Below, in pieces: positions 1-64,000 of a DNA stretch of 64,000 nucleotides. A program made the position numbers and the translations under genes. Source of the DNA: an uncultured Erysipelotrichaceae bacterium (GTDB lineage Bacteria > Bacillota_I > Bacilli_A > Erysipelotrichales > Erysipelotrichaceae); contig CAMCKH010000001.1 in assembly GCA_945875435.1 (NCBI GenBank), forward strand, positions 1 through 64,000, in the 5' to 3' direction. How positions within the stretch are numbered: position 1 is the stretch's first letter; every line of letters starts with the position of its first letter. The notes beneath the pieces were generated by a model. The model ran no database searches. It worked only from the letters and a program-made list of their open reading frames with translations, and was not told the DNA's origin.

Positions 1-104
1 CCTTTGATGAAAAGCTATTCAACACACTAGTTGAGAAAATAATGATACACAGAGACAAAAAAATAGAAGTCCACTTCAAGAACGAACAAGTCATATCTAT
101 GTGA
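1..104 (+). CDS. C-terminal end of a serine recombinase (partial)
   Basis: Reading from base 3, the first 33 codons encode a tail beginning FDEKLFNTLVEKIMIHRDKK and ending in Ile-Ser-Met before TGA at 102-104. The pattern 'FDE.LF..LVEKI.I....K.EV.FK' is the usual C-terminus of large serine recombinases of phages, ICEs and cassette elements. Only the tail is visible; the catalytic and zinc-ribbon domains would lie outside the window. Such genes usually sit at one end of their element, so an attachment site could lie close by. The assignment rests on a short pattern and is moderate. Confidence 0.6.
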   Translation, partial: FDEKLFNTLVEKIMIHRDKKIEVHFKNEQVISM

Positions 105-115
105 TATGGCTTTTT
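92..115 (+). terminator. Terminator of the recombinase gene
   Basis: A perfect 6-bp stem CATATC/GATATG (92-97 and 103-108) with a 5-base loop is followed by GC and a T6 run. The hairpin contains the stop codon of the recombinase fragment. Confidence 0.6.
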
Positions 116-140
116 TATCAAACAAAACACCTAAATAATA

Positions 141-149
141 TGATATAAT
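141..149 (+). promoter_or_regulatory. Extended -10 promoter for the HAD phosphatase
   Basis: TGATATAAT (141-149) is an extended -10 element. No good -35 hexamer is seen 16-18 bases upstream. The predicted transcript starts near 156, giving a leader of about 64 bases with an AAGGAG ribosome site before the ATG at 220. Confidence 0.5.
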
Positions 150-219
150 ACCAAAAGATAAATCAATGGTTTAGAAAAAGTTAAAATATGACTTTAGAGT
201 AAAAAGAAGGAGAAATTGT

Positions 220-1008
220 ATGATAAAACTCATAGCGACAGATATGGATGGAACTTTATTGAACAACAAACATAAATTAGGGAAAATTGAAGAAAAGATG
301 ATTCAAGATATTATTAAAAATAACCACCATTTCTCCTTAGCTACCGGAAGAAGTTTAAAATCTATTAAATTAGCTATTAAAAATTTAAAAAATATGAACA
401 TTATTGCATTAAACGGAAGTTATGCTCAAAATTTTAAAGGCGAAGTTGTTTATCAAAAATCAATAAAAAACGATGTTTTAAAAAATGTTATTGAAATTTT
501 GTTATCTAATAGAGTTACATTTTTAGCTCATAACATCGAAGAAACATTCTGTAATAATAAAAAAGATTACTATATAAGGTATTTTAAATGGACAAAAAAT
601 CTAAGTATGCTTTTAAATATTATGTCAAGATTTAAAACTTTTAAAGGGATTGAAAAAGACATATATAAAATCGATTTATTCACTTCAAATACCGATGTTA
701 TTGACAAATTAAAACAAATAGCTGAAATAAATTTTGTTTCATCTGGAAATGATGGTTATGAAATTACCGATATTGAAGCTAGTAAAAAAGATGCTTTAAT
801 CGCACTTTCAAAACATTTGAACATCCAAGAAGATAATGTTTATTGTTTTGGTGATAGCGGTAATGATATAAGTATGATTAATTATTTTAAAAATGGATAT
901 CTTATGGGTAATGCTGAACAACATTTTAAAGAAATGGTAGAAAAAGTAATAGATACTAATGAAAATAATGGAATTTATAAAATTATAAGTAAAGAAATAA
1001 AAATATAG
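220..1008 (+). CDS. Cof-type HAD-superfamily phosphatase
   Basis: 262 residues. HAD motif I is DMDGTLLNN at residues 8-16, with both catalytic aspartates, and motif IV is GDSGNDISM near residue 211. The region between them is the type IIB cap typical of the Cof/YidA sugar-phosphate phosphatase subfamily, and the length matches. These cytosolic enzymes dephosphorylate sugar phosphates, flavin or other small phosphates; the substrate cannot be read from the sequence. The start is supported by AAGGAG 8 bases upstream. The stop codon lies in the left arm of a hairpin shared with the convergent exonuclease gene. Confidence 0.85.
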   Translation: MIKLIATDMDGTLLNNKHKLGKIEEKMIQDIIKNNHHFSLATGRSLKSIKLAIKNLKNMNIIALNGSYAQNFKGEVVYQKSIKNDVLKNVIEILLSNRVTFLAHNIEETFCNNKKDYYIRYFKWTKNLSMLLNIMSRFKTFKGIEKDIYKIDLFTSNTDVIDKLKQIAEINFVSSGNDGYEITDIEASKKDALIALSKHLNIQEDNVYCFGDSGNDISMINYFKNGYLMGNAEQHFKEMVEKVIDTNENNGIYKIISKEIKI

Positions 1009-1029
1009 TTTCATAGTGAAACTATATTT
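1001..1029. terminator. Bidirectional terminator between convergent genes
   Basis: A perfect 13-bp stem (1001-1013 with 1017-1029) and a 3-base loop, with A-rich left and T-rich right flanks, so it can work on both strands. It overlaps the stop codons of the HAD gene and of exonuclease III. Confidence 0.8.
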
Positions 1030-1780
1030 TTATATCTAAACCAACAGGGCAATGATCGCTTCCGTGAATCTCATCATAAATTATCGCTTCATTTATTTTA
1101 TCTTTTAAAATATCTGATACAATAAAATAATCAATACGCCAACCTACATTATTAACTCTAGAGTTACTACGATAACTCCACCAAGTATATTTGATAGTTT
1201 CAGGATATAAATATCTAAATGTATCTATAAATCCTTCATTTAATAATAAGTTAAATTTTTCTCTTTCTTGATCAGAAAAACCTGGACTAAAATGATTAGT
1301 TTTAGGATTTTTCAAATCAATTTCATTATGAGCAACATTCAAATCACCGCAATAAATAACAGGTTTTTGTTTATTTAATTCACTGATATACTTTCTAAAA
1401 TCATCTTCCCACAATTGTCTATAATCTATTCTTAATAAACCATCTTTACTATTAGGAACATAAGCGTTAATGAAATAAAAATCATTAAACTCTAAAGTAA
1501 TAACCCTACCTTCTTTAGGGTGGGTGTTTGTGCTTTCAAAATCATAAAATACATTTAAAGGTTTTTCTTTGGTTAAAATTAATGTTCCGCTATAACCCTT
1601 TTTTTCAGCATCGTTCATATAAAGATTATATTTTTTAAAAATATCTTTATCTAATTGATCAAATTGCATTTTTGTTTCTTGAATTGCCATAATATCTGGA
1701 TCTTGAGTGTTTAAAAAATCTAAAAATCCTTTTTTAATACAAGCTCTTAATCCATTCACATTCCAACTTATTAATTTCAT
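1022..1780 (-). CDS. exoA: Exodeoxyribonuclease III (AP endonuclease)
   Basis: 252 residues from the chosen start. It incises abasic sites and removes 3' blocking groups in base-excision repair. The EEP nuclease fold is shown by the N-terminal SWNVNGLRA, by QETKM with the metal-binding Glu, by YCGDLNVAHNEIDL and by the C-terminal RIDYFIVS and GSDHCPVGLDI, which carries the catalytic His. An upstream ATG at 1792 would add four residues, but GGAGAAG lies just before the ATG at 1778-1780 and the family begins with MK.ISWNVNG, so the inner start is preferred. Confidence 0.95.
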   Translation of the reverse strand: MKLISWNVNGLRACIKKGFLDFLNTQDPDIMAIQETKMQFDQLDKDIFKKYNLYMNDAEKKGYSGTLILTKEKPLNVFYDFESTNTHPKEGRVITLEFNDFYFINAYVPNSKDGLLRIDYRQLWEDDFRKYISELNKQKPVIYCGDLNVAHNEIDLKNPKTNHFSPGFSDQEREKFNLLLNEGFIDTFRYLYPETIKYTWWSYRSNSRVNNVGWRIDYFIVSDILKDKINEAIIYDEIHGSDHCPVGLDIKI

Positions 1781-1844
1781 ATACTTCTCCATTCTAAATT
1801 TGAAATACTATACATTTATTATATAATAAATATAGTGAGGTAAT

Positions 1845-2444
1845 ATGAAGAAAGCATTTTTTTTAATAAGCATTTTATTGTCTGTATGCATTTTGTTTTT
1901 TATCATAAGATTTAGTTTTTTTCGCTCAACAAATATAAAAGAAAGTGAAGGAAAAAATTGTGATACTAGTTGCGATGTTTCTACAACACAAAAAAATATT
2001 TATAATAATTATGATGAAATCATTTCTAAGCCACATTTTATCGAGATAACATATCAAAATGTTTTGGAAAAAGTTTCCAAGAAAGAAGATTTTTTATTAT
2101 TTTATACATTTAAAACTTGCCCTTGGTGTGTACAAATTTTACCAACGTTAGATGAGGTTGTATTCGAGGAGAAAAAAGAAGTTTATTATGTAATTGTAAG
2201 AGATGATAATGGGGTAGATAGTAGAAACTCTGATAATCAGTTATATTTAGATAATTTAAAATTATTCCATAATTTTAATATCGAAAAAATAACAGTACCA
2301 GCATTTGCTAGAATAGAAAAAGGAGAAGTTAAAAAAGTTCACTTTGATACAGTAGAAGGTCATAATGCTAAAGAAAGATATATGAATGAAACAGAAATTA
2401 AAAAGCTTAAAGAACATATTTTAGAGGTGATTTATGGAAAATGA
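1845..2444 (+). CDS. Membrane-anchored thioredoxin-fold protein (CPWC)
   Basis: 199 residues. An N-terminal hydrophobic segment (about 5-28) is most likely a signal anchor; there is no good lipobox because the residue before Cys15 is Val. The outer part has a thioredoxin-like domain with FKTCPWCVQ (about 90-98) and a later VPAF segment that corresponds to the cis-proline loop. It could be an extracytoplasmic thiol oxidoreductase; similar proteins are annotated as thioredoxin-like or bacteriocin-accessory proteins. A second cysteine pair, CDTSC, lies in the linker behind the anchor. TATAAT at 1822-1827 and GAGGT supply expression signals. It overlaps pepV by 11 bases. Confidence 0.7.
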   Translation: MKKAFFLISILLSVCILFFIIRFSFFRSTNIKESEGKNCDTSCDVSTTQKNIYNNYDEIISKPHFIEITYQNVLEKVSKKEDFLLFYTFKTCPWCVQILPTLDEVVFEEKKEVYYVIVRDDNGVDSRNSDNQLYLDNLKLFHNFNIEKITVPAFARIEKGEVKKVHFDTVEGHNAKERYMNETEIKKLKEHILEVIYGK

Positions 2445-3789
2445 AAAAAAATATATAGAAGATAATATTGAAAATATTTTAAATGATTTAAAAGATTTAG
2501 TAGCTTACAAATCAACATATAGTGATGATTTAAAACCTTTTGGTTCAGAAAATAGAAAAGCACTTGATTATATGCTTGAAAAAATGAAAAAAGAAGGTTT
2601 TAATGTAAAAAATCTTGATTATTATGCTGGTTATGGTGAAGTAGGTAGTGGTAAACAGTTGATTGGAATATTGGGCCATTTAGATGTTGTTCCTGCTGGA
2701 GAAGGTTGGGATAGCGATCCTTTTAAAATGGTTATAAAAGATGGAAAATGTTATGGAAGAGGTGTTACCGACGATAAGGGTGGAGTTATTTCATCTTATT
2801 ATGCTTTAAAATATTTAATTGATACAGGATATACTTTTAATAAAAGAGTTAGAATGATACTTGGTTGTAATGAAGAGTCAGGATTTAATTGTATAGATTA
2901 TTATGTTGAAAAAGAAGGACATATCGATTATGGATTTACTCCAGATGGAAGTTGGCCTGGAATTTATGGTGAAAAAGGAGTATATAGATGTAATATTATA
3001 ACTTCTAATAGTAAAATTAAATTAATTAAAGGTGGAGAAGCAGTAAATGCTGTATGTAATAAAGTTAATGTTTTAATTGCTAAAAAAGATCTAAATATTG
3101 ATTTATTTGTCAGTTCATTGAAGGAATTTAATATTAAATATAATATCGAAATATTGAATGATGATTATAACATTACTGTTTTTGGAACAGCTGCACATGC
3201 TTCGATGCCTGAGTTAGGTAAAAATGCAATTAGTTATTTATTTTATGCATTAAATAAAGCAAATTTTAATGATGAATTAACTTCTTATTATGTGGATAAA
3301 ATCGGTTTAAGTTATAATGGGGAAAATGGTAATATTAATTTTAAAGACGACTATGGTGTTTTGACATTGAATGTAGGTAAAATATATCAAGAAAATGAAA
3401 ATATTATTTTTACCATCGATATTAGATTTCCAGTTACTTTTAGCGGCGATAAAATTAAAGATGAAGTTGTAAAAAATTTCAGTAAATCTGGTTTTATAGT
3501 TGAAAATTGGGATATATCTGAACCTTTATTTAAAGATCCAAACTCTCCAATGCTTTTAGCTTTAAAAGATGCTTATCAAAAAGTTACAAATGATAAAGAA
3601 AGTCAAATGATGGTTATTGGTGGCGGAACTTATGCTAAAGGGATTAAAAATTGTATCGCTTTTGGTCCTGAATTTCCTGGTATTGATTATCACATTCACG
3701 ATGTTAATGAAGAGGTTTCAATTGAAGATATTAAAAAGAATATTTTAATATATATACAAGCATTAAAGAATTTAAATGAAATGGAATAA
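2434..3789 (+). CDS. pepV: M20 dipeptidase PepV (Xaa-His dipeptidase)
   Basis: 451 residues, a zinc-dependent cytosolic dipeptidase of the M20A family. Visible metal and catalytic motifs: GHLDVVPAGEGW (His82, Asp84), GVTDDKGG (Asp113/114), CNEESG (Glu147/148), TPDGSWP (Asp171) and the C-terminal GIDYHIHDVNE histidine. The insertion around 190-330 is the lid/dimerisation part typical of PepV. It probably finishes the breakdown of imported peptides. It is translationally coupled to the thioredoxin-fold gene before it and is followed two bases later by a HAD gene, so the three look like one operon. Confidence 0.88.
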   Translation: MENEKKYIEDNIENILNDLKDLVAYKSTYSDDLKPFGSENRKALDYMLEKMKKEGFNVKNLDYYAGYGEVGSGKQLIGILGHLDVVPAGEGWDSDPFKMVIKDGKCYGRGVTDDKGGVISSYYALKYLIDTGYTFNKRVRMILGCNEESGFNCIDYYVEKEGHIDYGFTPDGSWPGIYGEKGVYRCNIITSNSKIKLIKGGEAVNAVCNKVNVLIAKKDLNIDLFVSSLKEFNIKYNIEILNDDYNITVFGTAAHASMPELGKNAISYLFYALNKANFNDELTSYYVDKIGLSYNGENGNINFKDDYGVLTLNVGKIYQENENIIFTIDIRFPVTFSGDKIKDEVVKNFSKSGFIVENWDISEPLFKDPNSPMLLALKDAYQKVTNDKESQMMVIGGGTYAKGIKNCIAFGPEFPGIDYHIHDVNEEVSIEDIKKNILIYIQALKNLNEME

Positions 3790-3791
3790 AT

Positions 3792-4601
3792 ATGAAAAAA
3801 ACAAAACTCGCAATTATTTATGATTTTGATAAAACATTATCACCGTTAGATATGCAAGAATTTCACTTGTATAAAGAACTAGGGTACGAAAATCCATCTG
3901 AATTATGGTCTGATAGTGCAAAATTCTCTAAAAAATATAAAATGGATAAAATTTTATCATATATGTATATTATTAAACAAAAACATCCTAATTTAAGCAA
4001 AGAAGTTCTTATTAAAGAGGGGAAATACATTAAACTTTTTAAGGGTGTAAAAGAATGGTTTAAAAGAATTAATGAATATGGAATGGCTAATGATGTAGAA
4101 GTTGAGCATTATATAATAAGTTCAGGTTTGAAAAGCATGATTGAAGGAACTGAAATTGCGGATGAATTTAAGTATATATATGCTTGCGAATATGCTTTTG
4201 ACAAGAATGATATATGGCCTAGTAGAGTGGTTAATTATACATCTAAAACGCAGTGTATTTTTAGAATAAACAAAGGTATTTTAGATTGGATGAATGATGA
4301 TGATTTAAACAAATCAACTCCTGACGAAGAAAAAAGAATACCTTATAGTAATATGATATATATTGGTGATGGATTTACCGATGTACCTTGTATGAAGATA
4401 GTAACGCAATTTGGTGGAAGCAGCATCGCAGTTTATAGTGATGAAAAATCTAAAACAGAATTAGCAAAACCGCTTTTTAATAAAAAAAGAGCTACTTTTT
4501 TTGCCAGAGCTGATTATAGTGAGGGCAGCAAAATAGATAAAATAGTTAAAAATATAATTGATAAAATAAATACAAACAACAGATTAGAAAGTTTTAAATA
4601 A
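3792..4601 (+). CDS. HAD-family phosphatase, SerB-like
   Basis: 269 residues. HAD motif I is IYDFDKTLSP (8-17), motif II the ISSG segment near 109, and motif IV YIGDGFTDVPCMK near 192. The helical cap lies between motifs I and II, as in phosphoserine-phosphatase-like enzymes. 'DFDKTLSP' proteins of this length are common in Firmicutes and generally have no assigned substrate. The gene follows pepV after two bases, so it belongs to the same transcript. The specific function is not known. Confidence 0.75.
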   Translation: MKKTKLAIIYDFDKTLSPLDMQEFHLYKELGYENPSELWSDSAKFSKKYKMDKILSYMYIIKQKHPNLSKEVLIKEGKYIKLFKGVKEWFKRINEYGMANDVEVEHYIISSGLKSMIEGTEIADEFKYIYACEYAFDKNDIWPSRVVNYTSKTQCIFRINKGILDWMNDDDLNKSTPDEEKRIPYSNMIYIGDGFTDVPCMKIVTQFGGSSIAVYSDEKSKTELAKPLFNKKRATFFARADYSEGSKIDKIVKNIIDKINTNNRLESFK

Positions 4602-4604
4602 AGA

Positions 4605-4633
4605 TTGATTTTTATTAATTAATGAGGTAAAAT
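4605..4633 (+). promoter_or_regulatory. SigA-type promoter of the rplU operon
   Basis: TTGATT (4605-4610), a 17-base spacer and TAAAAT (4628-4633). Transcription would start near 4640, at the beginning of the L21 leader. Confidence 0.75.
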
Positions 4634-4637
4634 ATTT

Positions 4638-4722
4638 CTGTTGTAGCCTTAGGGTTATAACCGCATAGAAAAGGTTTAAGCACAGTCACCTTAATAGCGA
4701 GTCCGTTAAAAAAGAAGGAGGT
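4638..4722 (+). ncRNA. L21 leader (ribosomal protein autoregulatory RNA)
   Basis: The roughly 85-base untranslated leader before rplU contains GGGTTATAACCGC and AGCGAGTCCG, as expected of the Firmicutes L21 leader that is thought to bind L21 (or a partner) and control rplU-prp-rpmA. Its position between a strong promoter and the AAGGAGG of rplU fits. I recognise it by pattern and place; a covariance-model scan would confirm the boundaries. Confidence 0.6.
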
Positions 4723-4727
4723 ATACA

Positions 4728-5039
4728 ATGTACGCAGTAATTGAAACTGGTGGAAAACAATTAAAAGTTGAAAAAGATTCAGTAATTTATGTTGAAAAAT
4801 TAGATGTTGCTGAAGGTAGTGAATTCGTTTTTGACAAAGTAGTATTAGTTAAAGATGACAACTTAAAAATTGGTTCACCTTATGTATCAGGTGCTAAAGT
4901 TGTTTGCAAAGTAGAAAAACAAGGTAAACAAAAGAAGATTACTATCTTTAAATATAAACCTAAAAAAGGTTCTACAAGAAGAAAACAAGGACACCGTCAA
5001 CCATACACTAAACTAGTAGTTGATAGCATTATACTTTAA
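4728..5039 (+). CDS. rplU: 50S ribosomal protein L21
   Basis: 103 residues, full length. The N-terminus [15 protein letters not shown] and the basic C-terminal [19 protein letters not shown] are the L21 signature. It binds 23S rRNA in the large subunit. It is preceded by AAGGAGG and is probably regulated through the leader RNA. The TAA stop overlaps the ATG of the next gene by one base. Confidence 0.97.
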
Positions 5040-5341
5040 TGATTAAAGTAGTTATAACTAAAAGAGATGATTTAATAACCGAATTAGATTTGAGTGGCCA
5101 TGCTGAGTTTAGAGAACACCCTTTTGATACAGTATGTGCCGGTGTTAGTTGTATTATATTTGGTTTAATGAACGCTTTAGATAAAGTTAATGATATAAAA
5201 GTGTTAGAAAATCATATTAACATTAAATTAACAAGCACAAATCAAATTGAACAAAATTATCTTAATTTAGTTTATATTCAATTAAAAACAATTGAATACA
5301 AATATAAAAAATATATCAATATAAAAATAAGAAAGGAATAG
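5039..5341 (+). CDS. prp: Ribosomal-processing cysteine protease Prp
   Basis: 100 residues; the YsxB family. It cleaves the N-terminal extension of ribosomal protein L27, a step needed for ribosome maturation in Firmicutes that carry the extension. The catalytic dyad is visible as GHAEF (His21) and DTVCAGVS (Cys33). It lies, as usual, between rplU and rpmA, and its substrate next door carries the expected cleavage motif. Confidence 0.92.
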   Translation: MIKVVITKRDDLITELDLSGHAEFREHPFDTVCAGVSCIIFGLMNALDKVNDIKVLENHINIKLTSTNQIEQNYLNLVYIQLKTIEYKYKKYINIKIRKE

Positions 5342-5347
5342 AATCAT

Positions 5348-5632
5348 ATGAGATTTATCTTAGATATACAATTCTTCGCATCGAAGAAAGGTGTTGGATC
5401 TACTAAAAATGGTCGTGATTCACATTCTAAACGTTTAGGTGCTAAAAAATCTGATGGTGAGTTCGCAACTGCAGGTTCTATTATTTATCGTCAAAGAGGC
5501 ACTAAAGTTCACCCTGGTAAAAATGTTAAAAGAGGTGGAGATGATACATTATTTGCACTTTGTGATGGAATAGTAAAATTTGAACGTTTAGGAAAAGATC
5601 GCAAACAAGCTTCTGTTTATCCAGTAGAATAA
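5348..5632 (+). CDS. rpmA: 50S ribosomal protein L27 with cleavable N-terminus
   Basis: 94 residues. The N-terminus [19 protein letters not shown] contains the QFF/ASKKG processing site, so the first ten residues should be removed by Prp. The mature part carries the L27 core ([17 protein letters not shown], then [11 protein letters not shown] and [12 protein letters not shown]). Its flexible N-terminus reaches the peptidyl-transferase centre. A terminator follows directly. Confidence 0.97.
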
Positions 5633-5636
5633 AAAT

Positions 5637-5658
5637 AAGCCCAATTTTATGGGCTTTT
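5637..5658 (+). terminator. Terminator after rpmA
   Basis: AAGCCCA (5637-5643) pairs with TGGGCTT (5650-5656) over a 6-base loop and is followed by TTAT. It separates the ribosomal genes from obgE but is modest enough to allow readthrough. Confidence 0.65.
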
Positions 5659-5675
5659 ATAATTATGAGGTATTT

Positions 5676-6959
5676 ATGGAATTTATCGATAGAGTAAAAA
5701 TAAAATTAAAAGCAGGTAATGGCGGAGATGGAATTGTTGCTTTCAAAAGAGTAAAATACAATCCTACCGCTGGACCTAGCGGAGGAGATGGTGGACGAGG
5801 TGGCGATATTATCTTTAAAGTTGATACAAACAAATCCACTTTACTTGATTTAAGATATAATAGATTAATAGTTGCAAAAGATGGCGAAAGAGGAAAAACC
5901 AACAATATGTCTGGAAAAGACGCTTTAGATGTTGTTGTTAATATTCCGCTAGGTACCGTTGTTAAAGATGCAGAAACAAATGAATTGATTGCAGATTTAT
6001 CTAAAATTGATCAAAGTGAAATAATATGCAAAGGAGGAAAAGGGGGTAAAGGTAATTTTCATTTTGCCACTGCTAGAAATAGTGCTCCTGAGTATGCAAA
6101 AATAGGAACTTTGGGAGAAAGTAGAGAAGTTATTGTAGAAATTAAGTTATTGGCTGATGTTGGGTTGGTCGGTTTTCCAAGTGTAGGAAAATCTACTTTT
6201 TTAAGTGTTGTTTCTAAAGCAAAACCTGAAATTGCTGATTATCCTTTTACTACTTTAAAACCTCAATTGGGAGTTGTTCAAGTTGATAAGGAAAGATCTT
6301 TTGTTTTAGCCGACTTACCAGGTCTTATAGAAGGGGCTAGCGAAGGAAAAGGTTTAGGGATTAATTTTTTAAAACACATTGAAAGATGTAGAGTTATTAT
6401 TCATATTATTGATATGAGTGGAGAATTTAGAGATCCAATTGAAGATTTTAAAATTATTAATGAAGAGCTTAAAAATTATAATATAAATTTATCAAATAGA
6501 CCTCAAGTTGTGGTTGCTAATAAAATGGATGAACAAAATTCTTTAATTAATTTAGAAAATTTTAAAAAACACTATCCAGATTTAAAAGTTTTTGAAACCT
6601 GCACAATTATTAATGAAGGAATAACTCCAGTGCTTTATGAAGTTGCAGAAATTTTAGCAAAAACAGATCCTTTCCCGATATTTGACGATAAAAAAGCCAC
6701 TGATATTAAAATTTATAAATATGAAAAAACAAACGATTTTACTATTTATAATGAAGGTAATGGTGTTTACCGTGTTGGTGGAGAAAAAATTAAAAAATTA
6801 TTCAATCAAATTGATTTTGATAACGAAGAAAGTGTTCTTAGATTTTCTAAAGTTATTAGAAAAATGGGTGTAGACCAAGCTCTTAGAGATAAAGGTGCTA
6901 AGAATGGCGATAAAGTATATATTGAAGCCTATGGTTTTGATTTTATAGATGAAGAGTAA
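5676..6959 (+). CDS. obgE: GTPase ObgE/CgtA
   Basis: 427 residues. The glycine-rich Obg domain is at about 1-158 (AGNGGDGIVAFKRVKY), followed by the G domain with GFPSVGKST (G1), the DYPFTT switch, DLPGLIEGASEGKGLG (G3) and NKMD (G4), and a C-terminal OCT domain of about 80 residues. It is an essential GTPase in 50S assembly and stress control. An ATG at 5649 would add nine residues but lies inside the terminator; the ATG at 5676, preceded by GAGG, gives the conserved start MEFIDRVKIKLKAG. In Bacillus, spo0B lies between rpmA and obgE; here it is absent. Confidence 0.96.
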   Translation: MEFIDRVKIKLKAGNGGDGIVAFKRVKYNPTAGPSGGDGGRGGDIIFKVDTNKSTLLDLRYNRLIVAKDGERGKTNNMSGKDALDVVVNIPLGTVVKDAETNELIADLSKIDQSEIICKGGKGGKGNFHFATARNSAPEYAKIGTLGESREVIVEIKLLADVGLVGFPSVGKSTFLSVVSKAKPEIADYPFTTLKPQLGVVQVDKERSFVLADLPGLIEGASEGKGLGINFLKHIERCRVIIHIIDMSGEFRDPIEDFKIINEELKNYNINLSNRPQVVVANKMDEQNSLINLENFKKHYPDLKVFETCTIINEGITPVLYEVAEILAKTDPFPIFDDKKATDIKIYKYEKTNDFTIYNEGNGVYRVGGEKIKKLFNQIDFDNEESVLRFSKVIRKMGVDQALRDKGAKNGDKVYIEAYGFDFIDEE

Positions 6960-6981
6960 AGCTATCTAAATGGCTTTTTTC
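6960..6981 (+). terminator. Terminator after obgE
   Basis: AGCTA and TGGCT can pair (one G:U) around a 6-base loop, followed by a T6 run. Short but well placed directly behind the stop codon. Confidence 0.5.
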
Positions 6982-6993
6982 TTTTAAAAAAGG

Positions 6994-6999
6994 TATAAT
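6994..6999 (+). promoter_or_regulatory. -10 element giving a leaderless transcript
   Basis: TATAAT ends 6 bases before the ATG at 7006, so the expected transcription start is the A of that ATG. No Shine-Dalgarno sequence is present. Confidence 0.55.
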
Positions 7000-7005
7000 T
7001 TTATT

Positions 7006-8064
7006 ATGAAGAAATTTTTTAAGTTAATTATTTGTATTATTTTAATTTTTGTTAGTAGCGGATGTGAAAAAATAAGCAAAACCAATATATCTTATACTGT
7101 ATATCCTATTGGATTTGCATTGAATAGAATTATTCAAAATAAAATAGATGTTGTTTCTATTCAAAACAATAAAATTGTTCAAAATTCTTCTATCGATGAT
7201 AATTATAAACAAATATTAGATAAATCACTATATCTTTTTCATATAGGTGATTTAGAACCTTATTTTAAAGTTTATAAAAATGAAATTAAAGAAACTAAAG
7301 TTAAAGTTATTGATATGTCTAATCTTGCTATATACAACTTTAAAAGGTATACATTATTTTATGTAGATGGTTCTTCTAATTTTGTTGAAAGTAATTATTA
7401 TAGTAGTGATTTGTTTGATAATCTTGATATTCCAGAAAAAGAATTATTTTTATGGCTTGATCCTATTAGTATGATAAGTATCGCAAAAGATATGACTGAC
7501 ATTTTAGCTTCTAATTATGCAGAAGAGAGTTCTTTTTTTAATGATAATTATAAAAAATTTGAAGAAGAATTGATAAATTTAGATGCCGAATATCAAAAAT
7601 TAAGTAATAGTCTTAAAAAAAATAATAAAGTAATTAAATTTGTTTCATTAACAAATTCATTTGGTGTATGGCAAAAAACCTATGGTTTTCAAGTATATCC
7701 TGTATCTTTATCAAAATATGGAATACTACCTAACGAAAAACAACTTGAAGTTATTAAAAAGAAAATAGCTGAAGATAATGTAAAGTATATAGCTTATGAA
7801 CCAAATATGACGGAAGAGATGAAAGTTGTTTTTGAAAAATTAGAAACTGAACTTAATCTTACAAGAATAAATCTGTCAAATTTATCAAGTTTAACTGAAA
7901 CTCAAATTAATGATAATAAAGATTATTTTTCAATAATGTATGAGAACTTAACTGTTTTAGAAAATATAGCTACCGACTCTATACCTTTAAAAGAAAACAC
8001 TGCCACAAAAACAACTACCGAAACAACTACTACTCAAGATAGCGAGGTAAGTGCTAGTGAATAA
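7006..8064 (+). CDS. ZnuA/PsaA-like lipoprotein without metal ligands
   Basis: 352 residues. A lipoprotein signal peptide ends in VSSGC (Cys20). The body follows the cluster 9 (ZnuA/PsaA/TroA) solute-binding fold: YTVYPIGFALNRI, a long backbone helix with AEYQKLSNSLKK, then KTYGFQVYPVS and YIAYEPNMTEEMK. At the four places where PsaA has His67, His139, Glu205 and Asp280, this protein reads VQNSS, FLWLDP, LTNSF and NLSNL, so the usual metal ligands seem to be gone. No permease or ATPase gene is nearby. A Thr-rich tail closes the protein. It could bind another ligand or act as an adhesin-like lipoprotein. It overlaps polA. Confidence 0.65.
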   Translation: MKKFFKLIICIILIFVSSGCEKISKTNISYTVYPIGFALNRIIQNKIDVVSIQNNKIVQNSSIDDNYKQILDKSLYLFHIGDLEPYFKVYKNEIKETKVKVIDMSNLAIYNFKRYTLFYVDGSSNFVESNYYSSDLFDNLDIPEKELFLWLDPISMISIAKDMTDILASNYAEESSFFNDNYKKFEEELINLDAEYQKLSNSLKKNNKVIKFVSLTNSFGVWQKTYGFQVYPVSLSKYGILPNEKQLEVIKKKIAEDNVKYIAYEPNMTEEMKVVFEKLETELNLTRINLSNLSSLTETQINDNKDYFSIMYENLTVLENIATDSIPLKENTATKTTTETTTTQDSEVSASE

Positions 8065-10660
8065 GTTTATTTTAATAGATGGAAATTCGTTATTATTTAG
8101 AGCTTTTTATGCTAATTATAGTAAAGATTCTTATGTTATGCAGACAAGCAAAGGAGAATATACAAATGCTATATTTTCTTTTTCTAAGATGTTAAACAAA
8201 ATTATTCAAAAATACCAACCCAAATATCTTGCGGTATCTTTTGATAAGGGTAAAAAAACTTTTAGAAACGAATTATATAATGAATATAAAGATGGCAGAA
8301 AAGAAACTCCTAAAGAGTTAATTAATCAATTTCAATTAGTTAGAGAGTTGTTGAAATCTTACAATATTAAATATTTGGAATTAGATGGCTATGAAGCTGA
8401 TGATATTATTGGTAGTTTGGCTAATAAGTTTAATAAAGAAAATATTTATATTTTAACCTCTGATAAAGATATGCTTCAATTAATAAATAATAGTACTAAA
8501 GTCATAATCATCAATAAAGGTATTAGTGAAACAGTAATTGTAGATAATGTTAATATTGAAGAATTATATGGATTTAAAGCTGATCAGGTAGTTGATTATA
8601 AATCTTTATGCGGCGATAAGTCTGATAATATTAAAGGAGTTACTGGGATAGGTGATATAAAAGCTAAAAAATTATTGCAAGAATATGGCAGTTTGATATC
8701 TATTTACAATAATATTAATGATATTAAAGGAAAAACGAAGGAATATTTGATAAATGATAAAGAAAATGCTTTTTTATCTTATACACTCGCAACCATTAAA
8801 AAAGATATTGATATAGATTGTGATTTACAAGATTTTATTTTAAATATTAATGTTGATAAATTGAAAGAATTTTATAAAGATTTTGAAATGAAAAGTTTAT
8901 ATGATGAAGATTTATCATTTTTAAATAATAAAAATCATGAAAATAAACAAAACAACGATTTTGATTTTAAGGTAGTAGAAAATTTTTCAAAACATTTATT
9001 AGAAAAAGATTTATATGTATATTTTTATACTAATGATTTTGATTATTATGATAATAAAATAATAGCCACAAGCATATCGGATGGTGAAAATATAGAAGTT
9101 ATATTAGGAGAAAATTTTTTAAACGATCAAAATTTTATTAATTATTTAGGTTCTAATAAAAATAAAGTAACTATAAATTTAAAAAATATTCTTCATATTT
9201 TAAATAAAAAAGGAATTGCTATTAATAATTTTGATGATTTTTTATTAATTTCATTTATTTTGGATAATAGATTAGATGAAATTGATAAAGTATTTTTAGC
9301 TTATAATTGCGATACTTTTAGTAAGATTGATTTAGTAGGTAGTGTTAAAAGACCAAAAGAAATATCATTAGATGTATTATTTAAACATTTAAAAATATTA
9401 CATCATAACTTAAAAGCTATATATCCTTCTATATTGGCTAAATTAAAAGAGTCTAATTTAATAAGTCTATATAAAGAAATTGAACTTCCTCTTTTACATA
9501 TATTGAAAAATATGGAAGAAATTGGAATAAGGGTTGATGTTGATAAATTAGATGAAATTTCTAGAAATTTAGCTAATAAACTTGAATTATTAACCAAAGA
9601 AATTTATGAGTTATCGGGTAAGGAGTTTAATATCAATTCTCCTAAGCAACTTGCTGAAATTTTATTTGATGAATTAGGATTAAAGGAAAATAAGAAAAGA
9701 TCAACTTCAATTGAAGTTTTAGAAAGTTTAGAGTTAACCCACCCAATTATTACACCATTAATTGAATATCGTAAATACAGTAAAATATATTCAACTTATA
9801 GTGAAGGATTTAAAAAATATATCAAAAAAGACGGAAAAATACATACTATTTTTTCACAAACAACAGCTGCCACAGGTAGACTTTCTTCTTATGATCCTGG
9901 AATTCAAAATATCAGTATTAAATCAAACGAAGGTAAAGAAGTTAGAAAAGCATTTATAGCTAGTGAAGGATGTAAAATTATTTCCAGTGATTATTCTCAA
10001 ATTGAACTTAGAATATTGGCACATATGGCCAAAGAAGAAAAGATGATTAAAGCCTATAATAGCGATGAAGATATTCATACTAAAACTGCTATGGAAATGT
10101 TTAATCTTAGAAAAGAAGAAGTAGATTCTATGCACCGAAGAAAAGCAAAGGCTATTAATTTTGGGGTGATTTATGGTATAAGTGAGTTTGGTTTAGTGAA
10201 ACAAACGCAATTATCTTTTACCGAAGCTAAAGCATATATTGATATGTATTTTATAAAATATCCTAAGATTAGAGAATTTATGGATTATAATTATCAGTTT
10301 TTATTAAGTAATGGTTATGTAAATACTATTTTAAACAGAAGAAGATATATAGATGAAATAAACAGCAATTCTTATTTTGTTAGAGAGTTTGCTAAAAGAG
10401 CATCATTTAATTCTCCAATACAAGGAAGTGGTGCTGATATTATTAAACTTTCAATGATTAAGATTGATAAAATGATTAAAGATAAAAAATTAAAGTCTAA
10501 GATGATTTTACAGGTACACGATGAACTTGTTTTTGAAGTTTTAGATGAAGAAGTTGATATTATGTGTGAAGTTATTAAAAAAGGAATGGAGGAAGCTATT
10601 GAATTATCGGTTCCATTGAAGTGTGAAATCCATATTTCAGATAGCTTAGATGTGAAATAA
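8057..10660 (+). CDS. polA: DNA polymerase I
   Basis: About 867 residues. The N-terminal 5'-nuclease domain (about 1-285) has LIDGNSLLFRAFY, SFDKG, EADDIIG, TSDKDM and GDKSDNIKGVTGIG. The middle domain (about 290-465) has lost the acidic exonuclease motifs, as in Bacillus. The polymerase domain keeps motif A SSDYSQIELRILAH, motif B RRKAKAINFGVIYGIS and motif C LQVHDELVFEV. It acts in Okazaki-fragment processing and repair. Two GTG codons (8051 and 8057) could start it; GAGGT at 8044-8048 fits 8057 better. It overlaps both neighbours and heads polA-mutM-coaE-dnaB-dnaI. Confidence 0.95.
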   Translation: MNKFILIDGNSLLFRAFYANYSKDSYVMQTSKGEYTNAIFSFSKMLNKIIQKYQPKYLAVSFDKGKKTFRNELYNEYKDGRKETPKELINQFQLVRELLKSYNIKYLELDGYEADDIIGSLANKFNKENIYILTSDKDMLQLINNSTKVIIINKGISETVIVDNVNIEELYGFKADQVVDYKSLCGDKSDNIKGVTGIGDIKAKKLLQEYGSLISIYNNINDIKGKTKEYLINDKENAFLSYTLATIKKDIDIDCDLQDFILNINVDKLKEFYKDFEMKSLYDEDLSFLNNKNHENKQNNDFDFKVVENFSKHLLEKDLYVYFYTNDFDYYDNKIIATSISDGENIEVILGENFLNDQNFINYLGSNKNKVTINLKNILHILNKKGIAINNFDDFLLISFILDNRLDEIDKVFLAYNCDTFSKIDLVGSVKRPKEISLDVLFKHLKILHHNLKAIYPSILAKLKESNLISLYKEIELPLLHILKNMEEIGIRVDVDKLDEISRNLANKLELLTKEIYELSGKEFNINSPKQLAEILFDELGLKENKKRSTSIEVLESLELTHPIITPLIEYRKYSKIYSTYSEGFKKYIKKDGKIHTIFSQTTAATGRLSSYDPGIQNISIKSNEGKEVRKAFIASEGCKIISSDYSQIELRILAHMAKEEKMIKAYNSDEDIHTKTAMEMFNLRKEEVDSMHRRKAKAINFGVIYGISEFGLVKQTQLSFTEAKAYIDMYFIKYPKIREFMDYNYQFLLSNGYVNTILNRRRYIDEINSNSYFVREFAKRASFNSPIQGSGADIIKLSMIKIDKMIKDKKLKSKMILQVHDELVFEVLDEEVDIMCEVIKKGMEEAIELSVPLKCEIHISDSLDVK

Positions 10661-11475
10661 TGCCTGAATTACCAGAAGTTGAAACAGTTGTAAATACTTT
10701 AAAAAAATTAGTTTTAAACCAAAAAATAAAAAATATTAATGTTTATTGGGATAATATCATATCTCAAAACAAAGAATACTTTATTAACAACTTGCTTGAA
10801 AAAGTGATTATAGATATTAAAAGAAGAGGTAAGTTTATAATTTTTATTTTAAATAAAGGATATTTGGTATCTCATCTTAGGATGGAAGGTAAGTATTACT
10901 TTTATGATAAAGAAAGTTTGAAAGATAAACATACCCATCTTATTTTTGATTTTGAAAATCATAAACAGCTACATTATAATGACACGAGAAAATTTGGTAA
11001 ATTTGAATACTTAGATTATTTTAATTATGATAATTTTAAAAATCTAGGTATAGAACCTTTTGATGAAAGATTTGATCTTGATTATGTAAAAAAAATTATT
11101 TCAAAATCTAACAAAGAAATAAAACCATTATTATTGAATCAACAATTTATAGCTGGTATAGGTAATATTTATGTAGATGAGATATTATTTATGTCCAAAA
11201 TACATCCAGAAACTATTGCGAAAAAATTAGATGAAAACGATATGCTTAATATCATAAAATATACTAAAAAAATCCTATCTTCAGCAATCGAAAGTGGTGG
11301 AACTACAATAAAATCGTATACATCTAGTTTAGGTATTAGTGGTAGATTCCAATTATTTTTAAAAGTATGTCAAAGAAAAGATGAAAAATGTTATGAGTGT
11401 AACGAAAAAATTACTAAAATATTTTTGAAAGGTAGAGGTACTTATTATTGTCAAAAGTGTCAACCAAAAAAATAG
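10660..11475 (+). CDS. mutM: Formamidopyrimidine-DNA glycosylase
   Basis: 271 residues. It excises 8-oxoguanine and other oxidised purines. It begins MPELPEVETV, which after Met removal supplies the catalytic Pro and Glu, has the RRGKF lysine region and LRMEGKY, the H2TH segment around NQQFIAGIGNIYVDEILF, and a C-terminal zinc finger (CYEC...CQKC). The ATG shares a base with the polA stop; polA-mutM linkage is standard in Firmicutes. Confidence 0.95.
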   Translation: MPELPEVETVVNTLKKLVLNQKIKNINVYWDNIISQNKEYFINNLLEKVIIDIKRRGKFIIFILNKGYLVSHLRMEGKYYFYDKESLKDKHTHLIFDFENHKQLHYNDTRKFGKFEYLDYFNYDNFKNLGIEPFDERFDLDYVKKIISKSNKEIKPLLLNQQFIAGIGNIYVDEILFMSKIHPETIAKKLDENDMLNIIKYTKKILSSAIESGGTTIKSYTSSLGISGRFQLFLKVCQRKDEKCYECNEKITKIFLKGRGTYYCQKCQPKK

Positions 11476-12038
11476 CAATCACTGGCGGGATAGGTAGTGG
11501 AAAAAGTCAAGTTATCAAGATTTTAAAATCAAGAGGATATAATTGTTTTAGTAGCGATGAATATGTTTCTTATTTATTAAAAAAAGGTAATGAAGGTTAT
11601 CTTAAAATAATTAAAAATTTTGATAATATTTTAAATGATGATGGTGAGATTAATAAAAGTAAACTCGCGAATATTATATTTAATGATAAAGCTGAATTAG
11701 AAAAAATAAATAATCTACTACACCCACTAGTGATTGAAAAAATAATTGAGCTATCAAAATTAGAAAAAATATTAATTGCAGAAATTCCTTTGCTTTTTGA
11801 AGCGAATTTAAGTAGTTATTTTGATGTTATAATTTCTGTTGTTTCTGATTTAGATATTAGAGTCGATAGGTTAATTAAAAGAGGAATGGAGAAAAATGAT
11901 ATATATAAAAGGATTTTAAATCAAACAGATGATGAATTTAAAATTAAAAACAGTGATTATGTAATATATAATAATTTTTCTGAAGATTTTTTAGAAATAG
12001 AGGTAGATAAAATTATAAAGGAAGTAATTTATGAATAG
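11448..12038 (+). CDS. coaE: Dephospho-CoA kinase
   Basis: 196 residues. It catalyses the last step of coenzyme A synthesis. The P-loop is AITGGIGSGKSQV (about 9-21), followed by SSDEYV, LHPLV and IAEIPLLFE, then the lid RLIKRG. It overlaps mutM by 28 bases. TTG at 11448, 8 bases behind GAGGT, is the better start; GTG at 11457 is the alternative. In Bacillus, nrdR lies between coaE and dnaB; here coaE runs straight into dnaB. Confidence 0.93.
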   Translation: MSKVSTKKIAITGGIGSGKSQVIKILKSRGYNCFSSDEYVSYLLKKGNEGYLKIIKNFDNILNDDGEINKSKLANIIFNDKAELEKINNLLHPLVIEKIIELSKLEKILIAEIPLLFEANLSSYFDVIISVVSDLDIRVDRLIKRGMEKNDIYKRILNQTDDEFKIKNSDYVIYNNFSEDFLEIEVDKIIKEVIYE

Positions 12039-13122
12039 GTATAAAATTATAAAAAATGAAGATTTTGATTATAGCGATATTAAAAATATTATCAATCTCT
12101 ATTCTTTAATTTTGAATGTTGATGAAATTAATTACTATATTTTTATGCAACTTTCTAATAATGGTATTGATGATATTAATAAAATGTTTAATTATAATGA
12201 AGATGATTTTTTGTTGTTGAGAAGAAAATTGGAAAGCGTAGGGCTAATAAAAACTTTTAAAAATAAAAGTAACGAATATCTTATTTTAATATTAATACCA
12301 TTGAATAAAAATGATTTTTTTAAAAATGAAATTTTTAAAAGATTATCATCTACTAAAATTAATGAAAAAAATATTAATAATTTATTAAATAATCATAATA
12401 TAACTTCAGATTTTAAAGATATTAGTTGTGGAATTTCTAGTTTAGAATTAAATGAGGTGGAAGAAGAAGTTTTAAGTTTTAAAAAAGATGATGAACAAAT
12501 GTCTGAAAATTTCAGTTTAAATAGTTTTTTAAATAATGTATCTGAAATTAATTTCCCCAAACCTATTAGAACAAAAGAAAATATCAACAAAATAATTTCT
12601 ATTTCTGATTTGTATGGTTTAAATTTCAAACAGTTAGAAGAATTATTAGCACAAACTGTAGATTATGAAAAAATGACTTTTGATTTATCTGCTTTTGAAA
12701 ATAAAGCAATTAGATTTGTAATAAAAAGTGATGAAGAAATGGAATATAAAAATCCCTATTATTTACCTACAGTGCATTTTATGCAAAAAATATGCAAAAA
12801 ACAAATGTTGCCAATCGATAAGAATATTGTTAGAAAGATTTCTAATTCTTATGGAATTAAATACTATATTATTAATTACTTAATTGAAATAAATTTAAAA
12901 AAATATAATAAATTAACCTACACCAATATGGAAGTTTTAGCAAGCGAAGTTGTTAAAAATAAATTAGATAATTTAGATGATGTAATAAAATATTATGAAG
13001 AGATAGAAAATAAAAAATTTAAAAAAGTAATAATTGATCAAAAATATAGTAAAGATGATGAAGATAGTGTTGAAGATTTAATGAAAAAAATGGAGGCTAT
13101 TAGATATGAAAAAAATAGGTAA
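12031..13122 (+). CDS. dnaB: Replication initiation/membrane attachment protein DnaB
   Basis: 363 residues, shorter than the roughly 470 of Bacillus DnaB. It is identified mainly by position (coaE-dnaB-dnaI) and by the two winged-helix/DDBH2-like segments: an N-terminal helical part (YSLILNVDEINYYIFMQL) and a C-terminal part with INYLIEINLKKYNKLTYTNM and the linker NKFKKVI. It helps load the replicative helicase DnaC together with DnaD and DnaI at oriC. It has many Asn and Lys residues, like the rest of this genome, and overlaps dnaI by 17 bases. Confidence 0.75.
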   Translation: MNRYKIIKNEDFDYSDIKNIINLYSLILNVDEINYYIFMQLSNNGIDDINKMFNYNEDDFLLLRRKLESVGLIKTFKNKSNEYLILILIPLNKNDFFKNEIFKRLSSTKINEKNINNLLNNHNITSDFKDISCGISSLELNEVEEEVLSFKKDDEQMSENFSLNSFLNNVSEINFPKPIRTKENINKIISISDLYGLNFKQLEELLAQTVDYEKMTFDLSAFENKAIRFVIKSDEEMEYKNPYYLPTVHFMQKICKKQMLPIDKNIVRKISNSYGIKYYIINYLIEINLKKYNKLTYTNMEVLASEVVKNKLDNLDDVIKYYEEIENKKFKKVIIDQKYSKDDEDSVEDLMKKMEAIRYEKNR

Positions 13123-14008
13123 TCATTTTAAAAATACTCAAAATGATAGTATAGAGTTTTTAGTAAAAAAAATAATGAACAATAAAATTATTTTAAAATA
13201 TTTAAAATACAACAATTTTACTGAAGAAGATGTCAGAAAAGCTCCGATACTTTTTGAAGAGTGTATGAATTCATTAAATGAAAATAAAAATATGGAAGAT
13301 ATTGATTTTCATAATTCTAATAACTTAAATAATTATTTTAAAGCTGTTAAAAAAGATGAACAAGGTAATTACTATCTAATCTTAGAACCTAATAAAAAAA
13401 TGAAAGATTATTTGATAAAAAGTAAACACTTAAAAAATTATATTATCAATGATGCTAAAAATTATTATGAATTATCATTACAAAATTTAAGTTTAGAGAA
13501 TATGAGCAATAGCTATAAATCTATTTATGAAATTTTGAAAAAAGATAAACATAATCTTCGCAAGGGTTTTTATATTTGGGGTGATTTTGGAATTGGTAAA
13601 ACATATTTAATGATTGCCTACTTAAACGATCTAGCAAGAAATGGAATTAAGGTATCATTTGTCAAGACATCATCTTTTTTTCAAAAGTTAAAAAATTTAG
13701 AATTAAAAGAAGAAATAGAGTCGATGATTTATGATTTAAAAAGAAGCCAAGTGTTAGTTTTTGATGAAGTTGGAAGCAATGAAAAAAGTATTTATCAGGA
13801 TGATTATTTTTACAACATTTTAGACTATCGTTTAGAAAATAAATTGTTAACATTTTTTACTTCTAACTTTAGTGTATCTCAGCTCGAAAATCTTTTTAGC
13901 GAAGTATCTTTTGGAATAAATAATCAAACTTCTGGCAAAAGAATTACTTCAAGAATCAATGCTTTAGCATTAGAAGTTGAATTAATAGGTAAAAATATGC
14001 GTAAATAA
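13106..14008 (+). CDS. dnaI: Helicase loader DnaI
   Basis: 300 residues. An N-terminal domain of about 130 residues that binds the helicase is followed by an AAA+ ATPase: Walker A GDFGIGKTYLM (about 161), Walker B VLVFDEVGS (about 215), the sensor segment FFTSNFSVSQLE and the arginine finger region GKRITSRI. It loads the replicative helicase onto DNA. It is the last gene of the polA-dnaI run; the stop lies just before the pfkA promoter. Confidence 0.9.
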   Translation: MKKIGNHFKNTQNDSIEFLVKKIMNNKIILKYLKYNNFTEEDVRKAPILFEECMNSLNENKNMEDIDFHNSNNLNNYFKAVKKDEQGNYYLILEPNKKMKDYLIKSKHLKNYIINDAKNYYELSLQNLSLENMSNSYKSIYEILKKDKHNLRKGFYIWGDFGIGKTYLMIAYLNDLARNGIKVSFVKTSSFFQKLKNLELKEEIESMIYDLKRSQVLVFDEVGSNEKSIYQDDYFYNILDYRLENKLLTFFTSNFSVSQLENLFSEVSFGINNQTSGKRITSRINALALEVELIGKNMRK

Positions 14009-14028
14009 TTTCATTAAAATTATTTTTA

Positions 14029-14037
14029 TGATATAAT
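14029..14037 (+). promoter_or_regulatory. Extended -10 promoter of pfkA
   Basis: TGATATAAT (14029-14037). Expected start near 14044, only about 5 bases before the ATG, with no Shine-Dalgarno sequence between them. Confidence 0.6.
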
Positions 14038-14048
14038 TTTTTCGGTAT

Positions 14049-15008
14049 ATGATTAGAAGAATTGGAATTTTAACATCAGGAGGAGATTCTCCTGGAATGA
14101 ATGCCGCTATAAGATCTGTTACAAGAGTAGCTCTTTCTCAAGGAATAGAAGTTAGTGGTATATATGATGGTTATCGTGGTTTGATTTCTGAAAATATTAA
14201 GAATTTCACAAAACATGATGTATCTGATATTTTAAGTAGAGGCGGAACTATTTTAGGTTCTGCAAGATTAAAGGAGTTTAAAGAAGAATCTGTTCAATTA
14301 AAAGCAGTAGAAGTGTTGAAAAAACATAAAATTGATGCTTTGGTTGTGATTGGAGGAGATGGATCTTACAGAGGTGCGTTAGCCTTAACTAAACTAGGGA
14401 TTAATTGCATTGGTTTACCAGGAACTATAGATAACGATATTCCAGGTACTGATATGACAATCGGTTTTGATACTGCTTTAACCACTGCTGTAGAATGTAT
14501 AGACAAACTTAGAGATACCAGCTCTTCACATCATCGTTGTAGCATTATCGAAGTAATGGGCAACAGATGCGGTGATATTGCTTTATATAGCGGTCTTTCT
14601 TGTGGTGCAGAAATAGTTATAACCAAGGAAAGCGGATATGATGAAGAAGAAGTTTTGGAAAAATTAAAATATTTAGAAAAATCAGGTAAAAATCATGCGA
14701 TTGTTATTATTTCTGAAAAAATCACCGATGTAGAATCACTCGCAAGAAAAGTTAGTGAGCATACTGGTTTTAGTGGACGCGCAACTGTTCTAGGTCATAT
14801 TCAAAGAGGAGGAAGCCCAACCCCTACCGATAGAGTTTTAGCTAGCAGAATGGGAGAAAAAGCTATAGATCTTTTGGTGGAAGGAATAGGTGGTCATTGC
14901 GTTGGTCTGATAAATGGTAAAATTTCATCATTACCAATAGAAGATGCTTTATCTAAGATGGGTTCTAACAAAAAAGAACTTTATAAATTATTTGATAGAT
15001 TAATATAG
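14049..15008 (+). CDS. pfkA: ATP-dependent 6-phosphofructokinase
   Basis: 319 residues, the usual bacterial length. It phosphorylates fructose 6-phosphate, the committed step of glycolysis. Motifs: TSGGDSPGMNAAIR (ATP site), GGDGSYRGA, the catalytic PGTIDNDIPGTD, EVMGNRCGDIAL and GHIQRGGSPT. The start gives the family N-terminus MIRRIGILTSGGD and there is no alternative upstream. It is followed 10 bases later by pyk, so both glycolytic genes are probably co-transcribed. Confidence 0.97.
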   Translation: MIRRIGILTSGGDSPGMNAAIRSVTRVALSQGIEVSGIYDGYRGLISENIKNFTKHDVSDILSRGGTILGSARLKEFKEESVQLKAVEVLKKHKIDALVVIGGDGSYRGALALTKLGINCIGLPGTIDNDIPGTDMTIGFDTALTTAVECIDKLRDTSSSHHRCSIIEVMGNRCGDIALYSGLSCGAEIVITKESGYDEEEVLEKLKYLEKSGKNHAIVIISEKITDVESLARKVSEHTGFSGRATVLGHIQRGGSPTPTDRVLASRMGEKAIDLLVEGIGGHCVGLINGKISSLPIEDALSKMGSNKKELYKLFDRLI

Positions 15009-15018
15009 GAGAAAAAAA

Positions 15019-16437
15019 ATGATAAATAAACACACAAAAATAATATGTACTATTGGTCCGGTTAGTGAAAATTATAAAACAATTAAAGAAATGGCACTAA
15101 ACGGAATGAATATTGTAAGATTGAATTTTAGCCACGGTTCTTATGAAGAACACCAAAATCGTATTAATTTAGTAAGACAAGTAAGTGATGATACTGGAAT
15201 TAATTTAGGTATTATGTTAGATACAAAAGGACCTGAAATTCGTTTAGGTGATTTTGAAAAAGATAAGGAACATTATGAAATCGGAGAAGTTGTAACTGTT
15301 GTTAAAGAAAAAATTTTAGGAACACATAATAGATTTCATATTCAATGCCCTGAATTATTTAGTGATATTGTTCCTGGTAACTACATTTTAGTTAATGATG
15401 GAAAACAAAAATTAACTGTTTTAGAAGTTAGAGATGGAGAATTTGATGCTAGAGTTGAGGTTAATGGAATTCTTTCGAGCAGAAAGGGTTGCAATGTTCC
15501 TGGTGTTAAATTATCTATGCCTTTTTTAAGTAAAAAAGATGAAGAAGATATTAGATTTGGTGCTAGAAATGGTGTTGATTTCATTGCTGCAAGTTTTGTA
15601 AGAAGAGCTGATGATGTTCTTCAAATTAGAAAAATATTAGAAGAAATGAACACTCCTAAGATTAATATTATCGCTAAAATTGAAAATGAAGAAGGATTTA
15701 ATAATATTAATGAAATTTTAGAAGTTGCGGATGGAGTAATGGTTGCTAGAGGTGATTTAGGTGTTGAAGTTGAAACTGCCTTTGTTCCTATTTACCAAAA
15801 GAAAATTATTCAAGCAGCTAATAGTTATGGAAAACCTGTAATTACAGCTACCCATATGTTAGACAGTATGACAAACAACCCTCGTTGTACTAGAGCTGAA
15901 GCAAGCGATGTTGCTAATGCAGTTCTTGATGGTAGTGATGCGGTAATGTTAAGTGCTGAATCTGCTGCTGGTGATTATCCTGTGGAAGCTGTAAAAACTA
16001 TGGCTCAAATTATTCAAGCTGTTGAAAAAATAATACCTTTTAAAGAAAATTTAGATAATCATAAAAAGACAAGTGCTAAAACTGTTCAAGATGCTATCGG
16101 TATAAGCATTGCTGATGCAACTTTAACTCTTGATATTGCTGCTATCGTTGTCTTTACACAAGGCGGTACAACAGCTAGAAGAGTTTCAAAATATCGTCCA
16201 AACGTTCCTATTTATGCTGTAACTTTCTCTAAAGAAGTTCAAAGAAGATTAGCTATTTATTGGGGAGTAAAACCTATTTATTCTGAAGTTCAAAATGAAA
16301 TGATTAATGATGATGAATTAGCTTCTAAGATTGTTAAGGAACAAGGTTTATTACCTGGTCAATTAATAATTATTAGTGCTGGTTATCCAGTTGGTGAAGG
16401 TAGTGCTAATATGATGAAAATTGTAGTGGTGAAATAA
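15019..16437 (+). CDS. pyk: Pyruvate kinase
   Basis: 472 residues. It converts phosphoenolpyruvate and ADP to pyruvate and ATP. Motifs: TKIICTIGPVSEN, RLNFSHGS, LDTKGPEIRLG, IAKIENEEG (catalytic Lys and metal Glu) and MVARGDLGVE, with the C-terminal allosteric domain ending in GSANMMKIVVV. It lacks the extra PEP-utiliser domain that Bacillus pyruvate kinase carries. AGGAG precedes the ATG; a hairpin overlaps the stop. Confidence 0.97.
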   Translation: MINKHTKIICTIGPVSENYKTIKEMALNGMNIVRLNFSHGSYEEHQNRINLVRQVSDDTGINLGIMLDTKGPEIRLGDFEKDKEHYEIGEVVTVVKEKILGTHNRFHIQCPELFSDIVPGNYILVNDGKQKLTVLEVRDGEFDARVEVNGILSSRKGCNVPGVKLSMPFLSKKDEEDIRFGARNGVDFIAASFVRRADDVLQIRKILEEMNTPKINIIAKIENEEGFNNINEILEVADGVMVARGDLGVEVETAFVPIYQKKIIQAANSYGKPVITATHMLDSMTNNPRCTRAEASDVANAVLDGSDAVMLSAESAAGDYPVEAVKTMAQIIQAVEKIIPFKENLDNHKKTSAKTVQDAIGISIADATLTLDIAAIVVFTQGGTTARRVSKYRPNVPIYAVTFSKEVQRRLAIYWGVKPIYSEVQNEMINDDELASKIVKEQGLLPGQLIIISAGYPVGEGSANMMKIVVVK

Positions 16438-16463
16438 AGATATACACATGTATATCTTTTTCT
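16437..16463 (+). terminator. Terminator after pyk
   Basis: AAGATATAC (16437-16445) pairs with GTATATCTT (16450-16458) over a 4-base loop and runs into T-rich sequence. Confidence 0.75.
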
Positions 16464-16464
16464 A

Positions 16465-16493
16465 TTCACAAATATTAGAAATAATAGTATACT
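16465..16493 (+). promoter_or_regulatory. SigA-type promoter of yneF
   Basis: TTCACA (16465-16470), 17 bases, TATACT (16488-16493). Confidence 0.6.
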
Positions 16494-16513
16494 AAAAAAG
16501 AAAAGAGGTAATT

Positions 16514-16726
16514 ATGAATATATTTTTATCACAATTTATTTGGATATTATTAGGTATTTTAATAGGTGGGGCTGCTGGATTTTTTATCACTAGAGAAATG
16601 TTTATTAGAGAACAAAAGAAAAATCCTCCAATTAATGAAAAGATGATTAGAGCAATGTATGCTCAAATGGGAAGAAAACCTAGTGAATCTCAAATAAGAG
16701 CAATAATGAAATCTATGGGACAATAA
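16514..16726 (+). CDS. yneF: YneF/UPF0154 family small membrane protein
   Basis: 70 residues. One N-terminal membrane helix (about 5-27, with LGILIGGAAGFFITR) and a short cytosolic tail containing NPPINEKMIRAMYAQMGRKP and SQIRAIMKSM, the conserved core of the UPF0154 family found throughout Firmicutes and mollicutes. The function is unknown. It stands alone with its own promoter and a strong terminator; GAGGT precedes the ATG. Confidence 0.9.
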   Translation: MNIFLSQFIWILLGILIGGAAGFFITREMFIREQKKNPPINEKMIRAMYAQMGRKPSESQIRAIMKSMGQ

Positions 16727-16752
16727 AAAAACTGCCGAAGCAGTTTTTTTTA
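16725..16752. terminator. Bidirectional terminator yneF/plsY
   Basis: An 11-bp stem ending ACTGC/GCAGT with a CGAA tetraloop (16736-16739), A-run on the left and T-run on the right; serves both convergent genes. Confidence 0.85.
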
Positions 16753-16754
16753 TT

Positions 16755-17369
16755 TTAAAATAACCATTTAACTTTATTTTCTTTATTTTTTATAATTTTA
16801 TAAATATTCGGTAAATGTTTAAAGATAATTAATAAAGTTGAGATAATCATAATAATAGAAATATAGTTAATATTATTGATTATAATAGATATTATTGTTG
16901 AAGATACACTTAACAATATACTTGATAAGGAAACAAATTTAGTTAAACTTAAAGTCAAAATAAATACAAGTATTGGTGCTAAGAAAATAAATTCAATATC
17001 TACTACTTTAAATACACCCAAGGCCAATAAAAATCCGATATACGATGCAACACCTTTGCCTCCTTTAAAATTTAAAAATATAGGGAAACAATGTCCTATC
17101 ACAACACTTAAACCACCAAAACAACTTGCTGGTAAGTTTATTTTATGAAACATCAACATTACAAAATAAGATTTAAAAATATCTAAAATTATCACTACAA
17201 TCCCTGCAAATTTTCCTAAAACTCTACCGGTATTAGTCCCACCTAAATTACCTGAACCATAGTTTCTTAAATCTTTTTTATAAATATATTTTGAAATTAA
17301 ATAAGCAAAATTAATACTACCTATAAGGTATCCTATAATTGAAAAAATAATTGAATATAAAATAGTCAT
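16755..17369 (-). CDS. plsY: Acyl-phosphate:glycerol-3-phosphate acyltransferase
   Basis: 204 residues, an integral membrane enzyme that makes lysophosphatidic acid, the first step of phospholipid synthesis. The three conserved loops are visible: GSINFAYLISKY/YGSGNLGGTN, GHCFPIFLNFKGGKGVA and the late membrane segment. Several hydrophobic spans cover most of the chain. The start has GAGGTG 6 bases upstream. It is divergent from parE, as in many Firmicutes. Confidence 0.94.
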   Translation of the reverse strand: MTILYSIIFSIIGYLIGSINFAYLISKYIYKKDLRNYGSGNLGGTNTGRVLGKFAGIVVIILDIFKSYFVMLMFHKINLPASCFGGLSVVIGHCFPIFLNFKGGKGVASYIGFLLALGVFKVVDIEFIFLAPILVFILTLSLTKFVSLSSILLSVSSTIISIIINNINYISIIMIISTLLIIFKHLPNIYKIIKNKENKVKWLF

Positions 17370-17413
17370 AATTCACCTCTTAATAAAATGATAACACATA
17401 AATCAATATTTAA

Positions 17414-21793
<4,380 letters not shown>

Positions 21794-21804
<11 letters not shown>

Positions 21805-22282
21805 ATTTTTTAAACCGGACTATGTATTTAAAAAAATATATGATCTTGATTTTGATATTTTAAAAGGAATTAAAACACTTTTTATCGATATTGATAATAC
21901 TTTAACCCCTTATTATCAAGAACTTGCTGATGAAAAAACAAAAAAATTTATAAATAAATTAAATGAATTAAATATTAAAATTATTTTAGTATCTAATAAT
22001 AACAAAAATAGAGTTAAAAGATTTGCAGAATCATTAGATTTAGAATTTAATTATCTCAGTATGAAGCCTTTACCATTTACTTTTTTAAAGTTAATAAAAA
22101 AATACAAATTAAATAAAAACGAAACTATGGCTATTGGTGATCAAATTTTAACTGATGTTTTAGCAGCGAATTTAACTGGTATTTATTCTTGTTATGTATA
22201 TCCAATTATTGATAAAGATAGTTTTATGACCAGCATTAATAGGAAAATTGAAAATATTATTAGAAGGATTTACAAGATATGA
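21794..22282 (+). CDS. yqeG: YqeG family HAD phosphatase
   Basis: About 162 residues. HAD motif I is FIDIDNTLTPYY (about 31), motif II VSNNNKNR and motif IV AIGDQILTDVLAAN. YqeG proteins are related to mitochondrial PGP phosphatase GEP4 and may dephosphorylate phosphatidylglycerol phosphate. The ATG at 21794, with GGAG 7 bases upstream, is preferred to TTG at 21791. It overlaps parC by 11 bases and yqeH by 4, opening the yqeG-H-I-K-M block. Confidence 0.9.
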
Positions 22283-23307
22283 AAAAATGTAATGGTTGTG
22301 GAATTACTCTTCAAAACCAAAATGTAAATGATGTTGGTTATGTTTTGGATTTAGATAATGATTATTGTTATAGATGTTTTAGATTAAAAAATTATAACGA
22401 TTTAACACAAGATTTAAAAAGTTATATTAAAAAAGAAGATGTTTTTAATCTTTTAAAAGATAATAACTACAATTATGTTTTAATAGTTGATATTTTGAAT
22501 ATAGAGGCTAGTTTTAAAAAAGAAGTATTAGATTTTCTTAAAAATAAAAAAGTTATTGTTATTTTCTCGAAATGTGATTTATTACCTAGGTCAATAAATT
22601 TTGATAAATTAATTAATAATTTAACTAGATATTTAAAAAATATTTTGAAAGAAAGCGAAGTTTTAGAAGTTATTTTAAGTAGTAAAAACGATAATAATTT
22701 AAAAGATATTTTATTTGAAATTTTAGAAATAAATAATATTAAAGAAATAGTATTTATTGGTAACAGCAATGTTGGTAAAAGCAGCATTATTAATAATATT
22801 TTAAAAAATAATAAATTGGTAACATCATATTTTTTAACCACAACTTTAACTTTAAATCGCGTCGATTATAATGGTTATAGCTTAATTGATACCCCTGGTT
22901 TTGTAGATGAATCAAATGCATATATGCATATTGAAAACAGTTTGATTAAAAAATATATTATTAAGAAAACGATTAAACCAAAGGTATATCAAATATATGA
23001 AAATCAATCATATTTTTTAGAAGATTTATTTAGGCTAGATGTTTATACTAAAGAAAATTCTAGTGTAATTTTCTATTTTGAAAACACTTTGAATATACAT
23101 CGTACACATTTAAAAAACGCAAATAAATATCAAGAAAATCATTTTAAATTTTTAAATGATTACAAATCTAAATCTTTCAAAATAGATCAAGATTATATTG
23201 AAATAGTTATTGACGGAATTGGGTTTATCGGTTTTAAAAATGTAGATAAAGTAGAAATTAAACTAAACAATAAAATTGGAATATTTAAAAGAAAGGGAAT
23301 AATATAA
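22279..23307 (+). CDS. yqeH: Ribosome biogenesis GTPase YqeH
   Basis: 342 residues. An N-terminal zinc finger (Cys4, Cys7, Cys30, Cys33) precedes a circularly permuted GTPase domain: G4 FSKCDLLPR comes before G1 GNSNVGKSS and G3 DTPGF. YqeH helps 30S subunit assembly. It shares a base with yhbY. Confidence 0.93.
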   Translation: MKKCNGCGITLQNQNVNDVGYVLDLDNDYCYRCFRLKNYNDLTQDLKSYIKKEDVFNLLKDNNYNYVLIVDILNIEASFKKEVLDFLKNKKVIVIFSKCDLLPRSINFDKLINNLTRYLKNILKESEVLEVILSSKNDNNLKDILFEILEINNIKEIVFIGNSNVGKSSIINNILKNNKLVTSYFLTTTLTLNRVDYNGYSLIDTPGFVDESNAYMHIENSLIKKYIIKKTIKPKVYQIYENQSYFLEDLFRLDVYTKENSSVIFYFENTLNIHRTHLKNANKYQENHFKFLNDYKSKSFKIDQDYIEIVIDGIGFIGFKNVDKVEIKLNNKIGIFKRKGII

Positions 23308-23594
23308 TGTTAAACATTAAACAAAAGAAGCAATTAAGATCAATAGCTAATAATTTAAAACCTTATGTAATAGTTGGTAAAGATGGTGTTAATGAAAATT
23401 TAATTGTAACTCTAAATGACTCTTTGGTTGCTCATGAACTTGTGAAGGTAAGTGTTTTAAAAAATTCATCTTTATCAATAAATGAAGTAGCAATTGAGCT
23501 TTCAAGATTAACAAATTCTGAAATTATACAAATAATAGGTAGAGTAGTGATTCTTTATAAACAAAGTAAAAGGAAAATTATTAAACTATGTTAA
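23307..23594 (+). CDS. yhbY: YhbY/YqeI CRM-domain RNA-binding protein
   Basis: 95 residues, one CRM domain: LRSIANNLKPYVIVGKDGVN, then the basic loop ALVAHELVKVSVLKN-like segment and the terminal QIIGRVVILYKQSKRK. The GxxG-like VGKDG loop binds RNA; these proteins associate with pre-50S particles. Its position between yqeH and the yqeK part is the standard one. The next gene starts inside its last codons. Confidence 0.92.
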   Translation: MLNIKQKKQLRSIANNLKPYVIVGKDGVNENLIVTLNDSLVAHELVKVSVLKNSSLSINEVAIELSRLTNSEIIQIIGRVVILYKQSKRKIIKLC

Positions 23595-24835
23595 ATACCA
23601 TTGAAGAGTATAATAATTTAGATTCAAAAACTAAAGCCGATATTTTAAGTTTTGATTATGAAAAATTAAATGATATTGCTAAAAACTGCTTATCTGATTT
23701 TAGATATAAACATAGCTTAGAAGTTGCGAAACTTTGTGAAGAAATTGCTATTGAAAATAACTATAATCCAGCTAAAGCTTACATTGCTGGGATTTTACAT
23801 GACATAACTAAAGAATGGGATGATTCAAAAACCATAAATTATTTAGAAAAGCATGACAGCACATTATTGAATAAAAATATTAAAATACTACATCAATACA
23901 CTTGTTACTATTATTTATTGGAAAATAGCGATTTAGATATAGAAATTTTAGATGCTATAAAATCTCATAGTGATGGAACTTGTGATACAACATTGGGAAA
24001 AATATTATATGTAGCTGATAAGTATGAAAAAACAAGAAAATACGAAACTGCTACAATTAGAGAAGTAGCTTTAAAAAATATTGACGAAGCATTTGAAATG
24101 GCTAAAAAAGATGTAGCTAACTTTTTTAAAAATAAAAAGAAAATTGAAAAAGTAGAAAACTACCAATTATTAGCTAAATATTATGATTATATTTTAGGAG
24201 ATTATGATTCGTTAAAAAAATATTGGTATTATGATTTTCAAAAAAATAGTAAAGGAAAATCAGTTTTAGAACTCGGAAGCGGTTCTGGAAGCTTTGCAGA
24301 AATATTGACAGATAGAGGTTATAAAGTTTTTGCGAGTGATATTTCTTTTGAAATGCTACAAGTTATTAAGGAAAAAAATATTGATCTTATTGATTTAAAA
24401 ATGATTGATATGAGAAATTTTGAATTGAATCAAATTTTTGACAATATTGTATGTATTTGCGACAGTATAAATTATCTAACTTTAGATGAAATCGATTCAA
24501 TGTTTAAATCTTGTTTTAAGCATTTAAAACAAAACGGTTTATTATTTTTTGATATTCACCACGAAGAAAGATTGGTAGAATTTAAGGATGAATATTTTGA
24601 AGAAGGAGATGTTTTTGATATACAATATCAGTGGTATATAAGTTCAAATTCTAATAAATTAAATGAAACATTCTTATTTTTCGATAAAGAAAAAACTTAT
24701 GTTGAAAAGCACACCCAGTACATACATAAACTAAAAGATATTTTAGATTTATTAGAAAAAAATGGATTTGATTATAGCTATGATATTGATTTTGTACCGT
24801 TTGAGAAAATATTAATAAAAGGAGTGAAAAAATGA
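23588..24835 (+). CDS. YqeK HD phosphohydrolase fused to YqeM methyltransferase
   Basis: 415 residues with two domains that are separate genes in Bacillus. Residues about 20-190 are a YqeK-type HD domain: RYKHSLEVAKLCEEIA, AGILHDITKEW and IKSHSDG, which hydrolyses Ap4A symmetrically in characterised homologues. Residues about 200-415 are a class I SAM methyltransferase like YqeM: YYDYILGD, then motif I VLELGSGSGSFAE, motif II VFASDISFEML and FDNIVCICDSINYL. No stop or frameshift separates them. In Bacillus the order is yqeI-nadD-yqeK-rsfS-yqeM; nadD and rsfS are missing here, and the two flanking domains are joined. It overlaps its neighbours by 7 and 4 bases. Confidence 0.85.
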   Translation: MLNTIEEYNNLDSKTKADILSFDYEKLNDIAKNCLSDFRYKHSLEVAKLCEEIAIENNYNPAKAYIAGILHDITKEWDDSKTINYLEKHDSTLLNKNIKILHQYTCYYYLLENSDLDIEILDAIKSHSDGTCDTTLGKILYVADKYEKTRKYETATIREVALKNIDEAFEMAKKDVANFFKNKKKIEKVENYQLLAKYYDYILGDYDSLKKYWYYDFQKNSKGKSVLELGSGSGSFAEILTDRGYKVFASDISFEMLQVIKEKNIDLIDLKMIDMRNFELNQIFDNIVCICDSINYLTLDEIDSMFKSCFKHLKQNGLLFFDIHHEERLVEFKDEYFEEGDVFDIQYQWYISSNSNKLNETFLFFDKEKTYVEKHTQYIHKLKDILDLLEKNGFDYSYDIDFVPFEKILIKGVKK

Positions 24836-25518
24836 TTGGAATTATCGGAGCATTAGATGCAGAAATAATAGAGGTTTTAAAACTTTTAGATGAATACAAA
24901 ATTTTTAAACATTATGATTTAGAGTATTATTTAGGTAGATTTGATGATGTAGATGTTGTAATTTCAAAATCTGGAGTAGGTAAAGTTTCTGCTGCTATTA
25001 GCACTACTTTGATGATTGAAAAATACCAACCAAATTTTATTATCAATATAGGATCTTGCGGTTCTATTAGAAAAGATATTTTAATAAATTCTACGATTAT
25101 TGGTACTAGATCAGCTTTTTTTGATGTTGATATTGATGGTTATGAACAATCTTTTGATAATGAAAAGATAGCTTTTGATAGTGATTTAAAATTAATTGAA
25201 ATTGCGAATTTATTAAAAGATGAAAAAACATATATTGGAAATATAGTTTCATCTGATAGTTTTGTATATAAGGATGAACAAGTTGATTATATTATAAAAA
25301 ATTTTCCTGAAGCTATTGCGATTGATATGGAATCAACATCAATTTTGAAAACTTGTAAATTAACTAAAACACCTTGTATTGTAATTAGAGGGGTTAGCGA
25401 TAATACCTTGGATAAAGAAAATAATATTGATTTTGAAAAATATTTAGAATCAGCTTCTAAAAAAAGTGCTAAATATTGTATTGAATTTATAAAAACTGCT
25501 AAAAATTATAAATTTTAG
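24832..25518 (+). CDS. mtnN: 5'-methylthioadenosine/S-adenosylhomocysteine nucleosidase
   Basis: 228 residues. It hydrolyses MTA and SAH, by-products of SAM-dependent reactions such as the methyltransferase encoded directly upstream. Features: IIGALDAEI with the catalytic Glu, SGVGKVSAAI, NIGSCGSI, AIDMESTSI and the catalytic Asp in IRGVSDN. AAAAGGAG precedes the ATG. It is the last gene of the parE operon. Confidence 0.95.
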   Translation: MIGIIGALDAEIIEVLKLLDEYKIFKHYDLEYYLGRFDDVDVVISKSGVGKVSAAISTTLMIEKYQPNFIINIGSCGSIRKDILINSTIIGTRSAFFDVDIDGYEQSFDNEKIAFDSDLKLIEIANLLKDEKTYIGNIVSSDSFVYKDEQVDYIIKNFPEAIAIDMESTSILKTCKLTKTPCIVIRGVSDNTLDKENNIDFEKYLESASKKSAKYCIEFIKTAKNYKF

Positions 25519-25539
25519 TCGTAATGATTGTTTTTAGTG

Positions 25540-25545
25540 TATAAT
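25540..25545 (+). promoter_or_regulatory. -10 element of pflA
   Basis: TATAAT 32 bases before the TTG start; AGGAG lies within the leader. No clear -35. Confidence 0.45.
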
Positions 25546-25576
25546 TTAATTACATAAAAAGAATAGGAGTATAAAA

Positions 25577-26335
25577 TTGGAAGAGGTAAAAGGTTATATT
25601 CATTCTACTGAAAGTTTTGGTTCGGTAGATGGTCCGGGTATTAGATTTATAATTTTTATGCAAGGTTGTCGTATGAGATGTCAATTTTGTCATAATGTAG
25701 ATACTTGGAATATTCACGGAGGAAAAGAAGTAACTGCTGATGAAATCATCGAAAGAGCTTTAAAATATAAAGAATTTTGGGGTAAAAAAGGTGGCATTAC
25801 TGTATCTGGTGGAGAACCGTTGCTTCAAATTGATTTTTTAATTGAATTATTTAAAAAATGTAAACAACAAGGAATACACACAACTTTAGATAGTTGTGGA
25901 AAACCTTTTACTTATGAAGAACCATTTTTCAGTAAATTTGTTGAACTTCTTAATTATGTAGATTTAATTTTATTGGATATTAAACATATAGATAGCGAAA
26001 AACATAAAGAATTAACTGGCTGGCCTAATGAAAATATTATTGAATTAGCTAAATTTTTAAGCGATAAAGGTCAAAAGATTTGGGTAAGACATGTTCTAGT
26101 TCCTGAAAGAACAGATTATGATGAATATTTAATTAGATTAAGCGATTTTGTTGCGAGTCTTAAAAATGTTTTAAGGTTTGAAGTGCTTCCTTATCATAAA
26201 CTAGGAGTTTATAAGTGGAAAACTCTAGGCATCCCTTATAAACTAGAAGGCATAGATACACCTAGTCAAGAGAGGGTAGAAAATGCCAACAGAATCTTAA
26301 AAACTGCTAATTATACTAGATATTTAGATGAATAA
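25577..26335 (+). CDS. pflA: Pyruvate formate-lyase activating enzyme
   Basis: 252 residues. A radical SAM enzyme that installs the glycyl radical on pyruvate formate-lyase. The 4Fe-4S motif CRMRCQFCHN is at about 31-40, with SGGEPLLQ and DLILLDIKH further on. AGGAG precedes a TTG start. The gene stands alone with its own promoter and terminator; no pyruvate formate-lyase gene is in the window. It points to anaerobic mixed-acid fermentation, consistent with pta. Confidence 0.94.
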   Translation: MEEVKGYIHSTESFGSVDGPGIRFIIFMQGCRMRCQFCHNVDTWNIHGGKEVTADEIIERALKYKEFWGKKGGITVSGGEPLLQIDFLIELFKKCKQQGIHTTLDSCGKPFTYEEPFFSKFVELLNYVDLILLDIKHIDSEKHKELTGWPNENIIELAKFLSDKGQKIWVRHVLVPERTDYDEYLIRLSDFVASLKNVLRFEVLPYHKLGVYKWKTLGIPYKLEGIDTPSQERVENANRILKTANYTRYLDE

Positions 26336-26355
26336 CCAATTATATTGGTTTTTTA
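26334..26355 (+). terminator. Terminator after pflA
   Basis: AACCAAT (26334-26340) pairs with ATTGGTT (26344-26350) over TAT and is followed by TTTTA. Confidence 0.75.
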
Positions 26356-26397
26356 TTTTCTTTAAATATTGTATAATTATAACATTGTGGAGGCTAT

Positions 26398-29300
26398 ATG
26401 TTCGAATTTATAAAAGGGTATAAATATAAGAATAGTTCTATCGATCAATTAAATGAAGAAATAAAAAATAAAAAAGAAAGCATTCGTCTTTTGAATGCGG
26501 ATATTAAAAAAGCTAATCAAGAACTTAAAAAATTTAAAAACGATGTTGATGCTAATACTGTTAAAATAAAAACTGAGATCGAAAAGAGAAAGTCAGATTA
26601 TTATGCTGAAATAGAAGTATTAAATTCAGAAATAAATAAACTTAAAGAATTGATTGAAAAAGAAACTTTAAAAAATAAACAACTTATAGAAAAACAAGAT
26701 TTAACCTTAGAAAATATCAAAGATAATTTTGTTAAAATGCTAAATAAGGAAAATCAGTCTTTTGATAGTGAAAAAAATAGAATAATAGACTCATTTGATA
26801 ATTTAGAAAATGATTTAGATAATAAATATTTAGAAAAATTAAATAAAAAAGATGAGGAACTTAAAAATATCCAATCTGATAAAAATAAAGAAATAGATGA
26901 GCTTAGAAATGATTTGTTTATTTTTGATGAGGAATTAAATATCGCTTTAAAAGAAAATGAAAGCATAAAAAATATTCTTGATATCAAAGAAAAAGAGTTG
27001 GATTTAAAAATAAAACAATATAATGATGAATTAAATTTAAAAGAAAATAGCCTAAAAGAAATCAAACAAAACCAAATAAATCATCAAAATGAAATAATCG
27101 ATAATTTAGCTAAAGTAAGCTCTGATAAATTTGAAGAGTTAACTTTATTAAAAAAACAATTTGATGATCAATTAAATTTAAAGAAAATGGAAATTTTAAG
27201 ACTGACAGATGAAGAAATAGTTTTAAAAAATACCTTGAATGATTTAATTAAAAATAATAATTTGGAGCTTGATAGAATATATGATAATTACAATGCTAAT
27301 CAAGAATCTTTAAATAAAGATGAATATAATGTTAAACTCAAATTAGAAAATGAAAGAAATTTATTAAATTCATATAATTTGTTGCTCCAAGAAAATTATG
27401 ATAAATATCAAAATTTAATATTTAAACATAATGAAAATTTAAGTAATGTTACCAATAAATTAGAAAAAGAATTAAAAGATCATAAAGAAAAATTAAATTC
27501 TGAACTATTAGAACTTGCGAAACAACATGAAAATTCATTACTTTTAAAAACGGAAAATTACCAAAAATTAATTAAGGAAAAAAATGATGAAATAAGATCT
27601 ATATCTTTTCATTTAGATGATTTGAAGAAAACTTTGATAGAAGAGATTAAAAATAAAAAGAATGAAATTTCATATCTTGTAAATAATCAAAAAGTTAATT
27701 TTCAAAATTTAATAAAGAATAAAGAAATTGAATTAAGCAACATTAATGAAAAAATAAACAAACTTAATCTATCGTTTGTTGAAAATAAAGAAAAAATAGC
27801 TTTAAACCACCAAGAAAATATTGAAAAAATACATTTATCAAATCAAAATATTTTAAAAGATTATGGCGTACAACATAATGATTTTATTCGTGAAAAAAAT
27901 ACAATTTTAAAAGAAGTTGACAATCAGATATTTGTTATCGAGGGTAGAATTAAAGAATTAGAACTTCAAATTTCACAAACTATTGATAATCAACAAATTG
28001 AAAAAAATAAAATTGAAAATGAAATAAAATTAAACAACCAAAAATATCAAGAAAGACAAAATGAAGTTATTTTTGAAATTCAAAAATTAGAAAAAGAAAT
28101 TGAATCAGTAAAAATTAAGAATGAAAATAGCATTTTAAATTACCAACAAAAAATTGTTGAAATTGAAAATATTATTAACGAAACTAAAGAAAAACATCTT
28201 TTAAATTTAAATAAATTGGAAGAGGATAATAAACTTGAGGTAGAAAATTTAAAGTCAAATTTTGAAAATAATATTTTAAATTTAGAAAATCAACATTTAG
28301 CTAAAGTCGAAGAAGAAGAAAGGGTAAAAAATAATATTTTAAACGATATTTCTTTATTGAAAGAAAATCATATAAAAGATTTATCTAATTTAGAAAACCA
28401 ATTAACCTTTGAACTAGAAAATGAAAAAGAAATTTTCAAAAATCAACTTAATGAAATAGAAAAAGAAATTGGTGATTTAACAGAAAAACATAATAATTTA
28501 ATTGTTGAAAAGGAAAATTTAATTTTAAATATTCATAGAGATAATGAAAATGAAATAGAAAAATTAAAACATAAATACCAAAACGAATTAACACTTAAAA
28601 ATGAAAATATTAACAAAGCTAAAGAATTATTTACACAAGAATTAAATGAGCTTAATGACAAAAAAGATCTTTTAAATCAAAAATTGAAAGAAAAGTTAGA
28701 AATTCTTAATAACGAAACTTTAAAATTAAATGAAATTAAAGAAAAAGTGTTTTTAAAAGAAGAAAAATTAAGAATTGATGAAGAAAGTCAATTAAGTAAT
28801 CTTGAAGGTCAAATAATTGCTAAAAGTGATATTATAGATAAACTCAATAAACAATTTGATGACAGTAAAGATATTTTTAATCGCAAGATTAATGAATTAA
28901 ATATTAAATTAGAAAACATTAGAAAGGATAATGAGGTTGAAATATCTCTTAAAAATAATGAACTTCTTAATGAGTTTAATGATTTGAAAAATACTTTAAT
29001 TGTTAAGCAAGAAGTTATAATTAACGAGAAAAATAAACAATTAGAATCTTTTAATAAAGTTTTAAATGAATTAAATGATAGAATTTATCTTCAAAAACAA
29101 GATTTTGCTAAAGAATTAGAACAATTAAAAACTAAATACATCGAGTATAAACAAAAAGATGCGAGTGTTTTTGATTTAAAAATTAAAGATTTATTAGCCA
29201 GCAAAGATAGTTATACCGCTAAAAATAAATTGGAAGAACAAATCTATGTCGATACTATAAATAAAATCAAAGATAATCACTATAATTATTTGAGTAAATT

Positions 29301-32265
29301 AGAAAACGACTATCTTTTGTTTGTGCAGAATAATGAAATTGAAATTAGTAATTTAAAAGCTAATCACAATGAAAAAATTGCTATCTTAAATCAAGAAATC
29401 GAAAGCATTAACTTTGAAATTTTTAATGTTGATAAAGATATTGAAAATCAAAAAAATGAATTTAATAATTATTATAATACTTTATCTAATGAAGTTATTA
29501 CTACCATTAATGATAAATATAATAATAAAAAACAAATTTTAGAAAATGAACTTAACCAAAAAGAAAACCAAATAACTTTATTAACTCAAAAACATCAAGA
29601 TTATATCGAAAATGCCAAAAGTGTTTTAGATAATTTGAATGAAAAAATTCAAAATGCTTTAAGTTTTAAAAATGAAATTTTAAATAATTATGAAACAAAT
29701 AAAAATTCTGCTTTATTAGAACTTGATCAAGAATTTGAATTAAAAAATAAAAATTTCAATGAAGAATTTGAAGGTAAATTACAAAATTTAGAAAATACAA
29801 AATTAGAATTATTAAACCAAGAAAATGAACTATTTATTAAGCATAATCAAGATATTGAATTATTAAATTCTGAATATGAAGAATATAAAAATAAATTGGA
29901 TACTGATTTAGTTTTATATCAAAATAAGATAAATGATGAATTAAATGAACTTTTTGAAAATGAAAAATTAAATGAAATCAAAAAAGATAATGAAATTCAA
30001 AATTTAATTAATGAATTTGAAAATAAAGAAAAGCAGTTACTTAAAGAGTATAGTGATAAAAAAAGAGAACTTGAGTTTTCTAAAAATAATAAAATAGAAA
30101 TTTTAAATTTTGAATTAGATACTTTAAATAATAAAAAAGTAAACTTAAATGAAGAATTAAGATTAAAAAAAGAAATTCTTGAAGCTGAAATTATTAAAGC
30201 TGAAAATAGAAAAGTTGAATATATTAAAAAGATTGAAGATATTCAAAATAAACATAATTTAAAAATTAAAGAAGTTTCTGATGAATATGCTTTAATTATT
30301 GCTGATAAAGAAAAATATATTCTAGATCTTAACAATTCATATAATGATGATAAGATTTATTATGATAATGAAATATCACTGTTAACTAGTAATTTAGAGC
30401 ATAAAACTATTGAAAATACTAATTTAGAAAATGAATTAAAAAATAAATTAGAAACAATTAAAAATTCTTTAAATAATTCATACAATTTAAAATTGAATGA
30501 AAAAAATAAACAATTAAGTGATATTCTAATTGAAAAACAAAATCAATTAGAAATATTTGAAAATGAATTGTTAGAAAAGAAAAATAATTATTTAATTAAA
30601 TTTAATCAAAATAAAGAATATTTAGATAGTTTGAAAAATACGCTTTTAAACAATTATAATAATGAAATTAAGAAATTAGAATTAGAAAAAACAGAAATTT
30701 TAAATAAAATTGAATTAAATGAACAAAATTTTAAAGCTAAATTAATTTCTTTAGATACTTATTATAATAATAGATTTTTGAGCATTAAAAATGATGAAAA
30801 TATTAAGATTGAGTCTCTTAATAAAGATATTGAAAAGATTGAAAGTGATAACCAGCTTGTTTTATTAGATCTTAATAATGATATTTCTAAGTTAAATGAA
30901 GAAATAGATGAGTATAATGAAAAAATAAAATTCCAAGAAAATCAATATAATGATTACTATGATAATTTATTTAATGAAATTATTATTAATTCAAAATCAG
31001 AATTAGATCAAAAATATTCAGAATTGAATAAAATAGTGTCAAATATTAATAAAAATATTGATAATATAAATCATAGCATTAAAAATAATGCTGAAGATTA
31101 CCAAAATCTAAAAGCTAAATATAACGAAAAAATAGATTTGGAATTTAAAAAAGAAGCCTTTATTATTGAGGAATTTAATATTAATAAAAATAATTTCTTA
31201 AATCAAATAAAAGAAGATTTTATTATTTCTAATCAAAAAATTGATGATGAGTTTAATTTTAAAGTTAATGAAATTTTAAATAAACGTAATGAATTAGAAA
31301 ATGAATTTAATATTTATAAAGAAATTCAAAATAAAAATTTAGATGATTATAAAAATAAATTAATTTTAAACAAACAAGAATTAGAAAATCAATTAATTGA
31401 AATTAAGGATAAGGCTTCAAAAGATTTATTAGAGTTAACTAAACATAATGAAGATTTAATGAATAAATTCAATCTTGATCTAAATAACAAATTAAATGAA
31501 TATAGAAATAAAGAAAAACAACTTAAAGAAGATCTTTTAAGACAAATAAATATTTTGGATAAAACAAAAGTTGAAAAAATGAAACAACTAAATGATTTTA
31601 ATGATGATTTAGAAAAAGAAAAAGAAAAATTAATTAAAGAAATTAAGAATTTAGAAACTAGACTTTTGATTGTGAAAGAAGAGGCTAGAATAAGAAAAAA
31701 TGATTTTAAAAATCAAAGTAATCAATTAATAGCACATCACCACTCAAGAATGGAAAAAATTCAAACTTTAATTGAAAAAGAGAAAGATAATTTTAAAATT
31801 CATAAAGATAAAACAGAATTCGACAATCAATTAGTTGCTCTTAAAGAAAAGTTAGATACTCAATTTAATTTTGATAAGAATAGTATTTTAGAAGCTATTG
31901 ATAAAAGCAAGATTGAACAGGCTTATAAAGTAGCTGAAAAAAGAAATGAGGAACAAAAAATAATTGACGACTATAATAATAAGATGGAAAAAGAAACTTC
32001 TCAATATGATTTTAATATTGATCGTCTAAATGAAAGATTGAATAATATCTTAGCTGAAAATTTCTTTGAAGAAGAAAAGTTTAATGAAGAAAAAGAAAAA
32101 ATGCTTAATAATTTTCAAATTGAAAATGCCGAAAATATAGAAAAAATAGCAGCTCTTAAACAAGATATTGAAAATATTGTTGAAAATGTTAAAAACGATG
32201 AAGAAGAATTTTCAAAATTAATTGCTGAACTAGATGATGAATATAACAAAAATTATCAAGCATAA
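26398..32265 (+). CDS. Giant coiled-coil protein (1955 residues)
   Basis: A single uninterrupted reading frame. From about residue 15 to the C-terminus it is heptad-type sequence rich in Lys, Glu, Asn, Leu and Ile (for example LNEEIKNKKESIRLLNADI). Reading it through I find no proline, cysteine or tryptophan. There is no signal peptide, membrane helix, Walker motif or anchoring motif, so it is probably cytosolic and is not an SMC ATPase. The first residues MFEFIKGYKY and the last ones EFSKLIAELDDEYNKNYQA are the only less regular stretches. At about 0.15 nm per residue a continuous helix would be near 290 nm. GGAGG precedes the ATG and TATAAT lies at 26372-26377. I do not recognise a named family; a cytoskeletal or scaffold role is inference. 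Confidence 0.8.
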   Translation: MFEFIKGYKYKNSSIDQLNEEIKNKKESIRLLNADIKKANQELKKFKNDVDANTVKIKTEIEKRKSDYYAEIEVLNSEINKLKELIEKETLKNKQLIEKQDLTLENIKDNFVKMLNKENQSFDSEKNRIIDSFDNLENDLDNKYLEKLNKKDEELKNIQSDKNKEIDELRNDLFIFDEELNIALKENESIKNILDIKEKELDLKIKQYNDELNLKENSLKEIKQNQINHQNEIIDNLAKVSSDKFEELTLLKKQFDDQLNLKKMEILRLTDEEIVLKNTLNDLIKNNNLELDRIYDNYNANQESLNKDEYNVKLKLENERNLLNSYNLLLQENYDKYQNLIFKHNENLSNVTNKLEKELKDHKEKLNSELLELAKQHENSLLLKTENYQKLIKEKNDEIRSISFHLDDLKKTLIEEIKNKKNEISYLVNNQKVNFQNLIKNKEIELSNINEKINKLNLSFVENKEKIALNHQENIEKIHLSNQNILKDYGVQHNDFIREKNTILKEVDNQIFVIEGRIKELELQISQTIDNQQIEKNKIENEIKLNNQKYQERQNEVIFEIQKLEKEIESVKIKNENSILNYQQKIVEIENIINETKEKHLLNLNKLEEDNKLEVENLKSNFENNILNLENQHLAKVEEEERVKNNILNDISLLKENHIKDLSNLENQLTFELENEKEIFKNQLNEIEKEIGDLTEKHNNLIVEKENLILNIHRDNENEIEKLKHKYQNELTLKNENINKAKELFTQELNELNDKKDLLNQKLKEKLEILNNETLKLNEIKEKVFLKEEKLRIDEESQLSNLEGQIIAKSDIIDKLNKQFDDSKDIFNRKINELNIKLENIRKDNEVEISLKNNELLNEFNDLKNTLIVKQEVIINEKNKQLESFNKVLNELNDRIYLQKQDFAKELEQLKTKYIEYKQKDASVFDLKIKDLLASKDSYTAKNKLEEQIYVDTINKIKDNHYNYLSKLENDYLLFVQNNEIEISNLKANHNEKIAILNQEIESINFEIFNVDKDIENQKNEFNNYYNTLSNEVITTINDKYNNKKQILENELNQKENQITLLTQKHQDYIENAKSVLDNLNEKIQNALSFKNEILNNYETNKNSALLELDQEFELKNKNFNEEFEGKLQNLENTKLELLNQENELFIKHNQDIELLNSEYEEYKNKLDTDLVLYQNKINDELNELFENEKLNEIKKDNEIQNLINEFENKEKQLLKEYSDKKRELEFSKNNKIEILNFELDTLNNKKVNLNEELRLKKEILEAEIIKAENRKVEYIKKIEDIQNKHNLKIKEVSDEYALIIADKEKYILDLNNSYNDDKIYYDNEISLLTSNLEHKTIENTNLENELKNKLETIKNSLNNSYNLKLNEKNKQLSDILIEKQNQLEIFENELLEKKNNYLIKFNQNKEYLDSLKNTLLNNYNNEIKKLELEKTEILNKIELNEQNFKAKLISLDTYYNNRFLSIKNDENIKIESLNKDIEKIESDNQLVLLDLNNDISKLNEEIDEYNEKIKFQENQYNDYYDNLFNEIIINSKSELDQKYSELNKIVSNINKNIDNINHSIKNNAEDYQNLKAKYNEKIDLEFKKEAFIIEEFNINKNNFLNQIKEDFIISNQKIDDEFNFKVNEILNKRNELENEFNIYKEIQNKNLDDYKNKLILNKQELENQLIEIKDKASKDLLELTKHNEDLMNKFNLDLNNKLNEYRNKEKQLKEDLLRQINILDKTKVEKMKQLNDFNDDLEKEKEKLIKEIKNLETRLLIVKEEARIRKNDFKNQSNQLIAHHHSRMEKIQTLIEKEKDNFKIHKDKTEFDNQLVALKEKLDTQFNFDKNSILEAIDKSKIEQAYKVAEKRNEEQKIIDDYNNKMEKETSQYDFNIDRLNERLNNILAENFFEEEKFNEEKEKMLNNFQIENAENIEKIAALKQDIENIVENVKNDEEEFSKLIAELDDEYNKNYQA

Positions 32266-32306
32266 ATGAAAAAAATTAAATTTTTTGAAAATTATTTCAT
32301 TTTTCT
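32264..32306 (+). terminator. Possible AT-only terminator of the coiled-coil gene
   Basis: AAATGAAA (32264-32271) can pair with TTTCATTT (32295-32302), with further A/T pairing inside, followed by T-rich sequence. Weak because only A:T pairs dominate. Confidence 0.35.
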
Positions 32307-32313
32307 GTAAATG

Positions 32314-32322
32314 TGATATAAT
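32314..32322 (+). promoter_or_regulatory. Extended -10 giving a leaderless transcript
   Basis: TGATATAAT (32314-32322) ends 7 bases before the ATG at 32330; no Shine-Dalgarno sequence. Confidence 0.55.
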
Positions 32323-32329
32323 CTTATAG

Positions 32330-32719
32330 ATGAACAAATATGAAAATAGTGCTTTTTTCTGGCAAAAAATAGACAGTTTATATATATCTAGTGAATTTAA
32401 GTTAATCGCTAAAAAAGGAAATGAACACTCTAACTTTAAACACTTAAAATACCCTTTAGATTATGGAGTTTTGGTTATAGATGGAGATGAAAAAAATACT
32501 TTTAAAGGTTATTGCGGCAGTTTAAAAGATAATGGTGTAAATTCAATTGTTATAAGTGTTAATATTTTAAGTAAGACCATCGATGCTAGATTTTTGATTA
32601 ATGTTAATGAAAAAGAGGAAGAAGATTTAATGAGATTTTTGGATCAAACTGAATTTCAAAAATCTATTATCATTAGAAGAGATGATAAATTCCCTTATTG
32701 GCAAGATGATACATTTTAA
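32330..32719 (+). CDS. Small inorganic-pyrophosphatase-like protein
   Basis: 129 residues. The pattern FFWQKIDSLYISSEFKLIAK, then KYPLDYGVL and DGDEKNTFKGYCGSL, resembles the short Firmicutes proteins annotated as inorganic pyrophosphatase-like (consensus PLDYGYL...GDGIDVW.GS). The typical D-x-D region is modified, so hydrolase activity is uncertain. The C-terminus has FQKSIIIRRDDK, like the family's 'KGILIRR'. It is a single gene between the coiled-coil gene and the convergent mevalonate operon. The assignment is by pattern memory and is moderate. Confidence 0.5.
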   Translation: MNKYENSAFFWQKIDSLYISSEFKLIAKKGNEHSNFKHLKYPLDYGVLVIDGDEKNTFKGYCGSLKDNGVNSIVISVNILSKTIDARFLINVNEKEEEDLMRFLDQTEFQKSIIIRRDDKFPYWQDDTF

Positions 32720-32746
32720 AAAAGAAGGTTTAAACCTTCTTTTTCT
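32717..32746. terminator. Bidirectional terminator at the end of the mevalonate operon
   Basis: AAAAGAAGG (32720-32728) pairs with CCTTCTTTT (32735-32743) around TTTAAA. It overlaps the 3' end of fni and serves both strands. Confidence 0.8.
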
Positions 32747-33743
32747 GTGTTAATATTTGATATGTTTCATTGATAAAATAATATTTTACATTTTTCAATT
32801 CATTTATATTTTTGCAATTCAATAGACACATTATTTTTTTAATTTCAATTTTATATGAATTGATTATATCTACAACTTTATCTATATCATATTTTTTTAA
32901 AAGTTTTAAGATATGCCCAGAAATTCCAACGCATTTAGCACCTAAAATTAATGATTTAACTATATCTAAAGGATTTCTAATTCCTCCACTCGCAATAAAA
33001 TTTGCTTTATCTTGAAATTTTTGACTATTTATAAGAGAAATAACTGTTGATATTCCCCAATTATTCAAATATTGCATTTTATTATCTATTCTTAAATTTT
33101 CAATATATGCAAAATTTGTACCACCAAAACCACTAATATCTATCCAATCAAATCCAATTTGTAATAATTCAGCAATGCTTTCTTCACTCATGCCAAAACC
33201 CACTTCTTTAATTATGAGTGGTATTTTAATGTTTTCTTTGATTTTGATTAAATTATTTTTCCATTCATTAAAGTTGGTTTCTCCTTCTGACATTATTAAT
33301 TCTTGAAGAGTGTTTAGGTGAATTTGCAAAATATCACATTTAGTTTCTGAAAGTGTTTTTAAAGCTAAAGTGTAATCTTTATCAACACCTATGTTGGAAA
33401 TAAAAATGCCACCACTTTTTTCTTTAATTACTAAATAGTCTTGTTTATATTTTTCATCTTTAAGGGCAGGGGAGTAGGATCCTGATGCTAGAGGAATTTT
33501 AGTTTTGTTGGCTATATATGCTAATTTTTCGTTTATTTCTTTAGATTTTAAACTCCCTCCAGTCATTGCATTAATAAAGAATGGAGCTTCTATTTTAAAA
33601 TTTGTTAATACTGTGCTTATATCGATATCGTTATAATTATATTTAGGAATGCTATAATGGTTTAAAATCATATCATCAAAACTATTTTTACCTATTTCTT
33701 GATTAAGAGCAGCCTCTATGTGTTGAACTTTTCGGTTATTCAT
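32730..33743 (-). CDS. fni: Type 2 isopentenyl-diphosphate delta-isomerase
   Basis: 337 residues. The FMN-dependent enzyme that interconverts IPP and DMAPP. Features: RKVQHIEAAL at the N-terminus, NAMTGGS, LASGSYSPAL, LQIHLN, IIKEVGFGMS, DISGFGGTNF and ASGGIRNPLD (FMN phosphate loop). It is the last gene of mvaK1-mvaD-mvaK2-fni and overlaps mvaK2 by 8 bases. The coexistence with the mevalonate enzymes is the usual arrangement in cocci and related Firmicutes. Confidence 0.94.
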   Translation of the reverse strand: MNNRKVQHIEAALNQEIGKNSFDDMILNHYSIPKYNYNDIDISTVLTNFKIEAPFFINAMTGGSLKSKEINEKLAYIANKTKIPLASGSYSPALKDEKYKQDYLVIKEKSGGIFISNIGVDKDYTLALKTLSETKCDILQIHLNTLQELIMSEGETNFNEWKNNLIKIKENIKIPLIIKEVGFGMSEESIAELLQIGFDWIDISGFGGTNFAYIENLRIDNKMQYLNNWGISTVISLINSQKFQDKANFIASGGIRNPLDIVKSLILGAKCVGISGHILKLLKKYDIDKVVDIINSYKIEIKKIMCLLNCKNINELKNVKYYFINETYQILTQKKKV

Positions 33744-34710
33744 ATTTTTTCTCCTCTACTATTTTGTATTTGTTTATATTTTTAAAATTATTCAAGTTTT
33801 TTTGATCGAAACTAAAAACAATGGCACAATCACCACCACCAGCACCGCTGGTTTTGGCGATATTCCCAGTTTTAAAGCTATTTTCTATTATTTCTTGAAG
33901 TTGTAAAATCTCTATTTTATTAGATAATTCATTTAATAAAATTCTAGCTTTTATAATATTTTTTTTAAAATTTTCAATATCATTTTTTTCAATATCATTT
34001 TTAATAGCTAATGTTAAAACTTCATTCTTAATATAAAAATCATCTTTAATATCAATATTTTTAAGCATTAAATTATTAGAGATTGAAACTCCGCTATAAA
34101 TTATTAACAAGGTACTTTTTAGATTGAAGTTAATTTCCTCAATTTTTAAATAATTCCAATCATCTTTTAATAAAGAAGTTATAGACTTATCTATAGTGAT
34201 GAAATTTTTATTAAAATTGCGATAGTAAATATTATTATCAAAAGAAATTGTGGCAATATCGGCGTAAGATCCGATATCGTTTCTAGTTTTAGCGATAATT
34301 GCTGATAATTTAAAAAGAAGTAATTTATCGAAGGGTAAATTATACAGTTTAAGCATACTTTTAACTATTAAAACTATAATAGCACCAGAAGAACCCAGAC
34401 CATATTTGTTTCCATTGTTAAAAAGTTCACTCTTAATATCTAATTTTATTTTTTTGATATCTATTTTCAATTCTTTTAAATATCTATTAACACCACAAAT
34501 ACTATCTATAATAACTTGGTATTTTTCATCTTTTATATCGATAGAATTTATTGAATAATCAAAAATATCTGATTTAATATAGTATTCATTTGAAAATTCA
34601 ATATCTGCATAAGTGTATTTATCAACTTTTAAAATAATAGCACTATGATTTTCTTTAGTTATGCTATATTCTCCAATTAAAAATGCCTTTGAACAAACTT
34701 TATTATTCAC
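33736..34710 (-). CDS. mvaK2: Phosphomevalonate kinase
   Basis: About 324 residues, GHMP kinase family. CSKAFLIGEYSI at the N-terminus, the ATP loop YGLGSSGAIIVLIV and the C-terminal KTSGAGGGDCAIVF are the three GHMP motifs. It phosphorylates 5-phosphomevalonate. GTG at 34710 gives the family-like start MNNKVCSKAFLIGEY; TTG at 34722 would add four residues and cannot be excluded. It overlaps mvaD and fni. Confidence 0.9.
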   Translation of the reverse strand: MNNKVCSKAFLIGEYSITKENHSAIILKVDKYTYADIEFSNEYYIKSDIFDYSINSIDIKDEKYQVIIDSICGVNRYLKELKIDIKKIKLDIKSELFNNGNKYGLGSSGAIIVLIVKSMLKLYNLPFDKLLLFKLSAIIAKTRNDIGSYADIATISFDNNIYYRNFNKNFITIDKSITSLLKDDWNYLKIEEINFNLKSTLLIIYSGVSISNNLMLKNIDIKDDFYIKNEVLTLAIKNDIEKNDIENFKKNIIKARILLNELSNKIEILQLQEIIENSFKTGNIAKTSGAGGGDCAIVFSFDQKNLNNFKNINKYKIVEEKKYE

Positions 34711-35665
34711 TCCACACCTCAAAACCTTTTCCGCAATTAGATAATATCAATTTATCTTTAGGGTATGTTTTTGATAATATTTCATAAATTTGATATGAAT
34801 CTTCTTTTTTACAAAGAATTTTAACATTAGGACCAGCATCCATAGTGTAGTAACATTCAAGTCCTGATTTTCTTATTTGTTTTATTAAATCTATTACTTT
34901 GTACGTTTTATAAGTTAGATAAGAAAATGGAGTTTCGCAAAAAAGAGTAGTTCTATGCATTAAGTTGGTATTTGATTCCATTAATTTGCCAACATTAGTA
35001 AAATCATTATTTTTTAAATAAGATATCATTTTTAATGAATCAATATTTGCTTGGGTATACCATTTTTCAAAAATTGAAGAACTATCTACACACATTTTCA
35101 TTCCTTGGTTGGAAGAAATTTCTTTTTTCTTATCATTTACTATTACGATTATCATACTTAAATCTAAATTTGAATCAACTTTAGTGCCGATTGAATTTAT
35201 ATCATCATCACTTTTCCATAAACAAAACGGAGTATGAAAACTTCTGGAAGAACTTCCAGAACCTAATCTTGAAATTCTTGAAAGTTCATCGATGCTTTTA
35301 TTGGTATTAAAATGTTTATTTAAAGCTAAGGTAAGTGCCGCAAAACCAGAAGAGCTAGAAGAAAGACCTGCGGCAGTAGGCATAGAATTGTATGATGATA
35401 TCTTTATTTTTTGATTAAAGTCGCTTCTAAAATTTTTAACAAAATTGAATATTTTTGTTTTTTCTTGTTCATCTTGTTTAGTATCGTTTATATAAAATTC
35501 ATCTTCTGAAGAATTTTCAATTTTAGTTATGGTATAAAATGCATCTAAGGTGAATGAGATACTGTTGTTAAAAGGTATTTTTAATTTTTCATCTTTTTTT
35601 CCCCAATATTTTATAATTGCAATATTGGCATTTGCTTTAGCGCAACTTATATTTTTTCTATCCAT
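34703..35665 (-). CDS. mvaD: Diphosphomevalonate decarboxylase
   Basis: 320 residues. It converts mevalonate diphosphate to IPP. Features: AKANANIAIIKYWGKKDE, NNSISFTLD, PTAAGLSSSSSGFAAL (phosphate loop), RLGSGSSSRS and the catalytic Asp in YTMDAGPNVK. AAGGAG lies upstream of the ATG, inside the end of mvaK1. Confidence 0.96.
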   Translation of the reverse strand: MDRKNISCAKANANIAIIKYWGKKDEKLKIPFNNSISFTLDAFYTITKIENSSEDEFYINDTKQDEQEKTKIFNFVKNFRSDFNQKIKISSYNSMPTAAGLSSSSSGFAALTLALNKHFNTNKSIDELSRISRLGSGSSSRSFHTPFCLWKSDDDINSIGTKVDSNLDLSMIIVIVNDKKKEISSNQGMKMCVDSSSIFEKWYTQANIDSLKMISYLKNNDFTNVGKLMESNTNLMHRTTLFCETPFSYLTYKTYKVIDLIKQIRKSGLECYYTMDAGPNVKILCKKEDSYQIYEILSKTYPKDKLILSNCGKGFEVWSE

Positions 35666-36522
35666 ATTTTTTCAGCTCCTTTTTTTAGTAGTATTTCTTT
35701 TAATTTTTTTGCTTCTTGTTCAGTTTTTACTAAACTTATCAAACACCCTCCAAGACCACCACCACTCATTTTACTACCTAAACTATATTTGTTTGCCTCA
35801 TCAACTAATTTGTCAATTTTAGGGTGAGTTATATTAAATGATTTTAAAATTTTATGTGCCTTTTTAAAATTTACACCTATTTGTGTTAAATTCTTACATT
35901 TTATTTCTTCAATAGTTTCTTCAACTAAATTATTAAGAGAATCTATCTTTTTTTGATCATAATTTATTTTAACGATATTTACAGCTTCTTTTGTTTTACC
36001 TTTAATTCCACTATCTATAATTAATAAATAAGCGTCTAAATTAAAATCAAAAATCTCTTTTTCTTTTTTGCTGTAAATATATTTTTTTTCTTTAATACAT
36101 ATCGTTATATCTAAACCGCTAGAATTTTGATGAGCTATATTTTCAGCATTAATAGCTAGATTAAAAAGGGTATCATCATCTAAATTTATTTTGTAATGAT
36201 TAAAAATAGCTTTAATTATCGAAATATTTACTGCGGCACTAGAACCCAATCCGCTGCTTATAGGTATTTGGGATTGAATTTCTATTTCAAAAGTATCATT
36301 TTCTTTGTTTATATATTTAAGCGAATTAGTTATTGAATTATAAAAAGATTCATCTTTAAAATTTTCAATCAAACCATTATAATGTTCGCTTTTTATTGTT
36401 AAAAAATCACATTTATTAATTTTGGTGTTCACATTAATATTTTTCAAAGGAATTGCGATAGCTTTACCACCATAGACCACGCTATGTTCGCCGATAAGTA
36501 TAATTTTTGAATATGTATCCAT
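35647..36522 (-). CDS. mvaK1: Mevalonate kinase
   Basis: 291 residues, GHMP kinase. IILIGEHSVVYGGKAIAIPL at the N-terminus, PISSGLGSSAAVNISII (ATP loop) and the C-terminal KMSGGGLGGCLISL. It phosphorylates mevalonate and is the first gene of the operon. HMG-CoA synthase and reductase are not in the window. A TATAAT lies 6 bases before the ATG, so the operon's mRNA is probably leaderless. Confidence 0.95.
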   Translation of the reverse strand: MDTYSKIILIGEHSVVYGGKAIAIPLKNINVNTKINKCDFLTIKSEHYNGLIENFKDESFYNSITNSLKYINKENDTFEIEIQSQIPISSGLGSSAAVNISIIKAIFNHYKINLDDDTLFNLAINAENIAHQNSSGLDITICIKEKKYIYSKKEKEIFDFNLDAYLLIIDSGIKGKTKEAVNIVKINYDQKKIDSLNNLVEETIEEIKCKNLTQIGVNFKKAHKILKSFNITHPKIDKLVDEANKYSLGSKMSGGGLGGCLISLVKTEQEAKKLKEILLKKGAEKIWIEKI

Positions 36523-36528
36523 ACTAAA

Positions 36529-36537
36529 ATTATATCA
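36529..36537 (-). promoter_or_regulatory. Extended -10 of the mevalonate operon (leaderless)
   Basis: On the minus strand TGATATAAT runs from 36537 to 36529; 6 bases then separate it from the ATG at 36522-36520. No Shine-Dalgarno sequence is present. Confidence 0.6.
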
Positions 36538-36554
36538 ATAATTATTAAATAATT

Positions 36555-36582
36555 TTGATTTTATTAACAAATAATGTAAAAT
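36555..36582 (+). promoter_or_regulatory. SigA-type promoter of glgP
   Basis: TTGATT (36555-36560), 16 bases, TAAAAT (36577-36582). The leader of about 17 bases contains GAGAGGT. It is divergent from the mevalonate promoter only 18 bases away. Confidence 0.6.
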
Positions 36583-36605
36583 GGATTGGTAGAGAGGTAA
36601 AATTA

Positions 36606-39011
36606 ATGTATTTTAGAAATAAAGAAGAATTTAAATCGTCTTTAATTAGAACAGTTGAGAGTAACTTTGGTAAATCAATTAACGAGGCTACTGATATTGA
36701 ATTTTATTTAGCACTTGCTGGAATGGTTAAAAATTATGCCAACTCAAATCTACAAGCAACCAGAGAAGTTTTAAATAAAACAAATGAAAAAAAGATGTAT
36801 TATTTCAGTTTAGAATTTTTATTAGGTCGTTTACTATCGAACAATTTAATGAATTTAGGTATTCAAGGAGTTGTAAAAGACGGATTAAAAGATTTAGGGA
36901 TTGATTTAAATAAATTAGAAGATATAGAATCTGATGCTGGTTTAGGAAATGGTGGTTTAGGAAGATTAGCTGCCTGTTTTTTAGACTCATTAGCTACTTT
37001 AAACTTACCTGGTAATGGAAATAGTATTAGATATCAATACGGATTATTTAAACAATTAATTGTTAATAACGAACAAGTTGAAGTTCCTGATCAATGGTTG
37101 AAAATTGCTAATGCTTGGGAAACTAGAAAACCTAATCGTGCTATTCCAGTTAAATTTTACGGTCATTTAAAAATTAACATTAATAACAATACTGGTAAAT
37201 TAACATTTGAACATTTAGATGCTGAAGAGGTTATGGCTGTTCCTTATGATATGGCTGTCATAGGTAGTGATACTGCTTGCACAAATACTTTAAGATTATG
37301 GTCTGCAGAACCTAGCGAAAACTTACAAAAGGGTAAAAATTTCATTCAATATTTGAATGATGTAAACGAGATATGTTTAAATGTTTATCCAGATGATAGT
37401 AGTGTTAGTGGTAAATATTTAAGAATTAAACAAGAATATTTCTTTGTAGCAGCTGGTCTTGGAAGCATTATAGCTGATTTTTTAAGAAACAATGATAACT
37501 TAGATAATCTAAGCGATAAGGTGGTAATTCAGTTAAATGATACTCATCCAGCAATGGCTATAGCTGAACTTATGCGTATTTTAATCGATGAAAATGACTA
37601 CGATTGGGATAAAGCTTGGGAAATTGTTAGAAAAACATTTGCTTACACTAACCACACTGTTATGTCGGAAGCTCTTGAAAAATGGCCAGTTGAATATATT
37701 TCAAAATTACTTCCAAGAATATATATGATTATTGAGGAAATAGATCGTAGATTTAGAGAAGAAGTATATGGCTTAACTCATGATAAAGATTTAGTTAATA
37801 GGGTAGCGATCATAAATGATGATCAAGTTAAAATGGCACATTTAAGTATAGTAGGTTCATTCAGTGTAAATGGGGTTGCTAAACTTCACAGTGAAATTTT
37901 GATTAATGATTTATTTAAAGATTTCTTTAGATTGATGCCAGAAAAGTTCAACAACAAAACTAACGGAATAACTCAAAGAAGATGGCTTATTTATTCTAAT
38001 CCTGAACTTTGCGATTTACTTTCTAAATATATTGGCGATGGTTTTAAAAAAGATCTTAGTGAGATTGAAAAATTATTACCATTAGTTGACAACAAAGAAC
38101 TTCAAAAAGAATTTTTAGATGTTAAATTTAAGCGTAAAGAAATTTTGAGTAAATTCTTAAAAGATGAATATAATATTGAAATAGATCCAAATTCAATATT
38201 TGATACTCAAGCTAAAAGATTACACGCTTATAAACGCCAACTTTTAAATGCGTTACATATTATTTATTTGTATCACAGAATTAAAGAAGATCCTAGCTTT
38301 GTAATGCCTAAAACAACATTCTTGTTTGGTGCAAAAGCTGCTCCTTCATATGTATTTGCAAAAAAAGTAATTAAATTAATTAACTCTATTGCTGAAAAAA
38401 TAGATCAAGACCCTCAAGTATCTAAATTTATCAAAGTTGTTTTCATTCCTAACTATCGTGTTAGTGTAGCTGAAATGCTTATGAATGCGAGTGATGTATC
38501 AGAACAAATTTCTACTGCTGGAAAAGAAGCTAGCGGAACTGGTAATATGAAGTTTATGATGAATGGTGCTATTACATTAGGTACGTTAGATGGTGCTAAT
38601 GTTGAAATAGATGCACTTGTAGGTAGAGAGAATTGTGAAATATTTGGTTTAAGATCAGAAGAGGTTGAAGAGTTTAAACAAACTTATAGATCTAGCGATT
38701 ATTACAATAACGATCATAGAATTAAAAAAGTTTTAGATAGCTTGATTGATAAAACATTCAGTGATAATGAAGAAGATTTCATTGATATTTATAAAGAATT
38801 ATTGATATATAATGATGAATATCTATTGCTTGCGGATTTTGATAGCTATGTAAAAGCTCATGAAAATATTAATAATCTTTATTTAGATAAAGAAAAATGG
38901 GCTAGAATTTGTTTACTTAATATCGCAAAAAGTGCCTTCTTTAGCAGTGATAGAACTATTAATGAATATGCTAAAGAAATTTGGAATATTAAACCTATAA
39001 ATTTCAAATAA
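36606..39011 (+). CDS. glgP: Glycogen/maltodextrin phosphorylase
   Basis: 801 residues, GT35 family, full length. It releases glucose 1-phosphate from alpha-1,4-glucans. Features: YYFSLEFLLGRLL, DAGLGNGGLGRLAACFLDS, FIPNYRVSVAEMLMNASDVSEQIST-type region and EASGTGNMKFMMNGA, whose Lys carries pyridoxal phosphate. A TTG at 36555 would extend the frame into the promoter; GAGAGGT places the start at the ATG of MYFRNKEEF. No other glycogen gene is in the window. Confidence 0.95.
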   Translation: MYFRNKEEFKSSLIRTVESNFGKSINEATDIEFYLALAGMVKNYANSNLQATREVLNKTNEKKMYYFSLEFLLGRLLSNNLMNLGIQGVVKDGLKDLGIDLNKLEDIESDAGLGNGGLGRLAACFLDSLATLNLPGNGNSIRYQYGLFKQLIVNNEQVEVPDQWLKIANAWETRKPNRAIPVKFYGHLKININNNTGKLTFEHLDAEEVMAVPYDMAVIGSDTACTNTLRLWSAEPSENLQKGKNFIQYLNDVNEICLNVYPDDSSVSGKYLRIKQEYFFVAAGLGSIIADFLRNNDNLDNLSDKVVIQLNDTHPAMAIAELMRILIDENDYDWDKAWEIVRKTFAYTNHTVMSEALEKWPVEYISKLLPRIYMIIEEIDRRFREEVYGLTHDKDLVNRVAIINDDQVKMAHLSIVGSFSVNGVAKLHSEILINDLFKDFFRLMPEKFNNKTNGITQRRWLIYSNPELCDLLSKYIGDGFKKDLSEIEKLLPLVDNKELQKEFLDVKFKRKEILSKFLKDEYNIEIDPNSIFDTQAKRLHAYKRQLLNALHIIYLYHRIKEDPSFVMPKTTFLFGAKAAPSYVFAKKVIKLINSIAEKIDQDPQVSKFIKVVFIPNYRVSVAEMLMNASDVSEQISTAGKEASGTGNMKFMMNGAITLGTLDGANVEIDALVGRENCEIFGLRSEEVEEFKQTYRSSDYYNNDHRIKKVLDSLIDKTFSDNEEDFIDIYKELLIYNDEYLLLADFDSYVKAHENINNLYLDKEKWARICLLNIAKSAFFSSDRTINEYAKEIWNIKPINFK

Positions 39012-39040
39012 AAAAATCCTTCAATACGAAGGATTTTTAT
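39012..39040 (+). terminator. Terminator after glgP
   Basis: An 11-bp stem (39012-39022 with 39028-39038; core ATCCTTC/GAAGGAT) and a 5-base loop, ending in T5. Confidence 0.85.
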
Positions 39041-39203
39041 TTTATAATTAATATATGATTAAATTATTAGAAATTAGTTTAAATCATAAGGTGATATATT
39101 GAGTTATAAGAGGTAAGTTCAAGAGTTATTATTGGAAATGATTGAATTTTAGAAAATGAAGTTCTAATAGATTTGAAGTAGTTTTAAGGTATTTGATAGA
39201 AAT
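39041..39203 (+). other. Intergenic stretch with a short leaderless-type ORF
   Basis: Between glgP and the PASTA gene. TATAAT (39043-39048) is followed after 6 bases by ATG (39055) and an open frame of 15 codons (MIKLLEISLNHKVIY) ending in TGA. Beyond it, several short open patches with stops suggest a decayed gene, but I cannot name a parent. It may also be meaningless AT-rich sequence. Confidence 0.25.
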
Positions 39204-39232
39204 TTGATTTCAACCCTCTCAAATGTTATAAT
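39204..39232 (+). promoter_or_regulatory. Strong SigA-type promoter of the PASTA-ABC operon
   Basis: TTGATT (39204-39209), 17 bases, TATAAT (39227-39232), with TG one base before the -10. Confidence 0.75.
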
Positions 39233-39265
39233 TTTAGTGTATTAGTGAATTATTAAGGAGTTAAT

Positions 39266-40762
39266 ATGAGTGATAAAGATTTTTTAAGTCAGTTGGTTAG
39301 TGATGAAAAACCTGAGAGTTTTAAAGAAGAAGAAAGGATAAAAATATCAGAAACTAAAAAACCTTTTAATTTAAAGGTGTTTCTTGCTATATTTTTACCA
39401 CTAATTTCTGGTATAGCTTTATTATTATTTTTATTTTTAAGTCCTAAAATTAAAATGCTAGATTTTGTAGGTAAAAATAAAAATGAATTATTGAATTTCT
39501 TGCGACAACAAGAAATAGATTTTAATGGCGTTATAATTAATGAAGAATATAGTTTAGAATATGATAAGGATATTGTTATTTATCAAAGTGTTGTTTCAAA
39601 TAAAAAAATATCAAAGAAAGAAAAATTAAATTTTACTGTGAGTAAGGGTGCCGACCCTGATGAAAGCATTAATCTTCCTGATTTAAAAAGCATGAATAAA
39701 ACACAAATTAATAATTGGATTAGTGAAAATAAACTTTCGGGAACAAAAGTTAATATTGTATATGATGACAATGTTGCTGATGGTGAAATTATTAAGTATG
39801 AATTAAAAGGTGAAGAGAGCGAATTTAAACGAAATACACAACTAACAATCACAATTTCTAAAGGTAAAGCTCCTGCTGGGAAGGTTGTTGTTCCTGAATT
39901 TAAAGGGAAAAATGTTGATGATTATAGCGAAGAGCTTAAAAAGAAAAAATTAAATACCCAAACAGTTGGCGTTTATGATGATAAGATTGTTGAAAATCAA
40001 GTTGTTTCAATCAATGCTGAAGTAGGAAAGAGTGTTGATGAAGGAGCAACCATTATTATTAATTATTCAAAAGGTAAAGCTGTTATTGTTCCTGATTTTA
40101 CTAAAATGAGCAAGGAGGAATATAATAAAAAGAAAAATGAATTTAATATCATTGAAAACACCATCTATAGCGAAAGTAATAAATTTATTTTGAATCAAAG
40201 TGTTAATTCGGGAAGTAAAATTGGAGTTAGAGATTTAATAAGTTTAACTATAAATAGCGGAAAACCTAAAATTTCTGAATTTGCTGAAAATGGTTTGGTA
40301 GGAGTTAATATCCATGATGTTTATGATTGGATTAATAATGTTAATGCTAAATCAGATAATTATGATTTAGCAGCTGGTGAGTGGGGAAATTCTAGAATTT
40401 ATTCAAAAGACTATGAAAAAGATATGATAATTTCTTATTCTTGCCATATTTATGAAAGTGGTAAATCTGTCGATTGTCATAGACCTTTAGAAAAACATAC
40501 TAGAATAAGTGTGGTGGTATCTGCAGGTAAAATATATCCATTTGCCACTAAAGATAAAAATGGTATCGCAGTTGGTGTAGATGAATTTATGAATTTTTTA
40601 TCAACATCAAAAATTTACTTTACAACAGGAGAAGGATCTAAAATAGAAACTTCTGACATAAATGTTATTAAACACAATGATGAAGTCATTTACGAAAATG
40701 GTAGTTGGAAGATTGAAAATATTGAAATAAAACAAGAAGATATAATTCGTTTTATAAGATAA
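39266..40762 (+). CDS. Membrane-anchored PASTA-repeat protein without kinase
   Basis: 498 residues. A short cytosolic part (1-43), one membrane helix (about 44-65) and an extracellular part of about 430 residues. Four PASTA-type units are recognisable, each closing with a strand like FTVSKG, ITISKGK, INYSKGK and LTINSGK (about 66-130, 135-205, 207-273, 275-335). A fifth, longer unit ends in VVVSAGK near 440, with two cysteines (SCHIYESGKSVDC). PASTA domains bind muropeptides or peptidoglycan in PknB-type kinases and PBPs; no kinase domain is present here. It heads an operon with an FtsX/MacB-like permease and its ATPase, 13 bases upstream of the permease. AAGGAG precedes the ATG. Confidence 0.85.
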   Translation: MSDKDFLSQLVSDEKPESFKEEERIKISETKKPFNLKVFLAIFLPLISGIALLLFLFLSPKIKMLDFVGKNKNELLNFLRQQEIDFNGVIINEEYSLEYDKDIVIYQSVVSNKKISKKEKLNFTVSKGADPDESINLPDLKSMNKTQINNWISENKLSGTKVNIVYDDNVADGEIIKYELKGEESEFKRNTQLTITISKGKAPAGKVVVPEFKGKNVDDYSEELKKKKLNTQTVGVYDDKIVENQVVSINAEVGKSVDEGATIIINYSKGKAVIVPDFTKMSKEEYNKKKNEFNIIENTIYSESNKFILNQSVNSGSKIGVRDLISLTINSGKPKISEFAENGLVGVNIHDVYDWINNVNAKSDNYDLAAGEWGNSRIYSKDYEKDMIISYSCHIYESGKSVDCHRPLEKHTRISVVVSAGKIYPFATKDKNGIAVGVDEFMNFLSTSKIYFTTGEGSKIETSDINVIKHNDEVIYENGSWKIENIEIKQEDIIRFIR

Positions 40763-40775
40763 CGGAGGAATAGAT

Positions 40776-42398
40776 ATGAATTTTATAAATCGTGCTATTA
40801 AAAACATACAAAGAAGATTGAGTAAAACTGTAATGTTGACATTAACTTTCTTTTTAATCGGTAATTTTGTAATTATCGGATTAGGAGTAAGTTCTGCTGC
40901 TGAAAATGCTAAATTGTTGACAAGAAAAAAAATGAGTGCTGTTGTTTTTTATGAATTAGATTATCAAAAAATTGCTTTAGAGGGTGATAAAATTCAAGAT
41001 GAAAATGAAAGAGAATTATTTTATAAAAAAATAGATCAATTAAAACACACAACAGAAAGTGTTGGCGAAATCTTAAAAGATGAACGTGTTAAAGCTATAA
41101 GCTCACCTGTTACAACTATAGCTACTACTGATAAAATCAACACAAATCACATTCCATCAAAATTCGAAGAAGAACTTGAAGCAAACGCTGAACAAGAAGT
41201 AACGGAAAATGGAAATATTACTAATATTGGACATTCTTATGACATTTCAATAAAAAGTAATATCACCAATAAACTTATAGAGTTTGAAGAAAAAGGTTAT
41301 AGTTTAGTAAGCGGAAGAATGTATAGTGAAGATGAGATAAAACAAAATGCACCTGTTGCTTTAGTATCTCAAAAATTTGCTGAACACAACAATCTTACTT
41401 TAGGATCTAAAATATACTTAATCCCTCATAATGGCGAAGTTGATTATATGGTAAAAGATGGGCTTGAAGGATTTACATACGAATTAAAAGAAAGAGTTGT
41501 TGAATTTGAAGTAATTGGTATTTATAATCATAACTTAACTATAAATCCTGATGAAATTTTACAAGGTATTGATAATCCTGACAATAATATATTTACACCT
41601 ATCGGAAGCGTTGAAAAAGCAACACTTGAATTTAATAAGAAATTTTATGAATTTGTTATTAACCAAGAAGGTATTGATGAATACAGAAAAGAATATTTAC
41701 AGCAAAAATTAAATTCTATTAATGAAGGTAGAGTTGAGGATCTTTATTATTTAAGTACACTTAACATACTACTTAAAGATCCTTTAGATATTGATAAGTT
41801 CGTGGAAGATTATAGTGATAAAAATACTTTTTTCAAAGCAACTGTAAATAATGAAGAATTTAAAAAATTTAGTAAACCGTTAGAAACTATATCTATATTT
41901 TCAAATATAATTATTATTCTTGTGGTAGTAAATGCGATTGTTATTATCAGTTTAGTTACTGCTTTAACATTAAAAACAAGAGAATATGAAATAGGGGTTT
42001 TACTTTCAATAGGTAGTAGTAAGTTTAAGATTATAAGTCAATTTTTTGTAGAACTTGTTTTAGTCGCTTTAATCGCTTTTAGCTTTGCTACATTAACAGG
42101 GATTTTAGTTTCTAAGCAAGTAGGTGATAAGGTGCTTGAATACACTATTTCATCACAAAAAATAAATGAAGAAAATGATATGTACTATTATCCTCAAAGA
42201 TATACTCCTTATATAGATGATTATACCACTAGAATAACGTTGGAAGATGTAACTTCTGAATATAATGTAACTGTTCAAATACAAACAATAGCTACATTAT
42301 ATGCTACAGGGGTTATGATTGTATTGATTTCAGTATTAATTCCTTCGATTATGATAATGAGATACAATCCTAAAAAGATTTTGATGTCTACAAATTAG
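40776..42398 (+). CDS. FtsX/MacB-like ABC transporter permease
   Basis: 540 residues. An N-terminal membrane helix (about 20-40) is followed by a large extracellular domain (about 42-370) and a C-terminal set of three helices, beginning at SIFSNIIIILVVVNAIVIIS. The segment LKTREYEIGVLLSIGSSKFKI is the coupling sequence typical of FtsX/LolC/MacB permeases. Such type VII ABC proteins transmit force to the outer face instead of moving substrate through the membrane. GGAGG precedes the ATG. With the PASTA protein and the ATPase it forms a three-gene unit. Confidence 0.85.
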   Translation: MNFINRAIKNIQRRLSKTVMLTLTFFLIGNFVIIGLGVSSAAENAKLLTRKKMSAVVFYELDYQKIALEGDKIQDENERELFYKKIDQLKHTTESVGEILKDERVKAISSPVTTIATTDKINTNHIPSKFEEELEANAEQEVTENGNITNIGHSYDISIKSNITNKLIEFEEKGYSLVSGRMYSEDEIKQNAPVALVSQKFAEHNNLTLGSKIYLIPHNGEVDYMVKDGLEGFTYELKERVVEFEVIGIYNHNLTINPDEILQGIDNPDNNIFTPIGSVEKATLEFNKKFYEFVINQEGIDEYRKEYLQQKLNSINEGRVEDLYYLSTLNILLKDPLDIDKFVEDYSDKNTFFKATVNNEEFKKFSKPLETISIFSNIIIILVVVNAIVIISLVTALTLKTREYEIGVLLSIGSSKFKIISQFFVELVLVALIAFSFATLTGILVSKQVGDKVLEYTISSQKINEENDMYYYPQRYTPYIDDYTTRITLEDVTSEYNVTVQIQTIATLYATGVMIVLISVLIPSIMIMRYNPKKILMSTN

Positions 42399-42407
42399 AG
42401 GTGAAAA

Positions 42408-43085
42408 ATGGAAAATATTATTTTAAAATTAGATAAATTAAATTATTCATACCAAGATGGTGGATATGAAAGAGTTATATTAAAAGATTTAGATGCTGAA
42501 TTTGAAAGAGGGAAGTTCTATACTATATTAGGACCTAGTGGTAGTGGTAAAACCACCTTGTTATCGTTGATATCTGGTTTAGATAATCCTAAAAGTGGTA
42601 GTATTTATTTTAACGGTAAAAATATTTTAGAAAAAGGTCTTCATAAATATCGCAGAAATGATATAAGTATAGTATTTCAACAATATAATTTGATACCTTA
42701 TTTAACTGGGTTAGAAAATGTTATGGTTGCGATGAGTGAAACAGATAATAAATTACCTAAGGATAAAAAAGGTGTAGCATATGCCTTATTAGAAAAATTT
42801 GGTATTGTTAAAAGTAAAGCGAATAGAAGTATTAATCAATTATCTGGTGGTGAGCAACAAAGAGTTTCTATTGCTAGATCTTTAGCGAAAAATGTTGATT
42901 TAATTTTTGCAGATGAACCTACCGGTAACTTAGATACTGCTACAGAACAAGAAATTGTAAATATTTTTAAAACATTAACTAAAGATTTCAATAAAACTGT
43001 TATTGTTGTTACACACTCAAATGCAGTTAGTGAATTAAGCGATCAAAGATTATTGCTTAAAGATGGTAAATTAATAAAATTATGA
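42408..43085 (+). CDS. ABC transporter ATPase, LolD/MacB type
   Basis: 225 residues, complete. Walker A GPSGSGKTTLLSLISG (about 41-56), Q-loop VFQQYNLIPYLT, signature LSGGEQQRVSIARSLA, Walker B LIFADEPTGNLD and the H-loop VVVTHS. The family energises MacB, LolCDE and FtsX-type permeases. Its partner is the permease nine bases upstream. Confidence 0.93.
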   Translation: MENIILKLDKLNYSYQDGGYERVILKDLDAEFERGKFYTILGPSGSGKTTLLSLISGLDNPKSGSIYFNGKNILEKGLHKYRRNDISIVFQQYNLIPYLTGLENVMVAMSETDNKLPKDKKGVAYALLEKFGIVKSKANRSINQLSGGEQQRVSIARSLAKNVDLIFADEPTGNLDTATEQEIVNIFKTLTKDFNKTVIVVTHSNAVSELSDQRLLLKDGKLIKL

Positions 43086-43096
43086 TAATTTAAAAT

Positions 43097-43122
43097 AAAA
43101 AGGGTTAAACCCTTTTTATTTT
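43097..43122 (+). terminator. Terminator of the PASTA-ABC operon
   Basis: AAAAAGGGTT pairs with AACCCTTTTT and runs into T-rich sequence. Confidence 0.8.
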
Positions 43123-43152
43123 TGTGATTAATTAAAAATGTGCTATTAATAT

Positions 43153-43177
43153 AAAAATCCTTAATATTAAGGATTTT
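43153..43177 (-). terminator. Terminator downstream of tRNA-Lys
   Basis: A palindrome with core ATCCTTA/TAAGGAT and A/T-rich flanks, 10 bases past the 3' end of the tRNA gene on the minus strand. It could also act on plus-strand transcripts. Confidence 0.65.
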
Positions 43178-43187
43178 TTACAATAAA

Positions 43188-43263
43188 TGGTGATTCCTCA
43201 GGGGATCGAACCCTGGACCCTCTGATTAAGAGTCAGATGCTCTGCCGGCTGAGCTAAGGAATC
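43188..43263 (-). tRNA. tRNA-Lys (anticodon CUU)
   Basis: 76 bases including the encoded CCA (43188-43190). The acceptor stem GATTCCT/AGGAATC, D-arm TAGCTCAGCCGGCAGAGCA, anticodon stem-loop TCTGA-CTCTTAA-TCAGA with anticodon CTT, and T-loop GTTCGATC are all present. The anticodon reads the AAG codon. It is the only tRNA gene seen in the window. Confidence 0.95.
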
Positions 43264-43304
43264 GTAATTTGATTATACTACATTATTCAAGTTTATGTAA
43301 AGTA

Positions 43305-43320
43305 ACTATTAAATAAAAAT
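43305..43320 (+). repeat. Left copy of 16-bp direct repeat
   Basis: ACTATTAAATAAAAAT. An identical copy is at 45150-45165. Together they flank the IS30 remnant and the DUF1266-like gene and may be a target duplication or recombination site. Confidence 0.7.
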
Positions 43321-43573
43321 GAAAATAAAAGTGTCTAACATCATTGACAAACATACAATTCTTCTTAAAAGAAGTTCTTTTGACAACTTGACGCAGGAGA
43401 ACATCAACCTGTTTTGTTTGCGTGTTAACAGCGTCAAACGAGCTTCTTTCAACGGAAAATCAACTTATGAACTCTTTACATTTACCTACGGTGAGGAATT
43501 GGAAACACTTTTGGGAATCTCTAAAATTGACTCTAAGAAAGTCATTCAATCACCTCGATTACTAGATAAGTAA
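43319..43573 (+). pseudogene. IS30-family transposase C-terminal remnant
   Basis: 84 codons. RSSFDNLTQENINLF, then VNSVKRASFNGKSTYELFTF, YGEELETLLGISKID and IQSPRLL match the C-terminal end of IS30-type transposases (typical pattern 'GSSFD.LTQE.I....HINS..R..L..KSPY..F.F.YGEE....LGI..I....V...P.LL'). The DDE catalytic core is missing, so it cannot be active. The first codons before the arginine are probably fortuitous. It uses CGT, GTC, AAC and ACG-type codons that are rarer in the surrounding genes. Confidence 0.65.
43327..43352 (+). repeat. Left copy of 26-bp direct repeat
   Basis: Contains ACATCATTGACAAAC. A copy with one mismatch (25/26) lies at 45121-45146 in the same orientation. It lies just inside the 16-bp repeat and may be an IS end sequence. 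Confidence 0.7.
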
Positions 43574-43671
43574 TCGCTAGTTTTTATTAAAAAATAATTT
43601 CAAAATAGAAAGGAACTTGCCCCATCTCAAATTCCAGATAACTAGAACTTACTTTGAAAATTTACCTCTCT

Positions 43672-45018
43672 TCATTTCCCTTTAAATTCACGAATGCGTT
43701 GAGGAATACCCTTTAAAAATTGATTCATTTTTTGTTGCCATTCATTTTCAAGAGCTTTCCTTTCTTGAGAATCTAAATCGTCAATAGCCTTACTATTTAG
43801 ACCGATTTCGCTTAAAACTGGACTGACATTAGAGATTGTCTTTTTGTCAAAATAAATTTTACTTTCTTCCATCTGTAAATTAAGTGACGAACTTAACTCA
43901 ACTTGTTCCCAAGGGATTCTGACAAGTTCTGGTTTGCCGAATAATTTCTTCTTAAAGGTGTAGACAGCTTCCTCTGTAAAGATAAGATTTAAACTTAGAG
44001 TTCCTTCAAACATGGCAAAAATATGTTCTTCATGCAACTCCTTGTGGTTTGGATAATGATACCAAAATACTCTAGCCGAATAAAGACTTGCATACTCCTT
44101 TGGTAAAAGAATTGTATCTTGTTCTTGCAAGTTTTTTTCTGCAATCATCCATTCAAGATTATTCTCAATAAGGGGAGTCCAAAAAACGTAATCTGCAAGT
44201 TCGCTCAGATACTGATAGCGTTCATAATCGATAAAAGTTTGGTCTATAGAAGTTCCTTCTATGGAAGCAAGTAAATCATTTGAAGGCTCAGTAAGTCCTG
44301 GGGTCTCATCATTATAATATACACGATATTGCCTTGGTTTTAACTCTTTAACAATTTCTTCAGGTAAAAAGTTTTCTAACAAGGTTGTCAAGTCGGTTAA
44401 CTCATGATTTGCCCAAAAAGTACCATAAGAAAAGACATTCGTCGGTGCAATACAAAAAGAATAAACATCTATCACATATTCCCCAACGCTTGTAATGGTT
44501 TCTGAGCTAGGAACATACTGAAGTAATTTTCCCATTACACAAGATGCTAGGTATTGTTCCCAAGTCTGATAACTATTTTTGATACGCTCTGTTTGCTTGG
44601 TAAACAGTTCCTCAAATTCTTCTTTAGTAATCAAGCGAGCAGCATACGATTTCGTCAAGACATCAATTATACGGCAGTCGTCAAAGCCTTTGATTAGTTG
44701 AGAACCTGTTAATGAATTTAAAGAAAGGTAAAAGTCTTTTACATCAGGAGTGCCTATTCCATCAATAAATGAAGAAACATCTTCTAAAGCATGATAATGA
44801 CCATCTTCTAGTTTAACAATTTCTTCTTTTAAACTTGAATAATCTGTAATTCCATAGTTTGTTTCTAACATGGTTCGCAACAGGCCTCTGGCCATTATAT
44901 TAACACCTGGCATGACGACACTCATTAGTTCTTTTTCAATAAATTGTCTATTGACTGAATTGGCAAAAACTGAACTGTATCTGTATGGACTGCACAATAA
45001 AACGTATTCTGATTGCAT
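43672..45018 (-). CDS. DUF1266-like protein with PH-like C-terminus
   Basis: 448 residues, no signal peptide or membrane helix. Residues about 110-170 (KGFDDCRIIDVLTKSY, ITKEEFEELF, SYQTWEQYLASCVMGKLLQ) fit the DUF1266 pattern of Trp/Asp-Arg helix, acidic helix and SWE-type segment. The C-terminal part (about 325-390) has AMFEGTLSLNLIFTEEAVY and LFGKPELVRIPWEQV, like bacterial PH domains. The function is unknown. It has an excellent promoter and AAGGAG before the ATG. Codon use (CTG, GCC, GGC, GTC) is unlike the neighbours. With the IS remnant and flanking repeats this supports acquisition, perhaps from a streptococcus-like donor. Confidence 0.5.
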   Translation of the reverse strand: MQSEYVLLCSPYRYSSVFANSVNRQFIEKELMSVVMPGVNIMARGLLRTMLETNYGITDYSSLKEEIVKLEDGHYHALEDVSSFIDGIGTPDVKDFYLSLNSLTGSQLIKGFDDCRIIDVLTKSYAARLITKEEFEELFTKQTERIKNSYQTWEQYLASCVMGKLLQYVPSSETITSVGEYVIDVYSFCIAPTNVFSYGTFWANHELTDLTTLLENFLPEEIVKELKPRQYRVYYNDETPGLTEPSNDLLASIEGTSIDQTFIDYERYQYLSELADYVFWTPLIENNLEWMIAEKNLQEQDTILLPKEYASLYSARVFWYHYPNHKELHEEHIFAMFEGTLSLNLIFTEEAVYTFKKKLFGKPELVRIPWEQVELSSSLNLQMEESKIYFDKKTISNVSPVLSEIGLNSKAIDDLDSQERKALENEWQQKMNQFLKGIPQRIREFKGK

Positions 45019-45058
45019 AGAGGTCTCCTTTATTCTTGTTAAGAAATTTATTTTTAAT

Positions 45059-45087
45059 ATTATATCAGACTTGTACTAGCTTATCAA
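45059..45087 (-). promoter_or_regulatory. SigA-type promoter of the DUF1266-like gene
   Basis: On the minus strand: TTGATA (45087-45082), 17 bases, TATAAT (45064-45059), with an extended TG. It is closer to consensus than most host promoters here. Confidence 0.75.
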
Positions 45088-45120
45088 TCATAGTAAACAA
45101 AAGCAAGGATATTCGCTCAA

Positions 45121-45146
45121 AAAAGTGTCTCACATCATTGACAAAC
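45121..45146 (+). repeat. Right copy of 26-bp direct repeat
   Basis: One mismatch (C for A at the eleventh base) to the copy at 43327-43352. Confidence 0.7.
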
Positions 45147-45149
45147 GAC

Positions 45150-45165
45150 ACTATTAAATAAAAAT
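45150..45165 (+). repeat. Right copy of 16-bp direct repeat
   Basis: Identical to 43305-43320; marks the right boundary of the inserted segment, next to the pta terminator. Confidence 0.7.
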
Positions 45166-45195
45166 AAAAGCGTTATATATAAATATAACGCTTTA
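45166..45195 (-). terminator. Terminator of pta
   Basis: An 11-bp stem (45067-type arms AAAGCGTTATA/TATAACGCTTT at 45167-45177 and 45184-45194) and a 6-base loop; on the minus strand it is followed by T-rich sequence. Confidence 0.75.
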
Positions 45196-45197
45196 TA

Positions 45198-46172
45198 TTA
45201 TTGTAGCGATTGGATAGCTGTTATAAGTGCTAATTTGTAGACATCTTCAGATGAACAACCTCTAGATAAATCATTTACAGGTTTTGCTAACCCTTGAAGA
45301 ATAGGACCTAAAGCTTCATATTTTCCAAGTCGTTCAGCTATTTTATAACCGATATTTCCAGCATCTAAATTAGGGAATATAAATGTATTTGCTTTTCCGG
45401 CAACTTTAGAATTAGGTGCTTTTTTCTCTGCTACTTTTTCAATTAATGCAGCATCGAATTGCAATTCTCCATCTATATCAAAATCAGGTTGTTTATCAAT
45501 GATAATTTTAGTGGCTTCTTCAACTTTCTTTTGTTCAGGACTAGAAGCACTTCCTTTGGTAGAAAAACTAAGCATTGCAACTTTAGGATTTATACCAAAC
45601 GATCTTGCGGTTTTACTGCTGCATATAGCAATTTCGCTCAATTCTTCAGCACTAGGGTTAATGTTTATAGCACAATCACCAAAAATTAATCTTTGTTCAT
45701 CTTTAAGCATTATAAACACACCAGAAACTAATTTATATTCAGGTTTCATTTTAATAATTTGAAGTGCAGGTCTTACGGTATCAGCGGTAGAGCCTACAGC
45801 ACCTGAAACAAGACCCTTTGCTTTTTCAAGGTAAATAAGCATAGTTCCGAAGTAATTAACATCATTTAAACATAATTCTCTTGCTTTTATTTCGTCAATT
45901 TTACCATTTCTTCTTTTTACAAAAGCATCTACCATAACATCAATACCTTCATATTTTTTAGGGTTTATAATTTCAAGTCCATGAATATCTAAGGTATTAT
46001 TTTTTGCTAGTTGATTTATTTCTTCGTAATCTCCTAAAACAATAGGGTGGATATAACTTTCTAAATTTAATCTAACGCAAGCAGTAAGAACTCTGATATC
46101 ATTCCCTTCAGGAAATACAATAGGTATTTTTTTATTAGTTAATTTTAATTTTAATTCATCAATTAGATACAT
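45198..46172 (-). CDS. pta: Phosphate acetyltransferase
   Basis: 324 residues. It converts acetyl-CoA to acetyl phosphate for substrate-level ATP formation via acetate kinase (not in the window). Features: PIVFPEGNDIRVL near the N-terminus, GLVSGAVGSTADTVRPALQIIK, FGDCAININP, MLSFSTKGSA, DGELQFDAALIE and the C-terminal NTFIFPNLDAGNIGYKI. GGAG precedes the ATG. A single-gene transcript. Confidence 0.95.
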   Translation of the reverse strand: MYLIDELKLKLTNKKIPIVFPEGNDIRVLTACVRLNLESYIHPIVLGDYEEINQLAKNNTLDIHGLEIINPKKYEGIDVMVDAFVKRRNGKIDEIKARELCLNDVNYFGTMLIYLEKAKGLVSGAVGSTADTVRPALQIIKMKPEYKLVSGVFIMLKDEQRLIFGDCAININPSAEELSEIAICSSKTARSFGINPKVAMLSFSTKGSASSPEQKKVEEATKIIIDKQPDFDIDGELQFDAALIEKVAEKKAPNSKVAGKANTFIFPNLDAGNIGYKIAERLGKYEALGPILQGLAKPVNDLSRGCSSEDVYKLALITAIQSLQ

Positions 46173-46290
46173 AACAACATTCTCCTCAATATTATTCTAA
46201 CATATCAAATTATAAAAAAAGATATAAATATAAAATATTTTTTTAAACTCATTATATAAGTCTTTAAAATCGTAATTTAGTTAAAATATG

Positions 46291-46319
46291 TTGATTTTTG
46301 TGAAATTATGTTATAAAAT
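46291..46319 (+). promoter_or_regulatory. Promoter of the mannose-family PTS operon
   Basis: TTGATT (46291-46296), 17 bases, TAAAAT (46314-46319). Expected start near 46326, inside the operator-like repeat. Confidence 0.65.
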
Positions 46320-46324
46320 GAGAA

Positions 46325-46338
46325 TGTAAACCGTTACA
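46325..46338 (+). promoter_or_regulatory. Catabolite-control (cre-like) or LacI-type operator
   Basis: TGTAAACCGTTACA: perfect inverted TGTAA/TTACA arms with a 4-base centre ACCG. It differs from the cre consensus at two central positions. Its place over the transcription start fits repression by CcpA or another LacI-family protein. Confidence 0.5.
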
Positions 46339-46362
46339 GGTTTTAGGAAGGAGAGTTATAAT

Positions 46363-46839
46363 ATGCCAAATATAGTTTTATGTAGAATTGACAATCGTCT
46401 GCTTCATGGACAAGTTGCTACGCAATGGACTGGCAGCGTTGATGCTAATTTAATTTTAGTAGCTCATGATGAAGTCGCAACTAATGAATTTAGACAAGGT
46501 TTAATGGATATGGCGGCACCTTCGTACTGCCAAACTCGTTATTGGAGTATCCAAAAAACAATTGATACAATTCACCGCGCTAGTGATTCGCAAAGAATCG
46601 CAATTATTTGTGAAGATCCACAATCAGTTTTAAAATTAATTGAAGGTGGTGTTCCAATCAAAAGTGTGAACGTTGGTAATATGCATATGGCTGATGGAAA
46701 AAGACAAGTCGCTACTTCTGTGGCGGTAGATGATTCAGATGTTGATGCATTTACAAAAATTAAAAATTTAGGTGTTGAAATATTTATTCAACGTACTCCT
46801 AACATTGCTAGAGAAGATGTTGGAAAATTATTCAAATAA
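46363..46839 (+). CDS. Mannose-family PTS component IIB
   Basis: 158 residues. The active-site histidine is in CRIDNRLLHGQVATQW (about 6-21). It receives phosphate from IIA and passes it to the incoming sugar. The sequence is nearer the AgaV/AgaB type than ManX, so an amino sugar such as N-acetylgalactosamine is possible, but the substrate is not certain. AAGGAG precedes the ATG. First gene of IIB-IIC-IID; no IIA gene is present. Confidence 0.92.
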   Translation: MPNIVLCRIDNRLLHGQVATQWTGSVDANLILVAHDEVATNEFRQGLMDMAAPSYCQTRYWSIQKTIDTIHRASDSQRIAIICEDPQSVLKLIEGGVPIKSVNVGNMHMADGKRQVATSVAVDDSDVDAFTKIKNLGVEIFIQRTPNIAREDVGKLFK

Positions 46840-46870
46840 AATAAATAATAGAAAGGGGAATAAATTCTAA

Positions 46871-47665
46871 ATGGATTATATTCAATTAATATTATTGGCT
46901 TTAGTAACATTTTTCTTTGCTATTGACCAATTCTCATTATCAGAATTATTATATCGTCCAATTATTGCTTGTCCTATAATCGGTCTTATTCTTGGTGATT
47001 ACAAGACTGGGCTTGTTGTAGGTGGTACTTACGAATTGATGATGATTGGTAATATGCCAGTTGGTGGTGCTCAACCTCCAAATGCTGTTTTAGGTAGCGT
47101 TGTTGCTATGATTTTCGCAGTAAAATCTGGACTTAACGTTGACCAAGCACTAGGTGCTTCATTCGTATTTGCGTTATTTGGACAATACGCTGTTACTTTA
47201 GTGTTCTCAATTTCTTCAGGTTTATTAGCTAAAGCTGATAAGGCTGCTGAAGAAGCTAAACCAAGTGGAATTAGAGATGTTAACTACATCGCTATGTTCT
47301 TATTAGGTTCATTATTTGCAGTATTTGCAATTATTGCTTATGTAGCTGGTGATGCTGCTGCTCAACCTTTACAAGATTTCTCAAATAACTACAAATGGGT
47401 TATGGAAGGTTTAGGAACTGCTGGTAGAATGATGCGTTATGTAGGGTTTGCTGTATTATTAAAAATTATGCTAGCTGATGATATGTGGGGAATTTACTTC
47501 ACAGGTTTCGCTGCTGCTGCTATTTTAGGTAATATTTCTCAAACTTCTGGTGCTACATTATTACTAGTTGCTTTCATCGGATTAGCTATTGCTATGTACG
47601 ATTATAATATTAATGTAAAATTCAAATCTAATGTTTCAAGAGGAGGTTCAAACGATGGCATCTAA
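46871..47665 (+). CDS. Mannose-family PTS component IIC
   Basis: 264 residues, mostly membrane helices. LLYRPIIACPIIGLILGDYK, GGTYELMMIGNMPVGGAQPP and NAVLGSVVAMIF are typical of AgaC/ManY. It forms the sugar channel with IID. The C-terminus overlaps the IID start by 11 bases. Codon use is visibly smoother (many TTC, GCT, GGT) than in neighbouring genes, suggesting high expression. Confidence 0.93.
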   Translation: MDYIQLILLALVTFFFAIDQFSLSELLYRPIIACPIIGLILGDYKTGLVVGGTYELMMIGNMPVGGAQPPNAVLGSVVAMIFAVKSGLNVDQALGASFVFALFGQYAVTLVFSISSGLLAKADKAAEEAKPSGIRDVNYIAMFLLGSLFAVFAIIAYVAGDAAAQPLQDFSNNYKWVMEGLGTAGRMMRYVGFAVLLKIMLADDMWGIYFTGFAAAAILGNISQTSGATLLLVAFIGLAIAMYDYNINVKFKSNVSRGGSNDGI

Positions 47666-48515
47666 CGCTACTACTTATAAAGATTTAAGTCGCGCTAATA
47701 AATTAGATAATGCTACTTTAAATTCTATCGCTTGGAAATCAACTATGTTACAAGCTTCATTCAACTTCGAGAGAATGCAAGCTGCTGGTTGGTTATGGAC
47801 AATACTTCCAGGTCTTGAAAAAATTCATACAAACAAAGAAGATTTAAGTCGTTCAATGGAACATAACTTAGAGTTCTTCAATACACATCCGTTCCTTGTA
47901 ACATTCGTTGCTGGTATTGTTTTATCACTTGAACAAGAAAAAGCTGATATTAACACTATCCGTGCTGTTCGTGTTGCTGCAATGGGACCTTTAGGTGGTA
48001 TTGGTGATGCATTATTCTGGTTCACTTTAGTTCCAGTTACTGCTGGTATTACCGCTAAATTAGCAATTGACGGAAACCTTCTTGGACCTGTTTTATACTT
48101 CGCTATAACTTTCGGTGTTCAAATGGCTCTTCGTATTTGGTTAATGCATTGGTCATATAACCTTGGTGCAAGCGCAGTTGGTATTTTAACTAAAAATGCT
48201 AAAGAATTTACACACGCTGCTTCAATGTTAGGGGTATTTGTTGTAGGTGCTTTAACTTGTAACTACGGTGCAACAAGTTTAGGTATGACAATTCCTAATG
48301 GTGATAAACCAATCGTTGTTCAAGCATTATTAGATGGTATTCTACCTGCTTTCTTACCGTTGCTATTAACATTACTTTGCTACTTCTTAATTAAGAAAAA
48401 AGGATGGACTCCAATTAAGTGTATCGTTCTATTCTTAGCTATCGGTATTCTTGGTTGTGCTATTGGTATCTGGGCAGGGGATTACACTCCATTTATTCCA
48501 GTACCTTGGAAATAA
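47655..48515 (+). CDS. Mannose-family PTS component IID
   Basis: 286 residues. Features: WKSTMLQASFNFERMQAAGW, HNLEFFNTHPFLVTFVAGIV, MGPLGGIGDALFWFTLVP and a hydrophobic C-terminal half. With IIC it makes the membrane complex that also serves as a docking point for class II bacteriocins in other Firmicutes. An upstream TTG/ATG-like start at 47631 is less likely; GAGGAGG places the start at the ATG of MASNATTYKD. Confidence 0.94.
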   Translation: MASNATTYKDLSRANKLDNATLNSIAWKSTMLQASFNFERMQAAGWLWTILPGLEKIHTNKEDLSRSMEHNLEFFNTHPFLVTFVAGIVLSLEQEKADINTIRAVRVAAMGPLGGIGDALFWFTLVPVTAGITAKLAIDGNLLGPVLYFAITFGVQMALRIWLMHWSYNLGASAVGILTKNAKEFTHAASMLGVFVVGALTCNYGATSLGMTIPNGDKPIVVQALLDGILPAFLPLLLTLLCYFLIKKKGWTPIKCIVLFLAIGILGCAIGIWAGDYTPFIPVPWK

Positions 48516-48540
48516 AATAATAATATTATAACTCTCTTTT

Positions 48541-48567
48541 AAAAGCTTACAAATTGTAAGCTTTTTT
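48541..48567 (+). terminator. Terminator of the PTS operon
   Basis: AAAAGCTTAC pairs with GTAAGCTTTT and is followed by further T residues. Confidence 0.85.
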
Positions 48568-48596
48568 CTAAATTGATAGTAAATAAAATATAAAAA

Positions 48597-48605
48597 TGAT
48601 ATAAT
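48597..48605 (+). promoter_or_regulatory. Extended -10 of the upp-atp operon
   Basis: TGATATAAT (48597-48605). The closest -35-like TTGATA is 21 bases away, so the extended -10 probably dominates. GAGGAGG lies in the short leader. Confidence 0.55.
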
Positions 48606-48628
48606 TTTTAATTGAGGAGGTTATTTAG

Positions 48629-49252
48629 ATGTCAACTACTATTTTAAATCATCCACTTATTACTCATAAATTAACACAAATGCGTAATAAAGATACAAAA
48701 ACAAAAGATTTTAAACAAAACCTTGATGAAATTGCTGGGTTAATGGCTTATGAGGTTTGTAGAGATTTGCCAATGAAAAAGGTAGAAATTGAAACACCAA
48801 TATGTAAAACAATATCACATGAATTATTAAACGATATAGTTTTAGTACCAATACTTAGAGCTGGATTAGGTTTAGTTAATGGTATAAATAATCTTATACC
48901 TACCGCAAAAGTTGGTTTTGTTGGTATTTATCGTGATGAAAAAACATTGATTCCGCATGAATATTTTGCGAAATTTCCTGAAAATTTAGATACATCTGTA
49001 AATTTGGTGTTAGACCCTATGCTTGCTACTGGGGGAAGTGCTATAGCTGCTATTGATATTATTAAAAAAAGAGGTGCTAAAATAATTAAATTAGTTTGTT
49101 TAGTAGCTGCACCAGAAGGTGTTAAAGCGGTTGAAAAAGCACATCCTGATGTTGATATTTATCTTGCTGCCTTAGATGAAAAATTAAATGAAAAAGGATA
49201 TATAGTACCTGGTTTAGGTGATGCTGGAGATCGTATATTTGGAACTAAATAA
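48629..49252 (+). CDS. upp: Uracil phosphoribosyltransferase
   Basis: 207 residues. It makes UMP from uracil and PRPP. Features: [32 protein letters not shown], the PRPP loop [16 protein letters not shown] and [13 protein letters not shown] at the end. Its stop overlaps the first atp gene by one base; upp directly before the atp genes is common in Firmicutes. Confidence 0.96.
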
Positions 49253-49443
49253 TGATTTTTAAGGTTGAAAAACTTATTTTTAGCCTTATTGGTACAATAT
49301 TAATAATGACTTTTTTTGGGATTAAGTTAGATGAATATTTTAATTATAAAAAAATATTTACTCCCATCTTTATTATAATTGGTTTTTTAGTATCGATAAG
49401 TTACGGTATTTATATGGTTAGTAAATATGGATCTAAAAAATAA
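49252..49443 (+). CDS. AtpZ/AtpI-type small membrane protein
   Basis: 63 residues with two membrane helices (about 8-24 and 36-57). The short loop GIKLDEYFNYKKIFTP between them resembles the 'G..LD..F.....F...G...G...G' pattern of AtpZ/AtpI-type putative F1Fo assembly factors. Identified chiefly by position, size and topology. Confidence 0.6.
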   Translation: MIFKVEKLIFSLIGTILIMTFFGIKLDEYFNYKKIFTPIFIIIGFLVSISYGIYMVSKYGSKK

Positions 49444-49767
49444 TGATATTTTAAAAATTAATAATATTATATTTTTAATCGTATTTATAGTTTCGCTATT
49501 TAACTATAAAATAACAATATCTTATTTACTAGGATATATATCTTTCCTGATTAATTATTATTTATTAATTCAAATTATAAAATTTATTATAGATACAAAA
49601 ATAAATAATAAATTTTATATAATATTGTTGCATATTTTAAATAAATTAATTATTGTCTTTCCTTTAATGATTATATTAATTTATTTTAAAAACTATTATT
49701 ATATTATTTTTTTACTAGCTATATTCCAGTATAAGTTAGTATTATATTTTAAAAATTTACTTATAAA

Positions 49768-49771
<4 letters not shown>
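49427..49771 (+). CDS. Putative AtpI-like ATP synthase accessory protein
   Basis: 114 residues, four hydrophobic segments and many Ile, Tyr and Asn residues. The place before atpB is that of AtpI, which helps assemble the c-ring. The sequence is too diverged to assign by motif. It overlaps the preceding gene by 17 bases and atpB by 4. Confidence 0.5.
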
Positions 49772-50699
<928 letters not shown>

Positions 50700-50706
50700 G
50701 TGAAAA

Positions 50707-51219
50707 ATGAATTTAGAATTTGATATAGCAACCCAATTATTTCCTAATATTTTAACCATTATAACTCAATTAATGGCTACTTTTATAATATTTATTTTTG
50801 CTAAAAAATTTCTTTTTAAAGAGATTAGAAAATACTTGGAAAATAGAAAGAATTTTTTTGAAAATGAAAAAATTATTATTGAAAAAACTAAAAAAGATAC
50901 AGAAATAAATTTAATCAATGCTAAAAACGAATATCTAAAAACACTTAAAGAAAATGAATCGTTAAAAAATAAAGTTGATAAAGAACTTGAAGAATATAGA
51001 ATAAAAATGATTCAAGAAACTAAAAAAGAAGCTGAATTAATAATTGAAAATGCTAGAATCACCATTAATCAAGATAAAGAAAAAGCCAAAGAAGATATTA
51101 AAAATATCGTGGTTGATTTAGTGATTGAAACCAGTAAGAAAATATTACCAAATCAAGCTGAACAATTTAATGAAAATTCTATTTTAGAAATAGCGAAAGA
51201 GCTAGAAGAAAATGATTGA
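50707..51219 (+). CDS. atpF: ATP synthase F0 subunit b
   Basis: 170 residues. One N-terminal membrane helix (about 13-33) and a long charged helix (for example KDTEINLINAKNEYLKTLKE), which forms the peripheral stalk with delta. AGGTG precedes the ATG. It overlaps atpH by 8 bases. Confidence 0.92.
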   Translation: MNLEFDIATQLFPNILTIITQLMATFIIFIFAKKFLFKEIRKYLENRKNFFENEKIIIEKTKKDTEINLINAKNEYLKTLKENESLKNKVDKELEEYRIKMIQETKKEAELIIENARITINQDKEKAKEDIKNIVVDLVIETSKKILPNQAEQFNENSILEIAKELEEND

Positions 51220-51733
51220 AGTACAAGGATATTCTAATGCTATTTTTGATATAGCAATTCAAAATAATGATTTATTAAATTATTATGAACAAATTAAAAT
51301 ACTTTCTTCTTTAATGAATAAAGATTTTAAAAAATTTTATTTTTCTAATTTTATAGATAAACAGGAAAAGAAAAAAGTTATTAAAGAAATATTTAATGAT
51401 TTTAATCAAAATATTGTTAATCTATTGCTTTTACTTTTAGATTTCAATAAACAAGTAATTGTTGGTGAAGTGTTTAATCATTTTATAATTAAGGCTAGCG
51501 AAGAATTAAAAATATTAAAAATAAAAATATATAGTTCAACCCCAATCCCTGAAAATGACTTATTTAAAATTTTAAATTTTTTTGAAGGAAAGAAATATGA
51601 ATATCAATTAATAGTTGATAAAGAAATTTTAGCTGGTTATAAAATTGTCATTAACGATAAAAGGATAATTGATACATCTTTAAGTAAAAAATTAGATGAT
51701 ATTAAAAAAGAATTGAAAAAGGAGGTTTTTTAA
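51212..51733 (+). CDS. atpH: ATP synthase F1 subunit delta
   Basis: 173 residues. YSNAIFDIAIQNNDLLNYYEQIKIL at the N-terminal helical domain and the C-terminal AGYKIVINDKRIIDTSLSKKLDDI signature of the OSCP/delta family. It links the b-stalk to the alpha3-beta3 head. Confidence 0.92.
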   Translation: MIEVQGYSNAIFDIAIQNNDLLNYYEQIKILSSLMNKDFKKFYFSNFIDKQEKKKVIKEIFNDFNQNIVNLLLLLLDFNKQVIVGEVFNHFIIKASEELKILKIKIYSSTPIPENDLFKILNFFEGKKYEYQLIVDKEILAGYKIVINDKRIIDTSLSKKLDDIKKELKKEVF

Positions 51734-53242
51734 TGTCTTTTAAAATTGATGTTGTTACTAAAATAATTAAAGAACGCTTAACAAATTATGAAACCAAGTC
51801 TTATTCTTACGATATTGGAAAAATTATAAGTGTAGGAGATGGTATTGCGATAGTTTCTGGTTTAGATAAAGCAATGTCGATGGAACTAGTTGTTTTTGAA
51901 GATGGAAATTATGGTATGGTGATGAATCTTGAAGAACATTTTGTCGGTGTTGTAATATTAGGGGAAGAAAATTCTATTAAAGAAGGACAAGTAGTAAAAA
52001 GAACAGGGAGAATAATTGAAGTTCCTGTTGGCGATGGTCTTCTTGGAAGAGTTGTTGATAGTCTAGGTAATCCAATAGATGATCTTGGAGAAATTAAAAA
52101 TGACGGATATATGCCGATTGAAAAAGTAGCTCCTGGAGTCATGAGTAGACTTACTGTAAAGCAACCTTTAAAAACAGGGATCAAAATTATAGATTCTTTA
52201 ATTCCTATTGGTAAAGGTCAAAGAGAACTTATAATCGGAGATAGACAAACAGGAAAAACTGCACTTGCTATAGACACCATAATCAATCAAAAAGGACAAA
52301 ACGTTAAGTGTGTTTATGTTGCGATAGGGCAAAAAGCCAGCAATGTAGCATTAGTAAGAGAAAAGTTGAAAATTCATAATTCATTATCATATACTACTAT
52401 TGTTATGGCTAGTGCAAGCAGTAATGCACCTATGCAATTTATAGCTCCTTATTCTGGTTGTGCTATAGCTGAATATTGGTTGAATAAAGGTGAAGATGTT
52501 TTAATTGTTTACGATGATTTAAGTAAACATGCTGTAAGTTATAGAACTGTTTCTTTACTGTTAAGAAGACCCCCTGGAAGAGAAGCTTATCCTGGCGATG
52601 TTTTTTATTTGCATAGCAGATTGCTTGAAAGAGCTTGTAAATTAAATGAAAAACATGGATCTGGAAGTATTAGTGCACTTCCGATAATCGAAACTCAAGC
52701 AGGAGATATAAGTGCTTATATTCCAACTAATGTTATTAGTATTACAGACGGTCAAATTTTTTTACAGAGTGAACTATTCAACAAAGGGATAAGACCTGCA
52801 GTTGATAGTGGACTTTCTGTTAGTAGAGTAGGTTCTAATGCTCAAAGTAAAATTATTAAAAAACTGAGCTCTTCACTTAAACTTTCGTTAGCTCAGTATA
52901 ATGAATTGTTATCTTTTACTCAGTTTGGAAGCGAGCTTGATAGTGTCAGTAAAAATATTTTAGAAAGTGGTGCTAAATTAGTAGAACTTTTAAAACAAAA
53001 ACAATATAAACCTTTATCAAACGAAGATATTGCTTTAAGTTTATTTGCTTATAAATATAATTTTTTAAATGATATTGATATTTCTTTAATAAGTAAATAT
53101 GAAGAGGAATTGCATTTATATTTTAAAAATAATCATCAAGATATAATTTTAGATTTAGCACAAGATGTTTTAAACGAGGAAGAAATAAAAATTGCTGTAT
53201 CTGTGTTTACAAAAGATTTTAAATTGAAAAATGGTATTTTAA

Positions 53243-53250
<8 letters not shown>
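51733..53250 (+). CDS. atpA: ATP synthase F1 subunit alpha
   Basis: 505 residues. P-loop GDRQTGKTALAIDTI (about 169-183), VYVAIGQKASNVA, the catalytic-site Arg region and PAVDSGLSVSRVGSNAQ. Full length. AAGGAGG precedes the ATG, which shares a base with the atpH stop. Confidence 0.97.
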
Positions 53251-55676
<2,426 letters not shown>

Positions 55677-55678
<2 letters not shown>

Positions 55679-55736
55679 AAAGCGATTAATTGAAGTTAAG
55701 CTTTTAATTTAAAGCCCGCTTCATAACCGCTTTTTA
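55677..55736. terminator. Large terminator structure between atpC and pbp1A
   Basis: The outer arms AAAAAGCG...GAAG and CTTC...CGCTTTTT can pair over about 55 bases, with an inner AAGCTTTTAATTTAAAGC hairpin. A-rich on the left and T-rich on the right, so usable by both convergent operons. Confidence 0.6.
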
Positions 55737-55738
55737 TT

Positions 55739-58618
55739 TTAATTTTCAATACAAGTTTTTGTAACTTCATCTAATCGATAATTGATATTACAACTTAAAC
55801 ATTTACCACTAGAAGGATCAATAGTTCCATTTTCACATTGTCCTTTCACAAATAAGGTAACTTCAAAAGTAGAATTATAAAGAATAGATGCCTTGATTAT
55901 TTCATTAGTTCCAGGACCTTTTATTATTGAATTTAACTGCATTTCATTTCTAACATCAGTGTTGTTGCTTACATAAACTGTGTTGATATTCACTTTGGTA
56001 TTGTAAGTTTTTGCCCAGTTTTGATATTCCTGCTTAACGATATCAAGATTATTGTTAGGGGAAACTATAGGGTAGTTTACAGTAACATCTCTATCTTCAA
56101 CTTGAAACTCTTTGCATATTTGATTAGAATCTATATCTTTGTTTTTGTAACCATAGTATCCACATATTTTAATTTTATTTCCTGGTATTAAATTTAAAGT
56201 TTTACTTAATTCATTTCCAGAATGGACTATTTTTTCTATTTCAGCATCATTAATAAATATTTTAGCTTTATATTGAATCGGTCCATATACCCAAGAATAA
56301 TCAAATAATCTAGCACCTGTTGCTTGATAAATAATGTTATCGCCGTTTTTTAAACTAATATCCATTTCGTTACCTACTTCAACAGTTTGGTTTTGATCAG
56401 GATATGTTTTCCAATTTATTTTTAAATTACCAGCAGAATCAATAGTTGCATTAAAATCCTCAATATTTTTAACTTTTAATTCCTCCGGAGAAACTAGTTG
56501 TGCATATTTTTTAGCAATATATCCTCTAGCGATTAATTCTTGGTTCATATCTGGCAACAAATTAGCGTAAGGATATGTAGCTACTATATGTTCGATAGAA
56601 GTTATATCATCAGGAATAGGTACGCTATTTTTCGGTTCTCCATTTGAATTTTTAATTGCATCTAATATTAATTCAGTAGTTTTACCAGAAATATTAGCTC
56701 TTAATTTTTCATTATTGAAATATGTATCTTTATCTTTTATAGCTTTTTCATAACCACTCCAAGTAGCAACTGTATAGTCAGCACTAGAAGCGACAACCCA
56801 AACATCTTTACTTGCTCCTCTTGGAATATTGTAAACCAAACCTTCTTCACCCCAATCGCTAGTACCAGATTTAGCGTAAACGGTATTAGAATAGTTTTTT
56901 AAAGTTCCGTAGGCATATCCAAAACCATAACGCAAATTATTTTTTAGCAATTCGGTTGTTTGAAATGCAGCAGCACTTGACAGTGTTCTAACCCCTTCGT
57001 GAATCGGACTGATAGGTTCTCTTCCGTTTAAAAATTCGATTTTTCTAATGGTGTGCGGTTTGTGATAAACACCCCCGTTAATGATGGCAGCTTGTGCTCC
57101 TGCTTGTTGGAGAACAGAGGTTTCTAAATCTGCACCACCAATAGCATATTGAATATTGAAATTATCATTATTAACCTGAGTGTAACCCATATTATTCATA
57201 TATTTAACAACTTCTTGAACAGAAGTTTTATCGATTACTTCTTGGAAAGTGCTTATCGCAACAGTGTTTAATGATAAAGCTACCGCATCCATTAAAGATA
57301 ACTGTCCATAATACTTACCAATCGCATTACCGATAATTACGTTGGTTCCTTTATAAGTTATAGGTTTATCTAAAACTGTATGGCTTGTAGACCAACCTAA
57401 TTTCTCAAAGGCTAAAGGATATTCTAAAATTGTTTTAATGGTAGAACCTGGTTGTTTATATTGGTCGGTTGCGTGATTTAGTAATAAAGAACCACCATAT
57501 GAATAGTTTCTACCACCAAGAACACCGATTATCGCACTTGTTTCGTTGTTTACCGCAATACTAGCTACTTCAATTAAATCATCTGGAAATTCGATGTAAT
57601 TATCAGTATCGTTATTTTGAATTTTATCCATTTGTTTCTGAACAGTAGTATCTAAATGAGTATATATTATCATCGGATTAGAGTAGGGTGATAAATTTGT
57701 GATTCTTTCAACCTCACTAATAACAACATCAATATAAGCTTGATAATCATTGCCGTTTCCAGATTTTTCTTTAGAGTGTGGATCGACTAATAAATCTTCA
57801 ACTTTTATTGCGGTTGCGAGTTTGTATTCTTGTTCGCTTATATATCCGTGTCTAAGCATTAATCTTAATACTGTGTTTCTACGGTTTGTAGCTCTTTCTA
57901 AAAAATTAAAAGGATTGTAATAATACGGAGAGTTTACAACACCCGCAAGTAAAGCACTTTCTGATAAAGTTAAATCCTTAGCATCTTTATTAAAATAATA
58001 TTTAGCAGCATTTTGTATTCCTCTACCATTAGCACCAAAATTCATTTTATTTAAATAATATTCAATAATAGTTTTCTTATTTACGTTTTGTTCTAAGTCA
58101 AGCGATAAAGATATTTCTTGAAGTTTTCTCTCAATCCCTCCAATACCACTTCTGGCAGCTTCAACTCCTGCTTGATCATCGGTAAAATATGAATTTTTAA
58201 CTAGTTGCATCGTAAGAGTACTGGCACCACTAAGACCACTATTTCTTCTTGTAACAATCGATACTACATTGTCTAAAATGGCTTTTGTGAAACGAGAAAG
58301 ATCAAAACCATTATGAGTAAAAAAACGAGAATCTTCAGTCGCTACAAAAGCATCGATTACAGATGTTGGAACTTCGTTATAATCAACATTTTCTCTGATT
58401 GTTAAACCAACTTCTGCTACTAAATTATTGTTTTTGTCATATATTTTTGAACTTTGAGTATTGTTAAATTTATTAATATCAAAAGCAGGTTTATCATTAA
58501 GCATATTGATAACGAAAATAACACTAACCAATAAAATAAACATACTTAAAGCAATAATACTAGAAACAATTATTGCACCTAATTTAGTATAATTAATATT
58601 TTTAAACTTATTTTTCAT
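55739..58618 (-). CDS. pbp1A: Bifunctional penicillin-binding protein 1A
   Basis: 959 residues. An N-terminal membrane anchor (about 10-40) is followed by the GT51 glycosyltransferase (ATEDSRFFTHNGFDLSR with the catalytic Glu; GASTLTMQLVKN) and the transpeptidase (GSTIK active serine, SLN, KSGTS). It polymerises and cross-links peptidoglycan. The extracellular tail (about 720-959) is long, has PASTA/Fn3-like strands and six cysteines, with the last four in CENGTIDPSSGKCLSC and a final KTCIEN. The start at ATG 58618 with GGAGG upstream is preferred over 58645. It overlaps recU by 11 bases, the standard recU-pbp linkage. Confidence 0.94.
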   Translation of the reverse strand: MKNKFKNINYTKLGAIIVSSIIALSMFILLVSVIFVINMLNDKPAFDINKFNNTQSSKIYDKNNNLVAEVGLTIRENVDYNEVPTSVIDAFVATEDSRFFTHNGFDLSRFTKAILDNVVSIVTRRNSGLSGASTLTMQLVKNSYFTDDQAGVEAARSGIGGIERKLQEISLSLDLEQNVNKKTIIEYYLNKMNFGANGRGIQNAAKYYFNKDAKDLTLSESALLAGVVNSPYYYNPFNFLERATNRRNTVLRLMLRHGYISEQEYKLATAIKVEDLLVDPHSKEKSGNGNDYQAYIDVVISEVERITNLSPYSNPMIIYTHLDTTVQKQMDKIQNNDTDNYIEFPDDLIEVASIAVNNETSAIIGVLGGRNYSYGGSLLLNHATDQYKQPGSTIKTILEYPLAFEKLGWSTSHTVLDKPITYKGTNVIIGNAIGKYYGQLSLMDAVALSLNTVAISTFQEVIDKTSVQEVVKYMNNMGYTQVNNDNFNIQYAIGGADLETSVLQQAGAQAAIINGGVYHKPHTIRKIEFLNGREPISPIHEGVRTLSSAAAFQTTELLKNNLRYGFGYAYGTLKNYSNTVYAKSGTSDWGEEGLVYNIPRGASKDVWVVASSADYTVATWSGYEKAIKDKDTYFNNEKLRANISGKTTELILDAIKNSNGEPKNSVPIPDDITSIEHIVATYPYANLLPDMNQELIARGYIAKKYAQLVSPEELKVKNIEDFNATIDSAGNLKINWKTYPDQNQTVEVGNEMDISLKNGDNIIYQATGARLFDYSWVYGPIQYKAKIFINDAEIEKIVHSGNELSKTLNLIPGNKIKICGYYGYKNKDIDSNQICKEFQVEDRDVTVNYPIVSPNNNLDIVKQEYQNWAKTYNTKVNINTVYVSNNTDVRNEMQLNSIIKGPGTNEIIKASILYNSTFEVTLFVKGQCENGTIDPSSGKCLSCNINYRLDEVTKTCIEN

Positions 58619-59186
58619 TTTTTTCCTCCAATATTTGATCAACAACTTTTAAATAATCAACAGGTTTTATGTAGTTGTAGCTTATTGAGTATCCATTATC
58701 GCAAAACCATTGATATGGAACAGAGCTTTTATCAGTATTTTTGTAGTAATAAATAAAATCTGATGCATTAATTAAAAAAGTTATATTTTTATTGTTAAAT
58801 CTAATAATTAAAAAAGCTATTCCGCCTAAATTCAAAACCCTTTCTAAATGTTCTATCTGATGTTTGTGAATGCTGGAAAAAGGGAATCTAGTTGAATTAT
58901 TTGTTTCTTTTGCTTCAAAATCAATATATTTACCTTTATATATACCGTTAAAATCAGTAGTGCTTGGTAATTTGAAATATGCTTCTACAATTTTTGCAGC
59001 ACTTCTTTTAGGATAATCAACCTTAACTATTTGGATAGGTGTGGGTTTTTTATGAATGCAAGCAATTTTTTCTGCCAAATAATACAAATTTGTTTGAACT
59101 ATATCTTGTTCAAGCGACATTCCTCTGTTAGAGGTGTTTGTTTTGTTTGAAGTTTGAATATTTTTCTTTCCGTTGGGATACTTCAT
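58608..59186 (-). CDS. recU: Holliday junction resolvase RecU
   Basis: 192 residues. It cleaves Holliday junctions in recombination and segregation. Features: RGMSLEQDI with the metal-binding Glu, STTDFNGIYKGKYIDFEAKET (catalytic Asp, Glu, Lys) and PFSSIHKHQIEHL. A GTG at 59204 would add six residues but lies across the -10; the ATG at 59184-59186 gives the conserved MKYPNGK start. It carries no Shine-Dalgarno. Confidence 0.95.
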   Translation of the reverse strand: MKYPNGKKNIQTSNKTNTSNRGMSLEQDIVQTNLYYLAEKIACIHKKPTPIQIVKVDYPKRSAAKIVEAYFKLPSTTDFNGIYKGKYIDFEAKETNNSTRFPFSSIHKHQIEHLERVLNLGGIAFLIIRFNNKNITFLINASDFIYYYKNTDKSSVPYQWFCDNGYSISYNYIKPVDYLKVVDQILEEKNEK

Positions 59187-59198
59187 AACACAATTATA
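59093..59198 (-). promoter_or_regulatory. -10 element of recU-pbp1A (leaderless)
   Basis: On the minus strand TATAAT occupies 59198-59193 and is followed after 6 bases by the ATG at 59186. No Shine-Dalgarno sequence. Only 59193-59198 is the hexamer itself. Confidence 0.5.
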
Positions 59199-59268
59199 TA
59201 TCACTAATAAAAAAAATTAAATAATTTTAAAATATGTGTTAAAATGGTATATATAATTAAGGAGCGAT

Positions 59269-59586
59269 ATGGAAAAGTTAAATTTAAACGCATATGATGT
59301 TTACAACAAAGAGTTTAATATTGATGTAAATGGATTTTCTTGTAATGAAGTAAATTCTTTTTTAGATTTAGTGATTGCTGATTACCAAATTATGGAAGAG
59401 AATATTAAAAAATTACAAGCAGAAATTGAAAATTTAAATAACTTATTAACAAATAAAGATGAAGAAATATTATCTTTAAAATCAAAATCAAAATTTAATG
59501 ATTTTACTAATACTACTCAATACTCATCAATTGATTTATTAAAAAGAGTTAGTAGATTAGAAGAAGAAGTATTTAAAAAAGACTAA
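59269..59586 (+). CDS. gpsB: Cell division protein GpsB
   Basis: 105 residues. An N-terminal DivIVA-like membrane-binding domain (LNAYDVYNKEFNIDVNGFSCNEVNSFLDLVIADY) is followed by a coiled coil and a short C-terminal helix. GpsB couples PBP1 localisation to elongation and division; here it lies divergent from recU-pbp1A, whose product it binds in other species. AAGGAG precedes the ATG. TAAAAT at 59240-59245 with an extended TG is the likely -10. The stop codon overlaps the 5' end of rnpB. Confidence 0.93.
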   Translation: MEKLNLNAYDVYNKEFNIDVNGFSCNEVNSFLDLVIADYQIMEENIKKLQAEIENLNNLLTNKDEEILSLKSKSKFNDFTNTTQYSSIDLLKRVSRLEEEVFKKD

Positions 59587-59915
59587 CACTTTAGATAATC
59601 GCTAGGAAACTAGAGGAAAGTCCATGCTCGCACAGACTGAGATGTCTGTAGTGTTTGTGCCGGTATATAAAAAATAAAACCGGGCATTAATTTGACGGCT
59701 GATAAACTCCTAATACTTTTAGTGATGGAGCTAGTCTATAAAAGTGCCATAGAGACGAGTTAAAGTGAAAATTTTAAAGTGGAACGAGGTAAACCCCGCA
59801 AGCGAGAAACCCAAATTAGGTAGGGGAATTTTGATAGAGAAATGAATCGAATCAAAAACAGCAATGTAGATAAATGATTATCGTTATACAGAACATGGCT
59901 TATTAAGTGTTAGAC
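59585..59915 (+). ncRNA. rnpB: RNase P RNA, Bacillus type B
   Basis: The catalytic RNA that matures tRNA 5' ends. Conserved blocks: GAGGAAAGTCC (59613-59623), GGAACGAGGTAAACCCC, AGCGAGAAACCCAAAT, TAGGTAGGGGAA and CAGAACATGGCTTA near the 3' end. The 5' AACACTT pairs with AAGTGTT near 59905-59911 (P1). At about 330 bases it is shorter than the roughly 400 of Bacillus subtilis. P1 begins inside the gpsB stop codon, so it is probably processed from a gpsB transcript or has a promoter within gpsB. Confidence 0.95.
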
Positions 59916-59936
59916 AGTGGCTTTATGCCACTTTTG
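59916..59936 (+). terminator. Terminator of rnpB
   Basis: AGTGGC (59916-59921) pairs with GCCACT (59927-59932) over a 5-base loop, then TTT. Confidence 0.7.
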
Positions 59937-59945
59937 TGTTATAAT
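59937..59945 (+). promoter_or_regulatory. Extended -10 of pgsA (leaderless)
   Basis: TGTTATAAT ends 6 bases before the ATG at 59952, right behind the rnpB terminator. No Shine-Dalgarno sequence. Confidence 0.6.
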
Positions 59946-59951
59946 AGTCTT

Positions 59952-60545
59952 ATGAATCTAGCAAATAAATTAACTTTATTTAGAATATTTTTAATACCTT
60001 TATTAATTTTAGTGTGGATGTTTCCATACGGGTATTTTGATATTCATTTTTATGAATTTGAAATTGGAGTTTTCAGTCTAAGTAGTTTAAATTTAATTAT
60101 TTTAATTATTTTTTTAATTGCATCAATAACCGATTTTTTAGATGGTTATATCGCTAGAAAATATAATTTAATAACAACATTTGGAAAATTTGCTGACCCT
60201 ATAGCTGATAAACTTCTAGTTAACACCATATATATATTAATGTTAGCTAAAAATATGATCCCAGCAATCCCTATAATCTTAATGTTATCTAGAGATATGG
60301 TTGTTGATGGATGTAGAATGATAGCTTCTAAAAACGGAATCGTAGTAGCAGCTGATAATCTTGGTAAAATAAAAACTGTATTACAAATGATTAGTATTGT
60401 GCTTATTTTATTAAATAATATACCTTTTAGTTTTTATGATTTAAGAGTTGATATATTCTTATTATGGCTTGCGACTTTTATTTCATTTTTTAGCGGTTTA
60501 AGATATTTTATGCAAATGAAAGAGTTTATTTTTGAAAGTATTTAA
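59952..60545 (+). CDS. pgsA: CDP-diacylglycerol-glycerol-3-phosphate 3-phosphatidyltransferase
   Basis: 197 residues. It makes phosphatidylglycerol phosphate. The CDP-alcohol phosphotransferase motif is complete: DFLDGYIARKYNLITTFGKF with the following ADPIADK (D-x2-DG-x2-AR-x8-G-x3-D-x3-D). Five or six membrane helices. The start MNLANKLTLFRIFLIPLL is typical; an upstream ATG at 59907 would begin within rnpB and is rejected. Confidence 0.95.
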   Translation: MNLANKLTLFRIFLIPLLILVWMFPYGYFDIHFYEFEIGVFSLSSLNLIILIIFLIASITDFLDGYIARKYNLITTFGKFADPIADKLLVNTIYILMLAKNMIPAIPIILMLSRDMVVDGCRMIASKNGIVVAADNLGKIKTVLQMISIVLILLNNIPFSFYDLRVDIFLLWLATFISFFSGLRYFMQMKEFIFESI

Positions 60546-60592
60546 AGGAATTATTTAAAATAATATTAATAATATAAATAGGAGGAAAAATA

Positions 60593-61606
60593 ATGGCAAA
60601 AGAATTAGATAAAGAAAATTCTCTATTAGAGGTTTTAAAACAAATTGAAAAAGATTACGGTAAGGGTGCTGTAATGAGATTGGGCGATAAGGCTAATGTT
60701 GATGTTGATGTTATTTCTACTGGAAGCATATCTATTGATCATATTTTAGGTGTTGGTGGATTTCCTAAAGGAAGAATTATTGAGGTTTATGGTCCTGAGT
60801 CTAGTGGTAAAACAACTTTAGCTCTTCAAGCTATTGCTTCTTGTCAAAAAAGTGGTGGCAAAGCTGCTTTTATCGATGCAGAACATGCGATAGATCCAAA
60901 ATATGCTAAAGCATTAGGTGTAGATATTGATGAATTGCTTTTGTCTCAACCAGACAATGGTGAACAAGCACTTGAAATTACTGATGCTTTAATTAGAAGT
61001 GGAGCAATTGATTTAATTGTTATTGACAGCGTTGCTGCTTTAGTTCCGCAAAATGAATTAAACGGTGATATGGGTGATTCTGGTATTGGTTTGCATGCTA
61101 GATTGATGTCTAAAGCTATGAGAAAATTAGCAGGTAGTATTAATAATAAAAAATGCACTACAATTTTTATTAACCAATTAAGAGAAAAAGTAAATACGGG
61201 ACCTTTCCAAGGTACACCTGAAACAACTACTGGTGGAAGAGCCTTGAAGTTTTACGCAAGTATTAGGGTAGAGGTTAGAAAAGGAGAGGCTATTAGAAAC
61301 GGAGAAGAAATAGTTGGTAACAAAGTTTATATTAAAGTTTCTAAAAATAAAGTAGCTCCGCCATTTAAAACTGCAGTTGTTGAGGTTTACTACGGAGAAG
61401 GTATTAGTAAAATAAGTGAAATAATCAACCTTGGAATTAAGTTTGATCTGATTTCAAAAGCAGGTTCTTGGTATAGTTATAATGATGAAAAAATTGGTCA
61501 AGGTGCAAATGCTGTTAGAAATTTCTTAATTAATAACCCAAGCATTATGAATCACATTGAAGAACAAATAAGAAAAAATCTATCTAACGGAAAAGATATT
61601 GATTAG
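60593..61606 (+). CDS. recA: Recombinase RecA
   Basis: 337 residues. Strand exchange and LexA coprotease. Walker [41 protein letters not shown] (Walker B), loop 1 GDMGDSGIG and loop 2 [20 protein letters not shown]-type segment. AGGAGG precedes the ATG. Full length and C-terminally short, as usual in low-GC relatives. No typical SOS box was seen upstream. Confidence 0.98.
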
Positions 61607-61628
61607 GCGAATTTCATTCGCCTTTTAT
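61605..61628 (+). terminator. Terminator after recA
   Basis: AGGCGAAT (61605-61612) pairs with ATTCGCCT (61616-61623) over TTC, then TTTAT. It starts at the stop codon. Confidence 0.85.
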
Positions 61629-61655
61629 ATTTCAAAAATTAATTAAACATTTTTA

Positions 61656-61683
61656 TTGCATTTTTAAAATAATAATATATAAT
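61656..61683 (+). promoter_or_regulatory. SigA-type promoter of the pot operon
   Basis: TTGCAT (61656-61661), 16 bases, TATAAT (61678-61683). Confidence 0.6.
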
Positions 61684-61690
61684 TAATTTT

Positions 61691-61729
61691 GTTTAGTTAT
61701 ATCAATAACTAAGTTTAACAATACTAAAC
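61691..61729 (+). promoter_or_regulatory. Operator-like inverted repeats upstream of the regulator
   Basis: TTAGTTAT-ATCA-ATAACTAA (61693-61712) is a perfect inverted repeat at the transcription start, and GTTTAGT (61691-61697) is repeated as ACTAAAC (61723-61729). This is a good candidate binding site for the XRE regulator encoded just downstream, implying autoregulation of the pot operon. Confidence 0.65.
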
Positions 61730-61739
61730 AAGGAGGGTT

Positions 61740-62279
61740 ATGGATTTAGGAAAAAAAGTAAGAGATTTAAGAATAAAAAACAATCTAACTCTAGATGAGC
61801 TTGCGAGTAGGTGTGAGCTTTCTAAAGGTTTTTTAAGTCAATTAGAAAATAATATGACTTCCCCTAGTTTCTCTACATTAGAAGATATTGTTTTAGCACT
61901 TGGAACCACTTTAGAACTTTTCTTTAAAGAAGAAAAGAATGAACAAATTATTTTTAGTAAAGATGATTATTTTATCGATGTAAAAGATGATTCAAAAATA
62001 ACTTGGATAGTACCAAATGCCCAAAAAAATGAAATGGAGCCTATTATATTAGAGTTAAAACCTAATGGCACTTCTAAAGAAATACTATCTCATGAAGGAG
62101 AAGAGTTTGGTTATTGTTTGAAAGGCTCGCTAGTTATTTTAAATAACAATACTAATGAAAAAAATATTTTAAAAAAAGGTGATACATTTTATTTTAAAGG
62201 AAATTTTCCACATACTATAATCAATGAATCAAATAATGATGCAGCGATTTTGTGGGTATGTAGTCCACCTATATTTTAG
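61740..62279 (+). CDS. XRE-cupin regulator, PuuR-like, of the polyamine operon
   Basis: 179 residues. N-terminal HTH_3 domain ([40 protein letters not shown]) and C-terminal cupin ([28 protein letters not shown]). Such proteins repress polyamine uptake or breakdown genes and respond to the small molecule in the cupin; the placement directly before potA (11 bases) supports a polyamine ligand. AGGAGGG precedes the ATG. Confidence 0.88.
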
Positions 62280-62290
62280 AAAGGGTAGAT

Positions 62291-63859
62291 ATGAAAAAAA
62301 TTATTGAATTTAAAAATATTACAAAAAGTTTTGACAATTCGGTTGTTTTAAAAGGAATAAATTTAGATATTTATGAAAATGAATTTGTAACTTTATTAGG
62401 TCCTAGTGGTTGTGGTAAAACAACTCTTTTAAGAATACTAGGGGGTTTTTTACAACAGGATAAAGGAGAAGTTTATTTCAATGGAGAAGAAATTTCTAAT
62501 ATTCCGCCACATAAAAGAAATGTGAATACTATATTTCAAAAGTACGCATTATTTCCACATTTAAATGTTTATGAAAATGTTGCTTTTGGATTAAAAATTA
62601 AAAAGATTGCTAATGACGTTATTGAACAAAAAGTTAATCGTATGATTGCCTTAGTTGGTTTAGATGGATACCAAAAGAAAGATGTAACTTTACTTTCTGG
62701 TGGTCAACAACAACGAGTGGCAATCGCAAGAGCTTTGGTTAACGAACCTGAAGTGTTGTTGTTAGATGAACCTTTAGCTGCCTTGGATTTAAAACTTAGA
62801 AAAGAAATGCAAAGTGAACTTAAAAGGATTCAAGAGGAAGTTGGGATTACTTTTATTTTCGTAACACACGACCAAGAAGAAGCCTTGACAATGTCGGATA
62901 AAATAGTGGTAATGAAAGATGGTAATATTCAACAAATAGGAAATCCAACTCAAATATACAATGAGCCGGAAAATGTATATGTAGCTAATTTTATAGGGGA
63001 ATCTAACATTATTGATGGTGTAATGAAAGATGATTATTTGGTTAAGTTTGATGATATGGAATATAAGTGTGTTGATTTTGGATTCGCAAAAAATGAACCT
63101 GTTGATATCATGATTAGACCAGAAGACATTAAAATAAATAAAAATAAAAATGGAAAATTAAACGGAGAGATAAAATCGGTATTATTTAAAGGTGTTCATT
63201 ATGAAATGATAGTTAATACTAAAATCGGTACTTCAAAAACAGTAACTATGCATGTTTTAGCTGAAAGAGACGTTTTTAATGAAGAGGCTAAAGAAAAAAT
63301 GTCTGCAAGTGATTTTACAATGGACCTAGAAGATGTTAAAGAACTTACTGATTCTGATATCATAGCTAGGGCAAATGCACAAGTTTGGAATAGCGAAAAT
63401 AATAGCGATATTGGTATTAAAGAAGTTGTGCATGAAATCAAGGAAACACCTGGTAAATATCCAGTTACCTTTAAGTCTTCTGCAGGAACGTCAATAACCA
63501 TTAATGTTACAGTAATTGAACCTAAATTTATTCAAGATAAAGAATCAAATATAGGTATTCAAGCGTTTGATTTTTATAAGACAGTAGATGAAATTAAAGA
63601 ATCTATGGCTATAAGTGTTGACTTAAAAACTTGGGCTGATGCTTTTGCTTGGAACTTAGATAATGATAAAAATATTGAAATCACTGATGTTTGGTATGAT
63701 TTTGATCCTGATGAGATAGTTGAAGGTGATTATGAAATTACCTTTAGTACAAAAGGTAGAGAATTTAAAGTTCATAGCACTAAAAGATTTGAAGTTGATG
63801 ACGAAGTTTCTTTAGAATTTGAACCAGAAGATATTCATATTATGAAAAAAATGAGGTAG
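62291..63859 (+). CDS. potA: Spermidine/putrescine ABC ATPase PotA with inserted Ig-like repeats
   Basis: 522 residues, about 150 longer than usual. The ABC domain is normal: Walker [15 protein letters not shown] (37-50), [14 protein letters not shown] (135-148), Walker [12 protein letters not shown] (156-166), H-loop THD. TOBE sequence begins after 240 (MIRPEDIKI) and ends with [18 protein letters not shown] (503-520). Between about 315 and 500 lie two similar units: one with [20 protein letters not shown] and [20 protein letters not shown], the other with [20 protein letters not shown] and [17 protein letters not shown]. They look like bacterial Ig-like repeats seen in surface proteins. There is no signal peptide. 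GAGGT before potB lies just upstream of its stop. Confidence 0.92.
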
Positions 63860-63861
63860 CT

Positions 63862-64000
63862 ATGAAAAGTTTTAGTAGACTAGTATACCCTTATATCATA
63901 TGGTCATTTCTATTAGTGTTATTACCATTGATTTTAATAGCTTTATATGCGATTGTTGAAGGTGGTTCAGGAATTATAACATTTAAGTTTACTTTGAATA
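63862..64000 (+). CDS. potB: Polyamine ABC permease PotB (partial)
   Basis: The first 46 codons, cut by the window end: MKSFSRLVYPYIIWSFLLVL followed by PLILIALYAIVEGG, a typical N-terminal membrane helix of PotB-type permeases. GAGGT lies 6 bases before the ATG. Its place after potA fits potABCD order. Confidence 0.8.
   Translation, partial: MKSFSRLVYPYIIWSFLLVLLPLILIALYAIVEGGSGIITFKFTLN

Follow-up and report, generated by a model that had tools for sequence, protein, structure and literature searches.

A giant, proline-free and predominantly helical rod-like protein predicted in a reduced Erysipelotrichaceae genome

A single gene of an Erysipelotrichaceae bacterium encodes a protein of 1955 residues that is best read as a lineage-specific, cytoplasmic-type and almost wholly α-helical rod, for which coil scoring and structure models predict a near-continuous helix. 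The probability that this protein is a structural scaffold, filament or ruler is put at about 0.5, and we infer that its most plausible role is that of a cytoskeletal filament, spacer or ruler. The gene lies in a window of 64,000 nucleotides (the whole stretch of DNA that was analysed), and was first picked out by a reading of the sequence only, made without database searches, which had suggested a cytoskeletal filament or spacer.

The gene and its host genome

The gene occupies positions 26398–32265 of the window on the forward strand. Reading and translating the frame and computing its composition confirmed the coordinates, strand and length given by the sequence-only reading, with 1955 codons, beginning with ATG, and a stop. 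A residue count likewise found no proline, cysteine or tryptophan in the 1955 residues, as had been claimed, and six glycines; the mean proline content of neighboring genes (2.35%) would be equivalent to about 46 prolines over this length, versus the zero seen. The frame is not accidental, as a stop-free frame of such length has a chance probability of about 10^-103 at the given DNA composition and the remaining five frames over the gene contain 88–456 stops each. Nor is its length an obvious assembly artefact, a concern raised earlier, since an internal DNA repeat search found no exact 20-base repeats within the gene, which sits in a contig of 265,897 bases.

A ribosome-binding site, GGAGG, read directly from the sequence at 26389–26393 (forward strand), lies 4 bases 5′ of the ATG. 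A possible −10 hexamer, TATAAT, was seen by eye at 26372–26377 (forward strand); it is weak, was missed by a consensus scan, and has no good −35 element at standard spacing. Also seen by eye was a possible terminator of the upstream gene at 26334–26359 (forward strand; AACCAAT-TAT-ATTGGTT, then a T-rich tail), which has only two G-C pairs and was not called by a scan requiring three.

The giant gene is native to its host. Its GC content is 18.9%, versus 26.4% for the window, and this low value is fully accounted for by a composition rich in Lys, Asn, Glu, Leu and Ile: the GC content predicted from its amino acids and the codon usage of 32 neighboring genes is 19.8%. Codon choice in the gene and its neighbors correlates at r = 0.97. 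Host codon usage, GC content as expected and the GGAGG site together argue for a native, expressed gene. Elsewhere in the window, a DUF1266 gene (43672–45018, reverse strand) had the highest GC3 among the window genes checked (27%, with 10–19% in the others) and the lowest codon-usage correlation, and was possibly acquired.

The host belongs to the Erysipelotrichaceae (Bacillota), a gut-dwelling family, and its ParE matches come mostly from that family at 61–69% identity. Its genome of 1.17 Mb (20 contigs, 96% complete, about 26% GC) is reduced and very AT-rich, and it is the sole member of its genus among the genomes compared. The window encodes PBP1A, RecU and GpsB, so the host very likely builds a cell wall. 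The GpsB gene (59269–59586, forward strand) encodes the only PF05103 protein in the host genome, with a diverged motif (NGFSCNEVN versus RGYDxxEVD). A gene at 39266–40762 (forward strand) encodes a 498-residue protein that carries four PASTA repeats but lacks kinase and transpeptidase domains, and adjoins genes for an FtsX-like permease and an ABC ATPase. MreB appears to be absent from the host genome: the one match to the MreB profile (E 1.6e-21, in a 607-residue frame, C1:222760–223788) is more likely a DnaK-type protein, judging from its size and score. Among 35 other family genomes sampled, some of them incomplete, 16 gave no MreB match at E 1e-40.

Helical period, coil continuity and ends of the protein

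Hydrophobic residues recur along the protein with a period of 3.60–3.61, or about 18/5, at a spectral power of about 33, whereas none of 300 shuffles exceeded 11.5; in windows of 100 residues, the peak lies at 3.60 along almost the whole chain. The coil had been described as heptad-type, a description that does not fit this period or the hydrophobic autocorrelation, whose peaks, at 11, 18, 25, 36, 47 and 54, do not follow multiples of 7. Heptads are expected to give a period of 3.50 and hendecads one of 3.67; the observed value equals a mix of the two, with slightly more hendecads. It is near the 3.63 of an undistorted helix (PMC9858780), so a bundle of such helices should be almost straight. 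The two arms of the host SMC peak at 3.44 and 3.56, compared with 3.60 here. One helix face carries Leu, Ile, Phe, Tyr and His and the other Asn, Asp, Ser and Glu, while Ala makes up 2.1% of the protein and is positioned off the core; this bulky core may favor more than two chains per bundle. Asn, a poor helix former, accounts for 15.8% of the residues, so parts of the protein could be loosely structured.

Coil scoring with a re-implementation of COILS (window 28, MTIDK matrix) gave P >0.5 for 85% of residues; as controls, two overlapping SMC pieces gave 39–43% and four large globular proteins 0–9%. The coiled-coil prediction of the sequence-only reading was borne out over most of the protein but not in its full-length continuity, with six coil-weak gaps at about residues 237–280, 469–496, 921–974, 1297–1320, 1586–1640 and 1778–1839. 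In two AlphaFold models built from the single sequence, helix covers almost the whole chain at low confidence (mean pLDDT 53–54), with short non-helical breaks, also of low confidence, near 99–103, 301–307, 935–938, 1188–1192, 1336–1341, 1802–1804 and 1833–1835. Single-sequence structure models tend to render sequences of this kind as helix. Given the COILS gaps and the low-confidence breaks, the helix without breaks that had been envisaged is unlikely; the protein is probably not one unbroken helix, and the length of 290 nm calculated for it is only an upper limit.

The N-terminal cap (residues 1–19, MFEFIKGYKYKNSSIDQLN; 26398–26454, forward strand), delimited by composition and structure model, holds the sole glycine before residue 490, and its residues 1–13 are non-helical in the AlphaFold model. 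The rod (residues 20–1744; 26455–31629, forward strand) is predicted from periodicity, COILS and repeat analysis to be helical, with a period of about 3.6 and degenerate internal repeats. By repeat and coil analysis, the C-terminal tail (residues 1745–1955; 31630–32262, forward strand) is least similar to the repeats; the coil phase breaks at about 1760–1800, and residues 1801–1955 have a net charge of −17.

The reported lack of membrane, wall or nucleotide-binding motifs was upheld, with a maximal 19-residue Kyte-Doolittle mean of 0.49 and neither a Walker A nor an LPXTG motif. Long coiled coils are common among bacterial surface proteins, and this one could be an extracellular or surface fiber that uses an unusual export route. 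Such an explanation is highly improbable, however, as hydropathy and motif searches found no signal-type stretch, membrane segment or wall-anchor motif such as LPXTG, in agreement with the earlier judgment that this is not a surface protein, and no secretion genes adjoin the gene.

Internal duplication

Self-alignment indicates that the rod is enlarged through internal duplication, a new observation here. Copy A (residues 739–1217; 28612–30048) and copy B (residues 1230–1712; 30085–31533), both on the forward strand, align at 27.5% identity over 510 columns with a score of 438. Shuffles of 18-residue blocks scored 271 ± 20 (maximum 338 in 300) and shuffles within chemical classes, which keep the hydrophobic pattern, scored 348 ± 21 (maximum 423 in 300), so that the true score was unmatched in 300 shuffles of either kind; the corresponding z-values of 8.4 and 4.2 are somewhat flattering, because the segment pair was picked after many offsets had been viewed.

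Offset scans gave peaks near 350 and 500 residues for the whole protein and near 150, 370, 500 and 650 for residues 1–1235, which leave out copy B, with no clear peak for residues 1225–1955. Of the four peaks for residues 1–1235, the one at 150–160 counts least as independent evidence, its windows lying close together on the chain. An older repeat unit of about 150–180 residues is probable in the first two thirds of the protein. Eleven presumed repeat units aligned poorly, and the repeat claim rests on the offset statistics.

Search for relatives

Conserved presence in a clade, which the sequence-only reading had named as support, was not found: no homologue of the full-length protein was detected in 60 relatives or in 268 family genomes, nor of its first 202 residues in 273 family genomes. 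Searches by peptide pattern in GTDB genome contigs and viral contigs, and by tblastn in phages and plasmids, found no relative. No profile in Pfam or NCBIfam matched, and PDB gave only weak, partial coil matches. Because coiled coils diverge fast and the range of the peptide-pattern scans is limited to close relatives, a more distant homologue may have escaped detection.

Several candidates were rejected. A second match in the host genome (E 1e-4, C1:190487) was taken as chance, the gene there reading by eye as polynucleotide phosphorylase. Seven weak matches (G292, G224, G126, G094, G008, G172 and G200) were partial, at 22–35% identity in frames of 179–566 residues, and were not counted as homologues; a 348-residue low-proline match (L076) was a masked stretch read as X. 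ATP synthase subunit b, matched in PDB over 132 residues (E 0.002), was taken as partial coil similarity.

Relatives keep the upstream genes from YqeH to the nucleosidase, and the gene that follows differs, being short in the family and longer and unrelated in the sister family; the syntenic place holds no counterpart of the giant gene. The sister-family protein after the nucleosidase gene, of about 765 residues, contains many prolines and glycines, reads by eye as a U32-type peptidase and is not a homologue. With no homologue found, neither selection nor a gene context kept among relatives speaks for a structural role of the giant gene product. The neighbors of the gene (pyruvate formate-lyase activase, mevalonate pathway and methylthioadenosine nucleosidase genes) give no hint of morphogenesis.

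Two other observations concern this region. Upstream, 23588–24835 (forward strand) encodes a 415-residue fusion of a YqeK-type HD domain and a methyltransferase; in this place relatives have a gene mostly of 336–393 residues and one of about 230 residues, each similar to the fusion, and usually hold between them a gene of about 115 residues, possibly RsfS. Both the fusion and the apparent loss of that intervening gene may be peculiar to the host genome. Downstream of the giant gene, 32330–32719 (forward strand) encodes a 129-residue protein that occurs at another place in 248 of 268 family genomes; it has no Pfam or NCBIfam match, and recalls inorganic pyrophosphatase, to judge by eye from YPLDYGVL.

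That no relative was found and that the genus is a singleton would also suit a weakly constrained, fast-growing orphan, in which in-frame duplications in a very AT-rich, reduced genome expanded a small coil gene and length has little specific function. The low GC content, wholly explained by composition, and the degeneracy of the internal repeats point the same way. Yet the frame is intact across 5.9 kb, the hydrophobic stripe and the absence of proline are kept over the full length, and copies at about 27% identity still keep the pattern, suggesting long maintenance; on balance, we consider this account rather doubtful.

Comparison with known systems

HMW2 of Mycoplasma pneumoniae is an 1818-residue coiled coil that acts as a length ruler, and lengthening or shortening it alters the attachment organelle (PMC8191905). 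The present protein shares its plan, that of a giant cytoplasmic-type coil without a catalytic or membrane domain, and the same order of rod length, and is likened to it by plan only. Whereas HMW2 has 11 predicted coil domains over 1257 residues (PMC8191905), here the coil score passes 0.5 in 85% of 1955 residues, and the host of HMW2 is a wall-less mycoplasma with an attachment organelle rather than an Erysipelotrichaceae bacterium with PBP1A and GpsB. The statement that no known family fits overlooked HMW2, which is alike in kind.

Given how fast coiled coils diverge, the protein could be a homologue of a known giant coil (HMW2, an SMC-like arm or an EzrA-type protein) that has drifted past detection, and HMW2 is of equal size class and plan (PMC8191905). 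This is very unlikely, since neither Pfam nor NCBIfam gives a match, SMC is a separate gene, a host with PBP1A is not a wall-less mycoplasma, and the site of the giant gene is not conserved among relatives. SMC, Rad50 and MukB arms are the longest bacterial coiled coils in a survey of 22 proteomes, among whose bacteria no continuous coil was predicted to exceed 400 residues (PMC1322226). Their ATPase heads are absent here by profiles and Walker A search, and the period is 3.60 rather than the 3.44–3.56 of the host SMC arms. As the sequence-only reading held, the protein is not an SMC: the host has a separate 976-residue SMC, and the giant is not among the PF02463 matches.

FilP and Scy of Streptomyces, also a Gram-positive host, are likewise domain-free rods that mix heptads and hendecads, and Scy begins right before its RGYD motif (PMC9858780). 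Their core is of Ala, however, whereas that of the giant is bulky, and the longest of them, Scy (>1000 residues), is shorter than the giant. The protein might instead belong with DivIVA, GpsB, FilP and Scy as a division scaffold or as a tether fixed to the membrane or a cell pole, its N-terminus being a diverged DivIVA-like head. KGY at residues 6–8, just ahead of the coil and with the sole Gly of the first 489 residues, faintly recalls the DivIVA-like RGYD; the mixed repeats of FilP and Scy, with the start of Scy by RGYD (PMC9858780), and the single PF05103 protein (GpsB) left in the host genome are also consistent with this. The pattern GY[DN]xx[QE]V[DN] (PMC9858780) is absent, though, the nearest stretch (GYKYKNSSID) exceeding it by two residues and lacking the acidic cap; PF05103 matches neither the protein nor its N-terminus; and, although an 11-residue component is present, the Ala-rich hendecad core of FilP and Scy is not, with Ala at 2.1% and off the core. 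A lone PF05103 protein is, moreover, common in the family and implies no replacement. Such a tether is distinctly unlikely, and membership of the giant in the DivIVA/Scy or SMC groups is not supported by motif and profile searches. The idea that the giant substitutes for a lost DivIVA or MreB is unsupported as well, many relatives also having one PF05103 protein or no MreB match.

Rod-domain proteins are defined as having >80 coiled-coil residues without a known functional domain, and include filament formers that serve as precedent (PMC2680258). The giant has such a rod, as do crescentin and other intermediate-filament-like proteins (PMC2680258), but is far longer, proline-free and internally duplicated, with filament formation a candidate property. 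Domain-free bacterial rods are thus already known; the size, near-straight bulky-core period and growth by duplication are features of a new variant.

Proposed role and significance

In the preferred reading, that of a scaffold, filament or ruler, a stripe of bulky Leu, Ile, Phe and Tyr would hold chains together side by side, building a rod-like bundle that is almost straight, is flexibly jointed where the coil is weak and reaches about 290 nm at most. Attachment could occur through its two ends, the short N-terminal segment that is not helical and the 210 C-terminal residues that stand apart from the rest, and the rod may set the length or spacing of some cell component, as HMW2 does in Mycoplasma, its own length having been gained by repeated in-frame duplication. 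A near alternative to an HMW2-like ruler is a filament such as crescentin or FilP forms. It is tempting, if still doubtful, to see here a previously undescribed class of cytoskeletal rod or ruler in bacteria: an almost straight bundle with a bulky core and an 18/5 period, grown by serial in-frame duplication and possibly setting a cell dimension in a lineage without MreB.

Internal duplication of an off-heptad helix would offer a route to a very large, domain-free coil in a shrinking genome. If the giant spans a distance in the cell, that length would be readable from the gene and alterable by removing or adding duplicated units, which, if true, would provide a simple test of bacterial length measurement outside the mycoplasmas.
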